A stretch of 33,380 nt of DNA from a virus: the IMG/VR virus record IMGVR_UViG_3300030389_000842, positions 1 through 33,380 of that record. The stretch is one strand, 5' to 3'. Below the pieces are notes generated by a model that was not told the DNA's origin, made no database searches, and saw nothing but the letters and a program-made list of their open reading frames with translations. The position numbers were made by a program, and so were the translations under genes. This document shows positions 1 to 33,380 of the stretch, one piece after another; positions within the stretch are counted from its first letter, which is position 1, and the number at the start of each line of letters is the position of its first letter.

Positions 1-1305
1 ACTCAAGGTGCAATAGATGAGAATCAAAGTGGACTGACAGCAGGGCAGACATTCTTTGTGGATAAGAATGGTGCATTGCAATTAAGTACAACTGTTGCTG
101 CTTCAGTAGGAGCTTCTGTTAATGTAACATCTGGTGGTACACTTGGAGAACATCCTGCTGTAACATATGATAGTAACAGTAACAGATATGTTGCTGTTTT
201 TAGTGATGATGGTAATAGTGGATACGGCACTGCTGTAGTGGTTTCTGTTTCTGGAACTACCTGTAGTGTTGGCTCCTCTGTTGTATTCTCAGGTTCTTCA
301 AAAGGCACTGATATATCTATTGCATTTGATAGCAATGCTAACAAAGTTTTAATAGCATATAGAGATCAAGGTAACTCAAACTATGGCACTGCTGTTGTAG
401 GCACAGTAGATAACAGTGACAATAGTATATCTTTTGGAACACCTGCTGTATTTGAAAGTGCAACTGCACAATATATGGGAATGGATTTTGACTCTAATGC
501 TAATAAGTTTGTCATTGCATACAGAGATGGTGGTAATAGTGGACATGGAACTGCTGTTGTAGCAACAATATCTGGTACTGATGTTAGTTTTGGTACTCCT
601 GTTGTATTTAATGCTGCATCAAACTTTACAGATCCAACTCCAGTGACATTTGATAGTAGTAATAATAAAGTGCTTATTTCTTATAGAGACTCTGGAAATA
701 GTAATTACGGAACCTCTATTGTGGGAACTGTTAGCGGAACCGCTATTAGTTTTGGCACTGAGGCTGTGTTTGAAAGTGCAAACTCATCTGTTATAGGAAG
801 TGCTTTTGATAGTAGTAACAATAAAGTAGTTATAGGATATAGAGATGCAGGTAATAGTGGACATGGAACTGCTGTCGTAGCAACAATAAGTAGCACAAGT
901 GTTAGTTTTGGTACTCCCGTTGTATTTAATGCAGCAGGTATTCAGTATCCAGACCTTGCATTCAGCACTCAACTCAATAAAGTATTTATTGTTTATCAAG
1001 ATAATGAAACTGTAGTTAATGGCATTTTAGGAACTGTAAGCGATACATCTATTTCTTTTGGAAGTGAGATTTCTTTATCAGGGGCTTCATCAGGTAGTTC
1101 AGATTCTGGTGAGAGAACAGAATTAGGTGTAGCTTTTAATACAACTGATAATAACTTTGTTATTATTTCTATGCCTAAAGATGGATCTAGTGCAACTCAA
1201 GTATTTGCACATACAAGTGAAGAAGACTTATCAGGCTCACTATCAACAGATGCTGTAACAGCAGGAACAGCACTGTCTGCTACTAAGTTATTGGTGAAAG
1301 GGTAA
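1..1305 (+). CDS. Seven-repeat beta-propeller-like tail fibre protein (5' partial)
   Basis: The reading frame is open to the first base, so the N-terminus lies outside the window; a GTG at 58 is inside the frame and not a convincing start. After a short module (GLTAGQ..F/VDKNG) come seven repeats of about 50-58 residues with the pattern FDSxxNKVVIxYRDxGNSxxGTAVVGTVSGTxxSFGTPVVF, beginning near bases 157, 328, 487, 649, 808, 961 and 1135. The last is degenerate. Seven such beta-rich units suggest one seven-bladed propeller. The C-terminal VTAGTALSATKLLVKG matches the end of the next gene and is a common ending in marine phage fibre proteins. A role in receptor binding or virion decoration is inferred from position and composition. 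The gene ends two bases before the next ATG. Confidence 0.85.
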   Translation, partial: TQGAIDENQSGLTAGQTFFVDKNGALQLSTTVAASVGASVNVTSGGTLGEHPAVTYDSNSNRYVAVFSDDGNSGYGTAVVVSVSGTTCSVGSSVVFSGSSKGTDISIAFDSNANKVLIAYRDQGNSNYGTAVVGTVDNSDNSISFGTPAVFESATAQYMGMDFDSNANKFVIAYRDGGNSGHGTAVVATISGTDVSFGTPVVFNAASNFTDPTPVTFDSSNNKVLISYRDSGNSNYGTSIVGTVSGTAISFGTEAVFESANSSVIGSAFDSSNNKVVIGYRDAGNSGHGTAVVATISSTSVSFGTPVVFNAAGIQYPDLAFSTQLNKVFIVYQDNETVVNGILGTVSDTSISFGSEISLSGASSGSSDSGERTELGVAFNTTDNNFVIISMPKDGSSATQVFAHTSEEDLSGSLSTDAVTAGTALSATKLLVKG

Positions 1306-1936
1306 AGATGAGAACAGTACCACCAACAGAAAAAGGTAAATACAGAGCGATTGCATCTGGTGCTATAGCTAATGGTAAACCTGTTGTGGTTAATAGTGCA
1401 GGTACTGTTAGTGTGGTATCTGGAACAGCATTAACACTTGGTTCTGAAACAGAGTATACAAGTGACGCATCTAACTTTAATCGAGTAGCATTTGACAGTA
1501 ACAGCAATAGAATTGTTATTGCACATAAAAATGGAAGTAATAGTAATGGAACAGCTACTGTTGGTTCAGTAAGCGGTACGTCTATAACATTTGGAACTAC
1601 TGTTGCTTTCGATTCATCAGGTGAAGCAGAGTTTTATGGTATAGCTTTTGATTCAAACTCTAACAAAATAGTTATAGCTTATAGAGATACTACAGATAGC
1701 AACAAAGGTAAGGCAGTAGTTGGTACTGTAGATTCATCAGACAACAGTATAAGTTTTGGATCTGAAGCTACTTTTACAACTAACAATGCTGTATATATAG
1801 ATGCTTGTTTCGACAGTAGCACTAATAAAGTTGTTATCAGCTATACTGACTTTGGTAACAGTGGACATGGAACTGCTGTCGTAGCAACAGTAAGTGGTAC
1901 ATCTATCTCATTTGGTACTCCTGTTGTATTTAATAG
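532..1936 (+). repeat. DNA-level repeats inside and between the two propeller genes
   Basis: An 83-bp segment coding for GNSGHGTAVVATISGT..SFGTPVVFN occurs at 532-614 and 850-932 in the first gene and at 1854-1936 in the second. The first two copies differ at about nine positions; the third agrees best in its first half and its end. Other blades are far more diverged, so these segments look recently homogenised by recombination or gene conversion within and between genes. Confidence 0.8.
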
Positions 1937-2756
1937 CGCAAATAGCTCACATCCTCGTTGTGTTTATGATAGCAATGCAGAGAAAGTTGTTATAGCCTAT
2001 TATGATCTAGGAAATAGCTATAACCCTACTGGTATAGTAGGCACTGTATCAGGAACAGGTATATCTTTTGGTAGCGAAGCTACAACAGCATCTGTTACTG
2101 GTGGTGATTACATAGGGTTAGCATATGACAGCACTAATAACCGAATAGTATTTGCATATCACGATGACAGCAATAGTAGTTATGGAACAGCAGCAGTAGG
2201 CACTGTATCTGGAACAAGTATAAGTTTTGGAACCCCTGTAGTTTTTGAATCTGCTGACAACGCATATATTGATGCAACATTTGATGCCTCTACTGGAAAA
2301 GTAGTTATAGCATATAGAGATGTAGGTAATAGTAATTATGGTACATATGTTGTGGGAACAGTATCAGGTACATCAATATCTTTCGGAACACCTGCTACAT
2401 TTAATACTAACACAGAATACATAGGATTAGGTTATGACAGCAATGCAGAGCGAGTTGTTATATCATATAAAGATGCAGGTGATGGAGATGATGGCACTGT
2501 GAGAATATTACAGAATGCAGTACCATCAAACCTTACTACAGAAAACTACATTGGCATAGCTACAGGTGGATCATACGCAGATGGACAGAGTGTAACTGTA
2601 GATGTGATAGGCACAGTAAATAATGATCAGTCTAGCTTAACAGCAGGACAACAGTATTTTGTACAAGAAGATGGTACACTTGGATTAACAGCAGATAGTA
2701 CAAGTGTCGTAGCAGGTACTGCCATATCTGCAACAGAATTAATAGTAAAGGAATAA
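1308..2756 (+). CDS. Seven-repeat beta-propeller-like tail fibre protein, paralogue of the upstream gene
   Basis: This 482-residue protein starts two bases after the preceding stop, with GAAAGGG upstream of the ATG. The N-terminal module (IASGAIANGKPVVVNSAGTVSVV) and C-terminal module (IGIATGGSYADGQSVTV, LTAGQQYFVQEDGTLGLTAD, VVAGTAISATELIVKE) are of a type common in phage fibres. Between them are seven repeats starting near FDSNSNRIVIAH, FDSNSNKIVIAY, FDSSTNKVVISY, YDSNAEKVVIAY, YDSTNNRIVFAY, FDASTGKVVIAY and YDSNAERVVISY. They match the repeats of the upstream gene, with some stretches nearly identical in DNA. The complete head and tail modules show it is a full gene, not the broken end of its neighbour. 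A seven-bladed propeller and host-surface binding are inferences; no catalytic motif is visible. Confidence 0.88.
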   Translation: MRTVPPTEKGKYRAIASGAIANGKPVVVNSAGTVSVVSGTALTLGSETEYTSDASNFNRVAFDSNSNRIVIAHKNGSNSNGTATVGSVSGTSITFGTTVAFDSSGEAEFYGIAFDSNSNKIVIAYRDTTDSNKGKAVVGTVDSSDNSISFGSEATFTTNNAVYIDACFDSSTNKVVISYTDFGNSGHGTAVVATVSGTSISFGTPVVFNSANSSHPRCVYDSNAEKVVIAYYDLGNSYNPTGIVGTVSGTGISFGSEATTASVTGGDYIGLAYDSTNNRIVFAYHDDSNSSYGTAAVGTVSGTSISFGTPVVFESADNAYIDATFDASTGKVVIAYRDVGNSNYGTYVVGTVSGTSISFGTPATFNTNTEYIGLGYDSNAERVVISYKDAGDGDDGTVRILQNAVPSNLTTENYIGIATGGSYADGQSVTVDVIGTVNNDQSSLTAGQQYFVQEDGTLGLTADSTSVVAGTAISATELIVKE

Positions 2757-2759
2757 ATA

Positions 2760-2996
2760 ATGTTTGAAGAAATATCACCTGTAATTTTTTGGAACGTAGT
2801 ATTAACACTAGTGATCGGTCCTGCCATATGGATGTTTAGAAATCTTATGGCTGAAGTTAAACGTATTGATATATTATTAAATAGGACTAGAGAAGACTAC
2901 TCAACTAAGCAGGAACTTAGAGAAGACATGCGTATGGTGACAGAGGCACTGCATCGCTTAGAAGATAAGCTAGATAAGGTATTAGAAAAAAGGTAA
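2760..2996 (+). CDS. Small membrane-anchored coiled-coil protein (possible holin or virion accessory)
   Basis: This 78-residue protein has one clear N-terminal membrane segment (about residues 8-26, VIFWNVVLTLVIGPAIWMF). A highly charged helical tail follows (about 30-78) with heptad-like spacing of Leu/Ile/Val (LREDMRMVTEALHRLEDKLDKVLEKR). It starts three bases after the fibre gene, with AAAGGA upstream, and ends six bases before the large virion gene, so it is co-transcribed with late genes. One membrane span with a charged cytoplasmic tail is compatible with a class III-type holin, but also with a small structural protein. No family is recognised; the holin idea rests only on topology and position. 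Confidence 0.75.
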   Translation: MFEEISPVIFWNVVLTLVIGPAIWMFRNLMAEVKRIDILLNRTREDYSTKQELREDMRMVTEALHRLEDKLDKVLEKR

Positions 2997-3002
2997 TATA
3001 AG

Positions 3003-6000
3003 ATGGCACAGTTAGCAGGTTTTAAAGAATCAGGAATGCGTAAGATAGCTGACAGAATGGGCTACACAGGTCCAATGACAGGCTTTCAAGCATACTTACA
3101 GGAAAACCCTGATAAGCAACAGATGATGAATAGCTACGTAAACAAAGCTATGCTCATGGCTAGTGGTGGTTACGTGCGTAAGTTTCAAGAAGGTGGGTTT
3201 GCTTTGCCCCCCGGTTTTGACTCACAAACATATCTTGCATCTAATCCAGATGTTTTACAAGGTATATCAAGGGGTGAATTTGCTAGTGCAGAAGATCACT
3301 TTAGAAAGTTTGGTGGTGGTGAGAATAGATTTGGATCAGTTGGTGTGCCACAGCAGTTTTTACAAGCTGCTGATCAGGGTGGTACTACTACTCCTAACAT
3401 ACCCGGTGTTAGAGCAGATCAGGGTATTAGTGCAGGTGCAGCATCTAGTTACATACAAGCTAATCCTGATTTAGTTCAAGATGCATTGAGTAAGGGTATA
3501 GATGTTACACCGGGTGGTAGAGCAAGTAGTCAAGAAGTAGTTGATTATGCATTACGACACTATCTAAGCACAGGTTATAAAGAGGGTAGACCTCTAGGTG
3601 TTGGGCAAGAAGCACAACCAGTATTTGATGCAAGAGATACAGTACAACAACCACCAGCAGGTACAGATACACAACCACCAGCAGAAGGTAGTGTACTTAC
3701 TGATGAAGAAGTATCCACTATAGCTACGCAACCTGATCCTGACCGTACATTTGCTACATTTCAAGATTTACAGAATGCACCTAGAGAGAGCTTAACTCCA
3801 GAACAAGTGCACATACTTAACTTTTATTCTAGTACTCCAGAACAACAACAAGCTATAAATGCAATGCCAGAGTTTAGGAATGCACAGTTACCTGTTGGAC
3901 AGTATCAACCGGGTGTACGAGTAACTGCTTCTACTGAGACAGGAGGTGAAGCATCATCAGACCCAATATCAACAGGACCACTACCTAGTTGGCTTAAACC
4001 ACCACCACCCGGAAGTCCTGTTACTCAAGCAGTAACAACTTATACTAATCCACTAACAGGAGAAACGTATACAACATCTACAGGTGGATATAGTGTTGAT
4101 GTGGGTGATCAAACAGGCACACAACCACCATCAGGAGCTACAGGTGCTGGCTCTGTAAATAGTGCAGCAGTATTAGCTAACAGACCTGATGTTGCACAGG
4201 CCATACAAGCTGGTAATACTTTTGGTGTAGATCCAGCTACACTAGAAGGGCTGACACCTGAACAACGTAATCAAAGGTTAGCAGAAGCATGGTTTAACAC
4301 ATTTGGTAATCAAGAAGGTGTTAATCCTAATACTGGTTTATCTAACACACCTAGTAATTTTGATAATGTATCAGACCAAATAATCATGGACTACTTAGAT
4401 CAGTTTCCTGATTTACGTGAGGCATTTGGTGGACCTCCATATACTCCAGCTATACTGGCACAAGCTAGAGCACACTACGCTGACTTTGGTAGAAGAGAGA
4501 TAGCAGAAGGTAACAGAGCTAGACTAGTTCAATTTGATTTAACACCTCAACAGTTGCAATTAATGCGTTTTGCAAACGATGCTTATGAAAATCTTACGGA
4601 TGTAGAATTAAGAAGAACATATATACAAATGGGTGGTAATATACCTAACTTTGACAGGGGTGCTACGTTACTAAATACAGCACAATTACAATTATTAAGA
4701 GATGAGTTTCCTGATCTAGCTGGTATGAATGACTATGAATTACAGCAACATTTCATACAGTTTGGTAGACAGGAAATGTTGACAGGTAAACGAAAAAAGG
4801 TAGATGCTGTTTTACCTAAACCTTCTCCATATGCAGGACAACAAACTATAGGTGGTATTTCTACTGTTAGATTAGAAACTCCTACACTTGTAGGTGACAC
4901 TAAGTTACAGGCACAGAAAATAGCACAGCCCGGTGGTGCGGTTCCAACAGGAACAACACTACCTACCACTACAGGATTAGGAGAGGTTACAGGTGATTTG
5001 ACTGCTGATGTTTCAAAAGCTGGAACTGCTGCAACTGCTACAGCTACACCTCTTGGTCCAGATGGTGCATCAACAGTTACTGACACTGATTTTAAAAAAG
5101 CTCAAACCACTGTTGAAGGTGTAACTACTGGCACTGAAGGACAAGATGTAACTTTTACTCCTGACGCTGTTACAGGCAGAGTTTTAGCTACACCTAAAGC
5201 TGCACAGCAGGTTGGGTCTGCTGTTACAGGTCTTGATGCACCTGAAACTGAAGAGGTAGCACAAGCAGTTGCTGCCACACGACCTGATATGACTCCACAA
5301 GAAACTGTGCTGAATAATGCAATAGCAGAAAATGCAGCAAAATTTGTAGAAGAGATAGCAGCAGCTACAGCAACTCCTACTGAAACAGCCACAGTAAAAG
5401 GTCAACTTACTACATTACTAGCTGAGTTTGAAAAAGTGGATGAGATAGGTAATCCTATAAACCCACCTTGGGCAGCAGGTGCAATGAGAGCCGCTACTGC
5501 TGAGATGGTTAGGCGTGGTTTAGGTGCATCATCCATCGCTGGACAGGCTATCGTGCAAGCAGCAATGGAAGCAGCCCTGCCTATAGCACAAGCAGATGCA
5601 CAAATACAGGCACAGTTTGAAGGGCAGAACTTATCTAATAGACAACAGATGGCGGCGTTTTATGCACAGCAACGTGCAACTGCAATAGGACAAGAGTTCA
5701 CGCAAGAGTTTCAGGCACGTGTTACTAATGCGGCTAGAGTAGCCGACATAGCAGATAGAAACTTTACTGCTGAACAACAGGTTGTGTTAGAGAACAGCAG
5801 AGCAGTAAACACCTTAAGATTGCAGGATCTTAGTAACAAACAGGCTTTGACTCTAGCAGAAGCATCTTCATTAGCACAGTTAGATGTAGCTAATTTAAAC
5901 AACAGGCAACAGGCTGCTGTACAGGCTGCACAAGCATTCTTACAGAAAGATTTAACAGAGGCATCAAATGATCAACAGGTTGAGATATTTAATGCACAGA

Positions 6001-6587
6001 ATCGTATACAGGCCATACTTTCTGATACTGCTGCTGACAATGCACGTGCACAGTTTAATGCGTCATCAGAGAATCAGGTAGAGCAGTTCTTTGCTAACCT
6101 AGCTACACAAACTAGTCAGTTTAATAAAGCACAGGAAAATGCTATAAAACAGTTTGACGCAGGGCAAGAAAATGTTATAAATAGATTTAACGAGGAACTA
6201 GCCAATCAACGTGATCAGTTTAATGCACAGAATAGATTGGTGATAGATCAAAGCAATGCACAGTGGAGAAGATCCATAGCAACTGCTGATACACAAGCTA
6301 TCAACAGAGCCAATGAATTAAATGCTGCTGCATTACTAGACATATCTAATACTGCATATAACGATCTCTGGCAGTACTATGCAGACACTATGGAGTTTGC
6401 ATATCAAAGTGCTGAGAGTGAGCGTGACAGACAGATAAGACTAGCTATTGCAGAGCTACAGGCAAAAGTGACCACTGATGTAGAGGCAGCAAAACGTGAT
6501 CAGCAGTCTGCAATTGGCTTTGGTAAGTTGATTGGTACATTCCTAACAGCAGAGAAAGATAGTGTGTTAGGTAGTTTCTTAACATAA
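3003..6587 (+). CDS. Large virion structural protein with YLxxNPDV modules and 11-residue coiled-coil repeats
   Basis: This 1194-residue protein has an N-terminal segment MASGGYVRKFQEGG (near residues 52-65), a type seen in marine phage structural proteins. From about residue 72 to 600 there are several degenerate modules. The clearest is YLASNPDV...HFRKFGGGENR (78-109); others begin SYIQANPDL, AVLANRPDV, DYLDQFPDL and LLRDEFPDL, most ending in a H(Y/F)..(F/T)G(R/Y)(K/R)E(G/M)-like pattern. The middle is rich in Thr, Pro and Gly. The C-terminal third is Gln/Asn/Ala-rich, with consecutive 11-residue units from about residue 1039 (QFNKAQENAIK, QFDAGQENVIN, RFNEELANQRD, QFNAQNRLVID), as in a long right-handed coiled coil. 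A structural, tail-associated or internal, role is inferred. An isolated NPDV module is encoded at 16402-16554. Confidence 0.85.
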   Translation: MAQLAGFKESGMRKIADRMGYTGPMTGFQAYLQENPDKQQMMNSYVNKAMLMASGGYVRKFQEGGFALPPGFDSQTYLASNPDVLQGISRGEFASAEDHFRKFGGGENRFGSVGVPQQFLQAADQGGTTTPNIPGVRADQGISAGAASSYIQANPDLVQDALSKGIDVTPGGRASSQEVVDYALRHYLSTGYKEGRPLGVGQEAQPVFDARDTVQQPPAGTDTQPPAEGSVLTDEEVSTIATQPDPDRTFATFQDLQNAPRESLTPEQVHILNFYSSTPEQQQAINAMPEFRNAQLPVGQYQPGVRVTASTETGGEASSDPISTGPLPSWLKPPPPGSPVTQAVTTYTNPLTGETYTTSTGGYSVDVGDQTGTQPPSGATGAGSVNSAAVLANRPDVAQAIQAGNTFGVDPATLEGLTPEQRNQRLAEAWFNTFGNQEGVNPNTGLSNTPSNFDNVSDQIIMDYLDQFPDLREAFGGPPYTPAILAQARAHYADFGRREIAEGNRARLVQFDLTPQQLQLMRFANDAYENLTDVELRRTYIQMGGNIPNFDRGATLLNTAQLQLLRDEFPDLAGMNDYELQQHFIQFGRQEMLTGKRKKVDAVLPKPSPYAGQQTIGGISTVRLETPTLVGDTKLQAQKIAQPGGAVPTGTTLPTTTGLGEVTGDLTADVSKAGTAATATATPLGPDGASTVTDTDFKKAQTTVEGVTTGTEGQDVTFTPDAVTGRVLATPKAAQQVGSAVTGLDAPETEEVAQAVAATRPDMTPQETVLNNAIAENAAKFVEEIAAATATPTETATVKGQLTTLLAEFEKVDEIGNPINPPWAAGAMRAATAEMVRRGLGASSIAGQAIVQAAMEAALPIAQADAQIQAQFEGQNLSNRQQMAAFYAQQRATAIGQEFTQEFQARVTNAARVADIADRNFTAEQQVVLENSRAVNTLRLQDLSNKQALTLAEASSLAQLDVANLNNRQQAAVQAAQAFLQKDLTEASNDQQVEIFNAQNRIQAILSDTAADNARAQFNASSENQVEQFFANLATQTSQFNKAQENAIKQFDAGQENVINRFNEELANQRDQFNAQNRLVIDQSNAQWRRSIATADTQAINRANELNAAALLDISNTAYNDLWQYYADTMEFAYQSAESERDRQIRLAIAELQAKVTTDVEAAKRDQQSAIGFGKLIGTFLTAEKDSVLGSFLT

Positions 6588-6601
6588 TAAGGAAATAAAC
6601 A

Positions 6602-6796
6602 ATGATAAATGATCCAGCTAGAATAGCATACAAAAGTATTACACCCCTTGAGATAGAAGAGGAAAAACCAAAGAGAGGTTTACTATCAAAAGGCGGTAGT
6701 AGTAGAAAAGAAGGTGATATGTCACCCGGTGATATAGCTAGATATTACTATACACAACTAAGAAATGCTAGAAGGAACAGAACAGATGAGAGCTAG
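6602..6796 (+). CDS. Small basic protein of the virion operon, function unknown
   Basis: This 64-residue protein follows the large virion gene, with TAAGGAAAT upstream of its ATG. It is rich in Lys/Arg and Ser/Gly in the middle (KRGLLSKGGSSRKEGD) and ends in an Arg-rich helix-like tail (ARYYYTQLRNARRNR). Its last 11 bases overlap the preferred start of the next gene, suggesting translational coupling. I do not recognise a family. Its position among structural genes suggests a minor virion or assembly protein. Confidence 0.7.
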   Translation: MINDPARIAYKSITPLEIEEEKPKRGLLSKGGSSRKEGDMSPGDIARYYYTQLRNARRNRTDES

Positions 6797-7304
6797 AGAA
6801 CCTATAAATATAGATGGCCCTATTCCCGGAGAAAGTCTAACAGCAGAGTATGGTGGCAGACCTTGGCAGAAACCACCACAGTACTCCACTGTAGATGAGG
6901 CTATGCAGTTTTACATGCAAAGAATGGAAAACGATAAGTTTAAGGATGACTTACTAGATGTCATTGATAATGGCATACCTCTGACTATCATAGCTAATGC
7001 ACTACAGCTAGGGTCTGTGATGGAAGGTTATCACAGTGTAGATGTAGGTATACTTGTGCTACCTGCATTGGTTGAAAGTTTAGCACTAATAGCTGAGAAC
7101 AATGGTGTTACATACAAAACAGGTACAGAAGAGCAGGATGAGGGTATGACAGATACACAGTTTGCCCTTGCAGAAAAAGATATGTTAAACGAAGTTCAGG
7201 ACAGTATGTTAGATACTAGTGAGTTTGACATGTACGCTAATGAGGGTGCAGAAGAAGAAGAGGTTGAAGAAGAACCTGTTGGATTAATGTCTAGGAGAAT
7301 ATAA
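6786..7304 (+). CDS. Conserved marine-phage virion-region protein
   Basis: The protein is about 172 residues from the ATG at 6786, which has AAGGA nine bases upstream; an in-frame ATG at 6765 would add seven residues. Near the N-terminus it reads GESLTAEYGGRPWQKPPQYS followed by VDEAMQFYMQRM. A 'PW..PP....DEA..F' pattern is something I associate with a structural-region protein of marine T4-like and other marine phages. The middle (DVIDNGIPLTIIANALQLGSV) is helical and hydrophobic; the C-terminus is very acidic (EGAEEEEVEEEP). Its stop and the next start overlap as TAATG. The exact virion role is unknown. Confidence 0.75.
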   Translation: MRAREPINIDGPIPGESLTAEYGGRPWQKPPQYSTVDEAMQFYMQRMENDKFKDDLLDVIDNGIPLTIIANALQLGSVMEGYHSVDVGILVLPALVESLALIAENNGVTYKTGTEEQDEGMTDTQFALAEKDMLNEVQDSMLDTSEFDMYANEGAEEEEVEEEPVGLMSRRI

Positions 7305-8722
7305 TGAGTATATTTAATTTTATAGGCAGTGCTGGTGGTGCATTCGCAGATGTTGTTAGAGAACAAGACGCTAGAAGATCAAAAGAGAATGCGGCTCTAC
7401 GTAATACTCTTTTAACTAATTTTATTAATAACTCACAGAAAACAGTTGCACGTAAAAGAAAAGCAAACAGAGAGGCTGAAAAAGAATATAAACAACTTCT
7501 TTCTGTAGGTTACTCAAAAGCAACTGCTGCTGCATTTGTTAGACAGGGTGTGGCTAAAGACTACTATGAAAAAACATTAGACTTTGCATCTAAAGGTATA
7601 AATTTAGCAGAAGCAATAAACATAACGCATCCTAATTTAGGTAGCTCATCTGCATCAGATGAAACAAAAGCATCTGAAGTTGCTAATATTAATACAGATG
7701 ATTATCTTCCCTACTCAGATCCAACAAGTGTAGATATACCAGAACCTGTTAAAATAGCAGGTCCGAGTTTAACTAGGGGTCCAGCAACTGTTGATTTTGG
7801 TGAAACTGCTAAAATGCTAGGGTTGAAACCTACAGATACTAGTGTAGATACCGACAAGCTACCCGATACAGTTGTTAAAATAGATCCAGCTAAAATTGTA
7901 AAACCAAAGATTCCATCATCTATCTCTGGTTTAAAGGCTTCTTTACTATTAAAGCGGTTTGAGTTAGAAGATGCTGGAAAAACAGATACTGACGAATACG
8001 AGAGAATAGAAGAAAAATTAGCGATCATTAAAAATAGTGAGCGTAAAGAAAAAACTGGCACAGAAACAAAACTGCCACCAATAATAGAAAGAAAAACAAA
8101 TAGCTATGTTAACGATGTTTTAAGAGCAACAGAGTTTAATAATTTCGATGATATGCCTAATCCAGATACTAGAAATATACCAGAACAACTAAGAGATGCT
8201 GTAAGAGGTAAAATAATAACAGGTGTTCAAATAGATAAAAGTATTAATGCCATACGTACTATACAAGAAGGCACTAAGATTATTAATAAACTTATCAATA
8301 ATTATACTGAAGAAGATAAGTACCAAACTCCGCAACTAATGGATAGAGTAGCAAATGTAAAAGACTTACAACTATCACAGTTAAAAGATGCATCAAATAC
8401 GTTTGCTAAAAATTTAAATGCTTATATTTTCTATGACAGTAAATTAGAAAAGCCAGCTAAAGCAGTTTTAACGAGTAAGTTACAAAGTGATTTAATTAAA
8501 TACAACTATAGTTCTGCGGAAGAAGCAATGAAAAACACAAATAAAATACCTATAGGTTCTTTTGTTAGAATGGACTCAATTGTGGCTATTTACACTGGAA
8601 TGAAAGATGCATATGACAAGCTTGAGTCTTTTTATGATCTAAAAGATCTAAATAATCCTTCTAATCCATTACTTTACAAAACTATAAAAGATAAATTTGG
8701 ACTACAGGACAAAGTAAAATGA
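7304..8722 (+). CDS. Virion-region protein of unknown function (472 aa)
   Basis: This 472-residue, Lys- and Asp-rich protein begins with a short hydrophobic stretch (MSIFNFIGSAGGAFADVV). A charged helix follows, with coiled-coil character (KTVARKRKANREAEKEYKQL). The region from about residue 120 to 210 is low-complexity, rich in Pro, Thr and Ser, and probably a linker. The C-terminal half is helical (MDRVANVKDLQLSQLKDA and following). It is coupled to the preceding gene by TAATG and to the following one by ATGA. I recognise no enzyme motif. Its place before the large internal-protein-like gene suggests a virion or ejection-complex component. Confidence 0.75.
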   Translation: MSIFNFIGSAGGAFADVVREQDARRSKENAALRNTLLTNFINNSQKTVARKRKANREAEKEYKQLLSVGYSKATAAAFVRQGVAKDYYEKTLDFASKGINLAEAINITHPNLGSSSASDETKASEVANINTDDYLPYSDPTSVDIPEPVKIAGPSLTRGPATVDFGETAKMLGLKPTDTSVDTDKLPDTVVKIDPAKIVKPKIPSSISGLKASLLLKRFELEDAGKTDTDEYERIEEKLAIIKNSERKEKTGTETKLPPIIERKTNSYVNDVLRATEFNNFDDMPNPDTRNIPEQLRDAVRGKIITGVQIDKSINAIRTIQEGTKIINKLINNYTEEDKYQTPQLMDRVANVKDLQLSQLKDASNTFAKNLNAYIFYDSKLEKPAKAVLTSKLQSDLIKYNYSSAEEAMKNTNKIPIGSFVRMDSIVAIYTGMKDAYDKLESFYDLKDLNNPSNPLLYKTIKDKFGLQDKVK

Positions 8723-11700
8723 CAGAACTAAACAGACTACAGGACATGATAAACAGGGGAAATGAGCTACTAAAAATACAAGATCCTCCTAAACAAGATC
8801 CTATACCAATGATACCCAAACCAAGACTAGAGGGTGAACAAATAGAGGATGCTTACGTAGATCGTGACTTTGTAAAAAAGGCTACTAAAGGAACAGCACC
8901 ACTAGTTCAGCAAATGGAAACCATAGCTGAAGAGGAGGAGCCTTACACACTTAGTGGTATAGGTAGCCTTTTCATACGTGACTTTACTGATGAACGTGTA
9001 CAGAAAGAGATAATAGATAAGTTACCTGATGATAATGCTTTTAAAACATTTGGTAATGCTGTTGGTCCTAAAATATTTAAAGGTACTGTTCATGCACTAA
9101 ACACTTTTTTTAAAGGTATAGGATACACAGCAGATGGCATAGAAGCTGGGCTTATGTATCTACAAGAGAATCATCCTGAACATTATGATATGCTTCAAAA
9201 CGGTCTGTATGGACGTATAGCAGGAGGTGCTAGAGATCCGGGATCAACAGCTAGAGCACTAACAGGTGACTTTATGGTTATGTCACAGGCTGAAATCCCT
9301 TTTGTTGGTCCTGTTGGTAGGATGTATCCTGTCGCTACAAAAACAAAACTTACTGTTCCAGCAGATAAAACTAAAGACGTAGGGTCACCTAAAATAATGT
9401 CTGAAGAAACACGTATTGTCGAGTTAGATCCTAAAGCAGGTTTTAAAGAAGCAAAAGAACTTGAGGCTGCTGCAAAGAGAGAGGCAATAAGAAAAGATCC
9501 TACAAAGTTATCTATAGCTACCACACAACAGGCTAGAATGATGGAGAGTGAACTAAAAGCTCAGATAGATATAAACACAGCTAAGATAGCAAACGAGAAC
9601 AAAGAACTTAGGAATGAGTTAATATCTGGTTTTGAAAGTCAGATAGGTAAAAAAATAAGCACTGAAGATAAGAACGGTAATCTAGAAATAGATATGAATC
9701 TAGTAAAAAATGCAGGGCAGGATATATCTAGTACAAAAGCTGGCATATTTAATATAGATACAACTGATGTATTACCTGCTTTTGAGCCCATATTACAACC
9801 TAATAAACTAAACGGTTTGGTTGCACTGGCTGCTGATTTTAAAAAACGATTTCCTGATAACTTTAAACCTAGAAAAAAAGGTGCTAATTACGTAGATGGC
9901 CCAACTATATTAGATCAACTAATTGATGTTTCTGTTGCATTTGACAAAAACGGAAACAGATTAGTATCTGACCCTGAACTTCTAAATACTCTATCTAAAT
10001 ACGGTTTAAGTTTTGAAGAGTATATATTGGCTGCCACATCATCTGCTTCAGAGGCAGGTAAAGTTTTAAATAAATTTAGTCAGATTGCACGTAAGTATGG
10101 AGTAAGAGCTAAAAAATCAGTTGATGATGAAGACTATTTAAAAAACAAACAGTTTCAAGAAAGTATAGGTTTTTGGAAGAACTTACTATTACGTGTAGAG
10201 GGAGTGAGAAGAGGCGGTTTAGTTGCTGCTTTAAAAACAGCGTTTAGAAATGCAGAAGCACACATGTTTTTTCGTTCTCCAATGGAGACAGTGGCAAATG
10301 TTTTTGACGATGCTTTATTTACTTTTGGTCAAGAGGGTGCAAAGGCAGGTGCTAAAAAACTTGTATCTAAACAGACATGGGCTGACTCTACAGCACAGTT
10401 ACGTTGGCTATTTAGTAAACAACCTGAAGCAAAAGAAACACTTGACTATATTTTTAAACGCCCAGAATTAATGGATAAATACAATCGTATGTTTGAAATA
10501 TTTTCAGATATACAAAAAGTAAGAAGAGGTAACCTGCCAACTAGTGATACTATTATGACACAGAACGCTAGATTAGCAGATGGTGCTATGGGTGCATTAG
10601 AAGATGTTGTACAATGGGTTAATATACCTAATAGATTTCAAGAGTTTGTAATACGTAGAGCATCAACTTTAGCTGAACTACAAAGGTTAGTTAGACAAGA
10701 GTATAAGATAGATTTATTTACCACTCTAAGAGAAGGAAAAATACAGAATCTTTTAGACGGAACTTTAAATAATATACCAGAGAATGCTCCATCTTTTTAT
10801 GACATAGCTGAACGTGCCGTAAAAAAAGGTTTAAGTGATACCTATGCTAAAGCACCAGATATAAAAATATTTAGACAGATTACAAATGGTTTAGTTAATA
10901 CAGGTTTAACAGCAGTTACCATGCCTTTTCCAAGATTTATGTTTAACAAATTGGAATTAATAGGTCAGTACATGTTAGGTGCTAGTATACCAGCTACGAA
11001 AAGAATGACATATCTTGTTAATCATGTCATGGGTAGTAATACTACTAAAAAAATTGTAGATGCTGTTACTTCTGACGATGCACCTAATGTGGTAAGAAAA
11101 AGGGTAGATGAAGCTATAGAGGAAGATTGGTTATCATTAGCAAAAAAACCATTAAATGCAAAAGACAGAGAAAGAATATCTAGAAACATGGTAGGGTTAA
11201 TGTTGACAGGTGGTTTAACTTATTACTTTAGTGAGCAAGATGACTTGCCTAGCAAACCAGATGATTTTAGGGTGGGAAATTACGATGTAGATGCTGGACC
11301 ATTTTCTCCATTTCCTGATATGGCACTAGCAGCTAGGCATATAACAGAGGCATTTCAAGGCACATATCAAGATTGGCTAATTAACAGAGGAGGTCTGGAT
11401 AGCACTGCTAAAATATTAGCAGGTGCGGCTGGCCCTAGATCTTATTACGGAACAGTAAGTCCTTTTGTTGAAGTTTTAGGAGGTATAGTAGATAAAACTG
11501 TTGGTAAGGATGCTGATCCAGATAAGGTCACACTAACTACTAGCCAGTCTAAGGCATTTGAAAAAGCCTTTGCTAATTTTCAAATGAGTTTCCTACAGTA
11601 TTTTCAACAATTCTTTCAAGCTGACAGAGCTTTTGGTGGTGGTTATATGGGTAGGCTTGATACAAGCTATGACATAATACCGGGACAGGTAGACAAAGAT

Positions 11701-12435
11701 GGTGATCCAGTATCTATTATGGACCTAGAGCAACGAAGACTTCTTGTGTCTAGGTTTCCAGATCCATATGCTTTAGGAGAGGCTATGAAAGCAGATCCTA
11801 TGATACCTACCAGCAAAGAGCCTAGATTAGTCGTAAGTTTATTTTCAGAGGAAAAGCAACAAACAGATGAGGCATTCAATGTTATATTTGGATTAAATAT
11901 AAAAAAGACTACTCCTATGGGAAGATTTTTTAGAAAGTATGGGTTTGATCAATTTAAAATTGACAGGTTTAATACTACTGAAGGTATACAAAAAGCACAA
12001 AAAGCCATGCTAAAAAATAGCATATCAACTTTATATGAAGATGCTTTAAGTTACGAAAAAGATGTAGAAAAAGAATATGAACAGACAGATACTAATCTAG
12101 GTAAAAAACTTTTTGTTAATACCTATATGCGTCAGTTTATAAATGACGAGTTATCTGTTATAAAAAATGCAATAAGAAAAGTTAGCACAGAAAAATTTAT
12201 GAGTTCTGATAACAAAGATACTCAATACTTACTAGCACTAGATGCATATAAGAAAACAGGAAGTAAACTAGACAAACAAACAGCACAGATAGAATTTAAA
12301 AATCTATATGATCGAAAAGCTGTATTAAATAGTGAGGATAGAATAGAAGATATATACACTATTATAGACATTATAAAGAAAAGAAAAAGTTTGTTAAGAG
12401 AAAAACAAAAACGACTAATAGAAGGAATGCGTTAG
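8719..12435 (+). CDS. Large internal virion (DNA ejection-like) protein
   Basis: This 1238-residue protein is the last gene of the plus-strand block and overlaps the previous gene as ATGA. Size, place and helical composition resemble the very large internal core proteins of podoviruses (T7 gp16-like), but I see no lytic transglycosylase motif. Visible features are a polar N-terminus, amphipathic or hydrophobic stretches near residues 115-190 (HALNTFFKGIGYTADGIEAG), around 735-760 (NTGLTAVTMPFPRFMFNKL) and around 830 (MVGLMLTGGLTYYF), and a strongly charged, coiled-coil-rich C-terminus ending KKRKSLLREKQKRLIEGMR. The membrane-active stretches suit a protein delivered into the host envelope with the DNA. 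The assignment is by architecture and position only. Confidence 0.75.
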   Translation: MTELNRLQDMINRGNELLKIQDPPKQDPIPMIPKPRLEGEQIEDAYVDRDFVKKATKGTAPLVQQMETIAEEEEPYTLSGIGSLFIRDFTDERVQKEIIDKLPDDNAFKTFGNAVGPKIFKGTVHALNTFFKGIGYTADGIEAGLMYLQENHPEHYDMLQNGLYGRIAGGARDPGSTARALTGDFMVMSQAEIPFVGPVGRMYPVATKTKLTVPADKTKDVGSPKIMSEETRIVELDPKAGFKEAKELEAAAKREAIRKDPTKLSIATTQQARMMESELKAQIDINTAKIANENKELRNELISGFESQIGKKISTEDKNGNLEIDMNLVKNAGQDISSTKAGIFNIDTTDVLPAFEPILQPNKLNGLVALAADFKKRFPDNFKPRKKGANYVDGPTILDQLIDVSVAFDKNGNRLVSDPELLNTLSKYGLSFEEYILAATSSASEAGKVLNKFSQIARKYGVRAKKSVDDEDYLKNKQFQESIGFWKNLLLRVEGVRRGGLVAALKTAFRNAEAHMFFRSPMETVANVFDDALFTFGQEGAKAGAKKLVSKQTWADSTAQLRWLFSKQPEAKETLDYIFKRPELMDKYNRMFEIFSDIQKVRRGNLPTSDTIMTQNARLADGAMGALEDVVQWVNIPNRFQEFVIRRASTLAELQRLVRQEYKIDLFTTLREGKIQNLLDGTLNNIPENAPSFYDIAERAVKKGLSDTYAKAPDIKIFRQITNGLVNTGLTAVTMPFPRFMFNKLELIGQYMLGASIPATKRMTYLVNHVMGSNTTKKIVDAVTSDDAPNVVRKRVDEAIEEDWLSLAKKPLNAKDRERISRNMVGLMLTGGLTYYFSEQDDLPSKPDDFRVGNYDVDAGPFSPFPDMALAARHITEAFQGTYQDWLINRGGLDSTAKILAGAAGPRSYYGTVSPFVEVLGGIVDKTVGKDADPDKVTLTTSQSKAFEKAFANFQMSFLQYFQQFFQADRAFGGGYMGRLDTSYDIIPGQVDKDGDPVSIMDLEQRRLLVSRFPDPYALGEAMKADPMIPTSKEPRLVVSLFSEEKQQTDEAFNVIFGLNIKKTTPMGRFFRKYGFDQFKIDRFNTTEGIQKAQKAMLKNSISTLYEDALSYEKDVEKEYEQTDTNLGKKLFVNTYMRQFINDELSVIKNAIRKVSTEKFMSSDNKDTQYLLALDAYKKTGSKLDKQTAQIEFKNLYDRKAVLNSEDRIEDIYTIIDIIKKRKSLLREKQKRLIEGMR

Positions 12436-12436
12436 G

Positions 12437-12766
12437 CTACCTCTTATCCCCACTACCTTGCAATGTACCTTTCTTCAACCTAGCTTCTAACTTCTCTTTA
12501 TTCTGTGCAGCAATCACTCCAAGTGACATATTTAAATCTGATGCCAGTGCTGCACAATACCACAGTACATCACCTATCTCTGATGCTAACTGTTCCTTCC
12601 AATCACTAGGCATATTATCCTCACCGTCACGTACAATCTTTTTAACTTTGTTGGCTACCTCACCTGCCTCACCTACGAGTCCTAGTGCAGGGTATGTTAT
12701 CTTGTATTGTTCAGGATATATTGCTGTAGTCTTTGCTATCTTTTGATAATCATTAAAATCTAACAT
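12437..12766 (-). CDS. mazG: MazG-like nucleotide pyrophosphohydrolase
   Basis: The protein is about 109 residues from the ATG at 12766, which is preceded by AAAGGAGAG. An upstream in-frame ATG at 12820 also has a weak ribosome site but would overlap the previous gene by 32 bases. The MazG family hydrolyses (d)NTPs or ppGpp-like nucleotides to monophosphates using Mg2+ bound by acidic residues of helical motifs. Here GLVGEAGEVANKVKK and, about 30 residues later, EIGDVLWYCAAL give the E..E and ExxD motif pair. The start FNDYQKIAKTTAIYP also fits phage MazG-like proteins. It probably tunes nucleotide pools together with the neighbouring ribonucleotide reductase. It is the last gene of the minus-strand operon and ends one base from the converging plus-strand gene. 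Confidence 0.88.
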   Translation of the reverse strand: MLDFNDYQKIAKTTAIYPEQYKITYPALGLVGEAGEVANKVKKIVRDGEDNMPSDWKEQLASEIGDVLWYCAALASDLNMSLGVIAAQNKEKLEARLKKGTLQGSGDKR

Positions 12767-12788
12767 AGCATATCTCTCCTTTAACCAG

Positions 12789-12998
12789 TTAATTGCTGAC
12801 TGTTCTAAGCTGTTCTTCATACTTTACCTTTCTCAGATTCTCAAAGTAGGCTTTGTTATAGCCTCTCTCCCATTCTCTATATTGCATAGAGTTATGCCTG
12901 TATGGGTTGGTATACTTAGCACCTCTTTGAAAGGCATGGTAGCCTTTCTTAAACTGTATCTTCAGAGGTGCATCGTTTTTATTTAAGTTCCTTCTCAT
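12789..12998 (-). CDS. Ribosome modulation factor (Rmf)-like small protein
   Basis: This basic protein is about 69 residues from the ATG at 12998, with AGGAG six bases upstream; the ATG at 13004 touches the ribosome site and is less likely. The central part GYHAFQRGAKYTNPYR continues to REWERGYNKA. It follows the pattern GYxA(x3)G(x4-5)xPY(x8-9)W(x2)G(W/Y)(x2)A of bacterial Rmf, the protein that dimerises 70S ribosomes in stationary phase. The homology is my own reading and not proven; N- and C-terminal parts do not match anything I know. It lies between the reductase and MazG genes, in the operon that reshapes host nucleotide metabolism. Confidence 0.8.
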   Translation of the reverse strand: MRRNLNKNDAPLKIQFKKGYHAFQRGAKYTNPYRHNSMQYREWERGYNKAYFENLRKVKYEEQLRTVSN

Positions 12999-13007
12999 AC
13001 CCATCTC

Positions 13008-14939
13008 CTAATTAGTTAAGTCTACTACCTCACAAACACCTGCTGAACATGCTAAGTCTCTAGCACCAGTAGTGCCATCCTCTTTCTCATACTCAGATAG
13101 TTTGCTCCAATCAATCTTAGTAGGCATACGTGCTACCATCTCTAGGCATGTCTCTTTGTCTACTTCTTGATAGGGTGCTTGTTTGTATACGTGTTCACTG
13201 TGGGGTAGAAAGCTGATACCTGACACATCATCGAAGTGCTCATACACCCATGCTCCTACATCCATCCATTCATCTTTACGTACAGATATAGTAACAGATG
13301 GTTTGTGTTCACACCAGTAGTTCTGGTAGTCTAGCCATATGTTTAGCTGGTCTAGTGCAGTCATGTCATCACGTACCATAGCACTCTTTGGTGTTATCGT
13401 AGGAAAGCTAAACACTGTAGTCTCTAATGGCTTAGTGACATCAGGCTCATTTGGTATGCCCATATCCATCATAAACTGTGTCATTGGATCTTTGTTGTCT
13501 GCACGTACAGTTCTGATGTAGTACCTGCTATGCCTTGTGTGTATGCCACTAGCACTATCAACTAGCTGTGATACAGTACCTGATGGTTTAACACAGGTTA
13601 TGGCAGTGGATACACTTATGCCTAGCTTCTTTGCCATATCTTTGTTTGTGTCTACTGCTACCTTTTTTAGTTCTGTAAGCACTGCCTGTAGACTATTCTG
13701 ACTACCATTTAGTAGTGGGCAGTCCATGATACCTGTGAGAGACACACCAAGTAGTCTTTCTTCTTCCGTGTTATCTTTCCATACCTTACGTAAATATTTA
13801 AAGTTAGTTAGCGTAGACTGCATAGTGCCTAGTATGGTTGCATACTTAACTTTTTTCTTGAGAGTGTCCATCGTATCTGTTTCACGTGCAACAACCTCTG
13901 ATAAGTTACAGAACTGGTACGGTCTTAGTATTATCTCAGAGCATGGGTTACATCCAAACGTGTGCTCAGTGTCTCGTCTACCACTCTTAGATGCTTGTTT
14001 TACTGCTGATTGCCTGTTAAATATACCACGTTCACCTGACTGACTTTCATACAGAGATAACCACTCACGCATGAATGTACCCATGTCTGGCTTCTGTGCA
14101 TATGCTACACTATTGTTAGCTAGTGCACGTTGTCCTTCATGCTCCCACCATTGTCCTGACTTAGCGTGTCTCATCTGATCATCTTCAATATCAGACAAAC
14201 TGATAAGTGCGCTACGTCTTACACCACCAACAACTACTACCTCACCTATCTTGCACATAATATCATGGCATTCTAGTGGGCTTAACTTGCGTCCTACTGC
14301 ATTAGTAAACTTCTGGACACAAAAGTTAAACAAGTCTTCAAGTGGTGCAGGACCAGATGCCCTGCCTCCAAATGTCTTTAGCCTCGCTCCCGAAGGTCTT
14401 ACCTCACTGACATCCCACATGGGTATCTGTCCTGAATACAGTATGGCTAGGAGTTCCTTAAGTGCTCTTGACCAACCCTCACGTGAATCTCCTACTTTAA
14501 TAATTGTACTTGTAGGTTCTAGCTCCTCATTGACTATAGGTAACTTTTCAACGTACTGTCTCTCAACAGAGAAGCCCACACCTGTGCCACACATAAGTAT
14601 GTACATGCACTCATCAAACGCTCTTGGTGTATCTACAGTTATGTATGAGCAATTGTAACTAGCTACGTGACATCTATCTAGTGGTGCACCAGCAGTCATC
14701 AATGCCCTCATGCTAGGCATAACAGATAGATCTAACACTGCACCCTCTACCTCTTTACGTTGTTTGTCTGGCATAACGTAATCATGTGTATCTTTGATGT
14801 ATGTAGTTAAGTAATCAAAGTATCTTTCTACTGTCTCTGACCAACCCTCTCGTCTTTGCTCATCCTCTTTCCACCTAGCATACCTAGACAGTGCAATAAA
14901 GTTTTGATAGTCAGAAGTTAAATAGTTATTAGTGTGCAT
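13008..14939 (-). CDS. Adenosylcobalamin-dependent (class II) ribonucleoside-triphosphate reductase
   Basis: At 643 residues it is close to the short monomeric class II reductase type (L. leichmannii RTPR, EC 1.17.4.2). The enzyme makes dNTPs from NTPs using coenzyme B12, without oxygen and without a second subunit. NCSYI carries the first redox Cys (C97). FGCNPCSEI (C330, C333) and QFCNLSEV (C344) match the radical Cys and its redox partner. The C-terminal CSAGVC (C631, C636) is the shuttle pair that receives electrons from thioredoxin. GGVRRSALISL and KPSGTVSQLVDSASGIH also fit the family. The start has GGAG upstream. A B12 requirement implies a host that makes or imports cobalamin, common in marine alphaproteobacteria. 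Confidence 0.96.
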   Translation of the reverse strand: MHTNNYLTSDYQNFIALSRYARWKEDEQRREGWSETVERYFDYLTTYIKDTHDYVMPDKQRKEVEGAVLDLSVMPSMRALMTAGAPLDRCHVASYNCSYITVDTPRAFDECMYILMCGTGVGFSVERQYVEKLPIVNEELEPTSTIIKVGDSREGWSRALKELLAILYSGQIPMWDVSEVRPSGARLKTFGGRASGPAPLEDLFNFCVQKFTNAVGRKLSPLECHDIMCKIGEVVVVGGVRRSALISLSDIEDDQMRHAKSGQWWEHEGQRALANNSVAYAQKPDMGTFMREWLSLYESQSGERGIFNRQSAVKQASKSGRRDTEHTFGCNPCSEIILRPYQFCNLSEVVARETDTMDTLKKKVKYATILGTMQSTLTNFKYLRKVWKDNTEEERLLGVSLTGIMDCPLLNGSQNSLQAVLTELKKVAVDTNKDMAKKLGISVSTAITCVKPSGTVSQLVDSASGIHTRHSRYYIRTVRADNKDPMTQFMMDMGIPNEPDVTKPLETTVFSFPTITPKSAMVRDDMTALDQLNIWLDYQNYWCEHKPSVTISVRKDEWMDVGAWVYEHFDDVSGISFLPHSEHVYKQAPYQEVDKETCLEMVARMPTKIDWSKLSEYEKEDGTTGARDLACSAGVCEVVDLTN

Positions 14940-14941
14940 AG

Positions 14942-15103
14942 TTATCTCTCCATAATAGTTTTTAGTGTCACTATCTCTGCACCGTCTAGGTCATGCAGAT
15001 ATTCACGTAATGCGTCATTTATTTCTGACGCTACATCCCCATCAGAGGGTATTGGATATTCTTCTGTGTCGATAGACAATGTTAAAAATACTTTTAGTCT
15101 CAT
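14942..15103 (-). CDS. Small acidic protein, unknown (53 aa)
   Basis: This 53-codon gene lies between the reductase and DUF3310 genes: MRLKVFLTLSIDTEEYPIPS, then an acidic helical part (EINDALREYLHDLDGAEI). Its ATG shares one base with the upstream gene's stop (TAATG), and its end carries the GGAGAG ribosome site of the reductase gene. It fills the interval exactly, so I regard it as real. No family is recognised. Confidence 0.75.
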   Translation of the reverse strand: MRLKVFLTLSIDTEEYPIPSDGDVASEINDALREYLHDLDGAEIVTLKTIMER

Positions 15104-15387
15104 TACTCTTCCATGTGTTCTATCAACTTATCAAGATACCATTTAGCTTTATTAAGATCCTCTACAGCCTTACCTTTGTAATCAAATCTCCACAGATACT
15201 TCATTATATTACCTTGTAAATAATATTTAAAGTTATCACCTGTGGCAGCACTAATAGCATCTATACATTCTACACCACTTTGATTGTAGTGTGGTGGATG
15301 ATTTACCATATCGAAGGTTGAAAAGGTAAATGGTTCACTAGTGTCCTTAATCGTAATAGTCTCATCACCCATAGTTAATACTCCCAT
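15103..15387 (-). CDS. DUF3310 family phage protein (T7 gp1.7 nucleotide kinase-like family)
   Basis: This 94-residue protein has the family signature HPPHYNQSGVECIDAISA, then YYLQGNIMKYLWRF..KGK, then DLNKAKWYLDKLIEHM. DUF3310 proteins are common in phages; I recall T7 gp1.7, a dTMP/dGMP kinase, being placed there, so a nucleotide-related role is possible but not shown by the sequence. The first ATG overlaps the upstream stop (TAATG). A second ATG at 15372 has GGGAG eight bases upstream and may be the true start. It sits with reductase and MazG, consistent with nucleotide metabolism. Confidence 0.88.
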   Translation of the reverse strand: MGVLTMGDETITIKDTSEPFTFSTFDMVNHPPHYNQSGVECIDAISAATGDNFKYYLQGNIMKYLWRFDYKGKAVEDLNKAKWYLDKLIEHMEE

Positions 15388-15743
15388 TATGCAAGTTCCT
15401 TTGTTTTTGTTTTAAAATCTATGTGAACTACGTTGTCCTCACGCTTAGTTACTTCTGGTTCTGATCTATACCTACTAGCTACTTCTGATAGCTTCATAGC
15501 AAATTCTTCTAGCTGTTTATATATTAGAGGATCGTTTCTCATTACATAATATGAAGAACACATTAAATGCTGTATATAAATTATTTGTTCCATAATAATA
15601 GGGTCTAACGTACTCTTGTTATTTGCTAGTAAGGCAAACATAAGTTCACCTGTCCACTTATCACCCTCCATGACAGGACGTATTCGTATACCAAAGTCAT
15701 TTACATGGTCCTTATCAATAATTTTTATTGGTGTATCTGTCAT
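15387..15743 (-). CDS. Conserved hypothetical protein of the replication operon (118 aa)
   Basis: I choose the ATG at 15743, which has AGGAG six bases upstream and overlaps the endonuclease stop as ATGA. An in-frame ATG at 15773 has no ribosome site. The product begins MTDTPIKIIDKDHVNDFGIR, has one helical middle part (IIMEQIIYIQHLMCSSYYVM) and ends Lys-rich (IDFKTKTKELA). No catalytic motif or known family is recognised. The tight coupling on both sides argues for a role with the neighbouring DNA-metabolism genes. Confidence 0.75.
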   Translation of the reverse strand: MTDTPIKIIDKDHVNDFGIRIRPVMEGDKWTGELMFALLANNKSTLDPIIMEQIIYIQHLMCSSYYVMRNDPLIYKQLEEFAMKLSEVASRYRSEPEVTKREDNVVHIDFKTKTKELA

Positions 15744-16192
15744 AGTATTCTCCTCTTTGTTCCTGTGAAACATATAAACTTGTTATGTTTATTTTTACCT
15801 TTTTCTTTTAACCATTCTTCAGGCACAACTCTACTGGCATATTCAAAGCCATATTTAAAACACCATTGTCCGTATGTACTTTTAGCACCTTTTCTTAGCT
15901 TACGTCTACTGTTTTCAAAAATAAATCTTATGTCTAACTTAGGGTGTTGTCGTTTTATACAGAGATGCTTACGCCTATCTGCTGCTGTAAACATACCCTT
16001 TGTCTCAATGATTATACCGTTGTTCAATATAAAATCAGGAGTATAGGTACGGTAGGCTAGATCTTCCCACTCAATCTTAATACTTTCGTAATCAAACTTT
16101 ACTTTGATTGACTCAAGATAATCAGCGAGTTTCTTTTCTAGCCCTGACCTGTACCCATACTTTCTTGCATGAGCATACCTAGCGTAGTTCAT
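15740..16192 (-). CDS. Endonuclease I, T7 gp3-like Holliday junction resolvase
   Basis: This protein of about 150 residues has the size and motif order of T7 endonuclease I, a PD-(D/E)XK-fold dimer that cuts four-way junctions and, with an exonuclease, helps break down host DNA. From the ATG at 16192 the likely catalytic residues are E19 (SGLEKKLADYL), E36, D53 (YTPDFIL), E63 and K65 (IIIETKG). They correspond in order and spacing to T7 E20, E35, D55, E65 and K67. A GTG one codon upstream is an alternative start. It follows the small coiled-coil gene by seven bases and overlaps the next gene as ATGA. Confidence 0.92.
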   Translation of the reverse strand: MNYARYAHARKYGYRSGLEKKLADYLESIKVKFDYESIKIEWEDLAYRTYTPDFILNNGIIIETKGMFTAADRRKHLCIKRQHPKLDIRFIFENSRRKLRKGAKSTYGQWCFKYGFEYASRVVPEEWLKEKGKNKHNKFICFTGTKRRIL

Positions 16193-16198
16193 CACTGG

Positions 16199-16417
16199 TT
16201 AGTAATATCTCCTAACACTACCAGCAACATAAGCTGGAACACTGTTATAGCCTAGCGACTTCAATTCATCACGTATAGTTGCATCTATTTCTTTACGTGC
16301 TTCTAACGCTAACCGTAAAGCTGATGTGCTCTTTTCTCTATACTCTCGCCTCATTTCAGCTAGTTGCTGTTCCATGTCTTTGATAGAGTTTTCTAGATCT
16401 TCTAACTCATTTGCCAT
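16199..16417 (-). CDS. Small coiled-coil protein (72 aa)
   Basis: This 72-residue protein has a strongly helical N-terminal half with heptad Leu/Met positions (LEDLENSIKDMEQQLAEMRREYREK), a predicted coiled coil. It ends in a short Gly/Tyr/Arg-rich tail (AYVAGSVRRYY). AAGGA lies nine bases upstream of the ATG, and the start overlaps the end of the 50-residue NPDV-module gene by 16 bases. No family is recognised. It could be a small partner of the neighbouring nucleases. Confidence 0.75.
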   Translation of the reverse strand: MANELEDLENSIKDMEQQLAEMRREYREKSTSALRLALEARKEIDATIRDELKSLGYNSVPAYVAGSVRRYY

Positions 16418-16554
16418 TCATCTAATCCTTTCCTGTTCTCGTTTTTGCCAAACGCATCATAGTGATGCTTACCATTACGGAACTGTCCATTCTCAACAGC
16501 TTCCTTAACATCAGGGTTTGCCTCAAGATAACTTTCTTCAGGAAACTCTTTCAT
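16402..16554 (-). CDS. 50-aa stand-alone YLxxNPDV module protein
   Basis: This 50-codon gene fills the interval between the Cas4-like nuclease gene, overlapping it by 17 bases, and the 72-residue coiled-coil gene, overlapping it by 16. The product is one module: SYLEANPDVKEAVENGQF, then HHYDAFGKNENRKG. It aligns almost residue for residue with the first module of the large virion protein (YLASNPDV...GEF...HFRKFGGGENRFG, residues 78-111). GAGGAGGATAAT ahead of the ATG is a fair ribosome site. Function unknown. Related NPDV/HY..FG repeats occur in bacterial secreted and surface proteins, where I take them for interaction modules. Confidence 0.82.
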   Translation of the reverse strand: MKEFPEESYLEANPDVKEAVENGQFRNGKHHYDAFGKNENRKGLDEWQMS

Positions 16555-17416
16555 TATTATCCTCCTCTTTTATATGCACGTAAGAAACTGTCTTTGGCTC
16601 CTTTGCACGTGACTTTAATGCTGGCAGTTCTTTTAGTGTAGGCCAACAGGCATGTCTGTAAGAACACCAGCTACATTCTGATCCTAGTATTTTATTGCCT
16701 GTCTTTTTACCGTTGAATGTTTCGTCAACAGCATCAAAGCACCGTTCTAACTTATTACTTTTTACAGCTAGAGCAGTCTTCTTTATTTTATACATTTCCT
16801 CTACCATGTCAAGACCATTTGCAGGAATATATTTAAAACTACCATTAGCTTTATTTATTACCCACCAACCTCCAGCTTTTAGACCAGATGCTTGTGCGTA
16901 TCCTGCTAACTGTCCTACATACCCAAAAGGATCACTCTCCTTTAGTGTTGCAAAGGACTTAAACTTATTACGATAGGACCAATCAGATGCAGACTTAATA
17001 TCATCAACTGCACCATCAATGGCTATATCGTATGTACCATTAATTGTAACATCTGCTTCTGGTATCTCCAATGCAACTTGATCTGCATCTTCAAATGCTA
17101 CCTTTGCTTCTGTTAACAATCCTTTAAATACTGCCTCTACTATATCTCCTAACATCATGTTCATAACAAAGTTACTTGGTAGAGGTGTAGCTTCATCAGG
17201 ACGATTCTTCTGAAACCATAACTGACATGTAGGTCTACCTACATTAGACATCCTCAGTGCAAAGTCCTTACGCTTATTACCTCCACCAAACTGACGCTTT
17301 AGCGCATCCATAACGTCCTTACCTATTTTTTCAATAGTGGCATCAGATAGCACAGCCTTACCATTGGCTGCATCTGTCATGTACTGTGCTAACGTCAGTT
17401 CGGCAGGATGGTTCAT
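16538..17416 (-). CDS. Cas4/RecB-like PD-(D/E)XK exonuclease with four-cysteine (Fe-S type) signature
   Basis: This 292-residue protein has the nuclease core motifs GDIVEAV (E94), GTYDIAID (D130), VDDIKSAS (D139, K141) and the QxxxY motif GQLAGYA (Q169, Y173). It also has one early Cys (C64, RPTCQLWF) and a C-terminal trio CSWCSYRHAC (C248, C251, C257), the arrangement that holds a 4Fe-4S cluster in Cas4 and AddB. The likely role is 5'-3' degradation or resection of DNA in replication, recombination or host-DNA turnover. The start follows the SSB-like stop directly, with no clear ribosome site, so translation is probably coupled. There is no CRISPR array or other cas gene, so this is a phage recombination nuclease rather than part of a CRISPR system. 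Confidence 0.88.
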   Translation of the reverse strand: MNHPAELTLAQYMTDAANGKAVLSDATIEKIGKDVMDALKRQFGGGNKRKDFALRMSNVGRPTCQLWFQKNRPDEATPLPSNFVMNMMLGDIVEAVFKGLLTEAKVAFEDADQVALEIPEADVTINGTYDIAIDGAVDDIKSASDWSYRNKFKSFATLKESDPFGYVGQLAGYAQASGLKAGGWWVINKANGSFKYIPANGLDMVEEMYKIKKTALAVKSNKLERCFDAVDETFNGKKTGNKILGSECSWCSYRHACWPTLKELPALKSRAKEPKTVSYVHIKEEDNNERVS

Positions 17417-18331
17417 TTAGAAGGGTGCTTCATCATCAAGCGAATGAAACTCATCCAGAACTTTCTCATCACTAGATGATAATGACTCTGACTTCTTGTT
17501 CCATTCAGAAATAATGTAGTTGTTATAGTTATCTACCCAACCCATGAAGTTACTAAATGTTTCATGGTCTTCCTGTGATATAGATAAGGCATTAGTAAAG
17601 TCTGCATTTACAGTAGGTAGATAGAAGCTACTACCATTAGGTAACGACTGTTCCTCAGTACCAAATGATATTGTATGTGAGATAGGTAACAACTTCTTCT
17701 TATTGAATGCATTATAAGTATCACCCAATAGTTTAAAAGCATTACGATTGTCTATCTCCCATATGAAAGGGAATGATTTAATCTCTTGTTTAACCTCCTC
17801 ACCGTTTTCATTTACGACATCTTTGAGATCTAACAAACCAAACACAACACGTGTACGCTTGATCTCTTTAATTAATGTTTGCTGTGACTGTGGCAGTGCT
17901 TTAAAGTCTTTGATCCAACCTGTAGGCTTACCACAGTTGAAGCCACCATCATTATCTTTAAGATCTATCTTGAGTGATTCACCCATGACAGTCTTAACGA
18001 ACCTGTTAGGAACAGATCCAGATCCCTTAATAAATCGCTTGTACATAAAGCGTTGTAGAAAAGTTCTTATCGTTGCGACAGGTGCATAGTACATGCCTGA
18101 CGCAACAGATGCGTTGCCGTCTGGTACATCAAGTCTGTAATACCCACCGGGTACTACTTCCATCTTTACCTTCTTACCTTTAACTTCAGTGTCACCCATG
18201 ATAGGTGCATGACTAATGCGTAATCTAGCTAGATTGCTTTGAGCACTCTTATTACCAGCATCTGCTGATATGCCCATTGCTTTAGCCATTACTTCATAGT
18301 TATTAGTGTCTATTGTTTCTGTCATTGCCAT
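17417..18331 (-). CDS. Probable single-stranded DNA-binding protein
   Basis: This 304-residue protein begins downstream of a consensus-like promoter, with GAGGAG before its ATG. The body has mixed charge and aromatic residues (YYAPVATIRTFLQRFMYKRF, FNCGKPTGWIKDFKALP). The tail is Ser/Asp/Glu-rich and ends DEFHSLDDEAPF. An acidic C-terminal tail ending in Phe is typical of SSB proteins (E. coli SSB ends DDDIPF; T7 gp2.5 also ends in Phe), where it recruits polymerase and nucleases. The gene sits between DNA polymerase and a recombination nuclease, where phages often encode an SSB. No OB-fold motif can be proven by eye, so the assignment rests on tail and context. Confidence 0.7.
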   Translation of the reverse strand: MAMTETIDTNNYEVMAKAMGISADAGNKSAQSNLARLRISHAPIMGDTEVKGKKVKMEVVPGGYYRLDVPDGNASVASGMYYAPVATIRTFLQRFMYKRFIKGSGSVPNRFVKTVMGESLKIDLKDNDGGFNCGKPTGWIKDFKALPQSQQTLIKEIKRTRVVFGLLDLKDVVNENGEEVKQEIKSFPFIWEIDNRNAFKLLGDTYNAFNKKKLLPISHTISFGTEEQSLPNGSSFYLPTVNADFTNALSISQEDHETFSNFMGWVDNYNNYIISEWNKKSESLSSSDEKVLDEFHSLDDEAPF

Positions 18332-18369
18332 GTGTTTTTCTCCTCTACATGTTTCTCAAAAGAGCATAA

Positions 18370-18398
18370 GTTATACTACGTTACGTCCTTCATGTCAA
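18370..18398 (-). promoter_or_regulatory. Sigma70-like promoter at the end of the polymerase gene
   Basis: On the minus strand TTGACA (18398-18393), a 17-bp spacer and TATAAC (18375-18370) form a near-consensus promoter. The -10 box lies just past the polymerase stop and in front of the SSB-like gene. It could boost SSB, nuclease and reductase genes independently of upstream read-through. The same hexamers with the same spacer occur at 32956-32984. Confidence 0.6.
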
Positions 18399-20469
18399 GC
18401 CAATTATTACCTATTTTTGCCTCTAATAACAAAGGCACATTGAAATCTACCTCTAACCACTCACGTATTATATCCTTGATATTATCGTTTGTGCTTTGGA
18501 CTACGTGTATTACCCAATCCAACTCGTCAGGGTGTACATCAATAACGATACTATCGTGCACAGTATTTACTACACAAGAATTTTTGTTGCGTAACATGTG
18601 ATCAAATTGCCACAGTGCAACAGGAACTATATCTGCTGTAGCAAATGACTGCACAGGATAGTTTTTTATTTGAGTGAAATGACTCACTCTACCTCTAGGA
18701 CTACGTACCACATCAGGAAAAGAAAACTCCCTACCTGATGGTGTGCGTATCTTACCAGTGTTTAGTGCTTCTTTGGCAAGAGACTTGTGCCATCTTGCGA
18801 TGCCCATATACTTCTCATTAAAGTGTGAGTAGTATGTAGCCTCTGCCTCTGATCTACCATACCCACTAGCACCGTACAGTGGTGCAAAGGTATGTGCTTT
18901 AGCTTCCTGCCTACTCATAGGTTGTCCTGCATTAGATATAACTTTAGCAGTATAAGCATGTACGTCAAAACCCTCTACCACTTCTTGTATAGCAATAGGA
19001 TCTTGTGACAGGAATGCTGCAACTCTAAACTCTAGTTGTGCAAAGTCAGCCTCAACGATACATCCACCATTAAAGCGTGATATAAATACACGTTTGACAG
19101 GGAACGTACCACCTCTAGGCATGTTCTGCATGTTAGGTTCTTTACCACTTAGTCTACCAGTAGATGTCATGTGTTGGTTTAACTTAACATGTAACATACC
19201 ATCAGCCTTAATATTATTCTTTATACCACCAACGAAAGAAGAAAGATACGTGTCCAGTGCAGACAACCTCTGTACCTTTTCCAAAAACTCAAGAGCCTCT
19301 GGCATATCCTTTCTTCTTGCAGCATTAGCTAGTAACTCCAGATTACGTTTGTTGGTGGAGAAGCCACTAGCTGTAGCCCACTTAGCACTAGGTGGTATAA
19401 ACTTTAAACCAGCAACAGCGTTAGTAGGAATAACGTGATAACCGTTGCCACTACACGTGGGACATCTCGTTTCTTTAGCAAATGGGGTGCCATCCTTTTT
19501 TACCTTTCTTACTTTACCTGAACCATAGCAGGTTTTACACTGCTTTAACTTAGCCTTATATACAATGTCAGTCTCGCTACGAATTAGATCTCTAAAACTT
19601 GTGTCAGACATATAGGGTTCGTGTGCGTTCATCCACACTGTTTTATTCTTAGGCTTACGACTGTAAATCAAAGTAGACAATTGTTCTGGACTACTTAGAT
19701 TAATGGGTACATCACCCATAAGTTCTCTTACCTTTCCATCTAGATACGCTACTATCTCCTTTCTCTCTTCTTCAAATGTGATACGCACTTCTTCTAGTGC
19801 ATCACTATCAACTTTAAATCCACGTGTATGGATCTTAGATAACTCAACCACCATCATGTTAGTTAAGTATCTAATCTTACTAAGACCTACATCATTAGCA
19901 CCGTTGAACTTCATGTTTAGTTCATGTGCCAGTTGCTGTGTAGCATGTAAGTCTGCACTAAGATACTCAGATAACTCTGCATGTGGTATATCACGTACAG
20001 ACAAACCTTTCTTTAAGTATTCTTTCAGAGTGTCTTGCTTCTTAGTATCTAACTCGTACCGTTCAGCACATGCCTCAAGAGATAGTGGTTGTTTGATGCC
20101 ACGCTGTATAATGTACTCCATCATCATAGTATCAAACACTGCACCATTATAATTGAAGCCAGACTCCCATAACCACACAAGATCATGGCTAATGTTGTGG
20201 CCTATCAGTACAGTAGCCTTATCTAAAGCATCCTGCACTATCTTGTGTCCATCACTAGTGGGTGATACCTCACTGTGATCAAAGGTAACGATTGTTTCAT
20301 TACCATGATCGTCAAGCATACCCACCATGACTAACGTATTGTCAGGTTCAAAGGGATCGAGATGTAACTTACCGTTACGTTTTGTTACTGTGTTCTCAAC
20401 GTCTAAGGTAAGTTTCACTAGACCACTAGCCCTCTTGTCCGACAACTGATGCTTTAACTGTTCCATCAT
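18376..20469 (-). CDS. polA: Family A DNA polymerase with DnaJ-like zinc insertion
   Basis: The product is about 697 residues from the ATG at 20469 (GTGGAG seven bases upstream); the frame extends to a TTG at 20499. The 3'-5' exonuclease domain shows LDVEN (D23, E25), HNISHD (N92, D96) and YLSAD (Y169, D173). The polymerase domain has motif A EADFAQLEFR (D475), motif B RQEAKAHTFAPLYG (R520, K524, F528, Y532) and motif C VHDS (H638, D639). Between them, around residues 311-341, are two DnaJ-type CxxCxGxG motifs (CKTCYGSG, CPTCSGNG), which should bind zinc. This insertion is known from phage HMO-2011. The residue equivalent to E. coli F762 is Phe. This is the phage replicase; its start lies inside the 2OG oxygenase gene. 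Confidence 0.96.
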   Translation of the reverse strand: MMEQLKHQLSDKRASGLVKLTLDVENTVTKRNGKLHLDPFEPDNTLVMVGMLDDHGNETIVTFDHSEVSPTSDGHKIVQDALDKATVLIGHNISHDLVWLWESGFNYNGAVFDTMMMEYIIQRGIKQPLSLEACAERYELDTKKQDTLKEYLKKGLSVRDIPHAELSEYLSADLHATQQLAHELNMKFNGANDVGLSKIRYLTNMMVVELSKIHTRGFKVDSDALEEVRITFEEERKEIVAYLDGKVRELMGDVPINLSSPEQLSTLIYSRKPKNKTVWMNAHEPYMSDTSFRDLIRSETDIVYKAKLKQCKTCYGSGKVRKVKKDGTPFAKETRCPTCSGNGYHVIPTNAVAGLKFIPPSAKWATASGFSTNKRNLELLANAARRKDMPEALEFLEKVQRLSALDTYLSSFVGGIKNNIKADGMLHVKLNQHMTSTGRLSGKEPNMQNMPRGGTFPVKRVFISRFNGGCIVEADFAQLEFRVAAFLSQDPIAIQEVVEGFDVHAYTAKVISNAGQPMSRQEAKAHTFAPLYGASGYGRSEAEATYYSHFNEKYMGIARWHKSLAKEALNTGKIRTPSGREFSFPDVVRSPRGRVSHFTQIKNYPVQSFATADIVPVALWQFDHMLRNKNSCVVNTVHDSIVIDVHPDELDWVIHVVQSTNDNIKDIIREWLEVDFNVPLLLEAKIGNNWLDMKDVT

Positions 20470-21148
20470 TTTTTTGCTCCACTTTCTTTGGGATCTCAAG
20501 GAAGTTAAAGTTTACACTAAAAGATCTACGTTCACCCTTAGTCTTGAATGGATAGACACAGTGAAATAATTCACTAGGAAACAAATAGAAGTCACCCACC
20601 TGTGGCTTAACCATAAAGTTTGTAGCACTATACGTGCTGGCAGTACCATGCACAAACTGTATGTGTCCATGTGAAGGATGATGATCTTTGTAATCCTCTT
20701 CCCATTCAGAGTCTATGCCATCGGGCAACTTGAGATAGCCAACGCATGACATCCTACATCCTGTGTGTAGGTGCAGTGGGTTGTAATCATTTTCAAACTG
20801 ACGCACTAGCCACCCTGATATAAACTGCACAGAATAATTATTTCTTTCTGTGTCTAACATGTTCTGTCCGTATGAGTTGCGTATTGTAGCTGTGTTATTG
20901 TAGCTACCTACGAACTGTTTGATCTCATTTAAGAATGTATCTCTCATCTCATCTGTAAAGAACAACTCCTGTTTTACCTTACCAACTAACTGATCAGAGT
21001 AGTCTGTCATAGATGCAAAGTCTTTATCAAAGTATGCGTTCATATCTGCTACAAACTTTGCACTTAGTTTCTTGTAACCCATAACAGGTCCAAAAGGAAA
21101 GAAGATCTGTTCCTCTGCATCTGGTTTGGGTCTAAATATATTTACCAT
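20426..21148 (-). CDS. Putative 2OG-Fe(II) oxygenase
   Basis: This 240-residue protein matches the phage and marine-bacterial 2OG-Fe(II) oxygenase type (2OG-FeII_Oxy_5-like). NPLHLHTGCRMSCVGYLKLP carries candidate iron ligands H126/H128. FPSELFHCVYPFKTKGERRS supplies the distal His (H196) and the Arg (R207/R208) that binds 2-oxoglutarate, followed by FSVNFNF. Such enzymes hydroxylate a protein, nucleic acid or small molecule using O2, iron and 2-oxoglutarate; the substrate here is unknown. It lies between helicase and polymerase genes, with a strong AAGGAGG site, and overlaps the polymerase start by 44 bases. That suggests a job tied to replication, such as base or protein modification, but this is inference. 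Confidence 0.85.
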   Translation of the reverse strand: MVNIFRPKPDAEEQIFFPFGPVMGYKKLSAKFVADMNAYFDKDFASMTDYSDQLVGKVKQELFFTDEMRDTFLNEIKQFVGSYNNTATIRNSYGQNMLDTERNNYSVQFISGWLVRQFENDYNPLHLHTGCRMSCVGYLKLPDGIDSEWEEDYKDHHPSHGHIQFVHGTASTYSATNFMVKPQVGDFYLFPSELFHCVYPFKTKGERRSFSVNFNFLEIPKKVEQKNDGTVKASVVGQEG

Positions 21149-21159
21149 ATGTGTCCTCC

Positions 21160-22386
21160 TTATGATGTAAATCTAGATATTTGATTGTCTAATTCGCATG
21201 TAACAACACCATGCCAGCCTGTGATCTTGTTCTTACCAACGGTGATATGTCTTTCAGGATCTTCGTCATTATCTCCCCCTCCTGTTATGGTATTTCTAGC
21301 AAGTAACAATATTAAATCTGCTTCTGCTGCCTTACCTGTTTTCGATCCTTCCATCATAGTTTGGTCTAGGACAACTCTACCTGTAGCTTCAGCAGATAAC
21401 TGAGACATATAAAATATAGCACAGTTATGTTGCTTTGCAATCTGCCTAGCATGTATTGCGTTCTGTTTTAGTAGCTCATGCGTACTTAAGGTTGTTGAAG
21501 TTTTAGCTAATTTATCTCCCATGTCAAGCACTAATATGTCTGGTTTGTAAGATTTACATACTGCCTCTACCCAATCCATATTTCTTACTGTACCATCTGC
21601 AATCTTGACATTATTAAATTTAGGTCTAACTGCCTGTCTATGCTTATCAATATCTTTTAGCATATCTATTCCCATCATACCTAGTGATGCATTGATGTAC
21701 CGCATACGAACACGGCCTGTGGCTTCTTCGTTACACAAGACTGCAACTCTAGCACCCTGATCTGCAAAGCCACCATCACCCATAACTAGACTCGCATGAA
21801 AGCTAGTCTTGCCTGTGTTAGGTTGAGCACCTACAGCAATCAAATGTCCCGGACCTACGCCAGATACCCTACGTGCTAAACTACGTATGTTAAATTTCCA
21901 TTTTGGTTCTAGGCTGTGTTCTTCGATAAGAGTTAATATGTCTGTTTCATCCCATTCAATCTGAACACTAGGAATGAAATCGTCTGCATATGATTCTATA
22001 ATTCTACGTAATGGTTCTAATGTAGTGGCATCTCCATTTACAAAGTCAAACCCTATGTTGGCAACCTCTTCACCTACAACCTGCCTGAAGAGTGTACTCA
22101 TTATGTCATGTGCTATATCTTTGTCTAGTAAATTTGTTTCTTTTAGTTGTGTAAACATGTCTTTGTACACAGCTTTCTGTGCTGTAGTAAGTGTAGGATT
22201 AGCTGACAAAAAAAGTGCCTCAACTTCTTCTGGTGAGACACTGCGATCATAGGTTGCCATAGCATTATCTATTGAGTGTTTAATCTTCTGGACATCTTTA
22301 GTAAACAGCTTGTCGGGACATCTAGTGCCTTTGTTGTTATTGTAGAAATCTTTGTCCATTAGATTTCTTATTAGAGAAAGTTCCAT
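21160..22386 (-). CDS. Replicative DNA helicase (DnaB/RecA-fold)
   Basis: The product is about 408 residues from the ATG at 22386, preceded by AAGGAGAGG; the frame extends five codons to a TTG that overlaps the primase stop. The RecA-like core has Walker A GAQPNTGKTS (about residues 186-195), Walker B PDILVLDMGD, a sensor Gln in IFYMSQLSAEATGR, and a C-terminal VGKNKITGWHGVVTCELD with the basic finger region. The N-terminal ~170 residues are helical and probably contact the primase. It should unwind DNA ahead of the polymerase. Gene order primase-helicase-oxygenase-polymerase places it in the core replisome operon. T7 fuses primase and helicase; here they are separate. Confidence 0.93.
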   Translation of the reverse strand: MELSLIRNLMDKDFYNNNKGTRCPDKLFTKDVQKIKHSIDNAMATYDRSVSPEEVEALFLSANPTLTTAQKAVYKDMFTQLKETNLLDKDIAHDIMSTLFRQVVGEEVANIGFDFVNGDATTLEPLRRIIESYADDFIPSVQIEWDETDILTLIEEHSLEPKWKFNIRSLARRVSGVGPGHLIAVGAQPNTGKTSFHASLVMGDGGFADQGARVAVLCNEEATGRVRMRYINASLGMMGIDMLKDIDKHRQAVRPKFNNVKIADGTVRNMDWVEAVCKSYKPDILVLDMGDKLAKTSTTLSTHELLKQNAIHARQIAKQHNCAIFYMSQLSAEATGRVVLDQTMMEGSKTGKAAEADLILLLARNTITGGGDNDEDPERHITVGKNKITGWHGVVTCELDNQISRFTS

Positions 22387-22397
22387 AACCTCTCCTT

Positions 22398-23153
22398 TCA
22401 ATTCATATTAAGTAATTCTATATCCCTATCATTCCCATACTTTAAGTCGTCCTTTAACATTAGAACTTTAACTTTGTCCACTACACCGTCTAACTCCCTT
22501 GCTAGCTGTAAGGCTTTGCTTACTGCATCTCTATCTAAAGCAACTAATGCTGCAGAGAATTGTGATAGGTACTGTTTTTGTTCGTTAGACATTGAAGTTC
22601 CCATTAACGCTACCCCTGTATGTCGGTCATCTCCAACGACAGCAGCACTTATACAATCCTCCACAACAACTGCGACCTTACCATAACCATATGTGTAAGG
22701 CAACCTGTTACTACCATATCTTTTCCATTTAGGCAAACGCTTTCCTATTGCTCTGCCTGTAGCGTCCACAGTTATACCCTCATGCACTACAGGAAACACA
22801 ACTCTGTGTTCACGTATATCGTACATCAAGCCATGTCTATTCGGTGACAGACCCCAACCAAATGCCCATGCCATTGCCTGTTCATACTCACTGCTCAAAG
22901 GCACTATGTTTACTGGCATACAAAAGTCTGTGATCGTATTGTCTTCAATCATATTTAATCTCCTATATATGGATTCAGCAGACATTCTCATTTTGTGTGT
23001 ACCTCTTACATTGCACGATGCTTTGTAACAGTTCCACAGCAGTTGTCCATTGTTGTTGGTCACTGTAAATGTTTTACGTCCTTTACACTCAGGACAATCC
23101 ATCCTAATTGTTTCAGACTCCTGTATGTCTAAGTTTTGGATGAAGCTATACAT
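22398..23153 (-). CDS. DNA primase (zinc ribbon plus TOPRIM)
   Basis: This 251-residue protein has an N-terminal zinc ribbon CPEC (C20, C23) and CYKASC (C42, C47). A TOPRIM domain follows with VVVEDCISAAVVG (E165, D166), ALDRDA (D207, D209) and LKDDLKYG (D235, D236). This is the minimal layout of a T7 gp4 N-terminal-type primase that makes RNA primers on the lagging strand. Between the two it reads REHRVVFPVVHEG and ATGRAIGKRLPKW, as in phage primases. The start (AGGAG eight bases upstream) overlaps the endonuclease VII gene by 25 bases, and the stop abuts the helicase gene. Confidence 0.93.
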   Translation of the reverse strand: MYSFIQNLDIQESETIRMDCPECKGRKTFTVTNNNGQLLWNCYKASCNVRGTHKMRMSAESIYRRLNMIEDNTITDFCMPVNIVPLSSEYEQAMAWAFGWGLSPNRHGLMYDIREHRVVFPVVHEGITVDATGRAIGKRLPKWKRYGSNRLPYTYGYGKVAVVVEDCISAAVVGDDRHTGVALMGTSMSNEQKQYLSQFSAALVALDRDAVSKALQLARELDGVVDKVKVLMLKDDLKYGNDRDIELLNMN

Positions 23154-23569
23154 TTCTGATGCTCCTGTAAATACTTTATCGCTCTTTTAAAAGTATCAAT
23201 ATCGTTGTTAAAATTACCTAAGTCTCTATTACATTTTCCACAAAGCCAACCTCTAAACGTACCAGTCTCGTGACAGTGATCTAACACCCATGATTTTTTA
23301 CTAGCACCTTCGGCTGCTTCTTCTTTATTACGTAAACATATAGGACATACGTAGTCATCATCAGGCATACCGTAAATGCTACGTAACTTCTCTACCTCTT
23401 TCTGAAGTTTAGCTGTGCACTTTTTACATTCGTTTCTAACTTTGTATAACTTGTCTGGTGACGAGGGAAAAAAGGACACAGGTAAGTGCTCTTTACACTT
23501 GGTGCATGTTTTTCCTCTACCTCCCTCTAGTTTAATTAGATCACTAGGAGTAAATAAATCTTTTTGCAT
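23129..23569 (-). CDS. Recombination endonuclease VII-like nuclease
   Basis: This 146-residue protein has a C-terminal endonuclease VII domain (T4 gp49 family, His-Me/HNH fold). It shows YVCPICLRNK, then VLDHCHETGTFRGWLCGKCN and a helical LGNFNNDIDTFKRAIKYL. The four Cys of the two CxxC pairs bind the structural zinc, and DHCHETG carries the catalytic residues. An extra N-terminal CTKC/CKKC pair (about residues 22-51) forms a second putative zinc finger. It resolves branched DNA before packaging or nicks DNA during replication. AAGGAGGAG lies before the ATG, and it sits between integrase and primase genes. Confidence 0.92.
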   Translation of the reverse strand: MQKDLFTPSDLIKLEGGRGKTCTKCKEHLPVSFFPSSPDKLYKVRNECKKCTAKLQKEVEKLRSIYGMPDDDYVCPICLRNKEEAAEGASKKSWVLDHCHETGTFRGWLCGKCNRDLGNFNNDIDTFKRAIKYLQEHQKCIASSKT

Positions 23570-23570
23570 A

Positions 23571-24452
23571 TTACTCCTCCTTAAATTGTTGCCTCGCAGT
23601 CAGCGCACTGTTGGCACTAAGGAAAGTGTTCTTTATGTAGGGTTTAACTGACTGTGGATTAGCGTGTCCTGTAACAGACATAATCTGTGGTAGTGGTACA
23701 CCTGCCTCTACCATCTCAGTTGTGCCAGTTCTACGTAAGTCCATAAGTCTAAGCTCTTCAGGTAACCCTGCCTGTCGCATAATCCTCCTGCCTATTTTAG
23801 ATAACCTCTCCATAGAGAATGGTATGTACTCTCCATCTCTAGGAGTCGGCATGGGAACGACATACTTTTGAAAGTCAAAGTCATCTCTCTGTTCTTTTAA
23901 CATATCCAACAGAGATTCAGATATAGGTAAGTGCACCACTGCACCTCTCTTAGATTGTATCAGGTTCAGACGGCTGTTATCAAAGTCTATGCACTGCCAC
24001 TCAAGCATACGCATGTCACCTACACGTTGACACCACTCGTATGCCATCTGTACTATCAGTCCTACATTACGGTAAACAAAGTCACCATAGGCTACATTAA
24101 GAAACTTACGTACCTGATCCTCTGTCCACACTACATTACGTGATGCAGGTGTTAGCTTACGTACCAAAGCAAAGGGATTATTCTTGACATACTCCATGTC
24201 TAGCCCATACCTATATGCCCTGCCAGACACAACAGCTACATGATTAGCTAACTGTATGCCACGCTTAACCCATTCTTCGTAGGCTATCTTTGCATCCTTG
24301 CCTGTTACACTGTTGGCTGTCTTCTCTCCAAATCTATCTGTCAACACTTTTAAGAACCTTGTATAGTCTACTTTAGTTTTATCACGTAAGCGATTAAACT
24401 CAGGTGATTGCACGTAAAGGTTGACTAATCGTTTCACAGATATTGGCCTCAT
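23571..24452 (-). CDS. int: Tyrosine-family site-specific integrase
   Basis: This 293-residue protein has an N-terminal SAM-like arm domain (about 1-100) and a catalytic domain. The active-site set is R143 (CQRVGDMR), K168 (QSKRG), R240 (LMDLRRTGTTE), H263 (SVTGHANPQS) and the nucleophile Y272 (KPYIKNTF). The usual HxxR is MDLR here, so Met237 stands where the first His is normally found. The enzyme would integrate phage DNA into the host chromosome. No excisionase or repressor is recognisable nearby and I could not identify an attP site. It overlaps the 155-residue gene as ATGA and leads into the nuclease and replisome genes. Confidence 0.92.
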   Translation of the reverse strand: MRPISVKRLVNLYVQSPEFNRLRDKTKVDYTRFLKVLTDRFGEKTANSVTGKDAKIAYEEWVKRGIQLANHVAVVSGRAYRYGLDMEYVKNNPFALVRKLTPASRNVVWTEDQVRKFLNVAYGDFVYRNVGLIVQMAYEWCQRVGDMRMLEWQCIDFDNSRLNLIQSKRGAVVHLPISESLLDMLKEQRDDFDFQKYVVPMPTPRDGEYIPFSMERLSKIGRRIMRQAGLPEELRLMDLRRTGTTEMVEAGVPLPQIMSVTGHANPQSVKPYIKNTFLSANSALTARQQFKEE

Positions 24453-24916
24453 GTTGCTTCCATTTCTTGTTGTTGCATCTCTTTTGTGTACAGTCCTATG
24501 TCAGGGTAATGAACACCTACTGATCTTTTGACGTTACCATTCTTATCGTAAGCCATGACAGTACACTTTCTAGTTACACTGTGCTCTCTGTCTTTACCGT
24601 ACACACTGTCTAGCCACAAACCAGTGCGTAAATAAAACTTCATGTTATGTATATACATTTCTAGTATATTCATTTCATTGTTAAGTTTTTTCTGTATAAC
24701 CTTATCTCTTCTACAAGACATTTTTAGAGAAGATAGCATCTCTTGGTTGTGTTTAATCCAAGACTTAACTTTGTCCACGCTCACAGGGTGACTACTGTCT
24801 AGGTTACGTACACTCTCATGCACACTTAAATTGGCAGGTTTACGTTTGGCTGCACGTGCTTTTTCAAGACGTTTAGCTGATGCTTCTCGCTGTTCTTTTG
24901 TCATAGGTTTACGCAT
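24449..24916 (-). CDS. Conserved basic phage protein, unknown (155 aa)
   Basis: This 155-residue protein is very basic at the N-terminus (MRKPMTKEQREASAKRLEKARAAKRKP). Two helical segments follow (VDKVKSWIKHNQEMLSSLKM and NNEMNILEMYIHNMKFYLRTG), then a beta-like C-terminus (RKCTVMAYDKNGNVKRSVGVHYPDIG). I have an impression of similar proteins in other marine phages but cannot name the family. The basic tail suggests DNA or RNA binding. Its stop overlaps the integrase start as ATGA, so the two are co-translated. Confidence 0.8.
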   Translation of the reverse strand: MRKPMTKEQREASAKRLEKARAAKRKPANLSVHESVRNLDSSHPVSVDKVKSWIKHNQEMLSSLKMSCRRDKVIQKKLNNEMNILEMYIHNMKFYLRTGLWLDSVYGKDREHSVTRKCTVMAYDKNGNVKRSVGVHYPDIGLYTKEMQQQEMEAT

Positions 24917-24926
24917 AATATGTCTC

Positions 24927-25175
24927 CTATTGTATGATTTTGTTACTGATTACATCCCAACTAACTGCTTTAGGTGTTCTTTGAGCGTGTCTTACTACTT
25001 TCATTAGTGTGGCTACAGGCACTTTGCATAGATCAGCTACTACTTTAGCTCTGTGTATATCATAAGTAGGATCGGCATGTGCAGCTTTCCATACTAACTC
25101 TGTAACTAAATCAGAGTACATCTTTTTGTTAGCCACAGTCAGTGCACCAAAAGTTTTTGGTGTTTGCCTCATCAT
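24927..25175 (-). CDS. Small helix-turn-helix-like protein (82 aa)
   Basis: This 82-residue protein has two adjacent Met codons at the start (25175 and 25172). The central part AKVVADLCKVPVATLMKVVRHAQ reads like a helix-turn-helix (helix, short turn at KVP, recognition helix), with basic flanks. It could be a small DNA-binding regulator next to the integrase, but the match is weak and by eye only. It overlaps the preceding signal-peptide gene by 47 bases, and the ribosome site is distant (AGGAG about 15 bases upstream), so translation is probably coupled. Confidence 0.7.
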   Translation of the reverse strand: MMRQTPKTFGALTVANKKMYSDLVTELVWKAAHADPTYDIHRAKVVADLCKVPVATLMKVVRHAQRTPKAVSWDVISNKIIQ

Positions 25176-25476
25176 TAGTTTCTATAAGCTCTCCTGTTGT
25201 TCCTGCATCTACGCCACACATTAGTGTGGGGTCAGTTGGTCTTATCACTGATGCAGTCCAATTACCAGTATCTTCATTTAAGTGGATTATAGTTATGTGT
25301 CCACGTGCAGATATGCCTCTGAATATAAGCAGTTCCTTGTGTTCGTGTAAAAGTTTACGCATTGTTTCTTTCATAGGTGCACATGCCACTGGCTGTGCAT
25401 TTGCTACAAATGTTAACACCATTAGCACCACTACCAATGCCAATGAACCTATAATAAATCTGACTGAATAAGTCAT
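25129..25476 (-). CDS. Secreted or periplasmic small protein (115 aa)
   Basis: The N-terminus MTYSVRFIIGSLALVVVLMVLTFVANAQ is a classical signal peptide, with a likely cleavage after ANA (about residue 27). The mature part begins with Cys (PVACAPMKETMRKLLHEH) and continues with GISARGHITIIHLNEDTGNWTASVIRPTD and CGVDAGT. This layout (C-A-P at the start, a Trp in a TG-W-T pattern, Cys near the end) recurs in small alphaproteobacterial and marine phage proteins as I remember them. Function unknown. Export to the periplasm suggests an effect on the host envelope, such as superinfection exclusion. AAAGGAG lies six bases before the ATG. Confidence 0.8.
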   Translation of the reverse strand: MTYSVRFIIGSLALVVVLMVLTFVANAQPVACAPMKETMRKLLHEHKELLIFRGISARGHITIIHLNEDTGNWTASVIRPTDPTLMCGVDAGTTGELIETNDEANTKNFWCTDCG

Positions 25477-25490
25477 GTTAGTCTCCTTTC

Positions 25491-25715
25491 TTAATGCACT
25501 GAATGTATTTCCTCTATCTGATGCAAGTATATGTCGGCGTCAGGATAATTTTGATCGGCGTCATCTATCGCATAATCTATCAAACTATCGGGTGTGTGCA
25601 ACTCAAGTTGCTCTACCATGTCGTGTGATATTTTTACCACATACATTAACTTATCTAACTCATGTTCTTCACAATCAAGCAGATCTATTAAGAGGTGTAC
25701 TTTGTATTGTGGCAT
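25491..25715 (-). CDS. Small acidic protein, unknown (74 aa)
   Basis: The ATG at 25715 has AAAGGAG seven bases upstream; the frame extends only to a TTG two codons earlier. The acidic product begins MPQYKVHLLIDLLDCEEHEL and has many Asp/Glu (DYAIDDADQNYPDADIYLHQIEEI). No family or motif is recognised. Very acidic small phage proteins sometimes mimic DNA, but nothing here shows that. Confidence 0.72.
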   Translation of the reverse strand: MPQYKVHLLIDLLDCEEHELDKLMYVVKISHDMVEQLELHTPDSLIDYAIDDADQNYPDADIYLHQIEEIHSVH

Positions 25716-25727
25716 AGTCAATCTCCT

Positions 25728-25889
25728 TTAATAATTTTTAAATGCTTGTATATCTTCTTCTATTTGCTCTTCAAATAAATTTTCACCGTACTCTACGGCT
25801 TCTAAAGTAAAAGGCTTATCATATTTAGACTTTACCTCTTTCTGTATATATTTAGGCAGTCTATAAAATCTAGAGTAATTGTCTATCAT
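25728..25889 (-). CDS. Small hypothetical protein (53 aa)
   Basis: The preferred start is the ATG at 25889, preceded by GGAG six bases upstream. The open frame runs on to a TTG at 25925 that lacks a ribosome site and lies in the likely leader. The product is MIDNYSRFYRLPKYIQKEVK, then an acidic helix (ENLFEEQIEEDIQAFKNY). It follows a possible promoter and a 13-bp palindrome (25924-25936). Function unknown. Confidence 0.65.
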   Translation of the reverse strand: MIDNYSRFYRLPKYIQKEVKSKYDKPFTLEAVEYGENLFEEQIEEDIQAFKNY

Positions 25890-25937
25890 ACTAGTCTCCA
25901 AAGTCCATGATGTTAGTCGCAACAATCATCATGATTA

Positions 25938-25964
25938 AATATATTATTTCCCATTCCATGTCAA
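25938..25964 (-). promoter_or_regulatory. Possible promoter with adjacent 13-bp palindrome
   Basis: On the minus strand TTGACA (25964-25959) is followed after only 15 bp by TATATT (25943-25938). Just downstream is a perfect palindrome AATCATCATGATT (25924-25936). The short spacer makes the promoter weak or uncertain, but the location between two genes and the shared CTTGACATG context with the promoter at 18398 support it. Confidence 0.35.
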
Positions 25965-26455
25965 GCTGCAATCCATGTAGGTTGTGGTGTGTTTGTCCAT
26001 TGTAATATGTGTGCCTTGTCTGTGCGGTAGTAGTTACGATAAGCCTCTACATAATCGTCACACTTAAACTGGTCTGGCATACACTGTGGTGGTTCTGTGT
26101 GTAGTCTAAAGTCCTCATCAAAATTATCGTGAAACATGTATGCAGCTATATTTTTCATTATAGCTGTGCTCTTATGATGCTTGCCATATCTACGTGTGTA
26201 CTCTCTGCCTATCTCAAGGCCATGTGCTACAGCCCATGTCATGTTAGCATCATTCTCTCGTACCCATACAGTCATAGGATGGTTTTTGTATGCAGGTTTA
26301 TATATTTCTTTCAGTATAGGTTCATCCTCAAAGCACCACTCATGTAATGCAGTGCTACACATCTGAGCAGTCTCCAACACCATCTTGACTACATGCTTGT
26401 CGCATAGTTGTCGAGCTGCTTTGACTGGATTTTTGTCAATAAAAAATATATTCAT
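25961..26455 (-). CDS. Conserved phage protein, unknown (164 aa)
   Basis: This 164-residue protein begins MNIFFIDKNPVKAARQLCDKHVVKMVLETAQM, a conserved block I recall from cyanophage and roseophage proteins of unknown function. Several conserved-looking charged and aromatic segments follow (HPMTVWVRENDANMTWAVAHG, TRRYGKHHKSTAIM, FKCDDYVEAYRNYY). The density of His, Asp and Trp suggests an enzyme, but I cannot name the reaction. It lies after the SleB-type hydrolase gene, and its stop overlaps the candidate promoter. Confidence 0.8.
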   Translation of the reverse strand: MNIFFIDKNPVKAARQLCDKHVVKMVLETAQMCSTALHEWCFEDEPILKEIYKPAYKNHPMTVWVRENDANMTWAVAHGLEIGREYTRRYGKHHKSTAIMKNIAAYMFHDNFDEDFRLHTEPPQCMPDQFKCDDYVEAYRNYYRTDKAHILQWTNTPQPTWIAA

Positions 26456-26464
26456 GTCATTATC

Positions 26465-26902
26465 CTATCTATAAAATATATGATCTTCGATTGTTACTAT
26501 GTACTCTACGTTTCTCCACTCCGGGTCTACGCTAGTGGCATGGTAAAAGGTAGCACCGTCCACCGTGTTAATTGATAAGCCATATGAAAAGAATACGTCC
26601 TCTGCTACGGCAATCGCTTTTGACCACGCACGTTGGTCAGTTGGTTTATCAGATAGACCATCACAATACCAACTGAACTGACACCTATGTTTGATCGGAT
26701 AGTCCTGTTTCCAACTGTACGTTGGTCCTTCACGTATCACCTCGCACACAGTGTCAGGCCATCTTTGATCATGCACACGGTTTAGCACCACCTCTGCCAC
26801 TGCACGTTGTCCTATGGTAGGTTGATCACGTGCCTCAAAGTAAATGTTCTGAGCAAGACACGTGATCGTAGCACCTACCGCAAGTATAGTTTCACTCAAC
26901 AT
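26465..26902 (-). CDS. SleB-type cell-wall hydrolase, candidate endolysin
   Basis: This 145-residue protein matches the SleB/CwlJ hydrolase domain (Hydrolase_2). It has LAQNIYFEARDQP with the catalytic Glu (E23), GQRAVAEVVLNRV, WPDTVCEVI, RCQFSWYCDG and ATFYHATSVDPEW. The family cuts the glycan strands of peptidoglycan and is a frequent endolysin in marine phages of alphaproteobacteria. The first ~18 residues are hydrophobic (SETILAVGATITCLA) and may help export, although the domain begins at once. It is encoded in the minus-strand early/accessory block, not with the virion genes. AGGAGG lies before the ATG. Confidence 0.9.
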   Translation of the reverse strand: MLSETILAVGATITCLAQNIYFEARDQPTIGQRAVAEVVLNRVHDQRWPDTVCEVIREGPTYSWKQDYPIKHRCQFSWYCDGLSDKPTDQRAWSKAIAVAEDVFFSYGLSINTVDGATFYHATSVDPEWRNVEYIVTIEDHIFYR

Positions 26903-26914
26903 AAGTACACCTCC

Positions 26915-27181
26915 TCAAAAATCTGTACACCTACCGTTGTGTTGCCAATCCCCATGTGTAGTAGGGTCAGGCCCATCGTACCCACCGTACTCCTGCTTGG
27001 GTGCTCTACCTCTAGCACGTTGCAGCTGGTCATCTATACTCTCCTCTTTGCTACGCACTGCTGGTCTTTTAAACAGAGTGAGTGTGACCACACCATCATT
27101 GTCTTCCTTGTACGTGCCAGCCCAATTGACAGGCTTGTTGTACCACCAATTTAGTAAGTCCTCTATGTCAGTGTCTACCAT
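26915..27181 (-). CDS. Small hypothetical protein (88 aa)
   Basis: This 88-residue protein has an N-terminal aromatic segment IEDLLNWWYNKPVNWAGTYK, a beta-like VVTLTLFKRP, then a polar tail (RARGRAPKQEYGGYDGPD, HGDWQHNGRC). AAGGAG stands 11 bases before the ATG, and the start overlaps the preceding 49-residue gene by 14 bases. Function unknown; it directly precedes the hydrolase gene by 12 bases. Confidence 0.72.
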   Translation of the reverse strand: MVDTDIEDLLNWWYNKPVNWAGTYKEDNDGVVTLTLFKRPAVRSKEESIDDQLQRARGRAPKQEYGGYDGPDPTTHGDWQHNGRCTDF

Positions 27182-27317
27182 AATATTCCATGCTCCTTTG
27201 GTTATATTTAAACTTACGTTGCTTACGCCTTTCTACTTTCCATGCACCTCTCTTTGGTTTAGTAAGTGCCACCTTTTTTGCTGGCATCTTTTGAAATGTC
27301 AACTGTGACTGCATCAT
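27168..27317 (-). CDS. Small very basic protein (49 aa)
   Basis: This 49-codon gene overlaps the 3' part of the 58-residue gene in another frame and the start of the next gene by 14 bases. The product, MMQSQLTFQKMPAKKVALTK followed by PKRGAWKVERRKQRKFKYNQ, is highly basic with few acidic residues, so nucleic acid binding is likely. AGAGGA lies about nine bases upstream of the first ATG; an internal Met (MPAKK) is an alternative start. Long overlapping frames are unusual, which lowers confidence. Confidence 0.5.
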   Translation of the reverse strand: MMQSQLTFQKMPAKKVALTKPKRGAWKVERRKQRKFKYNQRSMEYYGRH

Positions 27318-27435
27318 TGTGTTTGTTCCTCTTCCTGTTGTATGACCCCTTTCCCTTTTTGGGTTTTACAATTTGAGTGCGAGGTCTATTGTACGCCATC
27401 TCACGTGCAACTGGGTTGATTGGTTTGATACGCAC
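27259..27435 (-). CDS. Small basic NPVA protein (58 aa)
   Basis: This 58-codon gene starts with GTG, seven bases after a strong GAGAGGAGG site. It reads MRIKPINPVAREMAYNRPRT, then QIVKPKKGKGSYNRKRNK, with an acidic stretch near the end. Small proteins that begin with an NPVA segment and continue with a Lys/Arg-rich tail are common in marine phages and T7-like relatives, from memory. The function is unknown; the basic tail suggests RNA or DNA binding. Confidence 0.72.
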   Translation of the reverse strand: MRIKPINPVAREMAYNRPRTQIVKPKKGKGSYNRKRNKHNDAVTVDISKDASKKGGTY

Positions 27436-27456
27436 AACAGACCTCCTCTCGTCCTG

Positions 27457-27705
27457 TTATCTAAGTATGGGCTGCACAGAATAGTCACGCTTAGTTGTGG
27501 ACACTAGCCCTTGCATGTTCCAGAACACGATAGGTTGTTTGGAAAGATAGATAGAGTACTTGCCAAACTGGTAAGACTTAAACTCTTTAAGTTCTTTGCC
27601 AAACTCCCATCTCCTTTTCTTAACTCTCTTCCTAAAGATAAAGTCCCTGTTAAGTATACGTCCACGTAGTTCTAATTGCTTTTGTATCTTGTTTGCTGTT
27701 GTCAT
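27457..27705 (-). CDS. Basic hypothetical protein (82 aa)
   Basis: This 82-residue protein has AAAGGAGAG upstream of its ATG. It is rich in Lys and Arg (FIFRKRVKKRRWEFGKELKEF), followed by a beta-like C-terminus (KYSIYLSKQPIVFWNMQG). It is the first gene after the palindrome and extended -10 promoter at 27744-27796. Function unknown; nucleic acid binding is possible from its charge. Confidence 0.72.
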   Translation of the reverse strand: MTTANKIQKQLELRGRILNRDFIFRKRVKKRRWEFGKELKEFKSYQFGKYSIYLSKQPIVFWNMQGLVSTTKRDYSVQPILR

Positions 27706-27743
27706 AACAGACTCTCCTTTTGGTTAAGTTAGATGTACGGTAC

Positions 27744-27766
27744 ATTATACCAGTATGTCGTGTCAA
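27744..27766 (-). promoter_or_regulatory. Extended -10 promoter with overlapping palindrome
   Basis: On the minus strand TGGTATAAT (TG at 27752-27751, TATAAT 27749-27744) is a perfect extended -10 element. TTGACA (27766-27761) lies upstream, but only 11 bp from TATAAT, so it is probably not a normal -35. A 13-bp palindrome ATGTACGGTACAT (27733-27745) abuts the -10, and the GTGGGAC palindrome lies 13-14 bp upstream of TTGACA. This probably drives the genes from 27705 leftwards. Confidence 0.55.
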
Positions 27767-27779
27767 GTATAACCTAAAT

Positions 27780-27796
27780 GGTGGGACTGTCCCACC
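27780..27796. repeat. Palindromic operator-like element, copy 1
   Basis: GGTGGGACTGTCCCACC is a perfect palindrome with 8-bp arms around one central base. It sits between the stop of the 91-residue gene and the promoter of the next operon. It could also fold as a 7-bp hairpin with a 3-base loop, but no T-tract follows on either strand, so an operator is more likely than a terminator. Confidence 0.8.
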
Positions 27797-28072
27797 TTAA
27801 CTATACTCTTTCATCCACTCTTCGTCAGCAGATACTAACTTCACTAAGAAGTTATCCTTTATGTCTCTGCAATATGTGTCACCATACTCGTAAGATCCTT
27901 CGTGCATCAGGGGAGATGTGGCTGACACATACCATCTAGCAAAGCCATCATTCTTCTCAGCAGATGAATGTTTGTAGGTCTTTAACACTCTCCACTCCCA
28001 GCCTCTACCATCTGAATAGATAGCATATGGGTTGTCATGGGTTCTTGTTTTTCCAAAGTTAGTTCTAGGCAT
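27797..28072 (-). CDS. Conserved small phage protein, unknown (91 aa)
   Basis: This 91-residue protein contains DNPYAIYSDGRGWEWRVLKTY, then DGFARWYVSATSPLMHEGSY and GDTYCRDIKD. The block 'NPY..W..W.WRVLK.Y ... ARW...V.SP ... GS.E.GD.Y..DI' recurs in marine phage proteins as I remember them, with no known function. AGGAG precedes the ATG. The copy-1 palindrome starts immediately after its stop codon. Confidence 0.8.
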   Translation of the reverse strand: MPRTNFGKTRTHDNPYAIYSDGRGWEWRVLKTYKHSSAEKNDGFARWYVSATSPLMHEGSYEYGDTYCRDIKDNFLVKLVSADEEWMKEYS

Positions 28073-28090
28073 TTGTTTTCTCCTTTATGA

Positions 28091-28294
28091 TTATGCCAGT
28101 ATGTCTAAGTTAGTACCACGATTAGTGTCTATCGGTGGTGCTGGTCTGGTAGGTACTAGGTTGTCTGCCTTTTTAGCAGATGGATAGTGGTGTTCTTCCA
28201 CATGCTTTTCATGTGGTGTAGTCCTCCAAGGCACGTATATGTCCCTGCCTATGAAGTCCTGCACCAATATGTGATATACACTGTCTATACTCAT
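28091..28294 (-). CDS. Small hypothetical protein (67 aa)
   Basis: This 67-residue protein reads MSIDSVYHILVQDFIGRDIY, then VPWRTTPHEKHVEEHHYPSA and a Pro-rich end (PTRPAPPIDTNRG). The ATG overlaps the upstream gene's stop as ATGA, with GGAG upstream. The His-rich middle could bind a metal, but no motif is certain. Function unknown. Confidence 0.72.
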   Translation of the reverse strand: MSIDSVYHILVQDFIGRDIYVPWRTTPHEKHVEEHHYPSAKKADNLVPTRPAPPIDTNRGTNLDILA

Positions 28295-28509
28295 TGCATT
28301 CTCCCATCTCCATAAATGTATGATCTCACGCTGTGGTCATTCTCATACTGTTCAGGTTCGTCCTGCATCTCTCTGCCGTGATCATAGGCATTGGAGTCAT
28401 GCTCAGATGGCACATGGAATGTTGCCACTACTATATCCCCATGTACATTAAATGATTTGATCTCCGCAGGACATTTATCTAACCAGTCTTGAAACAAATC
28501 GTAACTCAT
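28291..28509 (-). CDS. Small acidic hypothetical protein (72 aa)
   Basis: This 72-residue protein begins MSYDLFQDWLDKCPAEIKSF with a beta-like VHGDIVVATFHVP, then an acidic, His-containing tail (HDSNAYDHGREMQDEPEQYE). Start and stop both overlap neighbouring genes as ATGA. No family is recognised. Confidence 0.74.
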   Translation of the reverse strand: MSYDLFQDWLDKCPAEIKSFNVHGDIVVATFHVPSEHDSNAYDHGREMQDEPEQYENDHSVRSYIYGDGRMQ

Positions 28510-28646
28510 AGTTTTGCTAACTCCTTTATATAAAAAATGTGGGCATCAATGTTTGCATCATCCAACTCCCAACGAGTTTCTGGATCTCTCAATTCTTCCA
28601 TGTCTTGTACTAGGAGGTTTACTATTTCTTCCTTAGTCATTGGCAT
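28506..28646 (-). CDS. Small acidic helical protein (46 aa)
   Basis: This 46-codon gene fills the gap between the 124- and 72-residue genes. The product is MPMTKEEIVNLLVQDMEELR, then DPETRWELDDANIDAHIFYI, predicted helical and acidic. GAGGAG lies seven bases before the ATG and the stop overlaps the next start as ATGA. It is very probably real; function unknown. Confidence 0.75.
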   Translation of the reverse strand: MPMTKEEIVNLLVQDMEELRDPETRWELDDANIDAHIFYIKELAKL

Positions 28647-28647
28647 G

Positions 28648-29022
28648 TTACTTCTCCTCATAGTATTTAATAAAATATCTTAACACTTGTATGATGCTCC
28701 TGTCCTTGAACCTACGTGTACCACCATTGCGTCCTTCCCATTTCAAAAACTCAAGAGCTTTTACTATGTCGTTAGGTATCGTACCACCTGTGTGTTCTTT
28801 CCACAACATAATCACATCCCACACAGTAAGATCCCCTACAGTCTTGGCTAAGTCACTTGTATGTGTCCTGTAACTTTTACCTGACCCATAGTCATTCCTA
28901 CTGTGCCAGTCTTCCACCATCTCGTAGGCATCGTCAAGTGACATACCTGTTTTGGTTAGCTCCCTAGCCTGTTGGTCTATGATATTCTCTTGTTGCATCT
29001 CTACTCTGTAGTCTGTGCTCAT
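28648..29022 (-). CDS. Hypothetical phage protein (124 aa)
   Basis: The preferred ATG at 29022 has AAGGAG seven bases upstream; an upstream in-frame ATG at 29040 would overlap the previous gene. The product starts MSTDYRVEMQQENIIDQQAR and has a helical middle (DLTVWDVIMLWKEHTGG, DIVKALEFLKWEGR). It ends RRFKDRSIIQVLRYFIKYYEEK. It looks like a compact helical protein, but I recognise no family. Confidence 0.78.
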   Translation of the reverse strand: MSTDYRVEMQQENIIDQQARELTKTGMSLDDAYEMVEDWHSRNDYGSGKSYRTHTSDLAKTVGDLTVWDVIMLWKEHTGGTIPNDIVKALEFLKWEGRNGGTRRFKDRSIIQVLRYFIKYYEEK

Positions 29023-29026
29023 AGCG

Positions 29027-29245
29027 TCACTCCTTCTCATTTATGTAGACTCTAAGACATTTACTATTTTCTATACTCGATCCATAGGTATGATACCTCC
29101 AATTTAAACCGTCTTTTAAATGTTGTCCTTTTAAGAGTAGTTTGTATTTATCTCTGTTAAGGTACTTACGCATCAACCTCACTAACTCCTTACCCTCAAA
29201 GTCGTTGGGTATCTCACTAAATACATAACGTGGTATCTCTTTCAT
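29027..29245 (-). CDS. Small hypothetical protein (72 aa)
   Basis: This 72-residue protein reads MKEIPRYVFSEIPNDFEGKE, then a basic segment (LMRKYLNRDKYKLLLKGQ) and a beta-like end (SKCLRVYINEKE). It overlaps the methyltransferase stop as ATGA. Function unknown; tight coupling suggests a partner of the methyltransferase, but this is only inferred. Confidence 0.74.
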   Translation of the reverse strand: MKEIPRYVFSEIPNDFEGKELVRLMRKYLNRDKYKLLLKGQHLKDGLNWRYHTYGSSIENSKCLRVYINEKE

Positions 29246-30177
29246 ATCTTTAGTCCTTTCAGTATGTGGGCAATAACGTCTACGGTAAATCCATTACCGC
29301 ATACTTTGTATCGTTGAGTGTTGGATACATGGTTGGTGTAATTGTCTGGCAGTGTCTGCAATCTCTCACATTCCAGAGGTGTCAGCTTACGATACTTCAT
29401 TGGCTCGACATAAACCTTTGGCTCACGATTACCACCACCGTTACTTGTCAGGGTTGGAGCTTTCCCTGACGAATGGTAGACACGTTTAAGATAGCCATGT
29501 CCGTTGAGGTCAGCGTCACCAACGTGACACATCTGATCCTTACTGAATACTAGCTGTCGTCTGTGCTTCTCAAAGTATGTCTTGAGATTACCACCCTTCC
29601 AGTAGTTAGCGTCTAGGCAATGAGACTTATCTCTGTCCACATAGCCATCCTCTAGTATGTCCTTGAGCATGATGCCTTTGTCCTCTGGTGGATACGCATA
29701 AGGTATGTTAGTCCAGTACAGCCTACGTCTGTTCTGTGCTGACACAAGACTACTGTTGATCTCGATAGGTTCCACACCTAGATGCTTGTTGATAACGTCC
29801 TGATACTCCTGCTTCATAGGCACGTTCTCAAACAGAAACCACTTGGGTTTGAGCACATCTTTCAAACGTACAATCTCCCAAAAGACCTGTCCACGTGGAT
29901 CGTCAAAGCCTTTGCCTTTACCTGCTACAGAAAATGAGGGGCAAGGAAATCCACCTGCCATGAAGTCAATGGGATCACCATTGAACGTGTGCAAGTCTAC
30001 GTTATGTATGTCACCCACCTGCTGTGTGTCAGGCCAATTAGCCTGTGTCACTTTGATAGGATACTTGTCTATCTCACTGGCATAGTATCTGTAGACAGGT
30101 GATAATACACCTGCCCGAACCATTGCTTCCTGTAGCATAGAGCCACCATCACATGCTGAAAATACTGTGTTGATCAT
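29242..30177 (-). CDS. DNA (cytosine-5) methyltransferase
   Basis: This 311-residue protein carries the C5-methyltransferase motifs in order. Motif I is FSACDGGSMLQEAM (S-adenosylmethionine site), motif IV GGFPCPSFSVAG (catalytic Cys, here PCPS), motif VI FLFENVP and motif VIII SAQNRRRLYW. A target-recognition region lies around residues 180-250. Motif IX-like RKLTPLECERLQTLPDNYT and motif X VCGNGFTVDVIAHIL follow. It transfers a methyl group to C5 of cytosine in DNA. No restriction endonuclease is adjacent, so it probably protects phage DNA from host restriction or marks it. The start overlaps the gp88-like stop as ATGA, with AGGAG upstream. Confidence 0.94.
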   Translation of the reverse strand: MINTVFSACDGGSMLQEAMVRAGVLSPVYRYYASEIDKYPIKVTQANWPDTQQVGDIHNVDLHTFNGDPIDFMAGGFPCPSFSVAGKGKGFDDPRGQVFWEIVRLKDVLKPKWFLFENVPMKQEYQDVINKHLGVEPIEINSSLVSAQNRRRLYWTNIPYAYPPEDKGIMLKDILEDGYVDRDKSHCLDANYWKGGNLKTYFEKHRRQLVFSKDQMCHVGDADLNGHGYLKRVYHSSGKAPTLTSNGGGNREPKVYVEPMKYRKLTPLECERLQTLPDNYTNHVSNTQRYKVCGNGFTVDVIAHILKGLKI

Positions 30178-30905
30178 CTTGATTTACTCCTGTCGTAGTC
30201 AACTACAAAACCTGATGTGTCTGTCTTAGCTGATCCCTTGGCTACTAGTCCTGCTATTGTACCCTTGGGATCTAGGAATCTCATATCGTCTTTGTCTGCG
30301 TGTATTACCTCTCTGCCCATAAAACCATAGTCCATTGCGTCATGCAACATCTGCTGTGTCCTGAACACAACTGCCACGTTTACGTCTGGCAATTCCTGCA
30401 TAGCTTTCTCTACCTTGGACTGATACACAGGGTCAGCACCACTGTAGGATAGCGTCAGTGGATACGGATCTTTGTACACACGATTAACCGTCTTGGTGTA
30501 GTCATAAAAGATTACGTCATCAAACTCTTCCATGATGGTCTTGTTGCCAACAGGCACTCGCTCAAAGGGTATGTCACTAGTGCCATTAGGTCTGACGCAA
30601 GGTTGTATGTCTCGCTTGTGACAGTAGCTACGAAACTTGTGGATGTCTGTCTGCAACATGTCCATGAACGTGTCCCGGTCATTGTGATACAGGTTAGACT
30701 TACGTATACGTGCCTGTTCGACATTGCTAAACTTACCTCGACCTGCTGACACTAAGCATGGGTCTTTGCACTTGGCACGTTTAGACCAAGGACACAGGAT
30801 GTCGTCGGGCATGAGGTACATGATAGCTGTCTCATACTTCTCTCCATTACCTTTGATGGTCTTGGCATCTGCACCACTGGCAATTAATTTACCTCGATAT
30901 GGCAT
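30174..30905 (-). CDS. gp88-like conserved phage protein
   Basis: The product is about 243 residues from the ATG at 30905, with GAGGAG nine bases upstream; the frame extends to a TTG at 30941. The sequence (ILCPWSKRAKCKDPCLVSAG, RGKFSNVEQARIRKSNLYH, then VRPNGTSDIPFE, FYDYTKTVNRV, VAVVFRT, RFLDPKGTIAGLVAKGSAKT, DTSGFVVD) matches a widespread phage and plasmid protein family that I associate with mycobacteriophage gp88. Three clustered Cys may bind zinc or an Fe-S cluster. The function of the family is not known to me. It is co-translated with the DNA methyltransferase. Confidence 0.85.
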   Translation of the reverse strand: MPYRGKLIASGADAKTIKGNGEKYETAIMYLMPDDILCPWSKRAKCKDPCLVSAGRGKFSNVEQARIRKSNLYHNDRDTFMDMLQTDIHKFRSYCHKRDIQPCVRPNGTSDIPFERVPVGNKTIMEEFDDVIFYDYTKTVNRVYKDPYPLTLSYSGADPVYQSKVEKAMQELPDVNVAVVFRTQQMLHDAMDYGFMGREVIHADKDDMRFLDPKGTIAGLVAKGSAKTDTSGFVVDYDRSKSR

Positions 30906-30906
30906 G

Positions 30907-30996
30907 TTATAAATCTCCTCGTTGAAAACAATATAAACCAATCACTACTATGACAAAGCATAGTGCGACAATCGTTAGTTCGTCAAGTGTTGTCAT
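30907..30996 (-). CDS. 29-aa single-span membrane micro-protein
   Basis: This 29-codon frame reads MTTLDELTIVALCFVIVVIG and ends LYCFQRGDL, one clear membrane helix with a short charged tail. Its ATG overlaps the stop of the 52-residue gene as ATGA, and its end contains the GAGGAG site of the gp88-like gene, which starts one base after its stop. Coupling on both sides and the hydrophobic content suggest a real small membrane protein. There is no separate ribosome site. Confidence 0.55.
   Translation of the reverse strand: MTTLDELTIVALCFVIVVIGLYCFQRGDL
30957..30986 (-). promoter_or_regulatory. Possible promoter downstream of palindrome copy 2
   Basis: On the minus strand TTGACG (30986-30981), an 18-bp spacer and TATGCT (30962-30957) give a moderate sigma70-like match, 11 bp downstream of the copy-2 palindrome. 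It overlaps the 29-residue gene. Its resemblance to the arrangement at copy 4 is the main support; the -10 is weak. Confidence 0.35.
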
Positions 30997-31151
30997 CGTG
31001 GGACAGTCCCACTTGTGTCAATGGCTTGTATGGCTGCCCATGTCCTGTCGATCTCTTCTAGCTTTTTACGTCTAGTGTCCTGCTCTGTCTTGGCTTGCAT
31101 GGCATTGTGAAGCATAACAAAGTCTTTAAAGAATTTATCAACTTGATTCAT
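30993..31151 (-). CDS. Small charged helical protein (52 aa)
   Basis: This 52-codon gene reads MNQVDKFFKDFVMLHNAMQA, then KTEQDTRRKKLEEIDRTWAA and a tail AIDTSGTVPR. Both ends overlap neighbours as ATGA. The tail SGTVP is encoded by the copy-2 palindrome, so the operator-like element lies within coding sequence. The body is a charged helix. Function unknown. Confidence 0.68.
   Translation of the reverse strand: MNQVDKFFKDFVMLHNAMQAKTEQDTRRKKLEEIDRTWAAIQAIDTSGTVPR
30998..31012. repeat. Palindromic operator-like element, copy 2
   Basis: GTGGGACAGTCCCAC is a perfect palindrome with 7-bp arms and one central base. It lies inside the last codons of the 52-residue gene and 11 bp upstream of TTGACG on the minus strand. 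Confidence 0.8.
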
Positions 31152-31309
31152 ATCTCTATCGCCTTTCTCTTTAACCTTTCAATTAACTTCTCTTGTTTGA
31201 GTATCAGATTGGCAAGCACACGATTGTCACGCATCACTGCCATGTTCTCCATTTCGAGGTACGCAATCTTCTCGTCGTCACCTCTCGTCACTATGTCCAT
31301 ATTAGTCAT
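31148..31309 (-). CDS. Small coiled-coil protein (53 aa)
   Basis: The ATG at 31309 overlaps the zinc-ribbon gene's stop as TGATG; an open extension upstream lies inside that gene and lacks a ribosome site. The product is MTNMDIVTRGDDEKIAYLEM followed by a long helix with Leu/Ile heptads and a basic end (LILKQEKLIERLKRKAIEI). It is probably a small dimeric coiled coil; function unknown. Confidence 0.7.
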   Translation of the reverse strand: MTNMDIVTRGDDEKIAYLEMENMAVMRDNRVLANLILKQEKLIERLKRKAIEI

Positions 31310-31527
31310 CACATAATCCCCATTAATATACCTGCTGATACAAGCGTATTGGTTCCACAATACTCGCACCATCCCCTATCTTGATCAGGCTCCATTTCAG
31401 TTGAATAGTCGCAATCTTCATTCATACAAATTGCTGGAAGCTCACCGTCGAAAGCGTAATCCATCACCATGTCTTCAGGATTACTATATCCCCAATCGTT
31501 AGCAAGTTGATTAAGTTTACTAGTCAT
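31309..31527 (-). CDS. Small zinc-ribbon protein (72 aa)
   Basis: This 72-residue protein has a CxxxxC...CxxC zinc ribbon: ICMNEDCDYSTEMEPDQD, then GWCEYCGTNTLVSAGILMGI. I recall near-identical small proteins (CDY(S/T)TE(M/V)EPDQ, then CE.C.TNT, ending in hydrophobic residues) in many alphaproteobacteria and their phages, all without known function. A strong AGGAGG precedes the ATG. It may be a nucleic acid-binding adaptor. Confidence 0.85.
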   Translation of the reverse strand: MTSKLNQLANDWGYSNPEDMVMDYAFDGELPAICMNEDCDYSTEMEPDQDRGWCEYCGTNTLVSAGILMGIM

Positions 31528-31830
31528 TTAGTCACCTCCTCTCGCTACTTCGGCAAAGTTATCGTCCACCCTTTGCTTTATGTCATCAATGAAACTTTCG
31601 TAGTCTTTAATTATTTGTCTTTGTGTGACAAGCGTCTTACAAAACAGACGATCTCGTTTCAAATACTTGTCGGTTATGACGTCAATGTATGTATCAACAA
31701 ACGCCATGAACTCTGCTGTAAGGCTGGCAAAATTTTCGACGTCACTTGCAAGGTAAGCAGTTCTACCTTTTTCCTCAAACTGCTTCTTGCGTTTCACGTA
31801 GTCGTCGTGAACTAAAACGTGTTTTGTCAT
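31528..31830 (-). CDS. Hypothetical helical protein (100 aa)
   Basis: This 100-residue protein is mostly helical and charged (DYVKRKKQFEEKGRTAYLAS, LTAEFMAFVDTYIDVITDKY, IIKDYESFIDDIKQRVDDNF). The ATG overlaps the upstream stop as ATGA, and the stop is directly followed by the next ATG. I recognise no family. The start of the operon and early promoters nearby suggest early expression. Confidence 0.75.
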   Translation of the reverse strand: MTKHVLVHDDYVKRKKQFEEKGRTAYLASDVENFASLTAEFMAFVDTYIDVITDKYLKRDRLFCKTLVTQRQIIKDYESFIDDIKQRVDDNFAEVARGGD

Positions 31831-32045
31831 TTAGTACTCGTCCTTCCTTGTTGTTGTCTGATTATGGATAGCATTGCATTTAGCTTCGTGTCAACTCGTC
31901 TAGGTTTATGCGACACTCGTCTAAACATCTCGTCAAATTGTCGGTTTGTCATTAGCGACATGTCGTCAACAACTCGTCCAACTTGTTTTGGATACCAACT
32001 CGACAATTCGTCACTCGATTTTTCTACAAATTTTTTGAATTTCAT
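31827..32045 (-). CDS. Small basic early protein (72 aa)
   Basis: I prefer the ATG at 32045 (AAAGG nine bases upstream), giving MKFKKFVEKSSDELSSWYPK. The frame extends to a TTG at 32096 through the copy-3 palindrome, but that part is more likely leader. The product ends in a basic region (FRRVSHKPRRVDTKLNAMLS). It is the first gene of the operon that runs to about 30174. Codon choice (many TCG, CGA and GAC) differs from genes further left. Function unknown. Confidence 0.7.
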   Translation of the reverse strand: MKFKKFVEKSSDELSSWYPKQVGRVVDDMSLMTNRQFDEMFRRVSHKPRRVDTKLNAMLSIIRQQQGRTSTK

Positions 32046-32068
32046 AAAGCAAAACCTTTCGATAATCA

Positions 32069-32083
32069 GTGGGACAGTCCCAC
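32069..32083. repeat. Palindromic operator-like element, copy 3
   Basis: GTGGGACAGTCCCAC is a perfect palindrome in the leader between the promoter at 32123-32152 and the ATG at 32045. Unlike the other copies it lies downstream of the promoter, in the likely transcribed leader, where a bound protein could block elongation or initiation. Confidence 0.8.
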
Positions 32084-32122
32084 CTAAGATGATCAATTGC
32101 TAATCAATTTCTGACTATCACT

Positions 32123-32152
32123 ATAGTAGCTTACAGCATGGGATACAGTCAA
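32123..32152 (-). promoter_or_regulatory. Probable promoter of the early operon
   Basis: On the minus strand TTGACT (32152-32147), an 18-bp spacer and TACTAT (32128-32123) stand upstream of the 72-residue first gene. A 14-bp inverted repeat ACAGTC-AA-GACTGT (32145-32158) overlaps the -35; its GACTGT half resembles the core of the GTGGGACTGTCCCAC palindrome. The -10 is imperfect. Confidence 0.45.
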
Positions 32153-32159
32153 GACTGTC

Positions 32160-32262
32160 GAGAATGGGCATATAGAGCGTTTAAGGTGCTTCAGGTAGGT
32201 TAGTACCCAAAATGTTTTAAGGGTGCTGTATGGGCGTTTAAATGGATCTTAAATCTAGGCAT
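32160..32262. other. Gene-free spacer with short repeated motifs
   Basis: Between the terminator and the early promoter I see no gene. GTTTAAGGTGCT (32179-32190) and GTTTTAAGGGTGCT (32214-32227) are near-copies, and GCGTTTAA occurs at 32177 and 32234. GGTGCTTCA recurs once more near 33059. These may be binding sites or an origin component, but the repeats are short. Confidence 0.4.
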
Positions 32263-32294
32263 AAAAAAAGGGTGGCACTCGAAAGTACCACCCT
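32263..32294 (-). terminator. Intrinsic terminator with UUCG tetraloop
   Basis: On the minus strand an 11-bp stem (AGGGTGGTACT paired with AGTGCCACCCT, one G-U pair) closes a UUCG tetraloop. It is followed directly by seven T residues. It lies 22 bases after the stop of the 194-residue gene. This is the clearest terminator in the window. Confidence 0.9.
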
Positions 32295-32315
32295 AAGTTA
32301 AAAAGGTTTAAAGTA

Positions 32316-32900
32316 TTACTTTGTACCTGTTTTCTTTTCTTTTTCCTCACTAGCTAACGGTGGGACGTTTAACCATGTTTCGTTAACATCGGGATCAATT
32401 TCATAACCTAGTAGTTGAGCACATGCTTTCACTACATCACCGAATTCATATTTCTTTACGTTGATATGCTCAACGATATGATCAATTAGCTTCTCTTCGG
32501 ATTGGTAGGTTTTAGGTGTTGAATTATTCTTATTCAAGAAACGAGTAATGTATTTCCTCAAAGCACCCATAGTCGGGACAGTGAAATCGGATTTTACATT
32601 TTCACCCTTCTTATTGAGATACCAATATCCCTTTTCTTCTTTCAACTTCTTGGCCGTTTCCCAATTTTCAGCGACGTACTTAAAATTTCTTCGCTCTTCT
32701 TTATCGAAATCGGGTAGCGTTTTAGCAAAGTTGAAATCGGGATCTTGTAGAAGCTTGTGAGCTTGTTCCATAAAAGCATACCCTGCTTTATCCATCCCGA
32801 AGTAGAAGAGTTGAAAATCGTTTTTCGTATCCTTCAACTTCTCAGTAACAGGAATTGATAGTTCAACTAGATAGTCTTTATCAGATTTTTTAACAGTCAT
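32316..32900 (-). CDS. Isolated early protein of unknown function (194 aa)
   Basis: This 194-residue, Lys/Glu-rich protein has no recognised motif. Segments include DFQLFYFGMDKAGYAFMEQA, KEEKGYWYLNKKGENVKSDF, then VPTMGALRKYITRFLNKNNS and YEFGDVVKACAQLLGYEIDP, and it ends in a charged tail EEKEKKTGTK. The middle LRKYITRFLN could be a DNA-contacting helix, but that is speculative. It is the only gene here with its own consensus-like promoter, an operator-like palindrome in front and a strong terminator behind. That is how a regulator or a first-expressed host-takeover protein is often arranged. The start ATG follows a weak AGGT site. Confidence 0.82.
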   Translation of the reverse strand: MTVKKSDKDYLVELSIPVTEKLKDTKNDFQLFYFGMDKAGYAFMEQAHKLLQDPDFNFAKTLPDFDKEERRNFKYVAENWETAKKLKEEKGYWYLNKKGENVKSDFTVPTMGALRKYITRFLNKNNSTPKTYQSEEKLIDHIVEHINVKKYEFGDVVKACAQLLGYEIDPDVNETWLNVPPLASEEKEKKTGTK

Positions 32901-32955
32901 TTTTGTTTACCTCATTGGTTAAAAACCCACGCTCCAACGGCGTGGAATAGCTACT

Positions 32956-32984
32956 GTTATATAGAAGTGCTTATATGCTGTCAA
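32956..32984 (-). promoter_or_regulatory. Strong sigma70-like early promoter
   Basis: On the minus strand TTGACA (32984-32979), a 17-bp spacer and TATAAC (32961-32956) give a near-consensus promoter 55 bases upstream of the 194-residue gene. The copy-4 palindrome lies 11 bp upstream of the -35. Host RNA polymerase should read it directly after infection; no phage RNA polymerase is encoded in the window. Confidence 0.7.
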
Positions 32985-32995
32985 ACATTTTGATA

Positions 32996-33012
32996 GGTGG
33001 GACTGTCCCACC
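32996..33012. repeat. Palindromic operator-like element, copy 4
   Basis: GGTGGGACTGTCCCACC is a perfect 17-bp palindrome, identical to copy 1, located 11 bp upstream of the -35 of the 194-residue gene's promoter. A half-site GTGGGACA follows at 33033-33040. Confidence 0.82.
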
Positions 33013-33380
33013 GATTAATGGGGTGGTATTTTGTGGGACAATTGAAGTGAGGGGATAGGGTGCTTCATTTCATAGTTGTCTGTTGTCAAAAGAACACCTA
33101 CCAAAAATCCCACCATCGAAAAGAGCATTTCAAAGTAACTGTTATGGTATCAGTTGCCTCACATATTAAATAAAAAATAAAAAACCCTATATTTTCTGCG
33201 GATTTTAGAAAGATGTCTCAAAAAAAGAGTATTTTTTAAAAATTTGGCAGTCGGGGCATGATCCACCCCCCGTTGGTACGTATATATGCTTGTACAAACA
33301 CACAGATTAGGAAAATTAAGTGTTAACCACAGTAGCAACTGACAATAATATGTTGCATATTAGACACACATTTACGATAT
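33013..33380. other. AT-rich, apparently non-coding region at the right end
   Basis: No convincing gene is visible in these ~370 bases. The region holds a half palindrome (33033-33040) and an imperfect inverted repeat GTAACTG...CAGTTGC (33136-33156) whose GCAACTG motif recurs at 33335-33341. A very A/T-rich tract follows (about 33160-33245), then a GC-rich patch with a CGGGG/CCCCG inverted repeat (33252-33271). This composition would suit a replication origin, a control region or a phage attachment site, but none of these can be shown. Confidence 0.45.

Follow-up and report, generated by a model that had tools for sequence, protein, structure and literature searches.

A propeller family that bears on how abundant uncultured phages keep pace with changing host surfaces is represented by two tandem genes at one end of a phage contig. 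The DNA analyzed (the window), 33,380 bases long, comprises an entire IMG/VR virus record; since the record is linear, it is probably a genome fragment. It is tailed phage DNA, and the uncultured phage is probably marine. Gene A (positions 1..1305, + strand) is open at the contig 5' end, with only its 3' part present, and its visible product of 434 amino acids consists of a scaffold piece, a propeller, and a scaffold tail. Gene B (1308..2756, +) is complete and encodes 482 amino acids, a split scaffold with one seven-bladed propeller. An ORF of 78 amino acids and large same-strand ORFs follow gene B, and the opposite strand codes for a ribonucleotide reductase, a Cas4-like exonuclease, a DNA polymerase, a DnaB helicase, a primase, and an integrase; the fragment is without the genes upstream of gene A. 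The products of A and B are probably virion adhesins that serve tail-fibre-type host recognition by means of modular propellers, where we infer both the receptor binding and the virion location. More tentatively, they may belong to a cartridge system, in which a virion-anchored beta domain has three sockets that can gain, lose, or double a propeller or exchange it among tandem genes and phages, and blade-sized tracts are copied within a genome.

Gene B contains seven repeats of approximately 52 amino acids, with anchors at residues 62, 114, 168, 220, 273, 325, and 376. An AF2 model made from an alignment of 40 sequences had a pLDDT of 91.8 and a pTM of 0.81, and residues 40-408 of the model aligned to seven-bladed propellers with Z scores of about 28-32 (VIA-align). 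The fold matches were YncE, BP39L, PLL lectins, WD40 proteins, and integrin heads. The predicted product is a closed seven-bladed beta-propeller with a last blade shared by the chain ends. The visible propeller of gene A (94..1200, +; approximate limits from the blade profile and AF2) has six good blades, each matched by the blade profile, and a degenerate seventh near residue 377 (VAFNTTDNNFVIISMPKDG) that the profile missed and that was found by eye. Its AF2 model had a pLDDT of 75.3, with the seventh blade poorly predicted, and residues 34-392 aligned structurally to YncE with a Z score of 28.5. This part is likewise predicted to be a closed seven-bladed propeller, with low confidence for the seventh blade. 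A preliminary description of this DNA had proposed that both genes encode closed seven-bladed propellers, which AF2 and structural alignment bear out; no other fold was predicted.

The beginning of protein A lies beyond the contig edge, as read from the ORF. In L008, L014, and L097 the sequence that opens the visible part of A (TQGAIDENQSGLTAGQTFFVDKNG) forms an internal linker, and all three of these proteins of gene A architecture carry a propeller upstream of the residue at which A starts. L014 (872 aa) and L097 (863 aa) are complete relatives of the gene A type with two propellers each, and L008 also has two, split by a frame change. Judged from these relatives, the full-length product of gene A probably has two propellers and approximately 870 residues. 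Exactly seven repeats per gene, as had been proposed, is therefore correct for gene B and cannot be claimed for protein A, which is truncated and whose relatives carry an upstream propeller; for the entire protein it is probably wrong. Before the inserted propeller stands the scaffold piece TQGAIDENQSGLTAGQTFFVDKNGALQLSTT (1..93, +), which is similar to the linkers of L008 and L014 and to the scaffold at the C-terminal end of gene B, and the protein closes with a last scaffold piece, DLSGSLSTDAVTAGTALSATKLLVKG and a few preceding residues (1213..1302, +), resembling the ending in L008, L014, and L158. Residues 3-40 of A align with residues 435-473 of B; the related C-terminal module noted previously is thus genuine, with that of gene B akin to the first visible residues of gene A. 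In proteins with two propellers (P2P34, P23P4), the second propeller takes one of two further positions in the scaffold, before or after an LT.GQ.Y(F/Y)V motif, and window gene A belongs to the latter type. A simple two-gene duplication, the origin suggested earlier, is unsupported as written.

We built a blade profile from 11 window blades, iterated it over 153 fetched loci and the window, and obtained 245 distinct proteins after contained copies were removed. Blade groups were counted with only those proteins removed that were contained in another, and near-identical contigs were kept. Seven blades were found in 218 of the 291 repeat groups uncut by a contig end; 13 groups had 8, 3 had 14, and 57 had 1-6. 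Groups with 8 hits are read as having a detected N-terminal half blade and groups with 14 hits as two propellers. Many of the groups with 1-6 blades showed gaps of approximately 104 residues, which suggests a missed blade. In the groups with seven hits, model positions 31-46 were the usual end of the last match and 47-50 that of most others; this early ending indicates a ring closed by a shared (velcro half) blade. Among loci in which a propeller ORF had 5 or more blade matches (141 in all), three such ORFs in tandem were present in 51, two in 22, and one in 68, many of these loci being incomplete. An insertion, DNSIS, was a weak test of conserved blade order, as across 237 propellers the motif occurred in 41 blades, for the most part blades 1-2. 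The propeller family is frequent in viral metagenomes, with at least 532 confirmed relatives. A Pfam search gave no convincing model for the window propeller proteins. Full-length matches to Cyclophil_like2 (E 1.3e-6), Agenet, and further models were discounted because their scores added up over the repeats; for Cyclophil_like2 no single stretch passed.

The gene B propeller is flanked by approximately 40 N-terminal and 75 C-terminal residues that are conserved family-wide, and the scaffold is a domain of about 115 aa, mostly beta, that is interrupted by the propeller. Natural versions lacking the propeller are also present. L158:388-732 encodes the scaffold alone (MRTVPP...ELIVKE), and at the DNA level it aligns with the window as far as 1417 and resumes from 2526. 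Its flanks, compared by eye, hold the end of an A-type gene on the upstream side and, on the downstream side, the 78-aa-type gene that corresponds to window 2760-2996. From these junction matches and flanking genes, gene B has a syntenic relative that is approximately 1.1 kb shorter. DNA alignment with L158 therefore divides gene B into the N-terminal half of the scaffold (1308..1417, +), the propeller segment of about 1.1 kb that is missing from L158 (1418..2525, +; residues 40-408 by fold), and the C-terminal half (LTTENYIG...ELIVKE; 2526..2753, +). The same propeller-less gene was found in a different assembly (L159), and other propeller-less copies were found in L178, L162:2608-2961, L168, L170, and L200. 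Two scaffolds searched against PDB sequences gave nothing credible. In the same database, 29 of the 30 rows returned for a scaffold profile were TAL-effector repeats; their domains each scored below 9 bits in the alignments shown, and they were rejected as an artefact. A PF12236 search of 8 records gave no match, and the controls gave no match either.

Whole propellers also appear in more than one setting. Gene B of L005 and the first propeller of the 863-aa gene of L006 were 97-100% identical in DNA over the equivalent of window positions 1482-1901, while their N-terminal scaffolds were 48-63% identical and their C-terminal parts dropped to 17-65%. A near-identical propeller between unlike scaffolds indicates one propeller in two gene contexts, with the similarity breaking off at the edges of the insertion. 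Synonymous divergence between the two rose from 0-0.11 over blades 1-4 to 0.37-0.54 over blades 5-7, and this jump inside the propeller may be read as a sign of a mosaic.

On a smaller scale, the preliminary description had pointed to 83-bp stretches at 532, 850, and 1854 as nearly identical in DNA. Our alignments do not agree: A3 and A5 were 89.2% identical (9 differences), A3 and B3 81.9% (15), and A5 and B3 83.1% (14). Identity is complete only in a 30-bp core shared by blade A5 (856..885, +) and blade B3 (1860..1889, +); the corresponding tract of blade A3 (538..567, +) has one mismatch. The B3 orthologues in L005 and L006 differ from the window at three sites of this tract, and B3 overall was 92-93% identical to these orthologues and 73% to A5. 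Among the translated loci, the peptide GHGTAVVAT occurred only in window A3, A5, and B3 and in the B3 orthologues of L005 and L006 (the L006 contig is present twice, as L006 and L016). In the tract test on B3, 1 of 12 of the window's own blades passed, compared to 1 of 2,204 from other contigs, where the match lay in a different stretch. This was the only window tract to pass the exchange test. Identical codons at equal residues numbered 26 of 36 for A3/A5 and 26 of 37 for A5/B3 with about 17 expected (P ~0.002 each, uncorrected, 78 pairs), apparently modestly above what codon usage predicts. The B3/A5 tract makes one good case for exchange within the genome.

The family-wide evidence was consistent with such exchange. 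A first conversion test with no run-length limit gave 2,482 vs 2,023 of 17,309 each (at least 3 informative sites), a slight enrichment. A stricter test requiring a run of at least 24 nt gave 102 of 7,936 within the same genome compared to 17 of 83,000 with unrelated contigs. Blade pairs sharing a run of at least 45 identical bases numbered 124 of 22,448 within contigs and 123 of 2,539,108 between unrelated contigs. With sister genomes as the control, 169 of 12,839 passed in the own genome and 98 of 12,839 in the sister, a 1.7-fold excess; counted by contig pair, 31 were in favour, 11 against, and 43 tied. Because contig pairs are not independent, the support for tract exchange is real but moderate. 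Taken together, these comparisons support exchange across the family, modestly so against sister genomes. The recombination of blades put forward in the preliminary description stands as far as exchange between blades is concerned, with the B3/A5 tract as the example, and the outcome named there as refuting it, divergence of all blades before the split of the two genes and no conversion, was not obtained. The larger reshuffling, however, consists of exchange, doubling, and presence or absence of whole propellers.

Substitutions were unevenly distributed over the blade. The D-A loop together with the first half of strand A had a dN/dS of 0.61 and the B-C loop one of 0.42, compared to 0.06-0.23 in other positions (370 pairs of orthologous blades, 66 contigs); as all of these values are below 1, diversification by selection is not proven. 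From standard propeller topology, we take the D-A loop and B-C loop positions to share one face and the mouth of the channel. Blades 4-6 of gene B (1941..2408, +; approximate limits) showed a strong excess of amino-acid over synonymous change in comparison with L005 and L006. Blades 1-3 and 7 had a pN of 0-0.04, compared to 0.15-0.25 in blades 4-6, and pS was alike (0.30-0.44 vs 0.32-0.59). Blades 4-6 differed from the rest with a Fisher P of ~5e-8 per comparison, the grouping having been picked post hoc, and the ungrouped chi-square P was ~1e-5. After correction, blade rates were significantly uneven in 2 of 56 propeller pairs, solely those of window B with L005 and L006. These sequence comparisons point to blades 4-6 as a fast-changing sector of the ring and not to an import of diverged DNA.

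These results allow more than one scenario. The scaffold could be a capsid cement-type domain, with propellers studding the capsid and letting the virion stick weakly and broadly to matrix, particles, or the glycans of cells, in place of a receptor-binding role on the tail. The excised scaffold of L005:4562-5995 scored 29.2 bits against Phage_cement (Pfam cut-off 27; E 1.2e-6), the only one of four excised and joined scaffolds above the PF22758 cut-off; among 23 excised scaffolds, 17 matched Phage_cement_2 (PF09956) at E <=0.1 (best 1.9e-5) and 4 matched Phage_cement. Members of the family also matched PHROG head-decoration groups, two with phrog_122 and one with phrog_19421. However, none of the 6 natural propeller-less proteins reached the Pfam cement cut-off (best E 4.4e-4), which leaves cement kinship as a lead only. 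The genome context also argues against a place on the head. In L006 and L014 the propeller array lies downstream of tail-region genes, with the capsid gene several genes upstream, and the related gene gp49 of Lentibacter phage vB_LenP_ICBM2 has neighbours annotated as tail assembly chaperones and is separated from the capsid gene by those for terminase and portal. The array also adjoins virion structural genes in L005, L007, and L045, judged in the case of L007 and L045 from what the adjoining ORFs resemble, with no profile match of their own. We consider head decoration unlikely.

An alternative that accepts the tail location is that A and B are ordinary tail-fibre paralogues left by old duplications, with little ongoing conversion and with blade DNA likeness due to ancestry, codon bias, or selection on repeats. 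The reduction of the within-genome excess to 1.7-fold by the sister-genome control would agree with this, as would the single passing window tract and the modest codon identity of A3/A5. Against it, B3 equals A5 at 30 of 30 sites where both orthologues differ at three, the tract test passes for 1 of 12 own blades and 1 of 2,204 others, and synonymous divergence of L005 and L006 jumps between blades 1-4 and 5-7, so that this explanation seems rather improbable. The propellers could also be enzymes (glycan-cleaving depolymerases, sialidase-like) and not binders, given that several propeller folds are enzymes and that the lowest Foldseek E-values belonged to bacterial sialidases. Whole-chain scores with sialidases were nevertheless poor (query TM ~0.44, rmsd up to ~22 A), no convincing Asp box was present in A or B (a loose pattern occurred once in A, within an insert), and the fastest-evolving positions form one loop face, unlike a conserved catalytic site. 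An enzymatic role is very improbable.

If the products of A and B are host-recognition adhesins, the scaffold would serve as the attachment to the virion, and contact with a molecule on the host surface, perhaps a glycan, would be made by the propeller through its variable loop face and central mouth. New specificities could then arise as cartridges are swapped, added, and lost by homologous recombination in the conserved DNA of scaffold and blades. Patching of blade tracts may add variation while the ring stays at seven blades, the seventh being, by prediction, completed by an N-terminal half blade. The cartridge system, if true, would be a combinatorial diversification of host recognition without a diversity-generating retroelement. 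Since filled and empty versions of the gene occur naturally and module swaps are visible, recognition by modular propellers is directly testable.

Propellers are already known from phages. In the open-licence PMC papers searched, we found neither a propeller inserted in a cement-type or similar scaffold nor a split-scaffold cartridge with empty relatives. Phage cement proteins themselves (PF22758, PF09956) have a weak profile likeness to the propeller-excised scaffold, mostly below cut-off, and their genome place differs. The fold matches of gene B include the PLL, PHL, and BP39L lectins (Z ~28-32, rmsd 2.5-2.9 A over 310-317 residues), but identity in the structural alignment was 6-9% and a PDB sequence search found no PLL-type lectin. 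The PLL family is described in a passage of PMC6943638 as having glycan sites between blades, where a tryptophan stacks on the sugar; the window proteins, A in its visible part and B, contain 0 Trp.

Among phage proteins, the receptor-binding protein of Staphylococcus phage phi11 has a propeller that is presented in part of PMC4901313 as the probable receptor-binding portion. It has five blades, stem and tower domains, and a trimeric form, whereas the window proteins have seven blades and are known from sequence and models. The SU10 nozzle protein is another known phage propeller, as stated in a section of PMC9509320. In phiKZ, gp131C (PDB 4GBF) is described in a portion of PMC4901313 as a seven-bladed propeller at the baseplate periphery and a suspected receptor binder. 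It shares phage origin and blade number with the window proteins but differs in phage type and context; it was compared by description only and was absent among the fold matches listed, an absence that does not speak against a likeness. Another close system is that of ICBM2, a cultured marine podovirus. A match to the protein was present in only 3 of 50,697 phage records, and two of these are versions of ICBM2. Its gp49 (AYP28108.1, hypothetical protein) aligned by hhalign over 445 columns with E 1.6e-25, covering both scaffold halves. The genome end that holds gp49 is characterized in text from PMC6775973 as variable and as the location of genes for tail fibres and for proteins of tail assembly. 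The gp49 protein differs from the window proteins in its identity of ~26-27%, in an extra N-terminal segment, and in being a single gene beside other fibre genes where the window has a tandem propeller array. Like the window proteins, however, gp49 has an N-terminal scaffold half, a propeller-like region, and a C-terminal half, in the same order.

Within gene B, whose predicted propeller interrupts a split scaffold domain, amino-acid change was several-fold faster in blades 4-6 (window 1941-2408) than in blades 1-3 and 7, and synonymous divergence was similar between the two sets of blades. The propeller-plus-scaffold unit is present in multiple copies in two giant relatives, with four in a protein of 2,353 aa (L094:3418-10476) and three in one of 2,000 aa (L153:1654-7653). 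The A-type gene of another relative, L008:1-2605, is made up of two overlapping frames (1-789 and 626-2605), which reflect either a frame change or an assembly error.

The propeller cassette was found in two differing gene orders, one in relative loci L006 and L014 and the other in L005, L007, and L045. The same cassette sits in both, a pattern that would fit transfer of the entire cassette from one phage lineage to another. A 124-aa protein with the N-terminus MAAPNIVNV is located before the propeller array in 4 of the 5 loci compared (L005:1323-1694, L006:5585-5956, L014:5569-5940, and L045:4190-4561), the exception being L083. The two copies searched had no convincing PHROG match; this protein is possibly a partner or adaptor. 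In the replication arm of the window, an integrase gene (23571-24452) adjoins the primase and DnaB genes, and the phage may therefore be temperate.

In the cultured Lentibacter phage vB_LenP_ICBM2, whose gp49 shares the scaffold-propeller architecture, the protein adjoining gp49 (L234:3276-4484) carries a different repeat of approximately 50 aa, YQYSLSTAWDLSTASYDSVSFSVSGQD. This neighbor is perhaps a second propeller type within the same ICBM2 tail module.

Follow-up and report, generated by a model that had tools for sequence, protein, structure and literature searches.

What does a gene do that occupies a transcription unit of its own, beside a palindrome, at the head of a phage's early arm? 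Gene 1 of the window (the whole 33,380-base virus record analysed here) raises this question, which has two parts: whether its 194-aa protein binds the palindrome, and what such binding would achieve. The window belongs to an HMO-2011-type marine phage. Its DNA polymerase carries the DnaJ insert typical of these phages and is 66.5% identical to the polymerase of Puniceispirillum phage HMO-2011, and the window also encodes a ribonucleotide reductase, a primase, a helicase and a tyrosine integrase (23571..24452, minus strand; PHROG phrog_1, E=1.7e-34), which indicates temperate potential. HMO-2011-type phages are reported to be dominant and widespread in the ocean; many carry an integrase, which is common in the subgroup of the window, and integration has been shown experimentally for CRP-3, a member of another subgroup (PMC9038755).

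Three further features lie elsewhere in the record. Next to the integrase gene, the endonuclease VII gene (23129-23569, minus strand) is replaced by a different ORF in the related record G001, with flanks that are 90-96% identical. An 88-aa protein (26915-27181, minus strand) has a C-terminus that matches DUF1674 (E 6.8e-10), the SDHAF4/succinate dehydrogenase assembly factor family, which is unusual for a phage. Some ten diverged repeats of ~156-162 bp run across two adjacent ORFs at 164-2363 (plus strand), which probably encode a tail repeat protein.

An insulated unit at the head of the early arm

The close relatives at this locus are three IMG/VR contigs, L003, L032 and L065, the last of which lies inside the 55.7-kb record G001. 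Since L032 continues past the right end of the window into divergently transcribed lysis and late genes, gene 1 is the first gene of the early arm, and it adjoins a conserved divergent control region of ~500 bp. Along most of the early arm, where it is alignable, G001 is 83-97% identical to the window.

The promoter, upstream palindrome, 194-aa gene and UUCG terminator listed in the first-pass annotation were all found where it had placed them. The gene, proposed here to encode a palindrome-binding regulator, occupies 32316..32900 on the minus strand; it starts with ATG, has counterparts in L003 and L065 and an N-terminal one in L032, and is linked to the family discussed below. The promoter, TTGACA-17-TATAAC (32956..32984, minus strand), is conserved in the same three relatives, and the pattern TTGACA-N17-TATAAC matches twice in the window against 0.05 matches per shuffle. 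It had been called strong, which is not proven because the last base of its -10 is C instead of T. Nor is it unique to gene 1, since the divergent late operon has an equal promoter in the relatives L032, L003 and G001. Between promoter and gene, ahead of the ribosome-binding site, lies a leader hairpin (32926..32946, minus strand) with two compensatory pair changes between allele classes. HMO-2011 and loci L086-L088 carry a long hairpin (GGGATAACCCCTT...AAGGGGATTATCCC) ahead of gene 1, whose sequence varies while the pairing, judged by eye, is kept, and the leader hairpin of the window may correspond to it.

Gene 1 ends in an intrinsic terminator (32269..32294, minus strand) with an 11-bp stem, a UUCG loop and a T-run, the top-scoring terminator in the 20 kb scanned. 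In three phages its stem pairs at 100% with three compensatory changes and a constant UUCG loop. Rfam matches to the element (sbrA, L20 leader) fell below the cut-off and were set aside as terminator mimicry. The insulation is real, because the next gene begins 271 bp downstream and has a promoter-like sequence of its own (TTGACT-18-TACTAT, 32123..32152, minus strand) that is kept in two relatives. This second promoter starts the main early operon, the first gene of which (31827..32045, minus strand) encodes a 72-aa protein that is 93-94% conserved. Such insulation had been taken to suggest a regulator. Among loci of the wider first-gene family described below, the next ORF begins -28 to 159 bp after gene 1 (n=76), and a terminator-like hairpin follows gene 1 in only 2 of the 32 loci scanned. 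The insulated form is thus specific to the small phage group of the window, and for this reason insulation alone is weak evidence for the function of the gene.

Searches with the gene and its product gave little guidance. The protein has no match to a Pfam or PHROG family and no XRE helix-turn-helix recognisable with either; a nucleotide search of phages found nothing, and protein searches found no credible match in phages and none in bacterial genomes. In the PDB a designed PPR repeat gave a short sequence match (E 0.0013), which was rejected as a repeat artefact. Confidence in the structure model is low (pLDDT 65), and fold searches with models of this protein and of the family returned nothing below E 0.001. 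When the next gene was used as a query for further gene 1 alleles, only contigs already known were recovered. An allele of gene 1 is present in all four related contigs. That of L003 is 81% identical to the window and that of L065 39%, and since the last ~20 codons are exactly common to L003 and L065 a recombination point lies inside the gene. Gene 1 is thus fast-evolving.

Palindromes of the early region

The window contains four copies of the palindrome with the identical core TGGGACWGTCCCA, every one of them in the early region (8 strand-hits, with an expectation of 0.04). L003 and G001 have the palindrome at the same four places; across all of these both half-sites are invariant, and only the centre base flips, being either A or T. 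Site A (GGTGGGACAGTCCCACC, 32996..33012) has its centre ~55 bp upstream of the estimated transcription start of gene 1. It is not on the promoter, and ends 13 bp upstream of the -35 (35 bp in two relatives). Site B (32068..32084) lies beyond the second promoter, ~40 bp downstream from its -10. Site C (30997..31013) is at the end of a small ORF and abuts the ATG of the next, a 29-aa membrane-like ORF (MTTLDELTIVALCFVIVVIGLYCFQRGDL; 30907-30996, minus strand). Site D (27780..27796) is intergenic, ~30 bp upstream of the extended -10 TGGTATAAT.

A 22-bp element, TTTCGGCTGCAGTAGCTTAAAC, accompanies palindromes A and B in two relatives (L003:717 and 1627; G001:25089 and 26019); the window has it at neither site. 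Viral contigs other than relatives of the window contain the palindrome in one copy each, and because they do so singly we regard these occurrences as chance. No paper containing the 14-bp palindrome turned up in a full-text literature search.

A first-gene family and its palindromes

Further evidence comes from proteins at the same map position in other phages. HMO-2011 phage1322_74, CRP-345 gp01 and CRP-1 gp01 are helical hypothetical proteins of ~200 aa, and from these three isolates the family could be extended to ~75 distinct IMG/VR loci. Nearly every family locus with enough sequence has a repeated palindrome of its own. The sites are usually upstream of gene 1 (mostly at -190 to -310), often inside it, and in several copies downstream. 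The embedded palindrome, which encodes S-N/D-V-G in a predicted disordered linker, is frequent but not universal (it is absent, for example, from L127, L128 and L085), and the window gene contains none. Family palindromes are of the types GTCCAAYRTTGGAC, GTCCGAYRTCGGAC, CCCCAAYRTTGGGG and CCCCGATGTCGGGG, with AGTCCGACAGCGGACT in the HMO-2011 subgroup, and most genomes have a single type in all their copies. HMO-2011 has AGTCCGACAGCGGACT four times together with a different helix, and in the CCCC-type palindromes of L098, L142 and L145 the outer two bases also switch, from GT to CC. Among 11 isolates examined, gene and repeated palindrome are both present in HMO-2011, CRP-1 and CRP-345, and both are missing from the other eight (CRP-2, -3, -207, -212, -235, -603, -738 and HTVC033P). 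A one-mismatch copy, GTCCAAGGTTGGAC, lies within the integrase gene of CRP-345 (7079-7092) and of CRP-1 (6868-6881). The study of HMO-2011-type phages in PMC9038755 does not refer to any repressor, promoter or palindrome.

A repressor and its operators would be expected to change together. We assigned palindrome type, GTCCAA or GTCCGA, with in-gene sites left out of the scoring, and tested every protein column (L162 numbering) for covariation with it. Of the 43 GTCCAA-type proteins 39 have T in column 113, and all 14 GTCCGA-type proteins have S there (z 25.6). Column 117 is K in all GTCCGA-type proteins. At column 120 the GTCCAA type nearly always has K or R, and 13 of the 14 GTCCGA-type proteins have N, A or S. 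All three columns fall in one helix, family helix 112-125. Together S113 and K117 predict the palindrome type without exception, with none of 69 loci discordant, and the few genomes with mixed half-sites (L119, L120, L129, L144 and others) have S113 with R117. The best column among control early proteins reached a z of 3.7.

In a tree of residues 1-105, with the helix thus left out, GTCCGA arose 12 times independently, and its scatter is nearly as wide as that of shuffled labels. The natural sister proteins L167 and L168 are 90% identical and have opposite palindrome types (GTCCAACGTTGGAC and GTCCGATGTCGGAC). Linkage to the operator inside the gene is a concern, as G-type genes are somewhat more alike at third positions around the helix. 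It is not the cause, because the sister pair L127/L128 shows the same helix change and lacks an embedded site. Column 130 covaries with palindrome type as well, trivially, because the embedded site encodes it, and a covariation match in a second reading frame proved to be the antisense of gene 1 itself. Since the helix residues covary with palindrome type across 12 switches and 0/69 discordant loci while the controls are flat, the first-gene family very probably binds its palindrome through helix 112-125. Its members are probably previously unrecognised regulators. Activation or partition would yield the same covariation as repression.

Placement and role of the window gene

Whether this applies to the window depends on whether its protein belongs to the family. 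Similarity is below the reach of standard methods: hhalign gave a probability of 3-5%, hmmsearch was not significant, and a whole-length glocal scan of the window protein against the family was within noise. In contrast, three conserved family blocks, placed colinearly on the window-group proteins, scored above all 232 unrelated decoys, and column shuffles never reached that score in 1000 trials (p<0.001, for blocks picked after viewing the alignment). As the blocks were chosen after inspection, we regard this test as supportive and not conclusive. The window model, at its low confidence, and the family model have the same helix order, a break at Asn79/Asn94 and an SLxAL-type helix. Codons 110-124 of the window gene (TMGALRKYITRFLNK; 32529..32573, minus strand) are the putative counterpart of the family specificity helix, based on model helix H111-124 and an ungapped alignment to family helix 112-125. 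Shared with the family, too, are the position as first gene of the early arm beside a divergent control region and a repeated palindrome both upstream and downstream of gene 1. The window palindrome, GT-GG-GA-CWG-TC-CC-AC, resembles GT-CC-GA-YR-TC-GG-AC by eye only. Taken together, it is fairly likely that the window protein is a highly diverged family member, and only if it is would the window count as a fourth carrier with its own palindrome.

We hold with somewhat more belief than doubt that the product of gene 1 is a regulator that recognises specific DNA, namely the four palindromes, and that it is most likely a repressor (for immunity or early shut-off). Both that the window protein binds TGGGACWGTCCCA and that binding leads to repression we infer. 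The first-pass suggestion of a dose-critical regulator that possibly binds the palindrome has accordingly become the best-supported reading, indirectly, through the covariation of its relatives and its apparent family membership. The other suggestion, a first host-takeover protein, found no support.

Host takeover is part of a broader explanation that we consider unlikely, in which some other protein, of the phage or of the host, uses the palindromes, and gene 1 is an accessory gene (a moron) that serves counter-defence or host takeover. It would fit the gene's own promoter and terminator, its lack of a family match, and the exchange of alleles of 39% identity, with an in-gene breakpoint common to L003 and L065, in an early arm that is otherwise mostly 83-97% identical. 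It also counts against the main reading that the same palindrome coexists with both of these alleles, whose predicted contact helices differ (TMGALRKYI and SMEGLEKML). However, the helix of the positional relatives covaries with their palindromes, and in 12 genomes neither the gene nor a repeated palindrome is seen without the other, the window being taken as a carrier. A recent insertion between genes that are adjacent in relatives was not borne out either, as an allele occurs in all four related contigs.

As a regulator, gene 1 could in principle bind the palindromes as an early activator or timing factor, and sites A and D are at activator-like distances from the promoters downstream of them, 13 bp before the -35 and ~30 bp before the extended -10. 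Also in its favour, the 22-bp shift of site A between relatives is close to two helical turns. We nevertheless consider activation quite improbable, because site B lies downstream of its promoter, no promoter can be clearly assigned to site C, and in the wider family most sites fall within transcribed early sequence, including one within gene 1. Least probable of all is that the palindromes are parS-type partition sites or RNA hairpins bound by a ParB-like or RNA-binding protein: they are perfect, multi-copy and each foldable as a 6-7 bp RNA hairpin, but there is no ParA gene or ParB match among the proteins scanned, an integrase is present, the gene 1 transcript does not include site A, which precedes the promoter, and the centre base flips freely, as expected of DNA recognised by a dimer.

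A dimeric regulator on dispersed early-region palindromes would be expected to repress transcription or to form a roadblock. Under the repressor reading, the gene 1 protein would bind the four TGGGACWGTCCCA sites as a dimer via helix 110-124. It would repress at site B by blocking transcription just past the second promoter, act as a roadblock within the operon at sites C and D, and tune its own promoter from site A. The promoter and terminator of gene 1 would allow a lysogen to make the protein without reading into the lytic early operon.

In behaviour, the nearest known analogue is the immunity repressor of L5, which, like that of Bxb1, acts with stoperators in cluster A mycobacteriophages (PMC6550527, PMC9283540). 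In both cases there would be one phage protein with many short sites across the early transcribed region, an integrase, and one site consensus per genome that diverges with the protein, which is seen here in the family relatives. The stoperators are asymmetric, number 20-30 per genome and have one orientation to transcription, whereas the sites here are symmetric and number 4-8 per genome. The L5 repressor is a monomer with two DNA-binding domains, to which the gene 1 protein has no detectable sequence or fold relation.

Repressors of the lambda CI type are dimers that act on palindromic operators and are made from their own transcription unit. Palindromic operators, a probable dimer and a repressor gene with its own unit would be shared. 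Lambda operators, however, are clustered on two divergent promoters, whereas the sites here are dispersed over kilobases, gene 1 is transcribed in the direction of the early operon, and there is no XRE helix-turn-helix match. KorA and KorB of RK2 are global regulators at palindromic operators dispersed through a mobile genome, an arrangement similar to the one proposed here, but no ParB/KorB family match was found here. The HMO-2011 first-gene family itself is alike in map position, size (~200 aa), helix order, the three colinear blocks and the possession of its own repeated palindrome. It differs in that its sequence similarity to the window protein is below standard detection, and in that the window gene has a terminator, no internal operator and the palindrome GTGGGACWGTCCCAC.

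A wider proposal, about which we are slightly more doubtful than convinced, is that the immunity groups of HMO-2011-type phages are set by a new family of DNA-binding repressors, in which about three residues of one helix have repeatedly switched the specificity for dispersed palindromic operators, one of them often embedded in the repressor gene, and of which the window gene would be an extreme, insulated branch. Such a regulator family, with its natural specificity variants, would allow immunity groups to be marked and would offer a ready way to test for temperateness in HMO-2011-type phages.
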